Assembly: GCA_025201365.1 (NCBI GenBank)
Contig: JAIXMF010000004.1
Coordinates: 1,116,001 to 1,180,000, forward strand
Length of the DNA: 64,000 nt
Reading direction: 5' to 3'
Source: Syncephalis plumigaleata
Lineage: Eukaryota; Zoopagomycota; Zoopagomycetes; Zoopagales; Piptocephalidaceae
Translations under genes and position numbers: made by a program
Part shown: positions 1-64,000 of the stretch, piece after piece
How positions within the stretch are numbered: the stretch's first letter is position 1
How the letters are laid out: every line of letters starts with the position of its first letter
The notes under the pieces: model-generated
What the model saw: the letters and a program-made list of their open reading frames with translations, nothing else
What the model was told of the DNA's origin: nothing
Databases searched by the model: none

Positions 1-2
1 GT

Positions 3-2932
3 ATGTCCAATTCGATGCCACCGCCGTTGCTACCACGTCCCCCTACTCGTCCTATTATGCCATCGACTGGTGTACGCGCTCCACCTTCTGCCGCGCATTC
101 CATTTGTAGCGACAATAGTATTGCCATCAATGATGCGGCAGATATTGTTACGGTAGCGATGACACGAGACGAGCAAGCCGGTAAAATATCGCGCATCGAG
201 TTGAACGACTTTCCTCAACCGGATGCAAGATTCCCTAGTCGTCGACCACCGGTGTTCCGCGACCTTGAAAGTGAACTCAAACATATCGGACCTGCTCGAT
301 GCTTCGCCATGAGTACACGACACGTTATCACGGCGGCCAATGCACTAAGGGTATGGGACGTGGTTATGGGCACGCCAGTATCCATGGCGAGTAGAGGCAA
401 CGAGATACGCGTCGATGCTTGTTGTTTCTTACCACCGCGTTTACCGAGCGAAGAAAGCCAATGGATATGGTGTGCGTTGAAGACGGGTGAACTATGGGAG
501 GTAGAAGCGGAGACCGGCGTCATTACAGATCAACGAACCGGTGCTCATACATGCTCGGTAACGCATATGCTACGTGCTCGTGCGCATCTATGGACACTCG
601 ATGAAAGTGGCCGTCTACAATGCTGGTATCAGCAAGGTGATACCGGACGACTATCGTTGAAGGGACAGCCCACCCTACGTCGTGTGGCCGCCAAAGTGGT
701 AGCAGCTATCGTAGTAGCCAGTGAGCAATTATGGCTAAGTACAGGCAAGGTCATTGAAGTTTACCTGCCCTTGGCACGTAGCGACAATCAATCGAAACAC
801 AATGGTAACACTAATGATGAGCATGACATTGAGCAACAACAACAACATCAGCATCATCAGCATCATCAGCACCAATCAATCGGTCTAGGTAGTCAGACTC
901 GTGTAAGCTATGAGGCGACTGGATCTATATCGGGATTGCCAATTGCTACGCTACAAGTAGATGCCAATGTCGGTGATATCACTTGTATGTCGGTGGACAA
1001 CTCGGTGAAACGGGTATTTACAGGACACGCCGACGGTCACGTCACTATATGGTGTTCGAGAACGCATCAACGATTACAGGTGTACAAGGCGTCACTCTAT
1101 GCGATTACCGCGTTGGCCAGTCCAGGTCAACAGCAACACTTATGGGCCGCCTTTCAAACTGGCAAGATATGCGTTTATGACACGTCGCGCAAACCATGGG
1201 CAGTGATCAAAGATTGGCAAGCGCACGATAAGGCAGTTCAAGCCATTACCGTGGATAATGCCTCGCTAGCCCTACTCGGACGACTGCAAGTGGCCAGTTT
1301 AGATATCGAAGGATGTGTACGTATATGGGACGGACTATTATGCGACGATTTCATAGGTAAGTAGTTTCCTAACGTTTATTACAATGTGAGCTGATTCATT
1401 CATTCATTCATTCAATTAGATGCACATATCACGTTGAAGCAGAATGAATTCTGTAATTATCGTGATATCAACGTACTTATTTGTTCATGGAATTGCGATG
1501 CGCGTAAACCGAAATCACTCTTGTCGAACTCGTTAAATGCGCAATTCCTTAAAGAATGGTTGACCGCGTCACCGGTTACTCCCGATATTATTGTGGTTGG
1601 CTTCCAGGAGATTATAGATTTGGAATCGAAAAAGACAACTGCCAGTAAGTATTCATACATCGGTGTCTATATTGTTGTTGTTATTATTATTGATGATCGA
1701 TTAATGCGTTGATTCGCTTATCGCAATCGGTAGAATCGTTGTTGAAATCGAAAAAGAAGGCGCAAACCGAGGAGGCATCACGTCGATATGGTTTATGGCG
1801 ATCTCGTCTAGTGGTCGCTGTTCAAGAGGCACACCCCAATGAAACCTACTCCCTACTCAAGAGCGAGCATCTAGTCGGTCTATTCTCGTGTATGTTTGTA
1901 CGGCGTACCATTTATGATTCGGTGGCAGGCGTAACCGCCAGTATGGTGAAGACTGGATTTGGCGGACGATACGGTAACAAAGTAAGTGATGTAATATAGT
2001 GGTTGTATCACGCCTTTTATCCATCAATTCATTTATCTACTATCAACGAACAGCTTACTTACCCTTTCTCTACTGTATAGGGCGGCATTGCTATGCGACT
2101 AGTCATTAATGATTCATCGGTTTGCTTCGTCAATTGCCATTTGGCAGCGGGACAAAAGGAAGTCAGTCAACGTAACACGGACGCTGCTAAAGTGTTAAGG
2201 GAATGCGAGCTTGAACCATTGACGTCACGTCCGTTGGCGTTCGTCTGTGGTGGCGATGGATTAAAGATGACGGATCACGAGTTCTGCTTCTTTAGCGGTG
2301 ATCTAAACTATCGTATCGATCTACCGCGTACACAGGTCGAGTCACTTATAGCCGATCGTGATTGGACTCAACTCATGGAACACGATCAATTGTGCCAGCA
2401 ACGTGCTCGTAACCGACAGCATCCATTGCGTAGTTTTAGCGAGTTACCATTGGATTTTATACCGACGTACAAGTATAATCGTGGCGAGGAAGTGTTTGAT
2501 ACATCGGAGAAGATGCGTATTCCTGCTTGGTGCGATCGTATACTACATAGATATGGTGGTAGGCCAGGTCCTATTCTACCTGATACATCGACATCGCCCG
2601 TCGACAGCAATGGTACGGACGCTACATCACCACGTATACAGCAAATGAGCTATCGACGTCACGAATGTCTAGTATCCGATCATCGTCCGATTAGCGCGTC
2701 CTTCCAAATATCGGCACGCCATATCAATAAGGAGAAGCGTAGTCGTGTAGAACGTACCGTAGCCGATATTCACCTGGCGAACATACGATCACAGGCGCAG
2801 GAAGCCATGGTCGACTGGCTAGTGAATATGGGCTACGCACCAGCAGATGCGATGAACGCCTTACGTCGCGAACACTGGGATATTCATGCGGCAGCTAACT
2901 TTCTACAAGAAGCTCGTTTACGTGGATTCTAA
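3..2932 (+). CDS. WD40 / inositol polyphosphate 5-phosphatase / UBA protein (5' end probably incomplete)
   Basis: Predicted phosphoinositide/inositol-phosphate 5-phosphatase. Four exons, 3-1356, 1420-1644, 1734-1981 and 2081-2932, join in frame to 892 aa with GTAAGT donors. The N-terminal half (residues ~90-450) has WD-like blades, including GCVRIWDG just before intron 1. The catalytic half shows the family signatures in order: SWNCDARKP, VVGFQEI, GNKGGIAMR, NCHLAAGQ, SGDLNYRID, PAWCDRIL and SDHRPI. The last ~45 residues (QEAMVDWLVNMGYAPADAMN) look like a UBA domain. WD40 plus 5-phosphatase is the plan of the plant 5PTase12-14/FRA3 group, so a cytosolic membrane-lipid phosphatase is likely. 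The ATG at 3 lies two bases from the window edge and may be internal, so the true start may lie upstream. Function confidence is high for the phosphatase and moderate for the WD blades and UBA. Confidence 0.88.
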
Positions 2933-3605
2933 AATACTATCATTCCTTATTGGTGATAGTTTAGCTATTATTATTATTATTATTATTTGTTATTATTATT
3001 ACTATGTAATATTTATAAATAGAGAAAAGAAAGCATAGCTTTTTAACATTCATACAATTGTGCAAAAGTTGAAGACTAACAATGTTAACTGGTTGGAAAA
3101 TCCTGTATTATTAGAATTGGTCTTATAGCACATGTTAATATCATATAGCATTGTTTAGTATAATTTCAAGCACTTTATTAAGTAGTATATAGTAGCAATT
3201 ACAAATAGGTATTCTTATATAATGTGTATAGCTTATTCTGCTTCATTCGCGCACACGTCGTTGTGCTCGTCCGCAGTCATATTGTTACGATAACTGTATA
3301 GATGTGCCTATATCTCATGATAAATCACGACACTTGTAAAATGTCAGCAGTTCTTACCTGACCAGATCACGACAACATCAGTTGATCTCGGCTATGACGA
3401 CAACATTCGCCGTCATTCTGTAAATCTATTAATACTACAAATCAGCCGAGTAGTCATAAGAGAATCTTGTGATTCTATATTGCTATTACTATTATATTTC
3501 TACTTATCTAATTATTATTATAAATACTTCACCATTATCTTGTAAATAAAGAAGTAACGAATTAACTACCAATCTCTCTCTGTGTCTACTTGTGTTTAAA
3601 AGTGT
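2933..3605. other. Intergenic; 3' region with a decayed transposon end
   Basis: No gene seen. The segment holds ATT-rich simple repeat (~2960-3000), several AATAAA-like signals, and at ~3062-3115 a stretch that aligns by eye with ~5826-5885 and ends in GGTTGGAAAATCCTGTA. That end resembles the terminal repeat of the 29.8-30.3 kb element. Confidence 0.5.
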
Positions 3606-4451
3606 TTATTTAAATTGTCTTACTTTCTCTCTATCGTTAGCTACAACGTTAACAATATAATCAATTGATTCCATGTTAGTGGATGTATCAATTTCGTCAG
3701 CAACTTCGGTATTAGTATTACCAACATCATGTTGAGGATCAGCATTTGGTGTTGATTGCAAGAGCATAACCTTGGTACTTATTTTGCTCAATATAGATGA
3801 CCATAACAATGGCTGAGCAGTAGGATCCAAATACGCATACTGATACATATATTGTTTACAATATGCTACCTTACGCTTTACTGCTTGCTTGTTAAGATAC
3901 TCGTCGAGCTTCTCATTAAAAACCCTGCAGTCTTGCATAAATTTTGCTTGTTGTCTGCTACTCATTCGCGTAACAGTTGAAACTGAAGATCCTGGTCTTT
4001 CACAAGACCATAAAGGCTCTAACACCTTATCGATATTATCCTCCGTAACTCGCATATCCATTAGTCGAAAGCCAAGCAGCCACTCAATCCAGTTGCGTTC
4101 ATCCGTTTTAATGTTCATCACCTGTATAAGTGAGCTGCTGGCAGCGCGTAATTGGTCGAGAACTTGATTAGCGGTAAGTGAAGGATTTTTTACAATCGCC
4201 TTTGAGACAGAATTTACTAGTCGTTGGTGAGCTTGCTTTTGTAATCTTACTGGCTTGTGAATGCCGTAGCTTTCCCGCGCTCGCGCATTGCGCAGTTGCT
4301 TAGGATTAGCAATTTCTAAATGTTTACGTTGAATGCGACCAGGTTTACCTTTTGGTTTATTGTGTTTTTTACGTTGATGGAATAGAAGTGAGGAGCGAGC
4401 TGTATATGCTGCTCCACATCCAATGAAATTACACACGTGGCTAGTGCCCAT
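3606..4451 (-). CDS. C2H2 zinc-finger protein of unknown function
   Basis: Single-exon ORF of 281 aa. I start it at the ATG at 4451 because the ORF upstream of it has no other ATG. Residues ~6-30 form one classical C2H2 finger (C-x4-C, then Ala-Tyr-Thr-Ala and H-x4-H), followed at once by a basic stretch rich in Lys/Arg. The remainder has a Trp-containing helical block (ERNWIEWLLGF) and an acidic, Asn/Thr-rich tail. I do not recognise the family. A DNA- or RNA-binding role is inferred only from the finger. The gene sits alone between two decayed transposon ends (~3.1 and ~5.9 kb), so it could itself be element-derived, though I see no transposase motif. The 20 bases before its ATG nearly match those before the ATG at 7447. 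Confidence 0.6.
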   Translation of the reverse strand: MGTSHVCNFIGCGAAYTARSSLLFHQRKKHNKPKGKPGRIQRKHLEIANPKQLRNARARESYGIHKPVRLQKQAHQRLVNSVSKAIVKNPSLTANQVLDQLRAASSSLIQVMNIKTDERNWIEWLLGFRLMDMRVTEDNIDKVLEPLWSCERPGSSVSTVTRMSSRQQAKFMQDCRVFNEKLDEYLNKQAVKRKVAYCKQYMYQYAYLDPTAQPLLWSSILSKISTKVMLLQSTPNADPQHDVGNTNTEVADEIDTSTNMESIDYIVNVVANDREKVRQFK

Positions 4452-6091
4452 GTTAAGCAAATCAAAGACCAAGGATTGGTGAAAACAGTAAGTGTTAACG
4501 ATCTTTTTTTTATTATAATCCTGGGCCGTAGCCTAATTTTATTTAATAAAGAAGACATGGCACAAGATTGAATACATTAGAGCGGATGAATATTTACTAA
4601 TAACGTTTATTTAATTATAATTAATGGTATTAACAATTATTGTACCTGTTGTAAATGATATTCTATGTACATATTGCTACATGCCACTTCTTGTTACTTC
4701 CTCTCTTACCTTTTCTTCTCTCATTATAAACAACGCGTTATTCACTAATCTTACTGCTCATTCCCCTATGTTCTATGCACTTCGCTATACTCCTCTTACT
4801 CTGATACACACTCTCGTCTATTGCTTTTTATTCTTTTATTCGTTTTCTGACAACACATACACCACCACAACTCATGCTTTTCCTCTTACTCCACCTTCGT
4901 TTATTGTCATATACAGACTACGCTTAGCTGCAAGCGTATACTACTTGTCTTTGTGTTGTTCTCGGTCGGCCGTCTTATTCCCGTCTAGACTGCCGCTTTG
5001 CCAATGACTACTTGTCGAATATGTTGATTGTATGTCGCGTACTCGTATTTTGTATCGCTACTTATCGGCAGCCTCACTCCAATCTGTATACTCTGTCATA
5101 AGCACACTTTGCTCTTCACGTTGTGTAGTAGTTGGTTCTTTATCCGTTGTCGATCAACGTGGCATATACCCCACTGGGTCTTTCATACTGGTCTATCCTC
5201 TATTCAGTTCTCTCTTTCTCGCTTCCTTGTCTACTTGCTTGCGACACTCCCTTGCCCTCACTCGTGTATATCTATTATTTCATGCCGTGCTCTTTATTCA
5301 CGACGTTTGCTTGCCGCGTTGTACCACTTTATTCGCGTTGACTTGCTGATCATTGCTTGTAGTATGTGGGGACACGTACGCATACGTAACACTCGCGCTA
5401 TGCATTAGGCGCCACCCTTGCTTGTCAACGTACAACGTCTCCACTTGCTACTTTGCACTACTTACTCGTGCTTTATAAATATATGCAAGCACGCGGTACT
5501 CGTGTTAATCACTAGCCAGTGCTGTTTGTTCATCCAATTGCGACATGTATACGTAACGAACACTACACCTTCTGCTCGTGTGTTGTGAAAGTACGCGTAC
5601 ATACATAATATCCGCGCTAACTACTACCCATTGCGTCGTTTAGCACTTTGTATTTGTAGTGGTACTGTCTGACATTGTATTGCATATTGTACATGTGCCG
5701 AGGCAATCCTATATGATGGCTATATCTTTATTTGCATAGTATATATCAATAGCTAACATGGCACTAATAAAGGGTAATAATGACATAAACAGCGATGCTA
5801 ACTACTATGCAACATTATTTATTAATAAACTGCAAAAGTAAACGTTTAATAATGCTAATCGGTAGGAAGAGCCATGTACTAGAATGGTAGCTCATCCGTA
5901 GTATAACACATGACATAACATGGCATAACATGGCATAGTATTTCTTTTCCTTAGCTCATTGCTACATTAACATGTTTACAAGTGCGTTGTAGCAATGCAA
6001 ATAGTTTCAAAAATGATGCGCCTAGCCAAAGAAACGTTTATGCATATATTTTTGACATTTAATTAAATTAAGAGAGAGTTGAGCTATTCAA
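4452..6091. other. Intergenic, pyrimidine-rich on the + strand
   Basis: No supported gene. From ~4620 to ~5550 the + strand is rich in C/T with many short overlapping ORFs in several frames, typical of composition rather than coding. A TATAAATA box-like site lies at ~5475. From ~5750 to 5890 there is a piece related to the ~3.1 kb and ~30.25 kb transposon ends (TTTATTAATAAACTGCAAA). Confidence 0.5.
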
Positions 6092-7447
6092 TTAGCCAAG
6101 TAACTCCGCATAAGTTAACAGCTCATTATCGTTGACAAGTCGTTCATAATATTCCTCGGCTATATTGAAATTGGCTTCAAGTCCTCGTGGTAAATCCTTT
6201 TCCTCTACATCACTACTCGTTGATGATGACGGTGGTGGTAAATCAAATATACATACCATATGTCTATGTGGTGATATACAACGACGACAACGTACAGGAA
6301 TACCATCACCGAAATCCATCGTGTAATAACCGAATTTAGACCAATCTGTAAATAGATAATCAGTGTGTGCCATCCAATGTAAACCACGATCGTATAGCGG
6401 CATGGATGAGTGCGTATCCGCCTGACTTAACCATTCATTTTTACTAATAGATTTATGCGCAATAATAGTTTGACGATGTGTCGCACCAATCGTGCCTAGC
6501 GATTCATCCAGAAGATCGCTCGCTTTCTTTGTAGTATGTATGATCATGATAGCATTGCCGAAATAGTTTCTCGGTATGAAATCCAGTTGAAAGCGTCGAT
6601 TAACGGCGGATCCTTGTGTTAATACCGCGTCCCCCGGCAATTGTCTAGCGCGTACTAGGGCACGCCATAACAACATAATCACCACGTCCATGGTGGATAG
6701 CCATTGGCCCGCCTCTCTTTCCTGAGGAGTAAGCGAGGCCATCGCAGTATCCTTGAGTAGTTTTAGTTTCTTTGGTGTAAATTGTACCATAACACCTCGA
6801 GCGGCGTGCTTAGTTACACCACTTAGTTCGCGATAGACATAGGGAGCGACAGGTTGATCTGGCACCAGTAGATGTCGATCATGATTAGGCATGGATGATA
6901 TCGGTAATGGTGGTGCTTCGCCTCGAGCGAATGTTGCCCATGTTCTAAGGAACATAGCCGCACCATAGCCATCCGTAATGTAATGTTGCCATGCCGCGGC
7001 AAGTACCACACCGGAATTATGGGCTAGACGAGTGATTTTCGCGGCAAATAGCATGGTGATATCCTCGGGAGGCATCCCGTCTAACGCTTGCAAATCCTCG
7101 GTAATACTGGATTGTGGCCAGTTTGGCTCATAATACGATAGCGATTTATCCGAATACCTCTCTAGGAAGGGAATACCACGATCCGATCGATGTACCTCGT
7201 AGTTACCCGAAGCATGCTGCACTAGACGCCCATAGAATATGGGAAATAGATTCAGCGCTTGTTGAAGTGCTTCGGTCAAACGTGACGTAGGCATAAATAC
7301 CTCGCTATGATGGTGATTCTTAAAGAAGATCAATCGCTGCGACATGAACGGTCCCGGATAATGGTCAGCATGGTTTAATTTAATCGGTTCGATTAGAACA
7401 TCTTCACTTGGTTTTAGCCATATTTCAGTTGCACAATCCACAGTCAT
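6092..7447 (-). CDS. BAHD-type acyltransferase (PF02458 transferase family)
   Basis: Predicted CoA-dependent O- or N-acyltransferase of 451 aa, one exon. The BAHD catalytic motif HxxxDG is visible as QHYITDGYG about residue 160, and the structural DFG.G motif appears near the C-terminus as MDFGDGIPVRC. Length matches the family (about 430-460 aa). In fungi such enzymes act on secondary metabolites (Tri101-like), polyamines or similar acceptors; the acceptor cannot be read from the sequence. No signal peptide, so cytosolic. I use the ATG at 7447; the longer reading begins with a Leu run from TTG codons and has no ATG. The neighbours do not suggest a biosynthetic cluster. Confidence 0.85.
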   Translation of the reverse strand: MTVDCATEIWLKPSEDVLIEPIKLNHADHYPGPFMSQRLIFFKNHHHSEVFMPTSRLTEALQQALNLFPIFYGRLVQHASGNYEVHRSDRGIPFLERYSDKSLSYYEPNWPQSSITEDLQALDGMPPEDITMLFAAKITRLAHNSGVVLAAAWQHYITDGYGAAMFLRTWATFARGEAPPLPISSMPNHDRHLLVPDQPVAPYVYRELSGVTKHAARGVMVQFTPKKLKLLKDTAMASLTPQEREAGQWLSTMDVVIMLLWRALVRARQLPGDAVLTQGSAVNRRFQLDFIPRNYFGNAIMIIHTTKKASDLLDESLGTIGATHRQTIIAHKSISKNEWLSQADTHSSMPLYDRGLHWMAHTDYLFTDWSKFGYYTMDFGDGIPVRCRRCISPHRHMVCIFDLPPPSSSTSSDVEEKDLPRGLEANFNIAEEYYERLVNDNELLTYAELLG

Positions 7448-7808
7448 GTTAAACAAATCAAAGGATAATAATAACAACAATAATAGCAACAGAATAATAA
7501 AGATAGTATAGATGATATGCGAATGAAGATGGCGTGTTTATGTGGATTCCAGCCTATTGATACTAAACCGGTTATTCAAATTCCGCTTTTTACCGCTCTA
7601 TTTACAAACAATACTCTACTCAGCATTCCAAAAAAAGGAATGACTCACATTCATCAAGTGACTGCTTTAGAAAACGAATGACTGATCGATATTTCATTGC
7701 ATAAATTTAATAGCAATGCTAATAATAACACAGCATAATAGTAATAGAAATAATAATAATAATAACTTTGGATGTACTTGTCATTTGTTCTTGTTCTTGT
7801 CCCCCTAT
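7448..7808. other. Intergenic, low complexity
   Basis: Upstream region of the acyltransferase and 3' region of the next gene. It contains AATAAT and TTGTTC simple runs and nothing coding. Confidence 0.5.
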
Positions 7809-9793
7809 TTATACGCGATTGGTGAATACCCATGCTTGATCCACGATACTAACCACCACAAGAGTGGTATCGATAAGTTCACGACTTAATCGACGCCATT
7901 CCTGACGTATCATTCGTGCGACACGACCACTAGGTGCCCAAATGTGCAGTATTTGTTTATACAACTGACTACTACCACGGCAATGACGTGATGTATAAAT
8001 CAGATTACGTGCTTCTTCCTCTTCCTCTTCTTCTTCTTCGTCGTTGTTGGATAGTCTAATTCGTTTACTCGCACCAATGATACCGCGCATCTTCTTGCAA
8101 AGTAATCGTCGAGCATCAGCGCGTGTATACGTTTTATTAGGTGCTGTCATGGCACGTGTTACCGACACGGAAATGGCGAGTCCATCGCCGATCTCGCATA
8201 TGTAATCGGTCATGGGTCCACGCCACGCAGAATAGGGCACCTCCATCTAGGTTAGAAACGTATATTAGTAACGATCATGTTATATATATATATAGAGAGA
8301 ATAGTAGTAAGCCTACCTCTGTGAATACTAGTTTTGCTCCTAGCCAACGTCTTACTATCTCGCAGGAGAATATCTCCGATAGAATACTGCATCCACCTGC
8401 GTTTGGTGAATCCCTTACACGACGTGCACACGACGATAATTGAACGTGATTGAACCGATTGCCACGCACGCTAACGTAACTGCACACCATCGCTGGCTCG
8501 TCACGATAAAGCAACGAGTGGATGGTACGATTTAAATCACGATCGGCCCATCGCATACACAAGTCATCCCAACCGAGACACCAATGGTTCATTTTACAAT
8601 TATGTCGATCGCACCAACGTAGTGTGGGCATCATCATCGTATTATCCGCATTATTAGTCATTGTTGTTGTTGTTGCTGCGGTTGTATTAGATTTGTTATG
8701 ACAAATGGTCATCCATAAATTGTATATAGTATTACTATTAGTATTATTGTTGTCATTAGTTTCAATAAAGCAAGTGTCTTCATCTTCATTACTTGTATGT
8801 CGTAATATATCCACAGTTCTCGTTATAGTTCTAGTATGGTTACAGGAGAAATAATAATGATCATTGGTGTTGTTGTTGTGATATAGTGAATGATCGCACT
8901 TTTTCTCATTCCATCGTATTCCTCGATGATATTGCCATTGCCGCGATTTATACGCAACAAACGCTGGTATGACTTGTTCGCTCACTGTTGTACCAGCGAT
9001 GTTCGTGGCAGTACGGAGTGCATCCCGACAATGGTGATGATGACGATGCTGATGAGTATGAATGGCGCGACATTGAGACACAAGGAACTCGCCATAACGG
9101 TCTAACAGTTTGTCGCGGGGATCGATACCCTTCACTAAAGGAGTGCTTATCCTCCTCTTCTTTATCTTCTTCATCATTGTAGGTATGATCAAAGTACGAA
9201 TCACGTTCACTGGTCTTGGTAGCGGCATCGATGTGGTTAGAGCCACCATCACCACCACCATTTTGTTTAGTGCAACCAATGGATTGAATAATAATATGCA
9301 GTAATGGCAACAGTTGTTGTCGTTGTTGTTCACGTAACCATGATTCCTCGTTATTGCTGTTGCTGCCAGTGTTGTACAGGTATAGCAATTGCATAATTGA
9401 TGATAAGTAATCGTTAAAGCTGGTGGTGGTAGCTGTTCCACGCAAACCATCCAACTGAATGAGGTCAGACAGCGTTGCAATGATGGATTGCATTTCTTGT
9501 TCCATGATGATAGTGCCGCGGTTGTCACCATATGTACCACCATATGGCGACGGGCACTTTGCAATAGTAGCGCCATTGTAACGACGATGTATAGTCGACA
9601 ACATCTCGGTCGACGCTTCTTGCCATGGTGCAACCGTAGTATTGTCGATTGACAAACTATTTGTATGGTAGTCGTACCATGTTGATGATAATAATTCGTG
9701 GTCCAGTACATAAGAAGTCAATTGACATATGATCTTTTGAACCGCTTGAGACATGGATATGTCCGACGATTGATAATTGGAAATGAAAACCAT
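7809..9793 (-). CDS. Unrecognised 614-aa protein, three exons
   Basis: Proposed exons 9205-9793, 8317-9134 and 7809-8246 (minus strand) join in frame to 614 aa. The second intron (8247-8316) is convincing: donor GTAGGC, CTAAC branch, CTAG acceptor, joining FTE to MEVPYSAW. The first (9135-9204, donor GTGATT) is chosen because the reading frame must change near 9.13 kb; it lacks a strong branch site, so an assembly indel is an alternative. The N-terminal third is helical; the middle is His/Asn/Thr-rich low complexity. The C-terminal third looks conserved: RWCDRHNC, a GGCSILSEIF segment, then MTDYICEIGDGLAISVSVTRAM and a basic helix. The D...E arrangement there loosely resembles a PD-(D/E)xK nuclease fold, but I would not assign it. 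Confidence 0.6.
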
Positions 9794-10618
9794 GGTAGAG
9801 TGCTAGTTAAGCTTCTTCTTGTTGTTGTTGTTGTTGTTGCGCAAGAGTTAAAGTAACGAAAGAGAAATTGAGATACGATTTAATAATCAATTGGTTGACT
9901 AATAAATGCAGCTAGGTTAAGCGATCAATGGCAAGTAGGTTTAGAGTAGCTTGGTTACCAAAACACAATATAAAGAGCAATAGGCTAAATGTTTGTTTGT
10001 GTGTTAAAAGCAGTAGAGTTAGTCTTTGGATAATATCTCACTTGTTGTTCAATTTAAAGCTGTAACCTACTCATGTAGGTAATGCACATGCGATGATCCT
10101 CCTTAGTGACTAGTTATCCAATAGAATCTAAAACCTCATTGCTTAATGGAATTGAGTCACACTGATGAGATGATTCAACCGTTTAAAAATAAATGACTCA
10201 TTTGGGTCATCATGAATACGTGATACAAATGCGCTAATTGGGAAGCGTGCTAATTTTATGACAAGTAGACGTGACAATGACGAATGTATACTAGAACAAA
10301 AAGAAGGACAATCGCAACTGTAATTGTAATAATACCGATACATCAAAAGAGTATCGATGCTGTCTATTTTTTATTAATAATAGCAATAGAGCAATAATAA
10401 AAAGGTATTCAAAAAATAAGGAATACGCTTATGCAATAATAATAATATGGTAATAATGATAAAGTAATAATAATATTCAAAAGAGGAACAAGGAACAATA
10501 CAAACGAAAAGAATAAAGAGAATAATAATGATAGTAGTAATAAACAGCTCCTTATTTCTTTTCTATAATAATAATAATAGTAGTAGTAGTAGTAGCTTCA
10601 ATGGATTAATGCCATCGT
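9794..10618. other. Intergenic
   Basis: Upstream of the 614-aa protein and 3' of the RasGAP-like gene. It contains a TTG repeat (~9820-9840), AATAAT runs (10380-10590) and a TAG repeat (~10578). No coding segment supported. Confidence 0.5.
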
Positions 10619-13600
10619 TTAGCCACCGTATTGTTGTTGTTCCAAGTAACGAATAGATACAGAATCGCCTTTTTTAGCTGCACGACGGAACCATTTCATA
10701 GCGGCAGCCACATTAGCAACATTATATTTCTCGGTGTGTTTATCGGCTATTTGCGCACTAAGTAACAATGAAGCTGATGATGCATTGGCACCTAGATTAC
10801 CATAAATACTGCCACCCGTACTACCAGTAGCACTGCCGATATTACTATGATCGATATGACTCGATGTGCTTATCATAGTAGATGATGTGTTGGCACTACT
10901 AACAAAGTAATGGGAAGTGTTCAGTGAGCTCGATCCAGTCGTGCTATTGTTACATAGTTGATCACGTAGTGAATTGGACGATATGCTAGTATTACAAGTG
11001 AATGTATTGGATCCAGTGGTGCCACTCGTAGAAGAGGTACTACCACCATTGCCGAATGAACCTGTAGCGGCGGTGTAATCGAACTCTAAACGCCAATAAT
11101 CGGGTGAGATGGGCAGGGTCAGGTAGAGGATGGCCAGCTCCCGTTCACCCTCGGGGTTCCCCTCTTTAGCCGCGATCATAAATAGCCGGAATGCCTCCAG
11201 TTGACGTAGTTGTAATTCACGATCATCCATCGAGTTACGACGCGCTAGCATGACAGTGGTGGCCTGTTGACTTGCATCGACGTTACCATCGTCGTCTACA
11301 CTTTCGCCGAGTAGTCGACGACCTCGATTAATTACATCATGTATGATCTCCTCTTTAAGCGACATGACCGCTACAGATGCATCTACAAATGCCTTACCGG
11401 CATCTGTCATGGTGAGAATTGTTTCAGGTACGAATGTCGTCACCAGTTGCAAGTCGCGACACAGGTAGCGTGGACGTATTTGACGTAGAACACGTACTAG
11501 TTCGTTGACGATAGCATCTGTTCCCGGTGCTTCACTTGCCGCTAAACGAGCCGATATAAGCAGATTAATCGCCAGTAGTGATTGTAATTTACGGAACGGC
11601 GAGGGATGCAACGTTATCTGCGTGCATAGCGCGTTGCAAGCAGCCATAAAGGTGAGATGCGTCGTGTCGTTACCGCTTTGCGTATCATCGTCGTCGCGTG
11701 TAGGGGTTACGACGTTAGCACCGTGATTAGACGTGGTATCCACTGTTGACGCGGGATATAATCCAAGACCATTACAGGAAACGCGTCGACTAGCCATGGG
11801 GCGAGGACAGTTTCGCTCCAATTCCTCCTCTTCCTCGTCAGTGGCCAATGGCATATCGGGCGATGCTGTCGTGGCAGGAGACGCCGATGGTCGTGGATTA
11901 CTGCTACGTGTCGTGATATTACTATGCGTGGAGCTACTAGGCGAGTGCGGCGAGGACGACACGGGAATTAGTGTGGCCACCGAGTCAACTCGGCGTAGTC
12001 CCGTACAGAATAGAGGAGGTGCCATTGTGGTGAAACCATCATCGGTACCATTACCGCTAGAATTCGAGGAATCCATCGGTTGCGACAAAACAATTGGAAT
12101 GGATCCTGTTCTATGCGTGGCCGTGTTCGTGGTAGCAAATGCTGTCGTTGTAGCCGTGGTGGTGGTAGCCGCTGCTAATCGAATACCGCCCGATGCCGAA
12201 ATACCACATGGACGTGTCTCCGTGGCGGTCATCGTTACGGTGGAGGGGAGGACGGGTTCGGCGGCAGGTCGCAACACGGGCGACTCTACGGCACTCTCGC
12301 CCACCAACTGATTAAACCAGCTGTCAGTTTCACTGTAACGGAATAGCAGGTGGAACTCGCTCATAATAAGGCCAACCAGTTTAAGCTGGGTTATAGTGAT
12401 AAAGTCATCGCCCAACAAGCTAGCATAGGCATTTCCCGAGTTGGTACTATGTCGACGTGTACTCGACTCCCATAGCGAATTGGCAAGCGACGTGAATGAT
12501 GAACCGCCGAATCCGGAACTGCTATAGGAGCGTGTATGCGTGTCAATACGAATGGGCGAGGGTGTCGAACTGTTCGAGTAATTGCTACCACTATTATGAT
12601 TCGAGCTGGATGATCGACCGAATGGTAGTCGACCCATAAGAACGGCGGCCGCTGACGAGGAGCGTTGTCGTGATATTTGTGCACGAATACCGGGTGGTCC
12701 CAGTAGGGTGGCCTCACGGGTAAACAGCTCGCTAATCCATATCATTTGCATGGCATCATCGCGTAGGCGTTCCACTTCACGACAGAACTGATGGAACACA
12801 TCGTCGCCTGGAACAAAGTTATCGGCATGACGCATCTCCAGGTAGCCTTGCAGCTCGAGTGATTCCGCGTCCGTAAGCGTGTGTTTACGAGAAAGATCAA
12901 CGATACTACGGGAGGCTTTCTCGTAGACACGACTACCACGGAATGTAGTGTAGAACATACGCAGGCGTAGCGAGGAGAACTGATACACACGGGCAGTGGT
13001 CAACTCCTGGATACGGCGTTGTTTATCCTGTGCATAGGCCCACCAAGCATTTCGATACTGCTGGCGTATCGCTCGTTTCTCGGCGGCATAATCGAATCGA
13101 CGTGCCATGAAACGGATTAACGCTGTGTCGTCGTTATACTTTGTCGGTGGAAGACCCTTGGATTGATCCAAGCTACTCACGTAATTAGCGATGAAACCGG
13201 TCGGTAATTGTCGCATACGATCGAGTGCATTCTGATACGTGATACTGTCGGCAAAGTCGCCCCTAGCACTCGCCGTTTGTGCAGCTGCCTCCAAGAATTG
13301 TTTAATACTAAATGACGAATTTGAACCGGGAAATGTGGCGTAAACGTCGAACGTGCTAAGTGCACGGAAGACGGCCGCACTAATGGTGTAGAGTTCGGCC
13401 GGTGCCGTATCGTCATCGGGCGGCAATTCCTCATCATCGGGATCATCATGCATTATCATAATGGAGGTGGATAAAGACGAGTTGGATGACATTGTGGAGA
13501 CATCACTCCTATCCCGATGATGCTGTCGACGGAATGAACCTGAACCCGAGGCTAAACCTAGACCTGGTGATAACGAGGATGCTGCTGCTGCTGATGCTGC

Positions 13601-16149
13601 TGACGATGATGCCGATGATGCCCATTTAGCCTGTGTCGAATGATTCATGGGTGAACTCGTCGATGATGGTGTAAGTGATGGCATTAATGGCGATAATAAA
13701 TGAGTATTCATTAGATTGACTAATGCTACCTGAGGATCCTTGATAGTTACACTAGAGCCATTGTCGGCTACGTACAACAGTGCCGGTGGTTCATTGACAC
13801 GTACTCGTAAATCATCCAATAGTGTGCTCATTTGAGTAAACAATAACGAGAATTCCTCACGATTATCGATGGCAGAAATGGCCGCGGCAGCCGATGAACT
13901 CGAGTAGGAGAACGAGTAGTGACGTCGTACCGAATGTGTATTACTACTATTGTGACTACTATTACCATTGCTTGCACCACTATTATGACCGCTAGAGTTG
14001 GGCGGCGAACGAGATTGACTACGTGACATACGACCGGTCGACATGAATTCATACAACATTAGCAGATCACCCGGACTAACTAGGAGCGTGGGGGTTACAC
14101 CCGTGAATAGACCAGCTGGTGCACAGGGAGCATCGGCGGTACAGGTTAGCTGATAGCTACGCTCTCCCGTCAATCCTAGATAGATGGCTGATGTGTCGCT
14201 AGGCTTGAAGAAATCGGTATCAATGGGTGCACACGAGAATCGAGAAATGATACGCTCTAAAAGTGAACGAATTCGTGTGTTGATCGCGATCTTCTCCCAT
14301 CCTGGTGCGGCAGAACACACCACGGTTGCGTATCGGTAGAGTCGTTGATTTGTTTTGAACAAAATACCTTGCCGTTGTTTATCGGAAATAAAATAATCAT
14401 CACACATGCCGTAATACTAAATGAAGAGGAAGAAGAAAACATTAGTATACCATATATTAGGGGAGAAGGAGAAGGAGGGAAAGCAATAAAACTTACCTCA
14501 GGATATGTGATGGCTCGTCCAAGGAAACGGAAAAAGAAGAATTTAACTAATAACAGGATAATTGCATATTGACGAAGATCACTGGATAATTCCGAGAGTA
14601 CAGAACGTGATAAAGCGAGCAAACATGTAGGGATGTACAGGTCAAGAACTGCGAGGATTTCCTCGCATGCATGATCGAAGAATGCATCCGCTGCTGCATT
14701 ATCAAGTTCATCCGTTGCACTCGGCGTAATATTACGAAAACGAGAGGGTAGATTACTTGAACTCGCGTTGTTAGCAGCGAGTGAACTAGGATCGGGCGAC
14801 CGACGATGACTATCAAATACGATTTCTTCACCGCGACGTAAAATCTTCATTAGTTGAGTTTCTAATGCACCGCGTGCACTCCAACCAGATCGACGAACAA
14901 ATCGATCCAGTACATCGAGTAGGAATCGTTCCCCTCGTCGTTCCGATATAAGTCGAACGAACACGGTAGTCCATAGTTTCAACTGGAAGCGTTGTTCACT
15001 AGCGAAATCGTACGATCCATATATGCCAGATATTAAAAGATCAATGACATTTCCAGCCGAGTGTTGAGCGAAATTCGTATTACTACCATTATGCTGATTG
15101 CCATTACCGTAGATACTGCTACCGTTGCCGTTGTGATTATTACCATTACTTCCATGATTACTGCTGTTATTGCTACTATTGTTGTTATTATTGCTATTGC
15201 TATTAGAACCAGGAGAAGCTAGCGGTGAAGATGGCATGGCATTGTAATTGGCGTAATTGTTACCCATGCCAAAACTGCCACCACCAAGGTTGCCGTATTG
15301 TCCAGTAGTGCCACCATCTTCATTGGGTAGTAGATTGTGCAATTCTTGGTCAGATGCACGATAGAATACATCGGCAATAGTGGCGGGATTAGTGCGTAGA
15401 TACGTGATGAATCGTAGACAAGTTCTACGAGCACTTGGTGTAAGGGCATCTAGAAATGTACCGGTAAGCACGGGTGACAATGATCCAGGTATCGTTTGAC
15501 CTAGAGGCAGGTCGAGATTTGCGTATAATTGCTCGGCCACCGCTTGTTCCAAGCCTTGACAGCGTCGCTCGTAGTGTGTGACAAAGTTACGTAGACGTTC
15601 ATTGCGAAATAATTCGTGTAGTCGATCGTAGTCATCCTCCGATTGAACTAAACGTCGAGCGGCCAAGTGAAGACGCAACAGTCGTGACTGCATTCGTGTC
15701 GTGTCACGTACGTCGTGTTCCCGCTGATGCTGGTCAAGTGACACTAGAAAGCGTAGACCGGCCAGTGTAGGCGAGACCGTATCGCTGGGGCGTGCATATC
15801 CTGCAGCCGCCACTCTACAACCATCAGGAGACATGATAACGGGAGTGTCCATGATGGCGGTGGCAACATTAGCGGTTGCAGCAGCAGTTGCAGCAGCAGC
15901 AGTGGTTGTCGCAGTTGTTTTTGCTGTGGTGATGTTTGGTGCTACGTTCTCTGTAGCTATATAGGATGAAAATGAACTTTGTCGTGTAGATGGAATGGAT
16001 GATGGAAGGGTTGCCAGCGTGCTAGTGTCAAAGTTGCTTTCATTCGATTGTTCCTTACTAATGCGGCAGCCACTAAGTGTACTACCGTATCGAGAATGTT
16101 CATTGATCCCGTCTATGACTGTGGTGTTTTCATCATTAACAAGTGCCAT
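10619..16149 (-). CDS. Large RasGAP-like protein with C-terminal Sel1-like repeats
   Basis: Two exons, 14497-16149 and 10619-14416, separated by an 80-nt intron with a GTAAGT donor and a TACTAAT branch, give 1816 aa. The N-terminal half (residues ~150-600) resembles a RasGAP domain: helical blocks such as LTPSARRTCLRFITYLRTNP and, across the splice junction, FFFRFLGRAITYPEYYG, matching the RasGAP pattern R-F-L-x-P-A-I-x-x-P. The middle is long, disordered and Ser/Thr/Asn-rich. The end carries Sel1-like (TPR-like) repeat sequence, LFMIAAKEGNPEGERELA and AAMKWFRRAAKKGD. Inferred role: negative regulator of a Ras/Rab-type GTPase at the cytoplasmic face. I cannot confirm the arginine finger by eye. 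The last 80 residues have the classic repeat spacing, so that part is well supported. Confidence 0.7.
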
Positions 16150-19100
16150 GATGGGAGGACGTGCGGTGGATGTGCGATAAATGGAGGTATGACCTTGTAA
16201 TGACTAGAAAATAGGTTAAGCATAAGCAAATCAAATCTACGGTTAATATCCTATGGACAGCATAGAAATGAAACGTTGTAATAGATACGCGTGCGTATAT
16301 ATGTGTGGATATATGCGTGTTTGTGTGCTGCTTAGTATTGACACAATAGAAAGCAAAGAAGAGTAGCACAGAAACGTTGTGTAAAATGTCAGTGTAATAT
16401 AGCGGTTTGGGAACGTAAAACGTATATGGTAAACTAGATACCTATGACATACGATGATGATGGAAATACGAATAAACGTGATACAAATTGGTCACAAGCA
16501 GGTAAGTAAACCAAAAAGGAGCTATGACAATCCCGTTTATCCAGGAGAAAGAGAAGAAAGAGGAGAAAGAGGAGAAGGCTAAGTGAATAGAGAAGAAGGA
16601 GGAGGAGGAGGGACGCAAGTAGGAACACGCGATAGATAAAGGTAACAGATGTATGAACGTTATAAACGAGTTAATAGTAGCGCGATAGCAACAGCGACAA
16701 GAAACTAATTTGATAAAGATTGCTTCTTACAATTAAACGTCTGAGTTAATTACACAACAGCGGATGTATGGCGGTATGTATGCGTATGCGTGTGTGCGTA
16801 TGTGTGTGTGTAGGTGAACTGAACTGAATAAAGCTGTAGAGTACGAAGAGGTACAAAAAAGAATAACTGCTTTTACAGACAGATAGACAGATAGACAGGA
16901 TAGACAGATAGACAGGTGGACAAATGGATAGATGGATGGTCAGACAAAGGCACTACTTTCAAAACTACTGCAATTGATATAAAAAGAATGCAATAGCTAC
17001 TACCTAATAGTTGCTAGTAAAAAAAGAGAGAGATAGTAACAATAATAGAAAGTGTAAAGATAAAAAAAGTCAATATGCCGAGAAGCCTGTCGGCGAACAT
17101 ACACAAGATGATAAACGTCGCCGATAGAAATGAATACAAAGAGTGAGCGGAAATGAGAGTGAAAGCAAATAACCGTCGTGTTTAACCAAAGAAATATAGG
17201 TAGCCAAGACAACACTACAGTAGGGTTATTGTTGTTGTTGTTGCTGTTGTTGTTGGTGAGTATATTCGGTTAATAGTTTAGAGATGAATAAAATAACAAT
17301 AACAACGATAATGATAAGTAGCGGTACTAGTGACAACCGAGAGTATAGAAGAGAGAGAGAAACAGCGGTAGATGACTTGACTTGCTACTTAGGCACTCAT
17401 CATAAATAATTGAGAAAAAAGTGAGAGTAAGAGTGAGAGTAAAAGTGAGCGAGAGAGTGAAGGAAATGAAAGGAAATGAACGTGGTTTTTTTTACTTTAG
17501 TAAATGATATGATGGATATGGATAAGCGTACGCAATCGACTATCAGGTGCAAATGCAGCAGATTCGTCGATAAGAAGAAGAAATAAGAGGAGTAGAAATA
17601 GAAACAACAAAGAGTATAGTAAAAGCGTAGAAAAGAAAAGATAAAGGGGTAATGTTTGAAGAGATGGTACAATGAACCAAAGGAATGCTGCCTATTATTA
17701 CACTTCTTTTTGTATGTGAATGTAATGTATACACACACACGTACGCACACATGCAACAACAATAACAATACCGCTGTTGTTGTTGTGATCGGAGCAAAAT
17801 GACAATAATCACATCAGCATTGTTATGATGTTGATGATGATGAGAGGATGACTACCGCATCGCATATTACACCATGCTATCCAATAGTAGCCATGTCAAT
17901 GTGATTCGGGTAGACAATTCTAGTAATTCTACTCGCTTAAAGCGGTAAAGCACGTCCACTTCACTCTTGGTTTAGCATTGTCCTTTGCATGCATCAATGA
18001 CATGATGCAAGTAAAAAAATAAAATAAAATGCAATTTTCTCTTTCTTTCTCTCTCTCTCTCTCTCTCTCGCTCGCTCGCTTGGCAGTAGGCCTCTTTTTA
18101 TCATCATAACCGTCATAAGCAAGTCATGAATAACTTACCTGACACATGGGTAACCGACAAGAATGGAATGAAGCGCGTGGTTCTATTCTCCGTAAGATCG
18201 ATTAATCAATCAATCAATCAATTAGCTGGTAAAAGTGAATAAGGAAATAGTGGAATAGAAAACAAGATCTTGTAATAACAGTAAGATGAATCTTATGCTA
18301 AATCAAATGAGTATATTAATGGCGATAGATCGGCGTTGAATGAGATGTAGATGCGTTGATATGCATTGTCTCGTCAATAGCGTTGACGATAACGATTCGA
18401 AATAGCAGTGGATCAATGTTTAGTTTGAAATATACATCAAATGCATGAATAATGCAGTGAATGGTCAAAGCGTGAAAGATAAAAGTGAAAGTGAAAGAGG
18501 ATAACAGGACAGTAGTATCGTGTATATAAATGAAAGACGATCGAGTAGAAAGTGCTGTTAGTTATCGTGTATTCAAGATATAGCTCCACACTTTCTATCT
18601 TTCTTGTTCGTTCGACGACCTTCTAATGAATTTATGCTCGTGTGTGTGTGCGTTAATGGTTGCGGCAGGGTTAGAAACGAATGTGAGCTTAGTAGCGGCT
18701 GCAAAGCCAAGCACAACGTCACACACATACACCATGTACACACAGATGTGCACACAAATAGAATGAAACTAATGGTCAACGATAATGATTGGTGTTTCAT
18801 GCGGCTCGGCGGACAAGGCCATGAACGGGCCACGCTTTCTACACGATTCATGGAGCATGACTATAGAATGATGTCATAAGCATGTGGATAGATTAATCTG
18901 ATCATAGATGTAAGTTAGAAATAAAGAGAGAAAGAGAGAGAGAAGAAAAAAGATTACGGGGTAAATACGGATAGATGATGATGATGATGATGGTCCGTTT
19001 CAATTATTAAGTTGTAAGCATGTAATGAATGTAGATATTCATTCATTCATTCATTGTCCACAGTCAAGTAACAGCAGTGGTATTTATTATTGCTGCAAAT

Positions 19101-19381
19101 GAATACAGAGGAAATAAATATGGCAAATATACGCGTAGTTTGTATTTGTTCTATATTAAAGAGAAATAAGTATATACACAGCCCATTAAAGTGTTTTATT
19201 ATATAGACAACATAAGATGCATCGATAGTTGTTGTCAAGATAATAATGAGCTGCAACATAAGGTAGTAAGGAAGAAGAAAAAAAGGGCAGCACTATTCGG
19301 ATGAGGATGGCTTTCTCGCCCAGTAAAAGTGAAATACAACCGATGAATGGGATGATTCGATTTCGTCACATACAGAATTCA
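16150..19381. other. 3.2-kb low-complexity intergenic region; possible 5' UTR intron of the RasGAP-like gene
   Basis: No supported coding gene. It holds many simple repeats: purine-rich GAGAA runs (~16550-16610), TGTG (~16780-16815), AGACAGAT (~16875-16920), TTG (~17225-17255), GAGAGA/GAGTAA (~17340-17450), TCTC then GCTC (~18045-18080), GATGAT (~18975-18995) and ATTC (~19035-19055). On the minus strand a good acceptor (CTTAACCTATTTTCTAG, ending ~16204) and a GTAAGT donor (~18138) could define a long 5' UTR intron of the RasGAP-like gene; this is a guess from splice motifs only. Confidence 0.4.
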
Positions 19382-21362
19382 CTAGTTCACGTGATCCTCC
19401 AGGTCGAGCGATACCTTCTGCCTATTATCCAACTCATCATTATCGAGCATGGGTGAATTCATATTATTGAGCAGTTCACCCTCTGACTCGTGCGATAATG
19501 ACCGGCTCACTATGGGTTCATTCGAACCTTCTAGGAGCGCTTGATGAACCGAGGAATAAATTAGACTAACTAGACGCATGGTAACTTGGCCGCGAACCAA
19601 TCCCCATGGGCCCATCGGGATCTCGATGGTATGCCGGTGAATATCGGTGAAGCCGGCCATCTGGAGTAGTTGATCGATATGTCGTACGACGGTCAAATCG
19701 ATGCCCTGTAGCAGTAACTTCTCCCTGATCCAATCGTGAATAGTGACGGCCGAAGGACCGGGACGTATTAGATCGTGATCCAGTTCAACAAACTCGACAT
19801 AGCCACCAGGTCGTAGCATTCGAAAGATTTCACTGGCACGATAGGCCCACACTTCCACGGGCGTGTAGAATGACATCATTCTCTGGTGGATATAATCAAA
19901 GTTATTATCGCCATAAGGAAATCCTATAATAAATGTTGTTGTAGAAATTGATGTTAGTCGCCATTATAGTCGCTGTACCAAGTCATTCACAGTAAAAACG
20001 TACGCCTACAAAGATTGACCAAATCAATCCGACAATTATGTGGTAATGGTGATGTTTTCTTGTCACTTAGTAGGAAGCCTTCACAACCACGAATCTTACA
20101 TGTTGGGAATTGTTTTGACATATCCTAGTTGTTGTTATTGTTATAGCATAATCGACGTGTTATTCACTGATTACGCTCAATGATATTCAGCAATTTACCT
20201 TGATCCATGCACCATCTTTAGCGCCAATATCTAGTATTTTATGCGGATTCTCGAGGGGTGCCGCATAATCTCGTCTTGTGACATAGCGCAATAGTTGTTG
20301 CACGAGCTGATCTCTAAACAAATAAACAGCGTGTATATGGTTAATATCGAAAACAAGAGCAATATGGAATCATGATTCCAATGAATCCAATTAATGTTAC
20401 CTGCCTGGTGGATAGATTCTTCCTTGATTCGATTAATGCTACGCACATTCCTGTCGTGCAATTAGTGCAATAGCTAACCTTCTCGCTTTGCGCGTTTGAG
20501 CGCCATCTCGGGAAGAATCGATTGGACGAGATGGACCGGCGATTATTGCTCGTTCGCCGTTGCAAATGACGTTCATTCGGATGCTCGAGGATTTGCTTCC
20601 AAGTACTACAAAGGGATATAAAGGTTACCGATGTATCCAGGCTAAACTTCGTCTTTGTGGCACTTCTTTCAATGGGCACATGAACGTAGTACTTTGACAA
20701 GGCTGTGGATGAACTGGTGGATGGTGTCGTGCATTCCGACCTGTAGCCACCACTAGTTGCACCACCATCACCACTACCCCACCACTACCATCATTTTTTG
20801 CACACTTTCGCAATGAAATGAAAGTGGGACCGGTTTTACTACGTTTACCTAAATTGCCACCGCCACTCTTCCGCAAGAAATGACTAGTAATTGACTTTTT
20901 CAACTTGGCAATGCCATGACAACTACTACTCGTATCCGGTTGTTTAGGGAATTCCGGTAGATGAGTAGTTTGTCGATAATCATTAGATTCTAGTTGTTGT
21001 TGCGCTTGATTACCATTAGCCATTATATTATGAATGGGAAATTCATTATTATTACTGCTACTATGATAAACATCATCGATATCATCAATGTCATCAATGT
21101 CAGTGTCGGTATCAGTGTGAGCGCCACCTTGAACTGATGCAGGCGCCGAGGCAAGCTCTATATCCGGTATATTTGACGCCACTATTCTGAATGGTACCTG
21201 TCGAGGTGGCTGCTGCTGGTGCCAATCATTATCGACTGTATTTGGAACTGGACTGTTGGACTGCATACTCGTTGTTATTGTTACATTGGCGTCGTGTTCA
21301 GCATTGCGCAGGCTTTGAGACTCGTTAGATTCTTTCCTCAGTTGACTTGTGCTCATGTCCAT
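19382..21362 (-). CDS. SAM-dependent methyltransferase with disordered N-terminus
   Basis: Six exons on the minus strand, 20693-21362, 20479-20605, 20401-20450, 20199-20311, 20004-20124 and 19382-19923, join in frame to 540 aa. The class I methyltransferase fold is clear in the last four: ILDIGAKDGAWIK (motif I, SAM binding), then NCRIDLVNL, FPYGDNNFDYIHQR (motif IV/post-motif region) and MLRPGGYVEFVE (motif VI). This is the common fungal UMTA/LaeA-like arrangement. The first exon (about 220 aa) is Gln/Asn/Ser-rich with an Asp-Ile-Asp repeat and is likely disordered. Donors vary (GTACGT, GTAAAT, GTAACA, GTTAGC, GTACTA); the 3' acceptor at 20311 uses TAGAG rather than TAG to keep frame. The N-terminal boundaries are the least certain. 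Substrate unknown. Confidence 0.75.
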
Positions 21363-22255
21363 TCCTTATGATACATTGTATAGCTAAAAACCAGTATTAC
21401 GCTGTACTTTTATATATCAGTGTCCTCATGGATGTATGTGCGCGTGCCCTTGTGTTTGTGTGCGTGTACCCGTTAGATAGTAATTTGAGATAAAAAAGAA
21501 TCCTGTTATTGTGAGACCATCCAGCCTGTATTATTTGATGGGGTCATCCACGTATGCTTGTACCAGTGGAGACAAAGAGGTTTCAAAAATTAGTGAACGG
21601 AGTTTCGATTCACTCGTTAAGGATGCATCCATGTACGTGTGTGTGCGCGCGTATGTTTGAGATAACGCGAATACGCAAGCGAACATTAGCCATTTGTATG
21701 GCTGATAGTTTGTTTCAAATTCAAGATATCTACGATTACAGAATTGGAATCACCATGCGATTCATGCGGCAATATTGACCTACCCAGACATGCTGCCAGT
21801 ATTGCTGCGTTCTAACTGAAAAGGAGATTTACTCCATAATACTTGGTGTAAACAAGAAGCGCTAGCATTAAATCCGTACATTATTGTCATTATATGAAAG
21901 GAAAAAACAAATGCATGTTTATTAAATTATATTGGTATACAATTAGGAAATAGATCAATCAACAATATACGTATTATTATTGCTATTGTTGTAATGGTAG
22001 TGGTAGTGGTAGTGGTGGTAGTGCCCTTTTCTTCTCATTGACTTTAGCGTGATTGATGCTTTTTTCTTTTAAAAAAGGAAATACATATGGCAATAGTAAG
22101 TATATCCATGGTGTTGATATGGCATGACATTCTATACTGACAGAATTACTCGAGAATAAGACGGAAAAAACGCAGTCTTGTACATAGTTTATAGATGTTG
22201 GTGTTGATGCTGCTGATGTTGTTGCCCATTGTCTTGCAAACTAAATGACCATAAC
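21363..22255. other. Intergenic
   Basis: Upstream of the methyltransferase and 3' of the small Ser/Thr-rich gene. Features are TG-rich runs (~21440-21470), a GTAGTG repeat (~22000-22020) and an 8-bp palindrome of T and A around 22065. No gene seen. Confidence 0.45.
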
Positions 22256-22662
22256 TCAGCCACCGCGCAGTTTGCGCATATTCGTAGTAAATGACACTGA
22301 CATGCCGTGCGTTAGTTACACTGATGACATATTACAGCATGGCAGAGGGTAAACTTACATGGAAAATAGTAACGAAATGTAATGGCTTGTGTCTCAACTA
22401 GCGTGGTTGTTGCGGAAGGAGAATTTGAAGCTTGCTTAGTACTAGCGGTAGTACTACTGGCACTACTACCACTGTTAATTGTGGTAGTAGCACTAATAGC
22501 ATTAGTCGATATTGTTGTTGTTGTTGCTATTGTTGTACTGGTGGTAATGTCATTTAGCGACAAGTGTACAGGCTTGCTTGGTAATGATACAAATATTGCC
22601 GTGTCTGGCTGATGAACGAAAGATGGCAGAGTGATGGCAGTCGACATGTTGGACGCGTCCAT
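22256..22662 (-). CDS. Small Ser/Thr-rich protein ending in LRGG (unknown)
   Basis: Two exons, 22359-22662 and 22256-22296, with a GTAAGT donor, CTAACG branch and GTCAG acceptor, give 114 aa with exact frame. The first ~45 residues contain a segment that looks folded (FVHQPDTAIFVSLPSKPVHL). The centre is a Thr/Ser/Ala low-complexity tract, and the spliced C-terminus reads FRYYFPLSFTTNMRKLRGG then stop. The terminal Arg-Gly-Gly is reminiscent of ubiquitin-like modifiers, but the rest does not look like a beta-grasp fold, so I leave it unassigned. A second open frame exists through exon 2; the splice phase selects the one given. Confidence 0.4.
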
Positions 22663-23950
22663 AATTGAGAAAATAACAAGGAAACGCTGCTGTTACTGTT
22701 TGCACGAAAATAATAATACTGACTTTTATAATGCGATGTACAAATAGTTCTATCAAGGCGTGGTGAGTGAGTGAGTGAGTGAGTGTAGTAAAGGAAAAAG
22801 TCGAGAAGGAGAAAGCGGACGGTACAGAACAAGGGCGGCGACAGTAAGAAAGGCCAGCTGGTTAAATGGGTTTCCTTTTGGTGCTCCTCGAGCATGCATC
22901 GATATATTTGTACGAGACATCCCGATGCAGCCGGAAATGTGCCGCGCGTATGTACGGGAGCTCATCTACTACTACTGCTGCTGCTGCTGCTACTGCTGCG
23001 TATCCAGCTGGCCTGAGCGATTCAGACGTCGCCCATATTTAGTTGTGCATATGCAGCGCAAAAGAACAAATCCAATAATTATTGAGTGCTCCTCCACTGC
23101 AGACGCAGCTTTGCACACACACACACATATCCATACACACACGCAACCATAGCATGTGAACAATGACCATCATCATCGTCGTATTCGGCATCAGCGTATA
23201 CAAGTTGTCAGGCACGTTGTTTCCTGGTCTGAACATTTCAAAGGAATGGCTGTGAGCACATTATACGAATGAATGAATGAATGAACGAATGAACGAGTCC
23301 GGTATTTTATTATTAGTTGACTGTACGGTGCTTAAATGGGATGATCCTGATATAGTAATCAGACACCACATGAACTAGTGGCACATGTCCTCCTGGTAAC
23401 ATCCATATTGAGTGTTCTAACGGTGTAGCACTGCAGCAAATCATTGTCGTGTCATACGGTGATTGTTCGTTCACATGGTGACATACTAGAAATGATGATG
23501 ATGATGATGATGATGATGATGGTGCTGTAGCTGTAGCTGTAATGGTTGTAGTAATAGTCACAATACATAACAAGGTCATCTTGCAAGTCAGTTGCTGCTT
23601 TACAAGTAAGAACGAGGCAGCATTATCATGCATGATCTCACAAGTGATTATTGTTACTATCGACATTGAGACAAGCAATATTTCTCGCTCACTTACTCGC
23701 TACTACTACTACTACTATACTACTATTACTGCACCTTCTGTCGATCGTTCTGGCTCTGAAGACTTGTTGTTTACCATCCTTCATATCAAACTGGCTATTC
23801 CTCCTCATTTTCGTTACAATTTTCTAGAATGCGTCACTTCTAAACATGGGCGTCTTTCGATATATTTGGGCGAATGCCTTTAACACACGCCCATACACAC
23901 GCACACATACACACGTACACACATACATACATACATACATACACATTTGT
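22663..23950. other. Intergenic with many simple repeats
   Basis: Contains GTGA repeats (~22760-22785), CTACTGCTG runs (~22970-23000), ACAC (~23115-23145), GAAT repeats (~23265-23295), GAT repeats (~23490-23522), CTACTA (~23700-23725) and CATA repeats (~23915-23945). Short ORFs here have no recognisable motif and follow the repeats. Confidence 0.45.
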
Positions 23951-23953
23951 TCA

Positions 23954-24712
23954 CGCACAACATCCGGATACATGCAACATCCTAAATGGGATCAAGCCTG
24001 GTAGACCAAGAAGAAACAGGTTTGCACTTGATAAGGGATGACGTTCAACGCAGTCCAAAATGGGACCTTCAGCAAGACCATATTCTTCGCAACTTGTAAA
24101 CCAAAGGCACATCATTTTAGCCTGTCTAAAAATACTACCCCAGATAACGTGCCGGTCACTCGACCAGCAGGTCGAGATGTCGTCCAGTTGCATTATTAGA
24201 TAATGATAATAGCAAAGCTTCGATATATGTCGTCAGTTATTGTCACAAGGTAATTCTAGGGTTTGTATTGTTTCTCTCTTTTTTTCCCTTGACCTTTTTT
24301 TCTTAACCGGTTGGCTTGTCATTTGGAAGGGCTGCTGCTGTTGCTGCTGCTTCATGTGTTGTGCAACTATATCAGCTGATAGTAATACCAATTGGCACAA
24401 GCCGGTGCACATCATTGGGATACGGTTCGGACAGCAGATCGCCTCCTTTAGGTGACCCCTTTGTCATTTTATTGGAGAAGAGTCCTACATATTTAGTTCC
24501 TAGATTGGAAATTAGCAAGGAACCATCATCATCATCATTATCGAGACATTATTTAGGCATCAACAGCAGGTTTTTACTTGCTGTTAGCCGTGCAAATTTG
24601 GCCGTCATATCCATGTGCTCACTACCATTAACGGTTGCTAGTGCAGCTTCTAGCATTTCATCACATTCGAATCCATCTAGTTTAAGACATAGCGCGGGAT
24701 GATATCATTTAA
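23954..24712 (-). pseudogene. Degenerate remnant of an unrecognised protein-coding gene
   Basis: Reading leftward from ~24705, protein-like sequence appears in pieces. LCLKLDGFECDEMLEAALAT and KFARLTASKNLLLMPK are followed after a stop in the same frame by LGTKYVGLFSNKMTKGSPKG and EPYPNDVHRLVPIGITIS, then more open sequence ending in LPNDKPTG. After a non-coding stretch, a last piece (24193-23954) contains CWSSDRHVIWGSIFRQAK and CEEYGLAEGPILDCVERHP. The pieces lack a start, are broken by in-frame stops and are not joined by good splice sites. I do not recognise the family. It could instead be a real gene with unrecognised introns. Confidence 0.35.
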
Positions 24713-24970
24713 CAAGGATGCAACATATTATTATTATTATTGCTTGCAAAAGCGTCTTCTTTCTTGATTAAACATGTTCATGGGCATTTATTGCTATTTT
24801 AGCGTTTATAGCTGATTCATCATGTCACTACCATTATGTGAAGGTATATCGTGACGTATGTTGCATGAAAGTCATTTCAAAAGTATACAATTCAGTCATA
24901 GACGCATGGCACAATCTAATGGTGTATTAAGCGAGTATATTACTATTTCGATAACGATACCCATTATTTA

Positions 24971-25721
24971 TTAGTTGGTGCTTTCAACTTCTTTAAGGAA
25001 TATGCGGAATCGTGCCGTTTTATCTATTAGTAGATGCTCCCAGACAAATGGCAATTCTCGACCGGTATCCTTGAAGCCCATGCGTTGATACCATTTTATT
25101 ATATCGGCACGCTGCTTAATGACCCAACAGCCAACCTGCGACAGATTTAACTGATCGCGCGCGTGCTCTTCGGCGGCTCGCATCAAAGAGGATCCAATGT
25201 GACGTGATTGGTGATTCGGATCGACGGCAAGCAAGCCGATAAGACCATAGGAGCATGTCGTGTCGTCGATCTTATACTGCGGTTCATCGTCTCCTTCGGC
25301 GGATACCTCGCCAACGGCATCCGAGATGGCCACCTCAACCGTGCCCACCACGTAGGGTGGCGTATTGTCACTAGGATCGGTGCTTACAAGCTCGGCGATA
25401 AGTGTGGCCGGGGATGAAGCGGTCAAACGTTCGATCAAGGCCGATTTCGTAATACGCTCCTCCTTGACAAGATGCATCTCCGTTGTCCATGATTTCTCTA
25501 CTCAATGTCAATGGCATGATCACAAAAGCATCGAGTGAGCTTGTGCAATTCTACTGGTCAAGGCAAGACTTACCACCACGGTAGGCACCATTGATAATCT
25601 CGTGAAGTCGGTCTACATGGACGACATCCTCCGATGTTGATAGACGAATGCGTACGGTATTGTTGACCGGTATAGTATTATCCGAGACAACGACCGTGGA
25701 AGGAGCGGACGACGAAGGCAT
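24971..25721 (-). CDS. GNAT-family N-acetyltransferase
   Basis: Two exons, 25574-25721 and 24971-25497, joined by a GTAAGT...GAGTAG intron, read MPSSSAPSTVVVSDN... into EKSWTTEMHLVKEERI (about 224 aa). GNAT motifs are visible: beta-strand IGLLAVDPNHQSRHIGSSLM, in which the acetyl-CoA pyrophosphate-binding R/Q-x-x-G-x-G/S is QSRHIGSS, followed by RAAEEHARD and the C-terminal MGFKDTGRELPF. This matches the small fungal GNAT family whose N-terminus reads AYR..ESWT. It probably acetylates a small-molecule amine or a protein N-terminus in the cytosol; the substrate is unknown. The frame is continuous across the splice, which supports the model. Confidence 0.85.
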
Positions 25722-26977
25722 AACGTTTTAGTGATAGAAAGATGAATATATATATTCAATATAGATAAAAGCAGCAGCAGTAGCAGTAGCAGTAATAATA
25801 ATAATAAGAGAAGAACAACAACAACAACTAGAAAAAAGTAGGAGGCTGAGGTGGGAAAATGATAAAGAAATGCTAAAGGGTGCACGACGAGCGAAAGGTT
25901 CCGATGTCAAATGTATGCTGGTATGATGAACGCGTCATCCTTATCAAAATTCATGTGAACTTGGTTAGTAATCAGCAGCAAATCAGACTTACCCAGATTG
26001 TCCCCATTAGTTAGCTCGCCTTTTGATAATCATTGAGATTAGCCTACTTTCTTTACTGAATAATCCAGCAAAACGTTTATCGACTAGTATATCTCTCGCG
26101 TATTCTTATGATTATACCTGTCAATTATGACAGAATGAATATAAAAGCATCCTGTCATCATGACACTGTGACAATAACTTGACGGCATTTGTTAACAATT
26201 ATTATATACAGCATTGGATAGATATCATCATGCTTTATGACATACGTAGCATTTAGATGAAAATCACATAATCTCGAACATATGAGGTGAATGGAAAGGA
26301 AAATATCGCTTGTTAGAATATTCCATAATCATTTGAATTCCAATCACTCTGTAGTTGGAATGGAATGCACGATTATTTTAGATGACATTCATCGAGACAA
26401 GTGAGCACAGACACACTTTGGTGAATTGATCCTTAACAAATTGATGCACATCATTGTTCAATAAATCGTCCGTCGCATTGAAGCTAATATAAATATTGTG
26501 CCATTAATGCCTGTTAACATATATACACGTATCATTCTATTCTATTCTACCGTTTTGGCCAGTTCTATTTGCAAAAGCGTAAACAAACAGCATCCATTCT
26601 TGGGCGTCAATTCATTTTCCGTAACAAGTTACACAGAAGTCAACAATCAGGATTTCTGCATAGGCTCATTTTGTTGTCCTCCTTTTCACATGTACTAATC
26701 TGCAAGCCTTCGAATAAAAAGGTCCTTGCTTTACGGAAGTGGCACGCCGCTCCTTTGTTATCGTGTGCTCCCTTTCTAAGCTCTCTCTCTCTCTCTCTAA
26801 CTTCTTTATTCTGTTCTTTCTTTCTTAATAACCTATCAGTTTTGCTAATAATTATTGTTCCTCACCTGAAAGACGCTACTGTGTCTGCGTCACCTAACAG
26901 CCATTAAATACGTCGTCGTTGTCGTTGTCACCGTATCCTACTTCTAGTCCATTTGTCTTCTTCTCCTCGCTTCTTCA
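25722..26977. other. Divergent intergenic region (GNAT gene / DOMON-b561 gene)
   Basis: Shared upstream region. It contains GCAGTA/ATAATA/AACAAC simple repeats (~25770-25835), TCTC (~26785-26805) and a GTCGTT run (~26915). No supported gene; short ORFs lack motifs. Confidence 0.45.
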
Positions 26978-28747
26978 ATGAAATCTCTCCTCTACCTCAC
27001 AGTCGGTCTGTGGGCTACAACCTGTCAGTTTGTCGGTGTCTGTGCTCAAACGAATAGCACGCAAGGTAAGTTATTCCGTTTTATCGCTTACATAATTTGT
27101 AAAAACAACAACAACTAAACCGACATTGATATCATCAAATCATTAATTATTAGCACCGAAATATGGTAAGTTCCTTCTTCTTCTTTATTTCTCTCGCTTC
27201 TTTACTTTACTTTACTTTATTAGCTATTATAGTAAACTAATAGTATTGTAATTTGATAGCACTCAACATCAATGGCACTACTCATGCATACAACCAGACT
27301 GCGACTATCAAGCAATTTGACGTGTACTGGTCGATTGATGAACCAAGAAATACCATTTCATTCGCAATTCAAGTCAATTCCCGTAATCGTCCTGGTGAGT
27401 TAGCAGGAGGAATCAATCTCGTCAGTTGACTAGAAATAACAACTGCCATTGCTGTTGCTATTGTTGCCATTAGGATGGATCGGATTGGGTGCTTCACCCA
27501 CTGGCGGAATGGTAGGATCCCGTGTAGTGGTAGCTGCCCAAGACACGTCAGGCAAGCTGAGCATTACGGAGTACCAATTGTCCGCCAAGTCCTCGAGCGG
27601 ACTACAAGCCGTGTCTACCAATGCACGTGTCACCTCGAATACCGTGGCAGCTTTGCGAATGGTCAGCCACCAACCCTTGCATTTACACAACGACTGGATC
27701 AGAGTGTCAATGGTTTATCTATTCAAGAGAATGCCAATAGTAATATCGTAATAGCTATTGGCAATGCACCCAATCCAGGTGAGCTATTATAGTATTCGTG
27801 CATGTCAGTTTTGCATTATACGCTAATGCCGATAATATAGGTGCACGTATCCTTTTCATAGTGAGAAGGAGAGCGTATCACTTACATGAATAGTCCCACT
27901 GAGAATAAGATTATTGTTAGTGAAATGGTAACCTCTCAGTCATCTTTCATTATGGTACACGGTATTCTAATGGCGGTACGTATTAATCAATATGGACTAT
28001 CCTAATCATCAATTAACTGTTATATATATATATATCCTTATTGTTAGATTGGCTGGTTGATCCTAGTACCTGTCGGTATGGTGTTTGGTTCGCCAACACT
28101 ACGACGACGTCTATTCCCTGGCAACAAATCCGGTAATCCACCGTATACGCGAGCTCATCGGCACACACAATTCGTGGCATTTATCACCATTACCGCGGCA
28201 TTCGGTATTGCCAAGGCTAAGCTATCCGATGGTTTAGCAGTGGTACCCATGGTATTATCGGTCTTGTTGTATATATTCTATTATGTCTACAAGTGGGCAT
28301 TGGTATATCACGTTCTATGTTGATTAAGCCAAAGGCAGCCAGAAATCCGTGGAAAGGTTCTTCAAACGCATAAAGCAAGAAGTAATCAAAACGCACTTTT
28401 GGCTAGGAACACTCTTGTGGATACTAGCCGCGGTTAATATTTTCATTGGTATTGGACTGGCCGGTAAGTTGTCATTAATATTTACTATATAATACATAGG
28501 ATAATTAAGCATGCTTATATACGTATGTATGTATATATGGACGTATATGTATATAGGTTTTAGTACTGGTCTCTACGTTGTAGCTGGTATTTTGGCCCTA
28601 TTGGGCGGTGCAGCATTTTTCTGGTCCTCATATCTCGTAAAGAAAATGAGCAAGTTTACCGGAGCGGCGAGGAAAGCGACTCAAGCCGAGGAAAATCTAG
28701 TATCGATGGAAAATAGAGTAGCTATTGAAACGGCGGGAACCGCCTAG
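26978..28747 (+). CDS. DOMON-domain cytochrome b561-like membrane protein
   Basis: Exons: 26978-27065, a 12-nt micro-exon 27154-27165, 27260-27394, 27474-27778, 27866-27975, 28048-28268, 28339-28463 and 28557-28747. The first exon encodes a signal peptide (hydrophobic core TVGLWATTCQFVGVC). Residues ~35-160 are a DOMON domain (FDVYWSID, GWIGLGASPTGGM, VIAIGNAPNP). The rest is a b561-like core with about five membrane helices and likely haem histidines in HGILMA, RAHRHTQF and KTHFWLG. Family role: secreted/plasma-membrane DOMON-b561 proteins carry trans-membrane electrons, for example to ferric iron or secreted oxidoreductases. The reading frame steps by one base inside exon 27474-27778 near 27640, with no plausible intron; both halves are clearly DOMON. 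The acceptor at 27865 and the intron 28269-28338 are chosen by frame. Confidence 0.8.
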
Positions 28748-29089
28748 GAATGACCGACAAGGCACATAGATTGTGCGCATGATGGCTAATCCAACATCTA
28801 ATTGCTTATTATTATTACCACTAAGTAAACCACTAGTCCATTAGCATTTACATTTATACAGTATCAAGATCTATGATTAATAAAGTAGTAATATAAATAA
28901 TTGGAATAGTTGAAGTAATTTGTACGTGTTCTCAGTAGTCCATATGGATAAAGCTACAATTTATAGGAATAGAAAATAAAGATGGCAGCTTGCTGTAAGA
29001 AGTGATAAATGTATACTATTCTATGCACGATGATAGAGCAAGTAAAGGAGTGAGCAGGTGAGTATATGATCACTCATTTTGAACTGTTG
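28748..29089. other. Convergent 3' regions
   Basis: Lies between the stop of the DOMON-b561 gene and the stop of the VanZ-like gene. AATAAA-type signals occur on + (~28880 and ~28970). Nothing else seen. Confidence 0.5.
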
Positions 29090-29758
29090 TCAGGCAAGTT
29101 CACTACCATGTCGCGTGGTAATGGGACCTTTTTGTAGCCATCGAGTTCCATTGTTAGCGGCATTGTCATCCTCGTCGTCATCATCGCCACCAGTCCAATC
29201 CTGCTCGTGAGCCAGCATAATGTAATCGGCTTGTTGTTTTGCTCGACGCTTACGATAGCTATTGTCGATAAACCACGCTACTACCCAGCCAAATGCCGTG
29301 CCCACTAAATTGGCCTATTTATCGTTATGCCCGATTATTATGCGTGTTGTAAATGCATCGTAATACTCATTTACTTACCGAGACATCCTCCCAGCTTAAG
29401 ATACGCTCCTATCAATGTATTAGTCGGTATCGTGCTACAATTGAATACGGTCACTTACCGGTAACCAACTGCGAACAATCTCGATAGCGAGACTTAGAAC
29501 TACCATTGCAACTCCTACCGCGATGCCATTCGTAAACTGCGGGCCATCCCAAAGAAAGAACGACACGATAGTTACTATGAAAAAGCCGATGCAATGTATT
29601 ACACGACCCCATGTTGGCATGTGCAACGGTAGAAAGGCAAACAGCAGCATGATTAGTACGATAGCTATCCAGAAAAGTAGTACGCGAGGTCTTAGTTTAC
29701 GAAGTACATTGTCTTCGAATGCATCTCGCCAATGACGTAATAGATAGGGTAAATTCAT
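29090..29758 (-). CDS. VanZ-like integral membrane protein
   Basis: Three exons, 29459-29758, 29379-29408 (only 30 nt) and 29090-29314, join in frame to 184 aa with phase-0 introns. Four membrane helices are visible (LLFWIAIVLIMLLFAFLPL, GRVIHCIGFFIVTIVSFFL, GIAVGVAMVVLSLAIEIV and NLVGTAFGWVVAWF). The order H-x-x-G-F, then E-I-V-R-S-W-L-P, then S-W-E-D-V-S-A-N-L-V-G matches the VanZ-like family, whose core is H..gF ... E..Q...R..s..D...N..G. The C-terminal tail is hydrophilic with an acidic Gly-Asp run. In bacteria the family is linked to teicoplanin resistance; in fungi its function is unknown. Confidence 0.75.
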
Positions 29759-29834
29759 GGTATGGCGAATTCAGAAAAGAGGAAGAGGTACGTGGTAAAT
29801 TGTTTCAATGGCGTACAGATGTTTAAAGTCATTT

Positions 29835-30295
29835 TACAGGCTTTTTCCATCCAATTTGCGCAGTTAGCCTTCTGTTTTATGAATAAATAATATTTAACAC
29901 TTACAACTAGCCTGTATTTTGGGGTGTAGATAGCGATAACTATCACGGATGAATTGTTTTTTGTTGTTTGGTTCCCTCTTGGTCTTGCTCATCATTGCTT
30001 GAACGTTTAGAAGGAACGGTACTTCGTTGGAATTGTGCTGGAATACGGCCTTTAGCACGAAGACCGTGAATAATCTGAATAAAATTCAGACATGCAGCCA
30101 TATCCCGATTCCATACACGATAATCAATAGCTACTTGTAAGTACATGACATGGTAATATCCAACTATACTAGTACACTTGTATCATCTACCGTATAGAAT
30201 TGATGATAATGGTGTTAACAATTGAGTAAATCTATTTATTAATAAACTGCAAATGCTAAAAGATAAATGCGCAAATTGGATGGAAAAACCCTGTA
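29835..30295. mobile_element. Short TA-flanked inverted-repeat DNA transposon remnant (Tc1/mariner-like ends)
   Basis: A 28-bp inverted repeat, 29835-29862 and 30268-30295, matches at 27 of 28 positions. Read inward from the flanking TA the ends begin CAGG, then C or G, then TTTTTCCATCC. Each end is bordered by TA, as expected for Tc1/mariner target duplication. The 461-bp interior holds one short coding remnant on the minus strand (29943-30146). Subterminal sequence TTTATTAATAAACTGCAAA recurs at ~5816, suggesting a dispersed family. Age: moderate; the ends are well matched but the interior is mostly lost. Confidence 0.7.
29943..30146 (-). pseudogene. Fanzor/OrfB-like nuclease C-terminal remnant inside the TIR element
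   Basis: A 67-codon open stretch reads DYRVWNRDMAACLNFIQIIH, then RAKGRIPAQFQRS and a basic/Gln-rich tail. The W-N-R-D-x-x-A-x-x-N pattern is that of the last RuvC segment of OrfB_Zn_ribbon/Fanzor proteins, where the Asp is catalytic, and G-x-x-P-x-x-F-x-R is a common fungal continuation. Zinc-ribbon cysteines and the rest of the nuclease are absent, so this is a fragment. Fanzor genes are known passengers of mariner-type transposons, which fits the flanking repeats. An acceptor-like ACAAG precedes the open stretch, so it may once have been a last exon. Confidence 0.5.
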
Positions 30296-30448
30296 TTTTG
30301 ATTAGAGAATCGACTATCCTTGACTTAACTATTGATTTGAAATAATAACAATAGCAATAGCAATAACAGTACACTAATTATGGTCGATCATACAATAGAG
30401 CTTGTCATGTTATGACATTATTTATTAACATAGGAGATCGACCGCTAT

Positions 30449-31989
30449 TCATTTATGCCTAAAAGACTTGTACAGTGCTTTTATCGATGGTTTCTTGTTC
30501 AAGTCATTCCAGTTGCTCTCTACTTTAGCACGTGCCTCTTTCTGCCGTACGTATTCATTGGGAGTGGGCACCTTATCGAAATCAATGGGTAGCAAATAGT
30601 TAATGAGATCAATCATGTTAGTGTAGTCAGTTTGTGCTTTCGTATAGTCGTAATAACCGATGCACCATAGTCGTTGCTGGAAAAACACATTCATAGCTGT
30701 AGTTGCCTCCGGATCACGCTCGATTTCTTGTAATGGCATGACAGTCAATGCCATAGCTAGTTTCTGCGCTTGCTCGGAAATGAAGGGATGGTCGTATCTG
30801 TTTAGCTTAAAAACGAGAATATTCTCATTCGAATTGCTAGGTACTGTCGCCATTAGCATACACGTTATAAAGTGCCTGTTATAATAAGTACAATCGGGTT
30901 GATATCCACCTCCAATAGAGGCGAACAGTGTATCTTTTAGTTTTTGCATGGGATTGCCTTGTCGTATGGCATTCCTGATCATTGGACGGAATCCCTCAAT
31001 GGTAGGATATATGTCCACTAGCGAATTAGCCGGCTTGTATGCCAATGTCACAAATGTCAAACTATAAAGCATGGCACCGATATTCCACATGTTCATCTTG
31101 TATGGATCATCTACCTGCTTGCTTCCATTTGGCAATGATGGACGAATAATAAATGGTTGTAGTCCCGTCTGATGCTCGAATGGTTTATTGTCGCGCTCCC
31201 GTAAACGTGCCACATGATTCAGATCGTGGATTCGAGCATAAGATTGACCCTTTACGGTATCGATACAAATGGCTATTGTTTAACGTTAGCCATGCAATAG
31301 ATGTATCCATGCGCATCCTACCTTCTGGAGTAAGTCGCGTATGAATCCATTTCAACTCGTGCAAATAGGCAACACCTAGTAATCGATGGTATCATTAATC
31401 ATGCTGAACAGTCATTCCTAACGACTAGTGTTACCTGCTATAATGTTGTCGAATATAGCTGGAAGCATGGTCATCTTGACTGATGCTGGCATGGTACTAA
31501 CGAAATCGTATAGGTTTTGTTTACACGGCGACACTAATACATAGCAGGAAATAGTTGGCCAGTTAAACTCATCCAATGGATATGCAATATATTCCCTTTT
31601 GTCATTGTTTTTAGCATTAGATTGAGATTCGGTAATTGTCTAAACATACGATATGATTAGAATGCATTATTGTCAATTATTGCCATTATCTTACTTTGTA
31701 TAGATAGAACTCATCATCGTGCTGGTTTGATGGCCAGCATTTAATGTTGACAAGAGCTGCCTTATGTTTTGCCGGTACGGAATAAACACGTCGACTGTCA
31801 TATTTATACTCACCAACAATGGTAAGTTTATGCTTCCTAAGAACTAATCACTGCCTATTAGTGGTCTACCATTGAATCATCAAACTACTGACTTTCTGAC
31901 GGTATTTCCGCGGCACTTGCTAACAACCCGATGAACAAGCATATCCAAATGAGCCTAATAATAATTGAATATACGTAATTCTGACGCAT
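30449..31989 (-). CDS. Secreted/lumenal protein-kinase-like protein (pseudokinase)
   Basis: Five exons, 31889-31989, 31695-31836, 31435-31638, 31322-31375 and 30449-31272, join in frame (about 440 aa). The N-terminus is a signal peptide (YSIIIRLIWICLFIGLLASA). A kinase fold is readable: VGEYKYDSRRVYSV (glycine-loop region, degenerate), ALVNIKC (VAIK-like Lys), GVAYLHELKWIHTRLTPE in place of Y-L-H-x-x-x-I-H-R-D-x-K-P-E-N, RIHDLN in place of DFG, and MNMWNIGAMLYSL (alpha-F). The catalytic Asp of HRD is Arg, and the following Lys and Asn are missing, so it is probably inactive. A secreted pseudokinase could be an effector or scaffold; that is inference. It shares a 493-bp upstream region with the divergent ERG26-like gene. 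Confidence 0.8.
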
Positions 31990-32482
31990 TATCTTGATCG
32001 TTATCGTTATAATTTCGAAATAGAAAGAGAAAAGAATCTTTAGTACATTGTTTGTGTTTTTTATTTTCAAGAGGAATAGCTGAGTATTTGAATGTAACAA
32101 AAAACACCACGCGGAACTTGCCATTCTAATCGTCCAGATCGTGTATAACTTTGCATCACATACAGTTTACTTATTTGGCCAGTTCCATTCATTATTTAGC
32201 ATGGCTAGTCAGCAACATATCGTCAATACAAAGTATTCCCGCATCCTTTACTGACTGTGTATGTGTATCTGTATGTGTGGCTATGAACAAATTTAATCCT
32301 ATATTACATACAAAGGGCCAATCAGCATCGTTAATTCATGGTGGCGCCACCTTTTTCATTGGTATTGAATATCAACTATTTCTTGATTACTTCCTCTGTT
32401 TATCGTCTGTCGAGTATTACGCCACTTACTTCTCTTTAACCCTTACTATCTTCTTGTCTATCCCTACTTGATAATATACAAT
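31990..32482. promoter_or_regulatory. Divergent promoter region, pseudokinase / ERG26-like
   Basis: 493 bp between two divergent starts. It contains a TGTGTATGTGTATCTGTATG run (~32258-32277). No gene or clear factor site identified. Confidence 0.4.
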
Positions 32483-33553
32483 ATGCAAACAAGGACAAAC
32501 GACGGCAGTTCGCCGTATAATGGAGCAGGAGAAGTGTACCTGGTGACTGGCGGTGAAGGATTACTTGGTCGTCATTTGGTGGAAGCACTTATCCAGCATC
32601 GAACAGCAGCGGATATACGCGTATTTGCTCGGAAACAAAGCCACTTTAATGATCCATCCAATGTTAGCTACGTATTCGGTGACTTGACAAATAGCCAAAG
32701 TATATACGATGCATGTCAAGGTGTTACCGCGATATTCCACGTTGCCTCCTTGCTTACACCTAATGAAGCAATGCTACGCCAAGTTAACATTGATGGCACG
32801 CGCTATCTACTTGAAGCAGCTCAAAAGCATCAAGTGAAACGAGTTATTTTCGTTAGTTCAGCAACAGTCGTGTTGAATCGTGCCCCATTGGATAATGCCG
32901 ATGAGACATTGCCATACACCGTCGATCCATTGGATCCATACATGGTGGTGAAGGCGGAAGCCGAGCAACTAGTCATGGCATGGGGCAAGAGAACGGGCAA
33001 TCTCGTGTGTGCGATTAGACCACCGCTCATGTTCGGACACGGCGACCGTAATTTGGCACCGGTGATTGTGCCTCTCATCAAATCTGTATTTGGCCGCTGT
33101 TGTCTGGGAGATGGTAGTGTCACCAATGTTATGTACGTGGAGAATGCAGCCCATGCATTACTCCTAGCCGAGGAGCGCCTACAGCCTGGATCGGCGGTTA
33201 ATGGCGAGGCGTTCAACATTCACGACGGCTATGCGATTAACCTGTATGAATTGGCGCGAATAATGGCACGGGAAATCGAACTACCAAACGCGGATAAGCT
33301 GCTACGATGGCGTTGTCCAGCACTTCCCGTACTAGTGGTGGCACACATGCTTGACGGTATTAGTGCATTACTACGTCCATTGGTCGATTGGACGCCGCCA
33401 TTAAGGATACGTGATGTTTTACTGGTAGAATTATCGTATACGTTTTCAATGGAAAAAGCACAGCGACTGCTTGATTACAAGCCATTGATCGATCAGGCTG
33501 AAGGTCTTTCACGCACGAAAGCATGGCTACGTAAACTATATGACGAAGCATAG
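32483..33553 (+). CDS. ERG26: Sterol-4-alpha-carboxylate 3-dehydrogenase-like (3-beta-HSD family)
   Basis: Single exon, 356 aa from the ATG at 32483. An extended short-chain dehydrogenase: NAD(P)-binding TGGEGLLGRHLVE (T-G-G-x-G-x-x-G) at residues ~22-34, GDLTNSQSI, IFHVAS, VNIDGTRYLLEAAQKHQVKR, catalytic VSSATVV serine and Y-M-V-V-K (Tyr-x-x-x-Lys), then AIRPPLMFGHGDRNLAP. The order and length match NSDHL/Erg26, which removes the 4-alpha-carboxyl carbon and oxidises the 3-hydroxyl in ergosterol synthesis at the ER. There is a hydrophobic segment near residue 285 (LPVLVVAHMLDGISALL). A related 3-beta-HSD of other specificity is the main alternative. Confidence 0.8.
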   Translation: MQTRTNDGSSPYNGAGEVYLVTGGEGLLGRHLVEALIQHRTAADIRVFARKQSHFNDPSNVSYVFGDLTNSQSIYDACQGVTAIFHVASLLTPNEAMLRQVNIDGTRYLLEAAQKHQVKRVIFVSSATVVLNRAPLDNADETLPYTVDPLDPYMVVKAEAEQLVMAWGKRTGNLVCAIRPPLMFGHGDRNLAPVIVPLIKSVFGRCCLGDGSVTNVMYVENAAHALLLAEERLQPGSAVNGEAFNIHDGYAINLYELARIMAREIELPNADKLLRWRCPALPVLVVAHMLDGISALLRPLVDWTPPLRIRDVLLVELSYTFSMEKAQRLLDYKPLIDQAEGLSRTKAWLRKLYDEA

Positions 33554-34237
33554 TGTTAATGAGGGATTTAATATACACTTAATAATGTTCCATTACATGT
33601 TAATAAAAGAAAAGCTAAATTATTTATTGAATCATCCAAAGAACTAGCATCATCCAAAGTGTATCCACTAATAATCTCGTAAAAATGAAATTAGAACATT
33701 CAGTCATGTAGTATTAATGTTGCAATGACGTAGGAGCACGAGCATCGATTGTAAACTATTGTGATGCTTATGAACTAAAATAAATCACAAGATAGCAAAG
33801 CATACACACGTAATAACATGAGCAAGTAAGTAGTAATCATTATAAGTGCAATAATCGATACTGCTTATTGCCATATTCACGATACATACTCGAATAAACA
33901 CAGATATTAGACAGTACAATACATGTTAATAATCATCATTTAAGATAGCAGTAATAAACATGATTTCACTTTTATGAGACATTATGAAACTAAAGCCGCT
34001 ATTGTAGTATACTTTAGACAGATACAGGAAACTAAACATTAGAAAGGAAAGAGGTGAGTTAGCTATTACTTCCAAAGATGCTTATATTGATTATTAACTA
34101 CCAATTAAATTACTCTATACGATGCCTAAACCACTATACGTTATCACGTTATCGATACAATCCACCACGTATCTCTTCCTCTCTCACTTTCTTCCTTGGT
34201 CCCTTTATCGATAGTAATCTTACTCATCCTTTCCAAC
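33554..34237. other. Intergenic between ERG26-like and OST1
   Basis: A+T-rich, with polyadenylation-like AATAAA (~33602, ~33779, ~33894). Nothing coding recognised. Confidence 0.5.
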
Positions 34238-36030
34238 ATGTGGTTTGGTTCTAACCAGTTGGTAACTGTTGCAGCACTTGCCGCGTTATCCGCTGCCTTT
34301 TTCGAGACGGTAGTAGCGACGTCTAATCCTATACCGGTCAAACTATCTAATCACGGTATTGACCGTGTAGTTGACCTGACCACGCCGAGTGTACGCGAAA
34401 GCTACGGGCTCACCGTAAAGAATGAGGACAAAGTATCCGCCGATGCTTACTATTTTGTTTTAAACGCTCGTGCCGCCGACGCGCTTGCGTATCAAGAGGC
34501 ATGGCGCGATTTATCCGATCGCAAGAATAATGAAGAGTTAGATAAGAGCCATTTGAAGAGTCAAAAAATGGCGCGCGACACTAGTTATAGCGATAGGTAA
34601 GCGTAATAATGTTCGTCTTTATTTTAAATCAAATAAACCATTTATTGTATTATCCATTAGTAAATGGACGGTATATAAAATCACCCTCGATCCACCCGTT
34701 GCTCCAGGGGAAAGCGTCCTGCTAGGTCTTCGTATGGCCTATACGAATCGTTATTTGCAAGTTCAACCGGAACACGTGCCGCAAGACAAATCGCAATATC
34801 TACGCTGGGAGTCAAGTGCCACGATTCGTTCCCCGTATTTCTCGGAGGAACAAACGACGACAATTAATGTGCCATCGCAATATGTGGAAAGCTACAGCAA
34901 AGGACCGGAACCCATGGAGCGTAGCAAGGCGGGCAACAAGTTCACGTATGGTCCATACAAGAACGTGGAAGCTAACGCGGCTAGAAAGCCGATCTATCTA
35001 CACTATGAGCAGAACACCTCACCTATCACGGCAGTTGACCATAAACGTCAGCTAGAGGTCAGCCATTGGGGTGGCTACTTGGCTGTCGAGGAGCACTATA
35101 ACATTCGACATGATGGAGCAAAGTAAGTGTATTAAATAATAGTTAAATAGATTTATTAGCTAACTCATTAATGATAGACTTGACGGTGAATTCAGTCGTA
35201 TTACATTCCAGAAATCTGGTCATCTACTAGAGATCACACCTGTACTTAATTTCATTCCAATCCAACTACCCCTCTCGGCTGAACGTATTTATTACCGTGA
35301 TCCTATCGGTAATGTATCGACATCTACCGTTGTTAATAACGGTGAACACATTGGACTACAATTACGTCCACGTTTCCCACTCTATGGTGGCTGGCAATAT
35401 CGCTATTATTACGGCTACGATCAACCATTGTCGGAGGTATTATCACATGTACCTGGTACCAATACTTATGTATTGAAAGTACCATTCTTGGATAGAATCG
35501 CCAGTTGGACGTATACAACATCCGAGCTACGCATTCTTCTACCTGAAGGTGCCAGGTAAGTATTAAACAAGCAATAATTTTCATTGAAAATAATCAGCCT
35601 GTTTTATTATCATCATTCATTTATTTTAGAAATATTCATGTCAAAACACCGTTTGCATTTGATGAGGAACGCTTCGGCAGTGTACGTACCTATTTGGATA
35701 TGGCAGGACGTACGGCAATCTGGCTTGTCAAGCATAATGCCGTTGACGAACATAGTCAGATTATTGAGGTAAGAAGTCAAAAAGGAAAAAAGCGTAATAA
35801 TATACTAATTGATTCTATTACAGATCCATTATGAATACAGTACTTTTGATTTACTACGTAAACCAATTGGTGTTTTCATAGCTTTCATGGCATTATTCAT
35901 AGTAGCCATGTTCTACTCACGTCTTGATATAAGTATTGCTCGTAAAGTAAGTTATAATAATAATAGAATATTTATTAAACATGAACTAATATCCATCTAT
36001 CTTTATTATCTTTATTATCTTGAATAGTAA
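34238..36030 (+). CDS. OST1: Oligosaccharyltransferase subunit Ost1 / ribophorin I
   Basis: Six exons, 34238-34596, 34661-35122, 35178-35555, 35630-35768, 35824-35946 and 36028-36030. The protein is a type I ER membrane subunit of the N-glycosylation complex. Start at ATG 34238 gives a signal peptide (VTVAALAALSAAFFETVVAT). Ribophorin I signatures: LSNHGIDRVVDLT, then exon 2 YKITLDPPVAPGESVLL and the long beta-rich lumenal region (HWGGYLAVEEHYNIRHDGAK, RDPIGNVSTSTV, PRFPLYGGWQYRYYYGY). A C-terminal membrane helix GVFIAFMALFIVAMFY follows. The last exon contributes only the TAA stop directly after the splice junction, so the protein ends in a lysine codon before the intron. Introns are 54-74 nt, except the last (81 nt). 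Confidence 0.92.
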
Positions 36031-36158
36031 TACTACTTTTTTGCGTATATCTCATTTGCAAATAGCTACAGTAATTCAATGATTTACCCTGATGAATACG
36101 GAATAAAATAGTTATTGTTTATTACCAATACTACTAATCATCGTTAGTAATCATGTAT
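36031..36158. other. Convergent 3' ends of OST1 and CGI121
   Basis: 128 bp separating the two stops; contains AATAAA (~36102). Confidence 0.5.
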
Positions 36159-36990
36159 TTATACGCTTGTGGCAGCTACTACTGCCAATCCTTTTAGTGC
36201 CATGGCCGTTACAATCGTATTAACTAATTGCTCACGATCTGTTGCTAGGTCTTCTTGTGTTAACTTGTAATACTAATCAATTGTTATTAGTATTATCATC
36301 ATCTAAGCTATATACATTTACATTAATTACCTACCTTGCGAATACTATCCAATTGCACATCTGATCCTAATTCACTGATAGATACTAATGTACCATCAAT
36401 CAAATCGACTAAATCCTGCTCCACCTATAAATAATGTGTCATCAGCTAATACAATCATCATCATCATCATTTTATTAGATAAATAAATACCTCGGTTAGA
36501 TTTCCGCTCAATTTAATAACCGCTAGACTTGTCGAGTCGTCATTAACGCCAAATCGTCGAAATGCCTCACCAATCTATCGTATTAATTATACGCGCTATA
36601 TTAGTATAAAGATAATCGAGATATACAATCGATGATCATGTCTAATTACATTCGTATTAGGTGATAGATTGTAAACGATCTCAGAATGGACATTGTGCGT
36701 TTTTAATCGTTCCTCGTTACAAGCAGCCATGGCTCGTGTGGCAGCTGCAAGGAGTTGAAATGAGTCTAGCACCTATGTAACAATAACCTAACCGTTTAGC
36801 TAGTGTTCCCTCGTTATGCCTACCATTTATTATACTTACTACTCTACCGTCAACGAATGCATAAGCTAAACGCGTATCGCCTGCTTGTAATCGTTCTCGT
36901 AGTGCTTTTCCATTTTTAACATTTTGAAAATAGAATACATGAGCATACGGCACAGATCCTGCCTCTGTATTGCTATCGTTTGTATTGACC

Positions 36991-37028
<38 letters not shown>

Positions 37029-37058
37029 CAGCGAACAACCTAAACTATAAGTGGTCAT
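36159..37058 (-). CDS. CGI121: KEOPS/EKC complex subunit Cgi121 (TPRKB)
   Basis: Five exons, 36840-37058, 36650-36772, 36491-36574, 36335-36424 and 36159-36263, every one a multiple of three (all introns phase 0), give 206 aa. Family landmarks: YAHVFYFQNVKNGKALRERL, AYAFVDGRVV, FQLLAAATRAM, then HNVHSEIVYNLSPNTN and IGEAFRRFGVNDDSTSLAV. Cgi121 binds Bud32 in the KEOPS complex that makes N6-threonylcarbamoyl-adenosine on tRNA and helps telomere maintenance. The N-terminus has an 11-residue poly-alanine run encoded by a GCA/CAG repeat at ~36990-37027, which the family does not normally have. It is divergently arranged with GPI13. Confidence 0.92.
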
Positions 37059-37601
37059 AGCTAACTATACTGGTATAGTGATATATAGAGAAAACAAACA
37101 ACAATAGCTTGTAAAATAGAAATAAATAATAGAGGTGGTTTACCGTCAGCGTATACTCAAAACCCTCTCCATCCAATACACGGTTTATTCACTAAAGTTA
37201 TTAGACGTCTCTTTCCTTTCCCTACTTTATCGTCCTTCTCGCTAGCATCGTGTCTTATCATAAATACATTTATTCTATTTGTACGTGTATGCACCTATCA
37301 ACACCCATGTTATAGGAGGGATAATAAGGAGAGATACGTTTATTATTATCACTAGCATAATAGTAACAGCAATAGCTATCCATTGCCACTACTTACACTA
37401 TACTTTCTTGTTGAAGGGGAAGGTGAGGTGATCTACTAGTACGGCAATCACTATTCGTATTGTTACATCTATTCGGCATTCCATACCTTTGTCAACATAC
37501 ACGCCAAAGCTATTGAGTATAATTGTGCATTAGCAAGATTTTCATAATAATAATAATACTGGTAAGCAACTCGAGTGTAATCATGAACTTTGTAACTAAA
37601 G
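37059..37601. promoter_or_regulatory. Divergent upstream region CGI121 / GPI13
   Basis: 543 bp of A+T-rich DNA with no coding signal; it serves both starts. Confidence 0.4.
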
Positions 37602-40600
37602 ATGTCGTGTCTATTGCTATCAAGATATGCCATGTCCCTACCGACGAACGCTATAGCTAGTCAAGAAGGTGTCACGATAAGTACAGCTATATCGGCGACC
37701 AATAGCCTTACTGCTCCTAGTAGTAATAGGACGAGCCATCGAGATCCGTTAAAAGCCCACGATAATAGCGTAGAGTGTAATCAGTCTGGTCAACTATTAT
37801 CGCCACTGTACAATACGTTAAACTGGATGGTCAAACGCATACCAAAGACGGGTCAGGCTACTATATTGGCTGTACTGCTGTTTCTGCTATTGCAACTAGC
37901 GGGTATCTATATATTTACGCGTGGCTTCCTATTAACTCGTCTGGCTATTGAGGAAAAGAGTCAATGCGGCATATTACCCACGGGCGTTAATGCTACGACA
38001 AGTGTGCATTCCACCGGTTGTTGGCAGCCACGTAGTTTCAAACGAGCCGTTGTCGTGATTATCGATGCACTTCGATTTGACTTTGCCGCATTCGATAGGA
38101 CACGTCCGCGTACCGAGTATTACCGTAACAAACTGCCCGTCATCGATGAGGCAATCCGTAATCGGCCGGGTCAAGCGGCTTTGTTTGAATTTGTAGCCGA
38201 TCCGCCCACCACCACGCTACAACGATTGAAGGCACTTACCACGGGCACACTGCCTACATTCGTGGATGCAGGCAGTAATTTTGCCGGTTCTGCCATTACG
38301 GAGGATAACTGGCTTGCTCAGGCCAACAGCAATGGCTTACGTATATGGCAGATAGGCGATGACACATGGGGCTCGATCTATCCGGAGAATGTACTCAACA
38401 AAACGAATCCGTATCCGTCGTTTAACGTAAGAGATCTACACACGGTCGACAACGGTATTCTGTCACATTTACCGGAGGCATTCGGCGACAAGCGCGATGA
38501 ATGGGATATACTCATTACCCACTATCTCGGAGTGGATCATTGCGGTCATCTGTACAGTGCTAGTCATCCGGCAATGGAGGATAAATTGTTGCAAATGAAT
38601 AATATGCTAGAGAAGCTTATACAACAACTTGACAACGACACCGTGCTACTTGTATTTGGCGATCACGGTATGGACACGAAGGGAGATCATGGTGGCGACA
38701 GTGAGATTGAGGTGCAAGCCGCGCTATTCATGTATGGCGGTCGTGAGTTCATGCCCAAGGATCGACGACATCTCAACAAAGTGCTCAATCGACTGGCCGA
38801 ATACGAGCCCGATGACCCTTCCATGCGTGCATTTATTAATCGATCGGATGTAGGCTTTCATCGTACAGTGCCGCAGATTGATCTAGTGCCGACCATTTCA
38901 TTCTTATTGGGCATACCAATACCGTATAGTAATCTTGGTATGGTAATTCCTGAACTGTTCCTAGCTGCAATGAATGACTATGACGGTCAGCATCATCATT
39001 TACCGCTGGATGAACATATCAATAGCTCTGGTACTCGTCTGGCGAGTGCAACTCGATTGAACGCGCAACAAGTATTCCGGTATATGGAGAAATACACGTC
39101 GCGTCAACCATCGGGCGAGATGGCTGAAGGACTAAAGTTGTTTCGTAAAAAGTTCGTTGAAGCCGAGGACATGTACGAACGTTATATCGCGAATAATCAC
39201 CATTCAACCTTCAGCACTAATGAGAGCAAGAGCAATGAGATGGATGATGCGCAGGCTTATGAAGTGTTTCTAGCTTATGCACATTTCTTACGTGCATCCT
39301 TATCATTCTGTCGTAGGATATGGGCGCAATTCGATACAGTACTAATGAACACCGGTATTGCCATTCTACTTGCTATCTGTCTATGCATGTGGCGGATAAC
39401 ACGACGTACCACGCCTTTATCCAGGGTAACGGTGATCAGCTGGTATAAGGGTGCATTGGCTGGCGTGGTAATCACGATATTAGCGCAGCGTATTCGATTG
39501 GCATTAGTTATTTGCAACATGTTGGGCATGCACACGTTACAGCAATTGGATCAAACTCTTGTGGCAATGGTGACCGGGTTTCTAATCTCATTCCTCGTTA
39601 ACTCGTACCGCGAACCAATTGTATTTGACTATACCACCACCACAGAGTCAGTCGATGTGTCGACCAAATCTATTTGGTATCGTGTAACGACGTTATTACC
39701 AAGTTTCGATGAAGGATTCGGCTGGCTAATACTAGTTGGCGCGCAGTGTATGATGTTTGCCTCGAATAGTCTAACTGTATTTGAGGATCGTATTGATCTG
39801 GCATTACTACAAACCTACGGTATTGTTTCTATTATACGTGCCATTGCACGATATCGTATTTGCTGCATTCATAATAAGCATAATGTCAATGATCAGCGTC
39901 AGCTATTAAGAACGACATGGCGCCGCTGGGTTATTTCCGCCAGTTTATTTATGCTATTGACTCGTCTAAGCGGCGGTACAACTATTTGTCGCGAGGAACA
40001 AGGCAAAGATTGTGTACCCAACTTTTATACTGGATCCGGTGCATGGGCATCTGATGCTACGCTCGTTCAACTGGTGGCATCAGCAATAATTACACCATGG
40101 CTAATACGACGTGCGCTGATGAATACACAATCATTCCACGGTGTAGCTCGATTATGGATCGACTGGGGTCTACGCTTGGCTCTTTTATTATCGGCCGGCT
40201 ATTGGATACTTGATCAGTCGCATAGTACACCCATAGCCACGCACGGTTCCGATACGCCCAATGTTGTGGTAGCCGAGCATAATGGCTTATATGGCGATGC
40301 CTCCACCAGCGATTCAGGTGAAGAGGGAATGATGCATATATTAAAACGAACGACGGCACGATTTGGATATGGCACCAGTTTGATTATCGGTCTAATCGGC
40401 TGGCGATCCAATCCACTTTGTCTAGCAATAGGCAAGCCTAGCCAATCGACTAATGATCATGACAATAATCATAATAATAATAATAATACGACATCTACTC
40501 GTGCCATACTAGGTATTGATAATGCGTATGGCGCTCCTTACCTCGTATTGCTTACCGTGATGTACGCGGCACTTAGCCAGACACAACAACCAAGCGGCGG

Positions 40601-41303
40601 TCTCTCGTTTGCCATTGGTATTTGTCATTTGATCACGACTATCGAGTTATTCGCGGCGCAATCGACCGTACAACGAATGACGCAACCACGATCACCACCT
40701 GCATCTTCACTTGGTCAAGCGGTGATATTGGCAATTATGGCACAGCATTACTATTTTGCCACGGGACATCAAGCCACCCTTGCTTCCATTCAGTGGCGAA
40801 CCAGTTTTATCGGTTTAAAAGATATTAATTGGATCGTGTCTCCTTTACTAATCATAGTGAACACATTTGGATCGCATATTCTATTCTCGATGGCCATTCC
40901 CCTCCTAGTGTTATGGCGATTATCCGCGCGTAAATCAATAGGCAACCCTGCAAGCGAGCAAGTACTGCTACAACAACAATACGATCAAGCATCGAGTAGC
41001 GTTTACTCGTCATCGAGGATATGGTCACGTATATGTCGTATTGCATTTGCGTGGTCATTGGTTTGGACCATATCGGCGGTGGCAATCTGTATGTGGTGTG
41101 TCAACTTTCGCCGTCATCTCATGGTATGGAAAGTATGGGCGCCTAGATTCATGCTAGGCACTGTGGCTACCCTAATCAATCAGCTGGTGCTCGTGGTCGT
41201 CACTCTATGGTTCGGTGTAGCAAGAACAGTGGATGCAGTGGATAATGCTCTGAATAGACCATTGGAAGATGAATTCGACAATGATGATAACAAGGAAACT
41301 TGA
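37602..41303 (+). CDS. GPI13: GPI ethanolamine phosphate transferase 3 (PIG-O/Gpi13)
   Basis: Single 3.7-kb exon, 1233 aa, unusual here because neighbours of this size are split. It adds ethanolamine phosphate to the third mannose of the GPI precursor in the ER lumen. After one N-terminal helix (ATILAVLLFLLLQLAGIYIF) comes the alkaline-phosphatase-like catalytic domain: VVVIIDALRFDFAAFD (metal-site Asp), TTTLQRLKALTTGTLPTF, ITHYLGVDHCGH, and FGDHGMDTKGDHGGDS (Asp/His metal ligands). The C-terminal ~650 residues are a multi-pass region with a dozen or so hydrophobic segments, broken by a polar Asn/His-rich loop near 40450-40490. Length fits PIG-O (about 1000-1100 aa) with inserts. The start is the first ATG; the downstream ATG nine codons on is possible. 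Confidence 0.93.
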   Translation: MSCLLLSRYAMSLPTNAIASQEGVTISTAISATNSLTAPSSNRTSHRDPLKAHDNSVECNQSGQLLSPLYNTLNWMVKRIPKTGQATILAVLLFLLLQLAGIYIFTRGFLLTRLAIEEKSQCGILPTGVNATTSVHSTGCWQPRSFKRAVVVIIDALRFDFAAFDRTRPRTEYYRNKLPVIDEAIRNRPGQAALFEFVADPPTTTLQRLKALTTGTLPTFVDAGSNFAGSAITEDNWLAQANSNGLRIWQIGDDTWGSIYPENVLNKTNPYPSFNVRDLHTVDNGILSHLPEAFGDKRDEWDILITHYLGVDHCGHLYSASHPAMEDKLLQMNNMLEKLIQQLDNDTVLLVFGDHGMDTKGDHGGDSEIEVQAALFMYGGREFMPKDRRHLNKVLNRLAEYEPDDPSMRAFINRSDVGFHRTVPQIDLVPTISFLLGIPIPYSNLGMVIPELFLAAMNDYDGQHHHLPLDEHINSSGTRLASATRLNAQQVFRYMEKYTSRQPSGEMAEGLKLFRKKFVEAEDMYERYIANNHHSTFSTNESKSNEMDDAQAYEVFLAYAHFLRASLSFCRRIWAQFDTVLMNTGIAILLAICLCMWRITRRTTPLSRVTVISWYKGALAGVVITILAQRIRLALVICNMLGMHTLQQLDQTLVAMVTGFLISFLVNSYREPIVFDYTTTTESVDVSTKSIWYRVTTLLPSFDEGFGWLILVGAQCMMFASNSLTVFEDRIDLALLQTYGIVSIIRAIARYRICCIHNKHNVNDQRQLLRTTWRRWVISASLFMLLTRLSGGTTICREEQGKDCVPNFYTGSGAWASDATLVQLVASAIITPWLIRRALMNTQSFHGVARLWIDWGLRLALLLSAGYWILDQSHSTPIATHGSDTPNVVVAEHNGLYGDASTSDSGEEGMMHILKRTTARFGYGTSLIIGLIGWRSNPLCLAIGKPSQSTNDHDNNHNNNNNTTSTRAILGIDNAYGAPYLVLLTVMYAALSQTQQPSGGLSFAIGICHLITTIELFAAQSTVQRMTQPRSPPASSLGQAVILAIMAQHYYFATGHQATLASIQWRTSFIGLKDINWIVSPLLIIVNTFGSHILFSMAIPLLVLWRLSARKSIGNPASEQVLLQQQYDQASSSVYSSSRIWSRICRIAFAWSLVWTISAVAICMWCVNFRRHLMVWKVWAPRFMLGTVATLINQLVLVVVTLWFGVARTVDAVDNALNRPLEDEFDNDDNKET

Positions 41304-41603
41304 TGGCATCATCATCATCATCTTGTTATTACTACAAACGATGAGATCATTCCTTTATTGTAGTATAATCAACTATGATTGATCGGTATACTCATGCGTA
41401 TGCACTAATCTACAGACCTGAAATAATATGACTGCTCAATTGGAACGAGTATCCTTATCATTTATGCAACAATTAGTCTATATCCCTCGCGTGCCATAAC
41501 TTATTTGATTACTAATGCTTTACATGTGTATTAAACTATTGTTAAATCATATTGGTATCAATGTCTAGATCCTTGTTTATTTATCAACAAACTATTGTTA
41601 GAC

Positions 41604-42387
41604 TTATTCTTTTCCAATTGGTTTAGCACCAGGATAGAAGATGAAATCCATGGATGGTGGAGGTAGACCATATCCCGTTATTGCAGCTGATATCTGTCCA
41701 CGATGATGTGTCTCATGATTGAATATATGAGTCAGCGCTATCCTCCAGGATAGTTCCTTGGGTATGCCATCTGTACCGGTATACCTGATGTTATCATGGA
41801 AATCGTGTGTATCGGCTAAACGAGTAATGAGTTCAACATAACGTCTCGGCTAATATTTATTAATTACAAGGTAAGTTTGCTTGTTATTTCTAAACTGGCT
41901 TTTGCGTGTATGTGATTGTTCCACTCCTTCTTATTATTATTATTACTTACACCATGTAATGCCATCTCAATGACCCTGCTACGTTCCTTGATGTATTCCT
42001 CCCATATGGATGACGTGTCCTCTGGCTTGGAGAACGTATTTTCACAATGCCAATACTTGCGAAGCTCCTTGCATTCATCGGTCTCCTCGTCAATTAATCG
42101 TGAATACCTATGTATACGTATATATATACATTATAAGATAGTACAAATGAGACATTGAAGCATTATCTATCTATCGATGCTTGTTCATTCATTATTTACC
42201 ATAATACATCGGATGCAATCAAATGATTAAGCGTACCATGGATTGATCGGAAACAGAGACCCGCATTCCCGGTAAACTGTGCATCTGACAGTGAAGCAAC
42301 GGATTCTAGTAGCACTTGATATGCCCAAACATTGTAATGGGCGAGTTGTAAAAAATGTTCCTTCCACAATAGATTGTTATTCTTCAT
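41604..42387 (-). CDS. DinB-like four-helix metal-binding protein
   Basis: Three exons, 42200-42387, 41951-42107 and 41604-41849 (minus strand), join in frame to 196 aa. The DinB/YfiT-like fold is suggested by LAHYNVWAYQVLLESV, SIHGTLNHLIASDVLW (first metal His in N-H), IFNHETHHRGQISAAI (HxxxH metal ligands) and GYGLPPPSMDFIFY at the end, all in the usual places for DinB_2 proteins (about 165-170 aa). Bacterial members include mycothiol- and bacillithiol-dependent enzymes; the fungal role is unknown. Start at the ATG at 42387. It is divergent from the 7-TM gene. Confidence 0.82.
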
Positions 42388-43410
42388 ATTCGATGAATGG
42401 ATAAACACAATAAACAGGAGAAAAGTAAAACTATGATGATGGCGATGATGGTAATAGCAGTAGTAGCTGTAGCATTGCGTACTTGCATTGCTTTTAATCT
42501 AGTGTTCGACCATTATTTTAGGAAAGAGTAGTCTAATTTTGGAACATCCTTCCTAGCAAATTGTATTTTTGTCGTATTATCTCGTATGTATATCGTGCAT
42601 GCATGATGGTACGAGGGTAACGTGAAATAGTGCACATACACAGTTGCATCTCTCTTCTCTCTCTGTCAGTCTATTTGAGTAGAAGAATGGTAGCAGACTA
42701 TGCCGAACAACCTGTAATTATCATCCGATTTCGGGTTTAACATTTTAACGGACTTGCACCATCATTCCGCTCTGCTTCATTCTATGATCATCTATCATAT
42801 GTACATGAGTATGATCATACACGCGAAATCATCCTACTCAATATTGATTAGTCATATTGGAATAAGCATTCTATAAGCATGTTATCACGATGAATAGCTA
42901 ACGAGTGTTTTTCGATTACGATAAATCAACGATTGTTTACATGCACACACACGCACACATACACGCGCACATTCATCCACCCGACAATTAACCGGATAAT
43001 TTATTTATTCTTCAATGATTCATCACCGGACTAATACCTTTGGCTTGCTGCAGTCATGGACGTTGCATGTCGTGACAGGCACGCTATTGGTTATTGATTA
43101 CCAACTACTGCTAATTTATTTAGAAATGGGCTGCGGTATCATGTGGTGAACGAACCTGTTCATATCATAGCATGCCACATGCCATTATCGCATATTAGGT
43201 ATCTTCAAGCCATTAACCACGGCTAACTTGTAAATCCATATTCGTTTTTTATATATTTGATTTATCCTTTTATTAATTGTTGCGCTATAGAGGAGGGAAA
43301 CAAAGAGTGCTAGGAGTGTGTTATATCAATTTGACACACACAATATACATATATATATATTGTAAAGTGTGTCTGTTGGTTATCTTGTGCTTTCTTCTAT
43401 ATACATCATC
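42388..43410. promoter_or_regulatory. Divergent upstream region DinB-like / 7-TM gene
   Basis: About 1 kb without a supported gene. Contains TCTC (~42650), CACACACGCACACATACACGC (~42945-42970) and a TATATATATAT run (~43350) just before the 7-TM gene. Confidence 0.4.
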
Positions 43411-44398
43411 ATGGATGATAACACTGTACCAAGTAGCTATAATGGCTTTGAATTCTTCTGGGATGCACGCTATAACATGGATGAACTTCGACATCGCTAT
43501 GCAGCATTAAGATTCCAACTACTAAGCGGTACACTATTGTCGATCGTACTCGTGCGTAATGTTTGGCACTCGGCCGTTGTCGTCGCTAATTTCCCGCGTA
43601 AATTTGCGCCTTGGTCCTGTCTATTCATCAGTACACTTGGCACGTTGGTACTAGGCGGGATCACTATCCCGGCCATTGGTTTGAATGGATTATCCTGTAA
43701 CGCCATGGGATGGAGTCTCATCAATGGTGTCGTACTATCATCCGTTGCGTGTAACTTTATCTTATTAGAACGCGCCTACGTGGCATGCCAACAGAAACGA
43801 TGGTTCCTCATATTTGGCGTGATATTCTCCTCTGTGCCCGCGTTCATTTTCCTAATTGTCACCATAGCCTCATCGGCCGTCATTTACAGCTCGAACTACG
43901 GCTGCCATCTTCAATATCCTGACTATCTACCCTACGTGCGTATCATCACCGATCTACCGCAAAATGTAATGTTTAGCGCAATCTTCTGTCTGGCCATCTA
44001 TCGTAATTATCGACAACGCAAGGAATACATGTGGAAGGAATTGGCAAGGGACGGCATCATTACCATGCTACTTGTCGCCCTATCGAACATCGTATCGTTT
44101 ATTATTGGCGAGACTAGCATTTTAGGAGAGTATACCAACACGATATATATCGCCGATTGGTAAGTGATGCATTAGCATGCCATGTAGCACTCGTTATTAA
44201 CTGACTTTTTACAGGGTATTGACATCGACATTACTCTCGGAAAGCATATACAAAATACACATCAAACCGCATCTTTACGCTTCCAGCAAGAAATCAACTA
44301 CACATCCCGCTGCTACCGATATGCCACGCGGTGTAGCCTCGACTACGTATAGAACATTTCGTATTACCGAAATAGATACGTATCAAGAGATTCAATGA
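43411..44398 (+). CDS. Seven-transmembrane protein of unknown specificity
   Basis: Two exons, 43411-44159 and 44215-44398, with a 55-nt intron (GTAAGT, CTGAC, ACAG), give 310 aa. By eye seven hydrophobic segments are present: FQLLSGTLLSIVLV, SCLFISTLGTLVLGGITIPA, SLINGVVLSSVACNFILLE, FLIFGVIFSSVPAFIFLIV, a weaker one near VMFSAIFCLAIYR, IITMLLVALSNIVSFIIGE and the last across the splice junction. The tail is cytoplasmic-looking and Ser/Thr-rich. The layout resembles the orphan 7-TM receptors that are numerous in early-diverging fungi, but no ligand or G-protein motif is recognised. Confidence 0.7.
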
Positions 44399-44754
44399 TT
44401 ATTTCGATTGATCATTGACACTACGTCAAAAGCACGAAACAGATTAGTGCAATATCCTATTGCTTCATTGAATTTATTGTATATTTATATCGAAATAGAT
44501 CTTTAATTGTAGGACGTGTCAACATCAAATGTAATATATTGAATAATACCAAGTTCTATGTATGAAATTGATCAATCAACTCGTTAACTAGATAGCTTAA
44601 GCTGTTATCATACAAAAATACGTGATAATGAGTGAGTGATGTGTAATTGAAAATACACGTCCACATCACACACCACGAAATATTATGTAACTAAACAATA
44701 ACAACAACGATAATAATAACGCGTTTTTCTTTTTTATCCTTGTATTTACACAAA
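44399..44754. other. Intergenic
   Basis: 356 bp between two + strand genes; A+T-rich, AATAAT/AACAAC runs near 44700. Nothing else seen. Confidence 0.5.
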
Positions 44755-47161
44755 ATGGACGACATGCCAACGACATTAAGCTCTAGTTCAGACGAGGAGT
44801 TACCAGAAACTAGCTTTTTATTGAGTAGTCAGTATGATTCTAAGAAACAACACGAAGAGATGACAGACAGGTATGTAAATAGAGTCTATTATTTGTTTAT
44901 ACTGATTACGAGCAATAGACGTGTTAATGCTAGTAGCAACTATAAGAATGAAACTATCAAAGCACAACAACAACAAGAAACAGCAGCAGCTACTGGTCTA
45001 TCGATGCTAGAAGCAACCACCGAATTAAATAATGAGAGCCTAAGCAATGGTAATGTAGATATCCACGTTGATTAATGTATTTCCTAGTTGCTTTAGCTAA
45101 CATTCATTATGATAGTCTAACACATCATCAAACACATTGCATGAAACAAATACAGAATGTCTAGATGAGCCGTGTAGTGATGATTTGATCGAAGCCAATG
45201 AGACAATGAAAATGATGATATCTGTGACTTAATGAATCGATCTTTACTCATTACAAATGAATTGGTAAGTGATTATAATGAATAGGGTTAATTTAGTTAA
45301 TGCTATCTTAGAATAATGATTACGTTGATCATTTACAGTATACACCTATCAAATCTACTAGGAGTAGTTTTATTATTCATACAACCGAGAAATCTAATCT
45401 GTTTGATGAATCTGATACAAGTATCATACTTACACGTCGTCAAAGACAGGCAACTACTAAGGAAAGTGATATACATCGACGTAGAAATATCATATATGAT
45501 AGTGATGAAGATGAAGATGACTTGGAAGATTGTAACAACAGCGATAACAAGAGACATAGCGGCAATACATCAATCACAGTAAATCCTGCAATTAATGATG
45601 ATATATTACCACCGGATATATCTCAAATTACCAACTTTTATACACCTCAAAAAGACATGGAACACAGTAAAGAAGGGCAGCATTCACCGGTAATGGAAAA
45701 CACGCCCGCAACAACACGTATTCATTCTACGGGAAATACACCATTCTTCACTCCTATTTCTACGCTAATTGATCATGACACGACATCTCATCGCTATCAT
45801 ACACCATTACCAACAAAGACTGATACGAATAGTGTGAATCTACGTAAGTCGTCGTATTCATTGTAATGTGAATCATTTATTTACGTGTAATTTAGTGGTC
45901 GATCAACTCGACAAAACAATTATCCTATCAGATGATGAGTCCGAGATAGAAAGGTAATGTGATCATTCTATGACAATTATAAAGGACGCTATCCACTAAT
46001 GATATCATTCTAGTGTGCCACAAAAGATAGTACCCACCACTAAGCGTGACGGTCGTGTTTATAAATGTTGTACCGCAGGATATTGCCAGCCATTACCACC
46101 ACGTATTACGCAGAAATGGGTACTCCACAATATATCGAAACCGAGAGAGCACGATATCTCATGGCTAGCGCTCAGCGTGATTTGACACCATTACAATTTC
46201 GACGTCGTCGTGAGAAACTAGCCGCTGAATTCTATAGAATATTCAATCAAACGATATTCGACCAGTTATTACCGGAAGATATGCCGATTGTATGGTGTAA
46301 TAAAGGAAGAACTACTGGTGGCTTGTGTGATTTAGGCATGTAAGTAACTATTAGATGGATACGCGTATATACGAAGACAAACGCTCATGATTGACACCGA
46401 TAGAGAGAAAGACGATGCAGGCAATGTAAAGGCCAAGCCAGTTATTCGTCTTATTGAAAAAGTACTCGATAATGCGGGTGAGTGGTGTTTAGAGGAATAG
46501 ATTCTACTACTACTACTACTACTATTATGATGCATACATCCATTAATTAATGATTATATGTGCTAGATCGATTGGCCGAAGTACTTGTTCATGAAATGAC
46601 GCATGCTGCCACATTCATTATTAATCGCACTTGTAAAGCACGTCATGGACCAATATTCCGTACATGGTAAACAAATAGCTGGCTGCTTCTGTTCTTTCTT
46701 CGCATTCTAATCATACATCGTAACATGCATACATATACATATAGGTGCAAGCGTATCAATATAATATATCCAAGTTTAAAGACAGCGAATAGACACAACT
46801 TTAAAATAATTACAAGTACCAATGGCAATGTACCAATGATGCGTGTGGTTTAATGTAAGTGACATGTCATTTGATATTACTGACTAACTCATACTATGGC
46901 TTTATCATTCAATAGTGTAGGTCGACATTCCAAATCGTTGGATATAACGCGACTAATATGCGGTAAATGTCACAGGTAAGTATGACTAGTATAGATGATA
47001 ATCAGGATTAATGAGATTGTCTAGTCGATTTGTGCAGATTCAACCTGTGCCAAAACAATAAAAATACTAGTAATAGCAAGTCAATAAATTGTTGTGTTTC
47101 TTTGTATACAAACAAACATATATGTATAAGCCACTCATTAAAGAGAGAGAGAGAGAAATAA
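44755..47161 (+). CDS. GCNA/SprT-like metalloprotease with acidic disordered N-terminus
   Basis: DNA-protein crosslink protease family. Clear exons: 44755-44870, ~44919-45264 (internal boundaries unresolved), 45339-45843, 45896-45953, 46014-46339, 46404-46477, 46567-46666, 46745-46854, 46916-46975 and 47038-47161. The N-terminal ~350 residues are acidic, Ser/Asp-rich, with a SIM-like run (DKTIILSDDESEIE). The SprT domain follows: FYRIFNQTIFDQLLPEDMPI, IVWCNKGRTTGG, catalytic LVHEMTHAATFIIN (HExxH), ARHGPIFRTWCKRIN, then a zinc ribbon with QCTNDACG and GRHSKSLD..LICGKCHR. The frame steps by one base within exon 46014-46339 (near 46110) and again within 46745-46854 (near 46800), with family motifs on both sides; assembly indels or decay are the options. 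The 3' end lies 13 bp from the CFT1 stop. Confidence 0.75.
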
Positions 47162-47174
47162 CAATTTTTATTAA

Positions 47175-50100
47175 TTAAAATATAGTATCTGGCCAGGATA
47201 CCTCGTCAGATAGATCGCTCATAAGTTGACTATCCGTGGTGCGTGCTTGTTTCGCCATTTCTCGTCTTCTCGTTAGTGGTAGGAGTGCGTACATGGCAAT
47301 AAGATCGCCATCCAATATGGATCGTACAGGATTATACGCCATACGATGTTTGGCCGACAATGTTCTATTGCGTAATCATGTCCGTGTAACACGGCATTCT
47401 AATGGTCAGTTATGTGCCACACTAACTCGTATATAGCCATTTCATCTTACCGATATGCTTTGGGATTAAGTCCCGCCAAATGTTGTAGTCCGTGTATTAA
47501 TCGTGCACTTAGCAGCTGCATACGTTTATACGGTTTATCAGACACGGGTTTCAATACACCTATGGCTCCGTTCTCGAGTCCTATTCAATTTGAGAAATGT
47601 AAGTGATAGTGAAGCAGTAGAAGAAGAGAGCTAATGCCTTTAAATGATCACTCACCACATAAGCAAAGTGTTCTTAACACCTTATTGTTCTGATCGGCTA
47701 ACGGTAAACGGAACATTGAACGTACCGGTGCTCCCAGTACAATATCACCACGACGGATAAGACGTTGTCCATTGAACGATTGCACATCTAGAAGATAGCG
47801 TAGGCCAGTGTATAATTAGTTCAATCAGTTCTACCCATCCTCCTTTGTTCATTCATTTGCATCACTTACTATAGGGAGAATACGAGTACAAATGCATACT
47901 GCCATCCTCGTCGGCTACGGCAAAATAGACGGTGGATCCATCGACGATAAATTCATTACACGTAACTGATAATGACGCCATATCCTTGCCTAATAGTATG
48001 ACTCGCGGTGGTTCCTCCTATAACCATGGATTACGATTAATAGTCAATTCTATAGCATCAAGTAGTATGGATGCACGTTTCCTACCTGAAAGCCAACGAA
48101 CCATACACCCTTACACAGATCGCCTAGAAGCATAAGATGTTTCATGCAAGCAATACTCGTCAGATAGATTTGTGTGTCCAGGAAGCCAATGCCATTTAAC
48201 CGTTCGGTATCCTCGAAATCTTGCAATACCATCTAAGCATCAAGATTGCCATTGAGATATGAGTCAATAAATGAATGTCATCATCATCATCTAGCCATTA
48301 TAGCAACTTCTTCTTACTTGACGTCCCACAGATGTTAATAGAAATCCTCTAATACCATCTACTACAGTAACTGCACCGTTCACATCCTCCTTGCATCGTA
48401 GCTTTAACTTGTGATTCTTTTGAGGTCGATCCGGTTCTGGCACCACTTCCATAACATCAAATATATAGACCTAGTCAAAAACATCAATTAGATTAGTATC
48501 ATTTGAAGTATGGTAAGATGTCCATCTACATGATGGATATTAAGCACGTACCCGTCCCTTAGTGGATATATCCTCACCCCAGATATATCCGGTACCCACG
48601 ACGATAAATTCACCCATTCCGCTTACAGTTTGATTCGTGGTTAGCGTGGCACACTTCATGCATAATATACGTTCATTCTCTTCGAATTCAAATCTTAGTC
48701 AATAGTTAGATACAAGTTTTCTTTCTTTCTTTCTATAATAGAGCACATCACTATTGCTTAATTGTGTTACCTATCAATTTGTTCCCATGTCACCGGTGTA
48801 AATAGTTCCAATGCATACGCTCCAACTAGCGGTTGAATATCTATACTCGTTGATTAGTATTCATGCATATACATAATAGTAGGCTAATAGTTACGGGGAG
48901 GATTATCCGGATCAATTGGCTCGTCTTTCAATTGGAATGCCGTAGATGTTGATGTGGCCACCGCCATCATTTCCGTAGATGGATGAGGCGAGATATGATG
49001 TATCGTACGATGTAGGGGCACTTTACGTAATGGCCATGGCAGATCATACACCCATCCATCGGGTAATTGAGAGATATGTAGGGTCTATTATGAGTGATTA
49101 GTAAATGATATAATAAGTATATCATTGCTTACTTGTTGAGAATAATAGAGGAAACCTAACTACAATGAATATTATGGAATGGCGTAAAACTATCCACTGA
49201 TGATGACTGTGCTGGATGTATGTTCAAACATTGATGTGGTGTATAAATAATCCATGCTGGATGTTGTTCATCTACGAGGAATACACCCGATAATCCATTA
49301 ATATTACGGAACGGAACGAGTTTTTGTATTCGTGGTTTGTCACGATCATTTTCATTATGATGAGTAATGGTCAATGATTCGAGTGGTACGGGTAGATTAA
49401 TAGACTCATTTGTTGAATTAGTAGTAGTGGTGGTAGTATTGCTTGTTTCTGTAGGTGTATCTTAAATCTTGATTCAATTGGAATACGATAGAATCGAATG
49501 GCTAGTCGATTTCGTGTTGTATCTGTAGGATTATGGAAATCCACCGGGAATGGACGATAAGCAAGTATTTCTCCACACTTATTAATTGCCTAATGATTAC
49601 CATGATGATCATTGTTATACTATTAATAATTCACTTATATTGTATTCTACTCATAACTTACCATAAGATGCATACTCTGTTGATCAGCATCGAAATGAAC
49701 AGCAAGTAGTTCTTGTAATTGAGATGAAGCATCTGGCCATGTACTAGATGCTACTTCATTAGGTTCTAGTAATGAATCGACCAGTGTAGATGGTGCTAGA
49801 TCAAATCGTGATATTGTCATTACTGACTCCATAGATGGTAGTGATAATATCTAATTCATAATCAGTTAAGTAATTCATTAGTACTTATAGTATTACGATA
49901 ACTTACCTCTAAACTACCATCTTCCAAGTAGAGTAAACACCAGTAAGTTTTTTGAATTGACACTAGCATCGTATCCATGTTTGTTTGTGTTGTACTCGTA
50001 TAATCATCAGTTACATGAGTCTTATCCATATTATTGGACTCAACAGTTCGATTCTCAGTGGATGTATCCATTGCTGTATTCGTATTAGTATTGCCGTATA

Positions 50101-53100
50101 ATTCCATATCTATATCGTCCATATCTGGCTTGTTCGTATTGGATATTGCATGATCATGATTACTGCCATGATTATTAGTAGTATTGTTGAGGTCAGCATT
50201 AACATTTGATACGGCATTAGTATTGGACATTGCCTCTACAGATGCATCGGTCTTTCCTTTCCCCATCGATGTTGTTACTTGATGCCATTGTTTCCACTGT
50301 CCAGTTGTATCGATGCATAAGCAGCCACAGATTACACGACGATCCTAGATGTACATGTAGTAATTGTTTAATAAGGAATACACTCATATTAGATGACTAT
50401 CCAGTGTCATTTACCTTGATTAGACTAAGTGGTTGGCATAGTTTAAGATCAGAGGTCGTCACATCAGCTTGCAGTATAGAGAATCGACCCATATTGGTGA
50501 CGAGTAGGATGTAGGGATCTGCGATCTGTGCCGATACAATCTTGGATGGTGAGCTTTCATCACTAAATGGTACGAGTTGCACCAGTTTCGCCTCTATCAT
50601 GTCGATGTATAATCATTATTACTATTAAGTTGTATATACGATATCCGCGTAGCTTACCCGAATTGAGTAGACGAACAGCCATGGAATCTACTTGCACCAT
50701 ATGTGTATCTTGTAAAATACTAGCAGCTGTTACGGTAGCACGCGATGTATTGAAATCGCCCGTTTCCATTTCTTGTAGTTCATTACCTGTTTCTAGGACC
50801 TAATAGTAATAATACCAAATTAATCTAACTGGATAAACCTCTAACCTATTGCTATCATTTAAACAATTACCATAGTTGAAGTGTCGCGCGATATTAATAA
50901 GAATCGATCGTATGCTTCCTTCATTAAGTGAGAGGACTTTTCCCGTTGACAACGAAGTGTCCACATGGATCGACAACCAGGCAACTCAAACTCGCTAATA
51001 TCCGATGGCCTTATCGTTTTCTGTAATTTATTATTAGTATATATATATATGTGTATTACTCATGGTTCAATGATATCTCACACTTACACGTAGAATAGAT
51101 ATATTGCCGTTTTTACCATAGCCGGTCGACATGACAATATCTAAACGGCGATCATCTCGTTTCTCCTCCATATCCTCCATATTGGTCACAGATCGAATGG
51201 CGGTCATTCCGGTAACGGCACCAATGACTGGCAAATTATCACATACTCGGAAATCATATAATTTGGCAAGTGATGACATGGACTCTGATCCATCCGTGTT
51301 ATCGTCATTAGGATTGGCAAGTGAAGATGAAGGAGTATACGTATCGGATGTGCCTATTGCATTCGTTGATTCCCCATATAAATCTAATGAATTGATAATC
51401 GCTTATTAATAATACTAGATAATACTAGATAGTAGAGGTAATATTTACACACCCATATCTAAATCCATATACTGTCGTGTCTGTCGTGTAGTTGACTAAT
51501 AACATGAGAGTATTCATCAGTTTATATCAAGTCTATTGTCATTATCATGGTTATTGTTATTATTATTTACAACATCGCTTACTATACGCTGCTCTTTATT
51601 TTCCTTGGCCTCCGAATAATGGATTAATAAAGCATCGGCCATTCTCGATCCCAAAAATAGGTATTTATCTCCTATACGACAACCGCAAGAGGATAACACG
51701 GATGCGCCCACTTTACCCACTCGAATATCGGTTATGGATCGACCATCCTGAACTAGTTCCGCTAGATAGAGTTCACCATTCGATAATGCTAGTAATGCTC
51801 GTAATGGCGAGAGGAATGCCACAATACGTGCCCCATCCAATCCTATGTTTAATTTGGCAGCGGTAACTGCGTTCAAATGAGGGAATGCCGTGACTTCGGT
51901 AGTGTACTCATTAATTGCCACGCCCACACCAGGTGTGCCTTGATCAACGTAGATAATACTAGAGTTTGCCAAAATAAGCGATCCACCTAGAGGAGCGGGC
52001 ACCGAGACAATACTATGCGCGTCATATGGCAGATGATCTCGTCGATAAATGACCGGGAATTGACGATTAATTAGATCGACAGATACGACTATCATTTCAC
52101 AAGTATCCTTCTTGTTAGTTAGTCGACTAAGCATTAGTAAAATAATAGCAGATAATAGTAATGTAAGAGGTCAGTCTGTCGTTGTTATTATTAACCATCT
52201 AAATCACCACACTTACCCGGCCCATGTCTCTGCCGACTCATAGAGTATAGAAAGGGTGGGTTCATAAAAGTTATTCAGAAAGTTCAACGATAATAGATTC
52301 TTAACATCCGGTATAATATCTACTAATGGTACTACCCAGCTAGCTGAATATGGCCATTTACTATTACTAGTACTGCCACTAATTAATAAATAATAATGAT
52401 GATGATGATTATTGTAAATGATTAATTACCTAGATCCTCCTTCATTTGCGTCAATCTCATGTCTAAATGGCAATATAGCTAGATGCGTCCCGTAGATGGG
52501 CATGACAGCACAACGATGATTTGGCTCCACGAATATTTGTAGCTGTAATGGATTATCCAGAAATTCGCGTCGATACGCGTCATTTTCATAATGATGAATG
52601 GATACGGTGATAAGAGTGTGTGTTTGAGGACACCATTCTAGAAGGGACATCTACATATATACATATAGAGTGAGAGAGAGTATGGTTATTACTAGAGTTA
52701 TTATAATATGCGATGCATTCACTAGTCATACAAACCTTAGCGTCCTTGAAGCCTAGCAATAGACTATCACGACCAAGTCGTGCGGAATTCGCCGTACGTA
52801 TCGCGGCCACTGAGGCTATCGTGCCGTGTAATCTACGCTCGTGCATTAATACAAGTCGAGCGGTTTTACGCGTATTTTTAGGCAGTAATCTCATATAAGA
52901 ACCGTTCTGTTATAAACAAAGTATCATAACCAAAAAAGCACGATCATACTAGTTAGTTAGCATTATTCGAGTGTAGCATAGAACATAGATTGAATTACCG
53001 ATGCTTCATCAATATCGTTCATGTTACGCGTTCGAACATTGTTGCTATTGTCGTTGTCGTTGTCGTCGCCACTTCCCTTCTCCTCGTCAATCTCTAACTC

Positions 53101-53247
53101 ATCTTTCTCTTGTAAGCTGTATATTTGAAGTAGAGAATCACGGCAAAGTACAAGGTTAGGCAACGGATCTTGCGGCAAAGTCAGTACAGCAGTAATCGCG
53201 TGTTCTACTGCTGTAGGCGGAACAAGCTCCTTCCATAGAGTGTACAT
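47175..53247 (-). CDS. CFT1: Cleavage and polyadenylation specificity factor subunit 1 (Cft1/CPSF160)
   Basis: A gene of about 6 kb with roughly 15-18 exons on the minus strand. Precisely read: exon 1 52999-53247 (MYTLWKELVPPTAVEHAI), exon 2 52736-52906 (NGSYMRLLPKNTRKTARLVL), exon 3 52430-52650 (LEWCPQTHTLITVSIHHYEN, RCAVMPIYGTHLAILPFRHE). Further coding blocks are obvious at ~51560-52134 (GGSLILANSSIIYVDQGTPG, DKYLFLGSRMADALLIHY) and at intervals down to the last exon, which ends HRMAYNPVRSILDGDLIAMY and a short tail. These match CPSF160 from N- to C-terminus, including the CPSF_A beta-propeller end. The protein is a nuclear scaffold of the pre-mRNA 3'-end processing complex. Simple-repeat-rich and Asn-rich inserts occur around 50.0-50.3 kb. 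Confidence 0.9.
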
Positions 53248-54428
53248 AGTCTACAGGGAGGCAACAGCTACGGAAACAAGCTACAAAGAAAAGACAAGTG
53301 AGGACGAATATTTTACGCAAAATGATTGTTGTTATTATTATTGCATCAAAAAAACATGCATCTTATTGAATTCTAACGCCACCCATCAAATACGAACGTT
53401 TCCTGCGTTACACCATACACGTCCATATTTCGATTTCGATTACTTTACGCAGTTTAAGGCTTTAACTACAAGTATATTTCAATGAAGCTGATTAGCAATT
53501 AACAACTATATTCAAAATATGATTAACATAAGAAACTATTGTTTATTGCATGAGCAACTGTTACTAATGATATCGATAATGGTGATCAAGACACAATTCA
53601 ATTAGTTATTGTCTAGATTGCTTGTGGCTACATCCCCACCTCATGTCAATCATAGAGGATAGATGTTTGCTAGTGTAGGCACAAAACTAGTATGGACATT
53701 ATTGTGCATAAAAGTAAAGAGTGAAATATAAACAGAATTGACTAGTAAGAGTATGGTTCCAGTTAAGCGATAGGAAATGAAGAGCAAACAGACAATTTAC
53801 TGCAAATCCGATTATACAAATAGCAAACACATCAAATGACAATCCAGTATTTCTTTTCTTGAATGGTCTCACACATCCACATACATGTATCTAGAAATAA
53901 CAGAATAGCAATGACTATCATCATGCTCACTTATTGCGTGTACAGCACAATAGTAATGACATTGATGTGTAAACATAATGGTCATTTATTACACCTCAAC
54001 ATAGGAAGACATGTCATCAGGATGATATTCCATTGATTCTAAGCAAATGTGACAATGCAATCATACGATAGTTGACGTGAACAGCCTATGTCAATATTGC
54101 TTCACTTTCTCTATTTGGATTGCGTTCGACAATTGACATAACAGGTTGTCGCGTATTCCCACATCTAATTGGTATTAATATACTCCATCTATCATCTACC
54201 GTTTATAGATTAACAGTTCAACTATATTAATACCTGATATCGTTTCATGGGCATCAATCAAAAATAGATTTGTACTATCTATCACTGGATAAATCTATTG
54301 TCCGACACTTGTATGGCAATGGTACGAATACAGGCTGATTGCTGTTCGTTAGAGGGAATACAACATCCATGATGGTACTGTTATCGTGTATTGTCCGATA
54401 CTCCATCACTATCATCTTGGATATAAAT
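53248..54428. other. Intergenic upstream of micro-exon gene 1
   Basis: About 1.2 kb between CFT1 and the first micro-exon gene. A+T-rich, with no ORF showing a recognisable motif and no tRNA-like structure noticed. Confidence 0.45.
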
Positions 54429-54564
54429 CGAGCCCTTTTGACACACTCGACTTGTCATCTTCATACTCACTCTTCTACTCTACTCTACTTTCTTCTACTC
54501 TCTCTCTACTTTCTACTCTCATTCTAGTTAGCTGAGCTATCGATTCCACTAGGCCAACATCAAC
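54422..54564 (+). promoter_or_regulatory. TATA box and pyrimidine-rich leader of micro-exon gene 1
   Basis: TATAAA at 54422-54427 lies 138 nt before the ATG. It is followed by CTCGACTTGTC and a CTTCTACTCTACTCT-type pyrimidine-rich leader, ending CCACTAGGCCAACATCAAC just before the ATG. The paralogue has the same layout at 60177-60316, so TATA, leader and ATG form a duplicated block. Confidence 0.7.
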
Positions 54565-57500
54565 ATGAAGTTCTCTGCCGTTATCGCTATTGTCGTCGCC
54601 GTTGTCGCTCTCACCAGTCTGGTCGCCGTCGAAGCTAGTCCCGCCTTGGTCCGTCGTGGTATGTCTGGCCGTGACCCTATCAATTGATGTACTAATCGTA
54701 GCCTATTGTTTCATTGTCTACCGATGGTTACCGATAGAACGTAAGTTCATGTATATTAAATGATTGTATTGACATGTTAATCACATCATTATGTTTATTT
54801 TGCCTATTGGTTTATCAGATCCACTTCGTAAGTTAGTTTATAAACCATAACAAGCATCATGCTGATCACATTATAATGCTTATTCTGCGTGTTAATTTGT
54901 TAGTTAAAGGCAGTAAGCTATTTTATTGGCCATAACAAGTACTATGCTAATCATAGTGTAAATCGAAATCATGTGCGAATGCATTTACAAGGCAAAGTGA
55001 GTGATCATTTTGATCGTAGTGTACGAGTACTAATCACAATTAATCACACGATTCGTATACTTGTCTATCATAGTGTGTAAGTTACCATTCTGATGGCAAT
55101 AAATGACGTACTAATTACGCTATGGCACACGATCCACGTATGTTCCCGCACGATAGGACGTAAGCTACCGTTTTGATTGTAACGTATGAGGTGCTAATGA
55201 TAGTATGCTGTATGTTCCTGTATGATAGGGAGTAAGTTGCAATCTAATTGTAATGAAAGAGATATTAATAATAATGTGGCACATGATCCATATATGTTTT
55301 TGTATGATAGCATGTAAGTTATCATTCTGATTGTAATGAAAGGATGCTAATTATGATATGGCACATGATTCACGTATGCTTGTACACGATAGGTCGTAAG
55401 TAATCATTCTGACTGTAATGAATGCATGTGCTAATAATATGTCACGCAATCCATACGTATGTCCCAATATAACAGTGTGTAAGTTGCCATTTCATTTACA
55501 AACTATGGTGTACTAATTATGATGTGGTATACGATTCATGTGTATTTGTCTATAACAGTGCGTAGGTTACCATTATGATCGTAATGAATAGATGTACTAA
55601 CAATGATATCACACATGATCCACATATGTTCCCGTATGATAGAAAGTAAGTGATCATTATGACCGTAATACCTGATGTACTAATTACAAATGGCACACGA
55701 TTAACATATGTTCATGTACGATAGCAAGTAAGTCATCATATGATTGTAATGGATGAATGAGTACTAATGGCAATATGACATATGATTCCCGTGTGTTTAT
55801 GTATTGTAGGACGTAAGTGATCATTCTGAATGCAATGAATGATGTATTAACTATGATACGGCACACAATCCACGTGTATTCCTGTATGATAGTGGGTAGG
55901 TTATCATTCTGTCTGTAATGAATGGCGTACTAACTACGATCTGGCACATGATTTCCTTATGTTTCTGTACCATAGGCCGTAAGTTACTATCCCGGTGACG
56001 CTGTACGAGGCACTAACTAAGCTATGACATACGATCTGTACATGTTACTGTATGATAGGGCGTAAGTTAATAGTTTTAACTGCAATACATGAGGTGCTAA
56101 CAACGATATGGCACACAATCTATACGCTCCTGTACGATAGGCCGTAAGTCATTATTCTGACTGAAATGAATGATTACTAACTACAGTATGGTTCTTGATT
56201 CGCATATGTTTGTGTGTGCTAGGTTGTAAGTTAGCATTCGGATTGTAATGAATGAGATACTAACCGTCTTATAACACATCACCTATACGTGCTTGTGCGT
56301 AACAGTGTGTAAGTTACCATCGTGACTGTAATGAACATGAGTACTAATCACCTTTGCCAAATGATCCATATACGTTCCTGTATAATAGCTTGTAAGTTAT
56401 TATTTGGGCAGTAACCGATGAGGTACTAATTGTAATGTAACACACGATTCATATACGCTCTTGTATACCAGCCTGTAAGTTATCATTTTGACTACAATGA
56501 ATGAATGTACTAACCACAACTTACCTTACAATCCACGTATCTCCCTGTATGATAGGATGTAAGTTATCACTCTGACCGTAATAAATGAGGTACTAACTAC
56601 GCTATGGCACACTATCCATATACGCTCTTGTGTACCAGCCTGTAAGTTACAATTCTGACCGCAATGTATCGATGTACTAATAATAATAATATGTCATACG
56701 ATAGGATGTAAGTTACTGTTTGGATTGTAACGAATGATGCATTAATATTAATCTGGCATACGATTCACATATGCACCCGTATGATAGGAAGTAAGTTGGT
56801 ATTCTGGCTGCAACATATGAGATTCTAATCATGCTATGGCACACGATCCATATGCTTCTGCATGGTAGAAAGTAAGTTAATATTGCTGATTACAATGTAT
56901 GAATGTACTAACTATACTATGGCACACGATCCATACACATTCCTGTATGATAGGACGTAAGTTTTTACCTGATCGTAATTTATGACGTACTAATCACGGT
57001 ATGGCACATGATCCACATATGCCTCTCTATACCAGCCTGTAAGTTGTTATTTTGACCGTAACGCATGATTTTACTAATCACATATGGCACACGATCCCAT
57101 ATGTTTTTATCTAACAGATGGTAAGTGAATATTCCGATTGCAATTAGTGATATACTAATCACGCTATGGCATATGGTACACGTATATTCTCGTACGATAG
57201 ATCGTAAGTTCCCATTCCGATGACGCTGTATGGGGCACTAACTACGATACGACTGGCGATTTGCGTATGCTTGCACTCCATAGGAGGTGAGCTATTAGTC
57301 TGATGGTAATATGCGCTGTATTAATTGCAATCTGACCCGTGATTCACGCGTGTTTACGTATAACAGGCTGTAAGTTACCTTTCCAATCCTCATCTACAAT
57401 GTACTAATCGTCCTATGGCATATGATTCTGATATACGTGTGTATGATAGAGAGTAAGTCGTCATTCTATCTGAAATGTATGAATGCACTAATCGCAGTAT

Positions 57501-58780
57501 GACGTACGATTCACTTCTGTTTCTGTACGATAGAAAGTAAGTCAATACTCCGGTCATAAGCAATGCTTTTACTAATCATGACATGGCACGTTCGCATACG
57601 TTCGTATGTAATAGCAAGTAAGCCATTATGCTAGTTATACACGATGATGTATTAATTATGGCATGTGACACACGATCCACGTATGTATGGATACGATAGG
57701 CCGTAAGTTATCATTCCCATTGTTGTCTACGGTGTATTAACTACGATACGACAATCGATCTGCATATGTTTTTGACTAATAGGAGGTAAGTGAAAGATGC
57801 TTACCATTGTCTAAGGTACTAACAGCAACACGATGCACGATTCGCGTATGCTTGTGTAAATAGAAGGTAAGCCATCATTTGAACTGCAACGTATGGATGT
57901 ACTAATTGTAGTATGGCACATAATCACCGTATGTTTATTTGTGGCAGGAGGTAAGTCATCATTCCAACGATAATGCATGGCGTATTAATTACAGTACGGC
58001 ATGCAATTCATGTATGCTTGTGTATGATAGAGAGTAAGCTACCATTCTGATTGCAATGCATGGATGTACTAATTGTAATAATGAACTCCTCGATCCGCGT
58101 ATGCTTACATCTACCAGCAAGTAAGTTCCCATACTCCTTACTACAATGAATGGATGCACTAATGATGATATGGCATGCAACCAATCTATGTTTACGCATG
58201 ATAGGCAGTAAGTCAATATTCTAATCGTAATGCATGGATGTACTAATGACAACATTGTGCGCGATCCACATATGTTTGTGCATAACAGATTGTAAGTTGA
58301 CGTCTCAATGATAATGGATGGATGTACTAATGACAATCTGGCACACCATTCGCGTATACTCGTTCATCGTAGAACGTAAGTGAATATCTCGATTGTAGTG
58401 TATGTGGTACTAATTGTGATATGTGACATGCAATCCACGTATGCTTCGTGACTGATAGGATGTGCGTTAACACTTTAATCATCGTGTATGAGGTACTAAC
58501 GAGAATGTGGCACACCACTCATGCATGCTTGTATACAACAGCGGGTGAGTTGTCATTCTGGCCATAGTGTATCGTGTATTAACTGTGTGTGTGATGCATA
58601 TTTGTGTATGCCAGATGGTAAGCAATCATTTCCCGATTGTAAACTACGGCATACTAATCACAGTATGACACATGATCCGTGTATACTTGTGTACCGTAGA
58701 AGGTAAGCTACCATTTCAATTGTAATATAAACGTACTAATCACACTATGACATGTCCTACTTTTACAGAACCGTCATTAA
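54565..58780 (+). CDS. Micro-exon gene 1: secreted 88-aa peptide spread over 52 exons, 46 of them 3 nt
   Basis: Exon 1 (54565-54658, 94 nt) encodes a signal peptide and S-P-A-L-V-R-R, a Kex2-type site. Exons 2-5 are 54738-54740, 54819-54827, 54904-54912 and 54992-54996 (3, 9, 9, 5 nt) and read EHPLLKGSK; the 5-nt exon moves phase 1 to phase 0. Exons 6-50 are exactly 3 nt and start at 55074, 55157, 55229, 55311, 55393, 55476, 55559, 55643, 55725, 55810, 55893, 55976, 56059, 56141, 56223, 56306, 56389, 56472, 56556, 56639, 56705, 56788, 56869, 56954, 57036, 57118, 57201, 57294, 57367, 57450, 57534, 57615, 57700, 57783, 57864, 57948, 58031, 58118, 58205, 58289, 58373, 58459, 58542, 58615 and 58700. 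Exon 51 is 58769-58783 with the TAA at 58778. Each intron (about 63-90 nt, mostly 78-84) has GTAAGT or a close variant, a CTAA branch and YAG. The codons contain no stop and read CDGHVCCKQDWAGAVC, then a charged helix-like tail ending KNRH. The model comes from splice sites alone. An untranslated intron with spurious sites is the alternative. Confidence 0.72.
54992..54996 (+). other. 5-nt phase-setting micro-exon, gene 1
   Basis: Between ACAAG and GTGAGT. It is the only internal exon of gene 1 that is not a multiple of three, and with it the 94-nt first exon and all later codons fall in one frame. The paralogue has a 5-nt exon at the same ordinal position (60744-60748). The acceptor ACAAG is weaker than the usual YAG. 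Confidence 0.6.
55074..58702 (+). repeat. Quasi-tandem array of intron-plus-codon units, period about 83 bp (gene 1)
   Basis: Forty-five successive units of about 80-nt intron plus 3-nt exon. Introns share a loose common text: GTAAGTTATCATTCTGA, TGTAATGAATG, TACTAA, then GGCACACGATCCA, CGTATGTT and GTATGATAG. Divergence among units is considerable, but the order of these blocks is constant, as expected from old repeated duplication of an intron-exon unit or spread of one intron. Confidence 0.75.
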
Positions 58781-58783
58781 GCA

Positions 58784-59041
58784 GTAAGTAATAATTCAAC
58801 AAATAATCATACTCATACTAATCCAATATGACTACAGGACAAGACAAGGACATCATCAAGTAGATATTATAGGTATTCAAGTCAAGAATGTATTGGTGCA
58901 AGACCCTTTAGTGTCCATACCACTCAAGTCATTATTCCTTGGTACAACAACTACAAGTATATCTACAAGTCCCTTCCGTCTATTCATCCATGGTCCTATT
59001 ACATAAATATCAACTAATGGCTGGTTCATTTATTGAATAAA
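58784..59041 (+). other. Last intron and conserved 3' UTR of micro-exon gene 1
   Basis: A 54-nt intron (58784-58837) begins 3 nt after the stop codon. The 3' exon starting at 58838 is about 95% identical to that of gene 2 (63204 on) over ~200 nt and ends near an AATAAA at 59036-59041. It contains an open frame in another phase, but in the paralogue changes fall at all codon positions, so I read it as UTR. Confidence 0.6.
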
Positions 59042-60176
59042 TATGTAATGCTATAGGGCATTCTTCTACTCTATTCATCGTTCGATTCTTTCTTCTACTC
59101 CAGCTATGCTTATTATTTATCGTGTGCCATGAATGAGCATTGTATATCGAGTGAGGTTATCGAATATTGATTACACGAGTGCTATTTCATCACATATGTC
59201 AGTATCCTTAGAACTATGCTTCCTACATATTGTCATTACACTTGGATTACAACATGTCATAACTATATCTAGTGTTGCTGTAATGCTAGGAACAAAGACA
59301 ACGTCTACGTTTCTATACTTTAATGCTTAAACGATACAACAGCATGGAATCGAGTGATGACAACAGCAATCAATGGTATTGGTGATAACACGATTCGATA
59401 CACATACAAGTGATTACGGAGGACGTCGTCAAATGTGAAAAGGAAAGAGAGAGAAAGAGAGAGAGAGGTAATTGCAATGGATACGTATTCTTCAATAGCA
59501 CTCGTACATTGTTGTATGCTTGCATTTGTGCCATTGTATCGCGGATGACGGTTACTTCATTCCTCGCTAAATGATTGGCTATTCTAATGAATTAGCCCAT
59601 ACTTCTATTCAAAAATGGAATGGCTGTAACACGCTCTGTTGAACTGACCTGTTTACTCGAACTGAGGTTGGCTGCTTGACACTTGGCCAGCAAATACCGT
59701 CCAGTTCCCTTATATGTGGTTGGCAAAATGCATGGACAAAAGCCATAATGCTAGGGCATTCCAGCTCTCTTCTTACAAAAACCGGTTTACCCAAATACCA
59801 GTCCTGCTACTTTTGGACAATAACGACTTTTATCACACCACCACCGAAGTAATCCCAATGCAAATGTTTCTCTGTGGGAATAGCAGGTAAAAAGAGAAAT
59901 GAGAGTGACGAGTATGGAGGAAATAGTGGATACGAACATGGGATTAGATTACAAGGCCTCATGAAAAAATCCCAGGTAAAGGAAAGAAGGAGAGAAGGCC
60001 TTTGAGCTAAAACAATGCAGTAAAATGTGTAATGCAGGGTTACACTATCATCTCATGCCGTTATGCCGTGTCGGCATGTGGAGTAGATGTTTAGGGGAAT
60101 TACTCGCGTGGATAATGAATGACATCGCGATAGCCATCATCATGCTTTTCATCTAGTTATTTAGCATCATCTCGGC
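59042..60176. other. Intergenic between the two micro-exon genes
   Basis: About 1.1 kb, with a GAGAGA purine run at ~59440-59470. No gene supported; short ORFs lack motifs. Confidence 0.45.
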
Positions 60177-60316
60177 TATAAATCAAGCACTTTTGACACA
60201 CTCGACTTGTCGTCTTCATACTCGCTCTTCTGCTCTACTCTACTCTACTCTCACTACTATCTACTCTCGTTCTACTCAGTTTATCTGCCTATCGATTCCA
60301 CTAGGCCAACATCAAC
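60177..60316 (+). promoter_or_regulatory. TATA box and leader of micro-exon gene 2
   Basis: TATAAA at 60177-60182, 135 nt before the ATG, then the same CTCGACTTGTC element, CTCTACTCT-type pyrimidine leader and CCACTAGGCCAACATCAAC as in gene 1. Confidence 0.7.
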
Positions 60317-63149
60317 ATGAAGTTCTCTGCCGTTATCGCTATTGCCGTCGCCGTTGTTGCTCTCACCAGTCTGGTCGCCGTTGAAGCTAGTCCCGCATTG
60401 GTTCGTCGTGGTATGTCTGGCCGTGACCCTACCAATTGATGTACTAATCATAGCCTATTGTTTCATTGTCCATCGATGATTACCGATAGCTCGTAAGTTC
60501 ATGTATATTAAATGGTTATTTTGACGTGTTAATCACATTATAATGTTTATCCTTCGTATTGATTTGTTAATAATAGTTAGTAAGTTACACCATTGACTAC
60601 AACAAGGATTATGCTAATCAAACTATAATGTTTATTTTGCATATTGATTTATTAGCTCCAAGTAATTGACTAGATCGTTGACCATAACAAGTACTATGCT
60701 AACTGTAATATAAATCAAAATTATATGTGGTTACTATTTGAAGAGGATGTAAGTTATCATTCTGATCGTAATAAACGGAATACTAACCACAATCTGTCAC
60801 ACAACCCATATACTCGTCTATCACAGTGCGTAGGTTATCACTATGATGGCAATAAATGACGTACTAACCATAATATGGCATATGATCCTGTATATTCCCG
60901 TATAACAGAAAGTAAGTTATCATTCTAACTGAAATGAATGGCGTACTAACTACACTATGGCACATGATTCACATACGTTCTTGGATACCAGCCTGTAAGT
61001 TACCTTTCTTACTGTAATGAATGAATGGAGTACTAATACCAATATGGCTCATTATTCATATTTGCTCCTGTATGATAGGACGTAAGTCATTATTTTGACC
61101 GTAATGAATGACGTACTAATCACGCTATAACACACGATCCACATATCTTTGTATACAATAGGAAGTAAGTTACCACTGTGGCTGATGTATGACGTGCTAA
61201 CTATGATATCGCATATAATCCATATGTTCCCGTATAATAGACTGTAAGTCATCATTTTGACCGTAATACCTGGTGTACTAATATCAGCGTGGCACACGAT
61301 TCATGTTTGTTTGTGTACGATAGTTTGTAAGTTATCATTTCGGTTACAATTTATAATATACTAATATTAAATGGCACATGATCCGCATACATTCATGTAT
61401 GATAGTATGTAAGTGATCATTCTGACGATGCTGTACCGTGTACTAATCACAATATGACACATTATCCATGCATGTTCCTCTATGATAGGACGTAAGTTAT
61501 CGTTCTGATCGTAATGAATGGAGTAATAACCACGGTATGACACACGGTTCACGTATGTCTCTATATGATAGGGCGTAAGTTGATATTCCAAGTGTGGTAT
61601 ACGTCATACTAATCGCACTATGGCGCACGATCCACATATGTTTATTTATGATAGTATGTAAGTTATCATTACAATTGTAACCTATGAATGAGTACTAATC
61701 ACGCTATGACATATGATTCACGTATGTTTTTTGTATGATAGGGTGTAAGTTATCATTTTTGATCGTGATGAATGAGATACTGACTACGATACGGCATATA
61801 ATTTGCATGTATTTCTATATGATAGGGCGTAAGTTATCATCCCGATTGTGATGAATGGATGTACTAATGACAGTATGGCGCACGCTTCATTTGTGTTTGT
61901 GTATAAACAGGGAGTAAGTAATCATTTCTGACTTTAATCTATGAATGAGTACTGATCACGTTATGGCACATGATCCACATACGTTTGTATATTATAGCAT
62001 GTAAGTCATCAATCTGACCGCAATGAATGCATGTACTAATAATATGGCACACGATCCATACGTATGTCCCGGTATAACAGTGTGTAAGTTGTCATTCCAT
62101 TTATAAACTATGGTGTACTAATGCTAATTGACCCTCTATCCATACGTATATCTGCTTATAACAGTGTGTAGGTTGCCATTATGGTCGCAATGAATAGATG
62201 TACTAACAATGATATCGCACATGATCCACATACGTCCTCGTATGATAGAAAGTAAGTCATTATTATGATTGTAATGAATGGATGTACTAATTACAACATG
62301 GTACACGATTAACATATGCTCCTGTATGATAGCAAGTAAGTCATCATATGATTGTAATGGATGAATGAGTACTAATGGCAATATGACATATGATCCCCGT
62401 GTGTTTATGCATTGTAGGACGTAAGTGATCATTCTGACTACAGTGAATGAATGCGCTAATTATGATATGGCACACAATTAATACATGTCTGTGTATGATA
62501 GGGAGTAAGTCATTATTCTGGCTGTAATCTATGAATGTACTAATCACGTTATGACATACAATCCACCTATGCTCCTGTATGATAGAACGTAAGTTATCAT
62601 TCTGACAGTAATGAATGAGTTACTAATCATAGCATGGCGCATGATTTTCTTATTATAGGACGTAAGCTATCATTGTAACTGTAACCTATGAGCGTACTAA
62701 TTGTAACGTGGCACGTGATTTCCTGTATGAAAGATTGTAAGTTGACATCCCAATCGAAATGTATGATTGCTAACCGCAATATCGGCACATGTCCAACATA
62801 TGTTTGCGTATAACAGGTTGTAAGTTATCATTCTGGTTATAATGAGTGAGATACTAATGATAATATGACACATGATATTCATACATTTGTGGATAACAGT
62901 GCGTAAGTTACTATTCTCGATGATAACGTATAGGTGTACTAATGTTAACATGACATATGATCCATATACGCTTGTGTACGATAGCGTGTAAGTGAATATC
63001 GCTCACTGTAATGTATGAATGAGTACTAACTACTGTATGGGCATGATTCACGTATGTTTGCGTATAACAGTATGTAAGTTAGCATTCCAGTCGTCATCTA
63101 TAATACGCTAATCACAATACAATACCCATTAATTAAATGATAGCAATAA
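60317..63149 (+). CDS. Micro-exon gene 2: secreted 66-aa peptide spread over 35 exons, 30 of them 3 nt
   Basis: Exon 1 (60317-60410) is nearly identical to that of gene 1 (signal peptide, then ASPALVRR). Exons 2-5 are 60490-60492, 60577-60579, 60656-60661 and 60744-60748 (3, 3, 6, 5 nt), reading ALTPKD and again moving to phase 0. Exons 6-33 are exactly 3 nt, starting at 60837, 60909, 60992, 61079, 61162, 61241, 61324, 61406, 61489, 61572, 61655, 61742, 61826, 61911, 61998, 62081, 62165, 62249, 62333, 62418, 62502, 62586, 62659, 62734, 62817, 62900, 62985 and 63071. Exon 34 (63144-63152) ends the frame with TAA at 63147. No stop occurs among the 28 codons; they begin C-K-P-D, pass a Gly/Tyr-rich stretch and end CCKQDGNDIVCRYQ. 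CC-x8-C matches gene 1. The mature product after the Arg-Arg site would be 35 aa. Donor GTAATT after exon 4 and acceptors GAAG (exon 5) and AAAG (62733) are the weakest sites. Confidence 0.72.
60744..60748 (+). other. 5-nt phase-setting micro-exon, gene 2
   Basis: Between TTTGAAG and GTAAGT, at the same ordinal position as the 5-nt exon of gene 1 but with different bases. An alternative acceptor two bases on would leave 3 nt and put the array in a different phase. Confidence 0.55.
60837..63073 (+). repeat. Quasi-tandem array of intron-plus-codon units, period about 83 bp (gene 2)
   Basis: Twenty-eight successive units of the same design as in gene 1. The block 62081-62420 (codons for CCKQD) matches gene 1 block 55476-55812 intron by intron; other units are only loosely similar. 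Confidence 0.75.
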
Positions 63150-63152
63150 GCA

Positions 63153-63407
63153 GTAAGTAATACTTCAAATGATCATACTCATACTAATCCATTATGACTA
63201 CAGAACAAGACGAGGACATCATCAAGTAGATATTATAGGTATTCAAGTCAAGAATGTATTGGTGCAAGACCCTTTAGTGTCCACGCTATTCAAGTCATTA
63301 TTCCTTGATACAACAACAACAAGTATATCTACAAGTCCCTTCCGTCTATTCATCCATGGTCCTATCACATAAATATCAACTAATGGCTGATCCATTGATT
63401 GAATAAA
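63153..63407 (+). other. Last intron and conserved 3' UTR of micro-exon gene 2
   Basis: Intron 63153-63203 (51 nt) begins 3 nt after the stop; the 3' exon from 63204 matches gene 1 and has AATAAA at 63402-63407. Confidence 0.6.
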
Positions 63408-63696
63408 TATGTCGTATTCTGACCATTACACTATTCGATGCCGTCGTTTATCATATTTATTAGCATGTATATGACTATAAAGCGGGAAAGAAAGAGTTTA
63501 AAATGAATCAATAAATGTGACCGTTCGCTTTATCATTGAGGCCAGAGCAAATTCTAAGAATGATCATGAAATTTGTTTGTTTGTTTAGTTTTTTTCTTTT
63601 TTTCTTACTGGTCAACTAAACGCTGTTTTCCTTCACACTATTTTTTATTAATTCAAATTAGTTTCTCCGTCTTCTTTCATTTAAACATTACACCTT

Positions 63697-64000
63697 ATGT
63701 CGCCGCAAAGAACCATACGATCAAAGTCTAGTTTGCCACGCAAACGACCGCTTAACACGGAAACTAAAACAAGTACGATAGCCGATTCTGCGGAGACACC
63801 AACGGAATCATCCTATCGTACGTTATTTCAAATGCTGAAGAAAGCCCGTAAATCTAAGCGTCAAGTGGCAGCTCACAGTAAAGAAAGCGAACTAGATGCA
63901 TCGAAGAATACGCAAATTGATGAATTAGAACAGCTATCATTGAATGAGAAGAGTGACCATGAGGAAGAGGAAGGAGAGGAAGAGACGTTTGACGATAGCG
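63697..64000 (+). CDS. Start of an unrecognised gene, runs off the window
   Basis: Open from the ATG at 63697 to the window end (101 codons) with no stop. The N-terminus is basic and Ser/Thr-rich (MSPQRTIRSKSSLPRKRPLN), followed by a Lys/Arg block (MLKKARKSKRQVAAHSK) and a strongly acidic Glu run at the end. This looks like a nuclear-type disordered N-terminus. No domain is visible, so no function is offered. An upstream pyrimidine-rich stretch (~63575-63690) would fit a promoter or leader. Confidence 0.6.
   Translation, partial: MSPQRTIRSKSSLPRKRPLNTETKTSTIADSAETPTESSYRTLFQMLKKARKSKRQVAAHSKESELDASKNTQIDELEQLSLNEKSDHEEEEGEEETFDDS

Follow-up and report, generated by a model that had tools for sequence, protein, structure and literature searches.

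Serial one-codon exons in a probable family of small secreted peptide genes of Syncephalis plumigaleata

Two genes of the analyzed window (the whole 64,000-nt stretch of Syncephalis plumigaleata DNA) very probably belong to a large family of this species, whose members encode small, probably secreted peptides and are built by the serial splicing of one-codon exons together with the gain and loss of repeated units. The features on which this reading is founded are demonstrated at the level of the DNA: (i) the gene anatomy, (ii) the exclusive 3-nt length of the array exons, (iii) the lack of stop codons, (iv) insertions and deletions of whole units, (v) conserved cysteines, and (vi) homology between a spliced array and an uninterrupted gene.

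Structure of the two genes

An earlier note had described gene 1 as a signal-peptide exon followed by about 45 one-codon exons, encoding a peptide with a C..CC..C core and stopping at the TAA of exon 51, in what seemed to be a fungus. The same exon list was returned by a caller relying on donor, branch and acceptor scores alone, with coding information left unused (Table 1); the array of 45 such exons is thereby confirmed as a sequence observation, its interpretation as a gene is supported, and the first exon, the C..CC..C peptide, the in-frame TAA and the fungal source (S. plumigaleata) were as proposed. The introns listed for the window-gene structure are 63-84 nt long (median 80), and the branch A of gene 1 lies 43 nt 5' of the exon in most units.

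Table 1. Features of the two one-codon-exon genes (window coordinates).
Feature	Position	Strand	Description	Basis
TATAAAT 5' of gene 1	54422..54428	+	TATA-box-like motif, putative promoter element	sequence match
Gene 1, whole	54565..59041	+		
Gene 1 exon 1	54565..54658	+	94 nt; putative signal peptide and dibasic RR; ends in phase 1	exon caller
Gene 1 exons 2-5 and their introns	54738..54996	+	short exons	
Gene 1 exon 2	54738..54740	+	AAC	
Gene 1 exon 3	54819..54827	+	ATCCACTTC	
Gene 1 exon 4	54904..54912	+	TTAAAGGCA	
Gene 1 exon 5	54992..54996	+	GCAAA, 5-nt phase-switch exon (phase 1 to phase 0)	
Gene 1 exons 6-50	55074..58702	+	45 consecutive 3-nt exons, phase 0, 0 stops	exon caller
Gene 1 exon 51	58769..58783	+	AACCGTCATTAAGCA, 15 nt, TAA in frame	
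Gene 1 3'UTR exon	58838..59041	+	ends at AATAAA (59036-59041); sequence common to the family	
TATAAAT 5' of gene 2	60177..60183	+		sequence match
Gene 2 exon 1	60317..60410	+	94 nt	exon caller
Gene 2 exons 2-5 and introns	60490..60748	+	CTC, TTA, CTCCAA, AGGAT (phase switch, AGGAT)	
Gene 2 exons 6-33	60827..63073	+	28 consecutive one-codon exons	exon caller
Gene 2 exon 34	63144..63152	+	CAATAAGCA, TAA in frame	
Gene 2 3'UTR exon	63204..63407	+	ends at AATAAA (63402-63407)	

Removal of each of the 51 short introns of the gene 1 pre-mRNA by ordinary spliceosomal splicing would join the 45 three-nucleotide exons in order and in one reading frame. Exon 1 encodes MKFSAVIAIVVAVVALTSLVAVEASPALVRR, in which a putative signal peptide was assigned by eye, followed by RR, at which a Kex2-type protease could cleave. 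The frame would then be shifted from phase 1 to phase 0 by a 2-, 5- or 11-nt exon, so that every exon beyond it is one codon: a single switch exon of one of these lengths precedes the array in 32/32 called chains, and in gene 1 the later 3-nt exons correspond to exactly one codon each because the 5-nt exon 5 resets the phase, a point left unsaid in the earlier note. We infer from these sequences that splicing of these introns takes place in vivo and that the peptide is produced and secreted; its cleavage by a Kex2-type protease and a role against a fungal host are presumed.

A second gene of this type, with 28 one-codon exons, occupies positions 60317-63407 and was absent from the earlier note.

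Family members and their predicted products

The 32-aa exon 1 peptide of gene 1 has 147 matches in the S. plumigaleata genome, and a strict one-codon-exon pattern matches 2,200 times, vs. 79 for a reversed-pattern control. In the window, YAGNNNGTAAGY occurs 69 times, 68 of them inside the two genes (mean 1.6, maximum 5 in 100 shuffles). All named matches in protein searches were from S. plumigaleata, the remainder being unnamed and metagenome proteins. Seven proteins compared with Pfam gave no family over the cut-off (the nearest being Conotoxin for L045, with a score of 17 vs. 25.1), while the PDB search gave a single chain at chance level (E 0.3) and the Rfam search nothing at the gathering threshold. 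The cysteine frame C..CC..C is kept in most of the complete peptides of the family.

An NCBI gene model of one paralogue, made by others and perhaps predicted ab initio, contains 40 of its 45 triplets in order and also extends into intron 2. The five triplets that it drops mostly have weak donors (such as GTAGGT, GTAAAT and GTAGAT), which would agree with one-codon exons that are spliced but variably included, one gene thus giving rise to peptides differing by single residues. The 3-nt array exons are, moreover, all symmetrical, so the frame would survive any skip, and the mostly symmetrical microexons of schistosome micro-exon genes (MEGs) are interpreted in this way by their authors (PMC4671649). 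Against such variable inclusion, cysteine is the most conserved residue even though 24/60 Cys codons are followed by GTAGGT donors, and exons with this donor are therefore probably included as a rule; we consider this reading unlikely. Equally doubtful is a broader proposal, that of a genome-wide system in which exon equals codon. One-codon exons would number in the thousands and be spread over dozens to >100 effector-like genes, their cassettes would be copied, lost and re-lettered residue by residue, and the skipping of single cassettes would yield a peptide library per gene around a fixed cysteine frame.

Evolution of the intron-plus-codon units and intronless relatives

The intron-plus-codon blocks (approximately 83 bp) stand in tandem. 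Close paralogues differ by the gain or loss of whole blocks (164 bp; 80 and 82 bp), in agreement with two-codon differences, and in L050 the neighboring units 13 and 14 carry the same codon and 100% identical introns. Unequal exchange or slippage between such tandem units would gain or lose one codon without a frameshift because intron and codon move as one block, and selection would diversify the mature peptide around fixed cysteines. Within genes, units with the same codon are slightly more alike upstream of it (0.573 vs. 0.533; difference 0.041, permutation maximum 0.035), and the downstream difference (0.019) is below the permutation maximum of 0.031; a codon-specific cassette lineage is thus only a lead.

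The codons of an array can also be recognized in an uninterrupted gene. The spliced peptide of L066, a divergent array member, is identical to the uninterrupted ORF L068 at 16/19 residues over ANQH..QKD (alignment score 86; maximum of 39 in 2,000 shuffles). At the DNA level the alignment spans 22 one-codon exons and scores 90, vs. a maximum of 34 in 500 shuffles of exon order and scores of 39 and 46 when the exon windows were shifted by one base; L068 is devoid of L066-type introns up to the common 3'UTR. The retention of the codon between AG and GT is hence supported by sequence homology, with the reservation that the called L066 chain is not an intact ORF and that its 2-, 8- and 21-nt exons are doubtful. 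Searches for uninterrupted homologues of the mature peptides of the window gene, of L040/L041 and of L032 were empty, and such nulls carry little weight.

The existence of intronless relatives, and of homologous codons with introns present in L066 and absent in L068, would also be expected if introns had invaded an intronless ancestor codon by codon, in the manner of introner-like elements, instead of arising by tandem duplication of units. This route appears improbable: hitting exactly every third base demands extreme site choice, the indels between paralogues comprise whole units, near-identical units with the same codon are adjacent (as in L050), and the precise absence of introns from L068 fits their loss via reverse transcription. 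The intronless relatives may be retrocopies; they have promoter-like sequence in common with the family and no poly(A) tract was noted, visual inspection of L068 revealing neither such a tract nor a target duplication.

Exon spacing, stop codons and divergence

In 170 kb of loci of the one-codon-exon family, the spacing from YAG to a GTRRG-type donor is 3 nt in 588 cases and 9 nt in 28, all remaining spacings between 0 and 15 nt occurring at most five times each; positions 1-54000 of the window contain no 3-nt spacing of this type. AG directly followed by GT was found 0 times in the paired pattern. Recursive splicing at zero-length exons was rejected on this count and on the codon retention indicated by L068. 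Among the array exons, 764 of about 783-784 are 3 nt long, eight are 6 nt, and lengths of 12, 15 and 21 nt occur once each; other called exons have 2, 5, 8 or 25 nt, and the longest runs of one-codon exons reach 47.

No stop is present among the 764 triplets of 32 called genes. For 630 triplets (six near-duplicate genes dropped), position-specific base composition predicts 23.7 stops, and 14.3 after removal of the Cys triplets, vs. 0 observed. Control triplets 7-9 nt past the donor contain 62 stops in 651, but a control triplet within the acceptor consensus contains 0 in 651, which means that an absence of stops can, taken alone, stem from consensus. Triplets resembling splice sites are scarce, with CAG in 0/19 Gln codons and GTA/GTG in 1/24 Val codons.

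Eight of 12 paralogue pairs were used for the comparison of divergence, and in 8/8 the donor, branch and acceptor parts are less diverged than the remaining intron. Cysteine is kept at 21/21 aligned Cys sites. Three comparisons, all within the trio of copy 2, L033 and L031, show more rapid change in the triplets than in the introns; between copy 1 and L049 the two change equally (0.074 vs. 0.071), and two near-identical pairs have no triplet changes, so faster triplet change is not general.

The three fast pairs resemble unconstrained spacer, and together with the repetition of the units in tandem they could be taken to mean that the array only resembles exons and is in fact a single long intron or a tandem repeat without coding function, exon 1 being joined to either exon 51 or the 3'UTR. 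This is very improbable in view of the stop-free triplets, the exclusive 3-nt spacing, the retained cysteines, the changes in the closest changed pair (four synonymous, three non-synonymous), the homology of spliced L066 to L068, and the triplets held by the NCBI model.

An intact ORF was found in 21/25 genes having a terminal exon by a second caller, which was tuned after the failures of the first (16/22 intact) to permit GC donors and longer introns and which missed the terminal exon of L035. That the family is decaying, its genes being pseudogenes and its arrays neutral leftovers, is scarcely credible: start codon or frame is lost in several intronless relatives and four complete chains (L034, L036, L047 and L048) are not intact, but most chains are, splice signals are better conserved than other intron sequence, cysteines are strongly retained, and promoter-like and 3'UTR sequences are common to the family.

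Comparison with known systems

If true, serial one-codon splicing represents a limiting case of gene fragmentation, in which the length of an exon equals that of a codon. Such genes would test the minimum exon size manageable by the spliceosome in series, offer a clear route for the gain and loss of single amino acids in a gene family with the frame unbroken, and form a class that standard annotation would probably overlook. One exon per codon at this scale was not found described in a literature search. The nearest known kinds are the MEGs of schistosomes and the bicycle genes of aphids, and the likeness to both that the earlier note had drawn was judged apt.

As described in PMC4671649, MEGs have a signal peptide in the 5' exon, a central coding part rich in microexons, long flanking exons and a bias to symmetrical exons, and their products are secreted by a parasite. 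The window family resembles them in its 5'-exon signal peptide (assigned by eye), in its central, mostly symmetrical microexons of under 36 bp, in its long flanking exons and in the probable secretion of its products by a parasite, S. plumigaleata being a parasitic fungus. MEG microexons are, however, of mixed sizes below 36 bp (26/33 symmetrical among those newly described; PMC4671649), whereas the S. plumigaleata array exons are almost all exactly 3 nt and their introns are tandem relatives of one another. Common descent with MEGs was rejected, named protein matches being confined to S. plumigaleata and no Pfam family scoring over the cut-off; the likeness is one of design.

Bicycle genes are likewise described as rapidly evolving families of putative effectors with many small exons, on average about 17 internal exons per gene, nearly all in phase 2, and a megacycle gene has >100 microexons (PMC9168663). 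Membership in this group was rejected, since the S. plumigaleata array exons are in phase 0 and comprise one codon.

Very small exons are reported from plants (1-nt exons of APC11 and VPS55) and Drosophila (a 3-bp exon of homothorax) (PMC8831610, PMC7392893, PMC4674806), which shows that spliceosomes are able to include exons of 1-3 nt. These exons are isolated and lie in ordinary genes, in contrast to the long runs of S. plumigaleata. Introner-like elements are copies of one intron spread in coding DNA, and tandem duplication can create introns (PMC4457414, PMC4974935). Such elements are marked by near-identical introns scattered through many unrelated genes; the intron copies of S. plumigaleata, in the loci analyzed (those of this family and its relatives), differ in lying head-to-tail with exactly one codon between them. 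In filamentous fungi, a functional, alternatively spliced microexon is known from Xlr2 of Trichoderma, such microexons having been previously undescribed in these fungi according to the abstract of that report (PMC11121469); it is a single alternatively spliced exon, whereas S. plumigaleata has long exon arrays.

Structure of the array genes

Exon calls distinguished two genes of one family in the window (table); gene 2 is missing from the earlier note. The reading frame of gene 1 leaves exon 1 in phase 1 and is in phase 0 from the 5-nt exon 5, and its predicted spliced product is MKFSAVIAIVVAVVALTSLVAVEASPALVRREHPLLKGSKCDGHVCCKQDWAGAVCLPDPDEKDPMIEARKQAEKERQAINDRMKNRH, while the predicted product of gene 2 has the C-terminal end ..HCCKQDGNDIVCRYQ. 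In both genes the median intron is 80 nt, and the branch A lies 43 nt 5' of most exons. The GPI13-like protein encoded elsewhere in the window shares 62% identity with its counterpart in Syncephalis fuscata.

Features of the window, with gene structures according to exon calls
Feature	Position	Size	Remarks
GPI ethanolamine phosphate transferase 3 (GPI13/PIG-O) homologue	37602-41303		
Gene 1	54565 to AATAAA at 59036-59041		
Gene 1, exon 1		94 nt	codes for MKFSAVIAIVVAVVALTSLVAVEASPALVRR plus one extra base
Gene 1, exons 2-5		3, 9, 9 and 5 nt	before the one-codon array
Gene 1, one-codon array		45 exons, each exactly 3 nt	after exon 5
Gene 1, exon 51		15 nt	in-frame TAA
Gene 1, 3'UTR exon	from 58838		after exon 51
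Gene 2	60317-63407	28 one-codon exons	plan of gene 1

Exon spacing and coding evidence

Of 69 occurrences of the pattern YAGNNNGTAAGY in the window, 68 lie inside the two genes (mean of 1.6 in 100 shuffles). The paired donor-acceptor-donor pattern, counted over 170 kb from loci of the family, encloses a 3-nt exon 588 times, an exon of 9 nt 28 times, of 15 nt five times, of 12 nt four times and of 6 nt three times, and each remaining length from 0 to 15 nt at most twice. Within positions 1-54000 of the window, the 3-nt spacing gave no match in the paired pattern.

Thirty-two genes were called: the two of the window, those at 28 other top-ranked matches of the exon-1 peptide, and loci L053 and L066. 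Their 764 triplets contain no stop codon. After removal of six near-duplicates (26 genes left), there were 0 stops in 630 triplets vs. 23.7 expected from position-specific composition, and, with Cys triplets left out, 0 in 570 vs. 14.3 expected. Control triplets of the first set (n = 651) gave 62 stops at 7-9 nt and 12 stops at 10-12 nt past the donor; the control within the acceptor consensus also gave none, and the lack of stops is therefore strong, but not by itself sufficient, evidence of coding. An intact frame was obtained for 16 of 22 complete chains with the first exon caller and for 21 of 25 with the second, which was tuned after the outcome of the first (chains of L034, L036, L047 and L048 are broken as called by the second). 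The 16 intact peptides of the first caller include 10 with a C..CC..C frame, two with two Cys and four with none.

Uninterrupted relatives and gene models

A divergent array gene, L066 (C1:1411000-1419800), lacks a signal peptide and carries the 3'UTR of the family together with its leader-like sequence; 63 of its 74 called internal exons are 3 nt long, the chain as called having a broken frame and doubtful 2-, 8- and 21-nt exons. Its spliced product is resembled by NCBI protein P0132, and the 104 residues matching between the two lie in a single open frame (C318:1455923-1456234). Between RANQHLDLFGTIAFEKKQKD of L066, which requires 13 one-codon exons, a 12-nt exon and a 6-nt exon, and ANQHLDLFGAAAFEKRQKD, 16 of 19 residues are identical (score 86; highest of 2,000 shuffles, 39). 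For the portion of the array closer to the start the score is 61, the highest of 5,000 shuffles being 54. At the DNA level, spliced L066 aligns with its intronless homologue L068 over 22 one-codon exons and on into the terminal exon with a score of 90, vs. a maximum of 34 in 500 exon-order shuffles and scores of 39 and 46 when the exon windows are moved by one base. L068 continues intron-free to the 3'UTR common to the family; its frame diverges past QKD, and the last nine codons match L066 at the DNA level only.

The relatives L060-L065, L054, L055 and L068 share the leader and 3'UTR but lack introns; in several intronless relatives the start codon or the frame has been lost, and the exon-51/3'UTR junction without its intron is found in six places.

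The NCBI protein BDF22DRAFT_685769 (P0121), from a gene model made independently by others, maps to a contig as long as C362, on which array gene L043 is located. From NPING to APEK it corresponds to 40 of the 45 one-codon exons of L043, in the same order. The five absent codons, two of them ambiguous since the adjoining exon has an identical residue, come from the group of exons whose donors read GTAGGT, GTAAAT or GTAGAT; an exon with donor GTACGT is present. This gene model also runs on into intron 2.

Splice signals and codon choice

In all eight paralogue pairs compared, some of which are not independent of each other, the rest of the intron has diverged more than the donor, branch and acceptor parts, by a tiny margin in two of them. 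None of the 19 Gln codons in one-codon exons is CAG, and one of the 24 Val codons is GTA or GTG; the corresponding proportions for six other window frames are 55 of 164 and 144 of 228. Judged from sequence, both the conservation of splice signals and the scarcity of splice-site-like triplets appear to be signs of real splicing.

In the 26 de-duplicated genes, synonymous choice tracks the first base (YNC 15 vs. YNT 115, TGY excluded; RNC 139 vs. RNT 96), a split not seen in the six other frames (327:458 and 524:746), and none of 24 Tyr codons in one-codon exons is TAC. Acceptor base -3 is linked to the codon: Cys codons have CAG before them in 57 of 60 cases and Pro codons in 33 of 38, and most other codons are preceded by TAG. 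Donor GTAGGT follows 24 of 60 Cys codons and is rare elsewhere.

Family size and evolution

The exon-1 peptide has at least 147 genome matches at E ≤ 0.001, a total that takes in intronless relatives and is a lower bound because 150 of 171 candidates were scored. One-codon exons were called at all 30 top-ranked matches (2 to 47 each). Lower-ranked matches, an unrepresentative sample picked for long open frames, include the intronless L054, L055, L057 and L059; L051, L052, L056 and L058 were left out of further analysis. Genome-wide, GTAAGT-N62-84-YAG-NNN-GTAAG has 2,200 matches vs. 79 for the reversed pattern. Genes 1 and 2 together have 73 one-codon exons, 52 of which this pattern finds; by rough extrapolation, the genome may therefore hold about 3,000.

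Metagenome proteins P0138-P0144 have a related exon-1 peptide. Three of them run into an apparent family intron 1 (..RRGMSGHGRIN), and array genes may therefore exist in other species.

Paralogues differ by whole units of intron plus codon: L049 exceeds gene 1 by 164 bp (two units) and two codons, and gaps of 80 and 82 bp separate L028 from L029, a two-codon difference. Units 13 and 14 of L050 have the same codon and identical introns. Introns of units 28 and 48 of L042/L043 and of units 12 and 15 of L047 are 91-95% identical, their codons differing at all three bases (ATC/GAA, GCC/TTT).

Among gene 2, L033 and L031, triplets diverge by 0.205-0.422 per site vs. 0.100-0.139 in unconstrained intron parts. 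Between gene 1 and L049 the values are equal (triplets 0.074, intron 0.071), and of the codon changes four are synonymous and three non-synonymous; two near-identical paralogue pairs show no triplet change. All 21 Cys sites aligned between paralogues retain Cys. Together with Cys retention, the divergence values are read as diversifying selection acting around a cysteine frame in some members of the family.

Proposed mechanism and comparison with known systems

Because the introns are uniform and short and their donors strong, we infer that they are most likely recognised one by one via intron definition, each codon being joined to the growing exon ahead of use of the next donor. Exon 1 would send the peptide into the secretory path, and RR would serve as a processing site. 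Syncephalis plumigaleata is a mycoparasite, and the mature peptides would act extracellularly, perhaps, as a conjecture, on the fungal host.

The literature searched, which covered few subscription papers or bioRxiv preprints, yielded no one-codon-exon arrays or Syncephalis microexons, and protein and Pfam searches found no homology to the micro-exon gene (MEG) families of schistosomes or the bicycle families of aphids. In design the array genes are similar to MEGs and bicycle genes, but three features distinguish them: (i) the exclusive use of one-codon exons, (ii) the phase of these exons and (iii) tandem introns.
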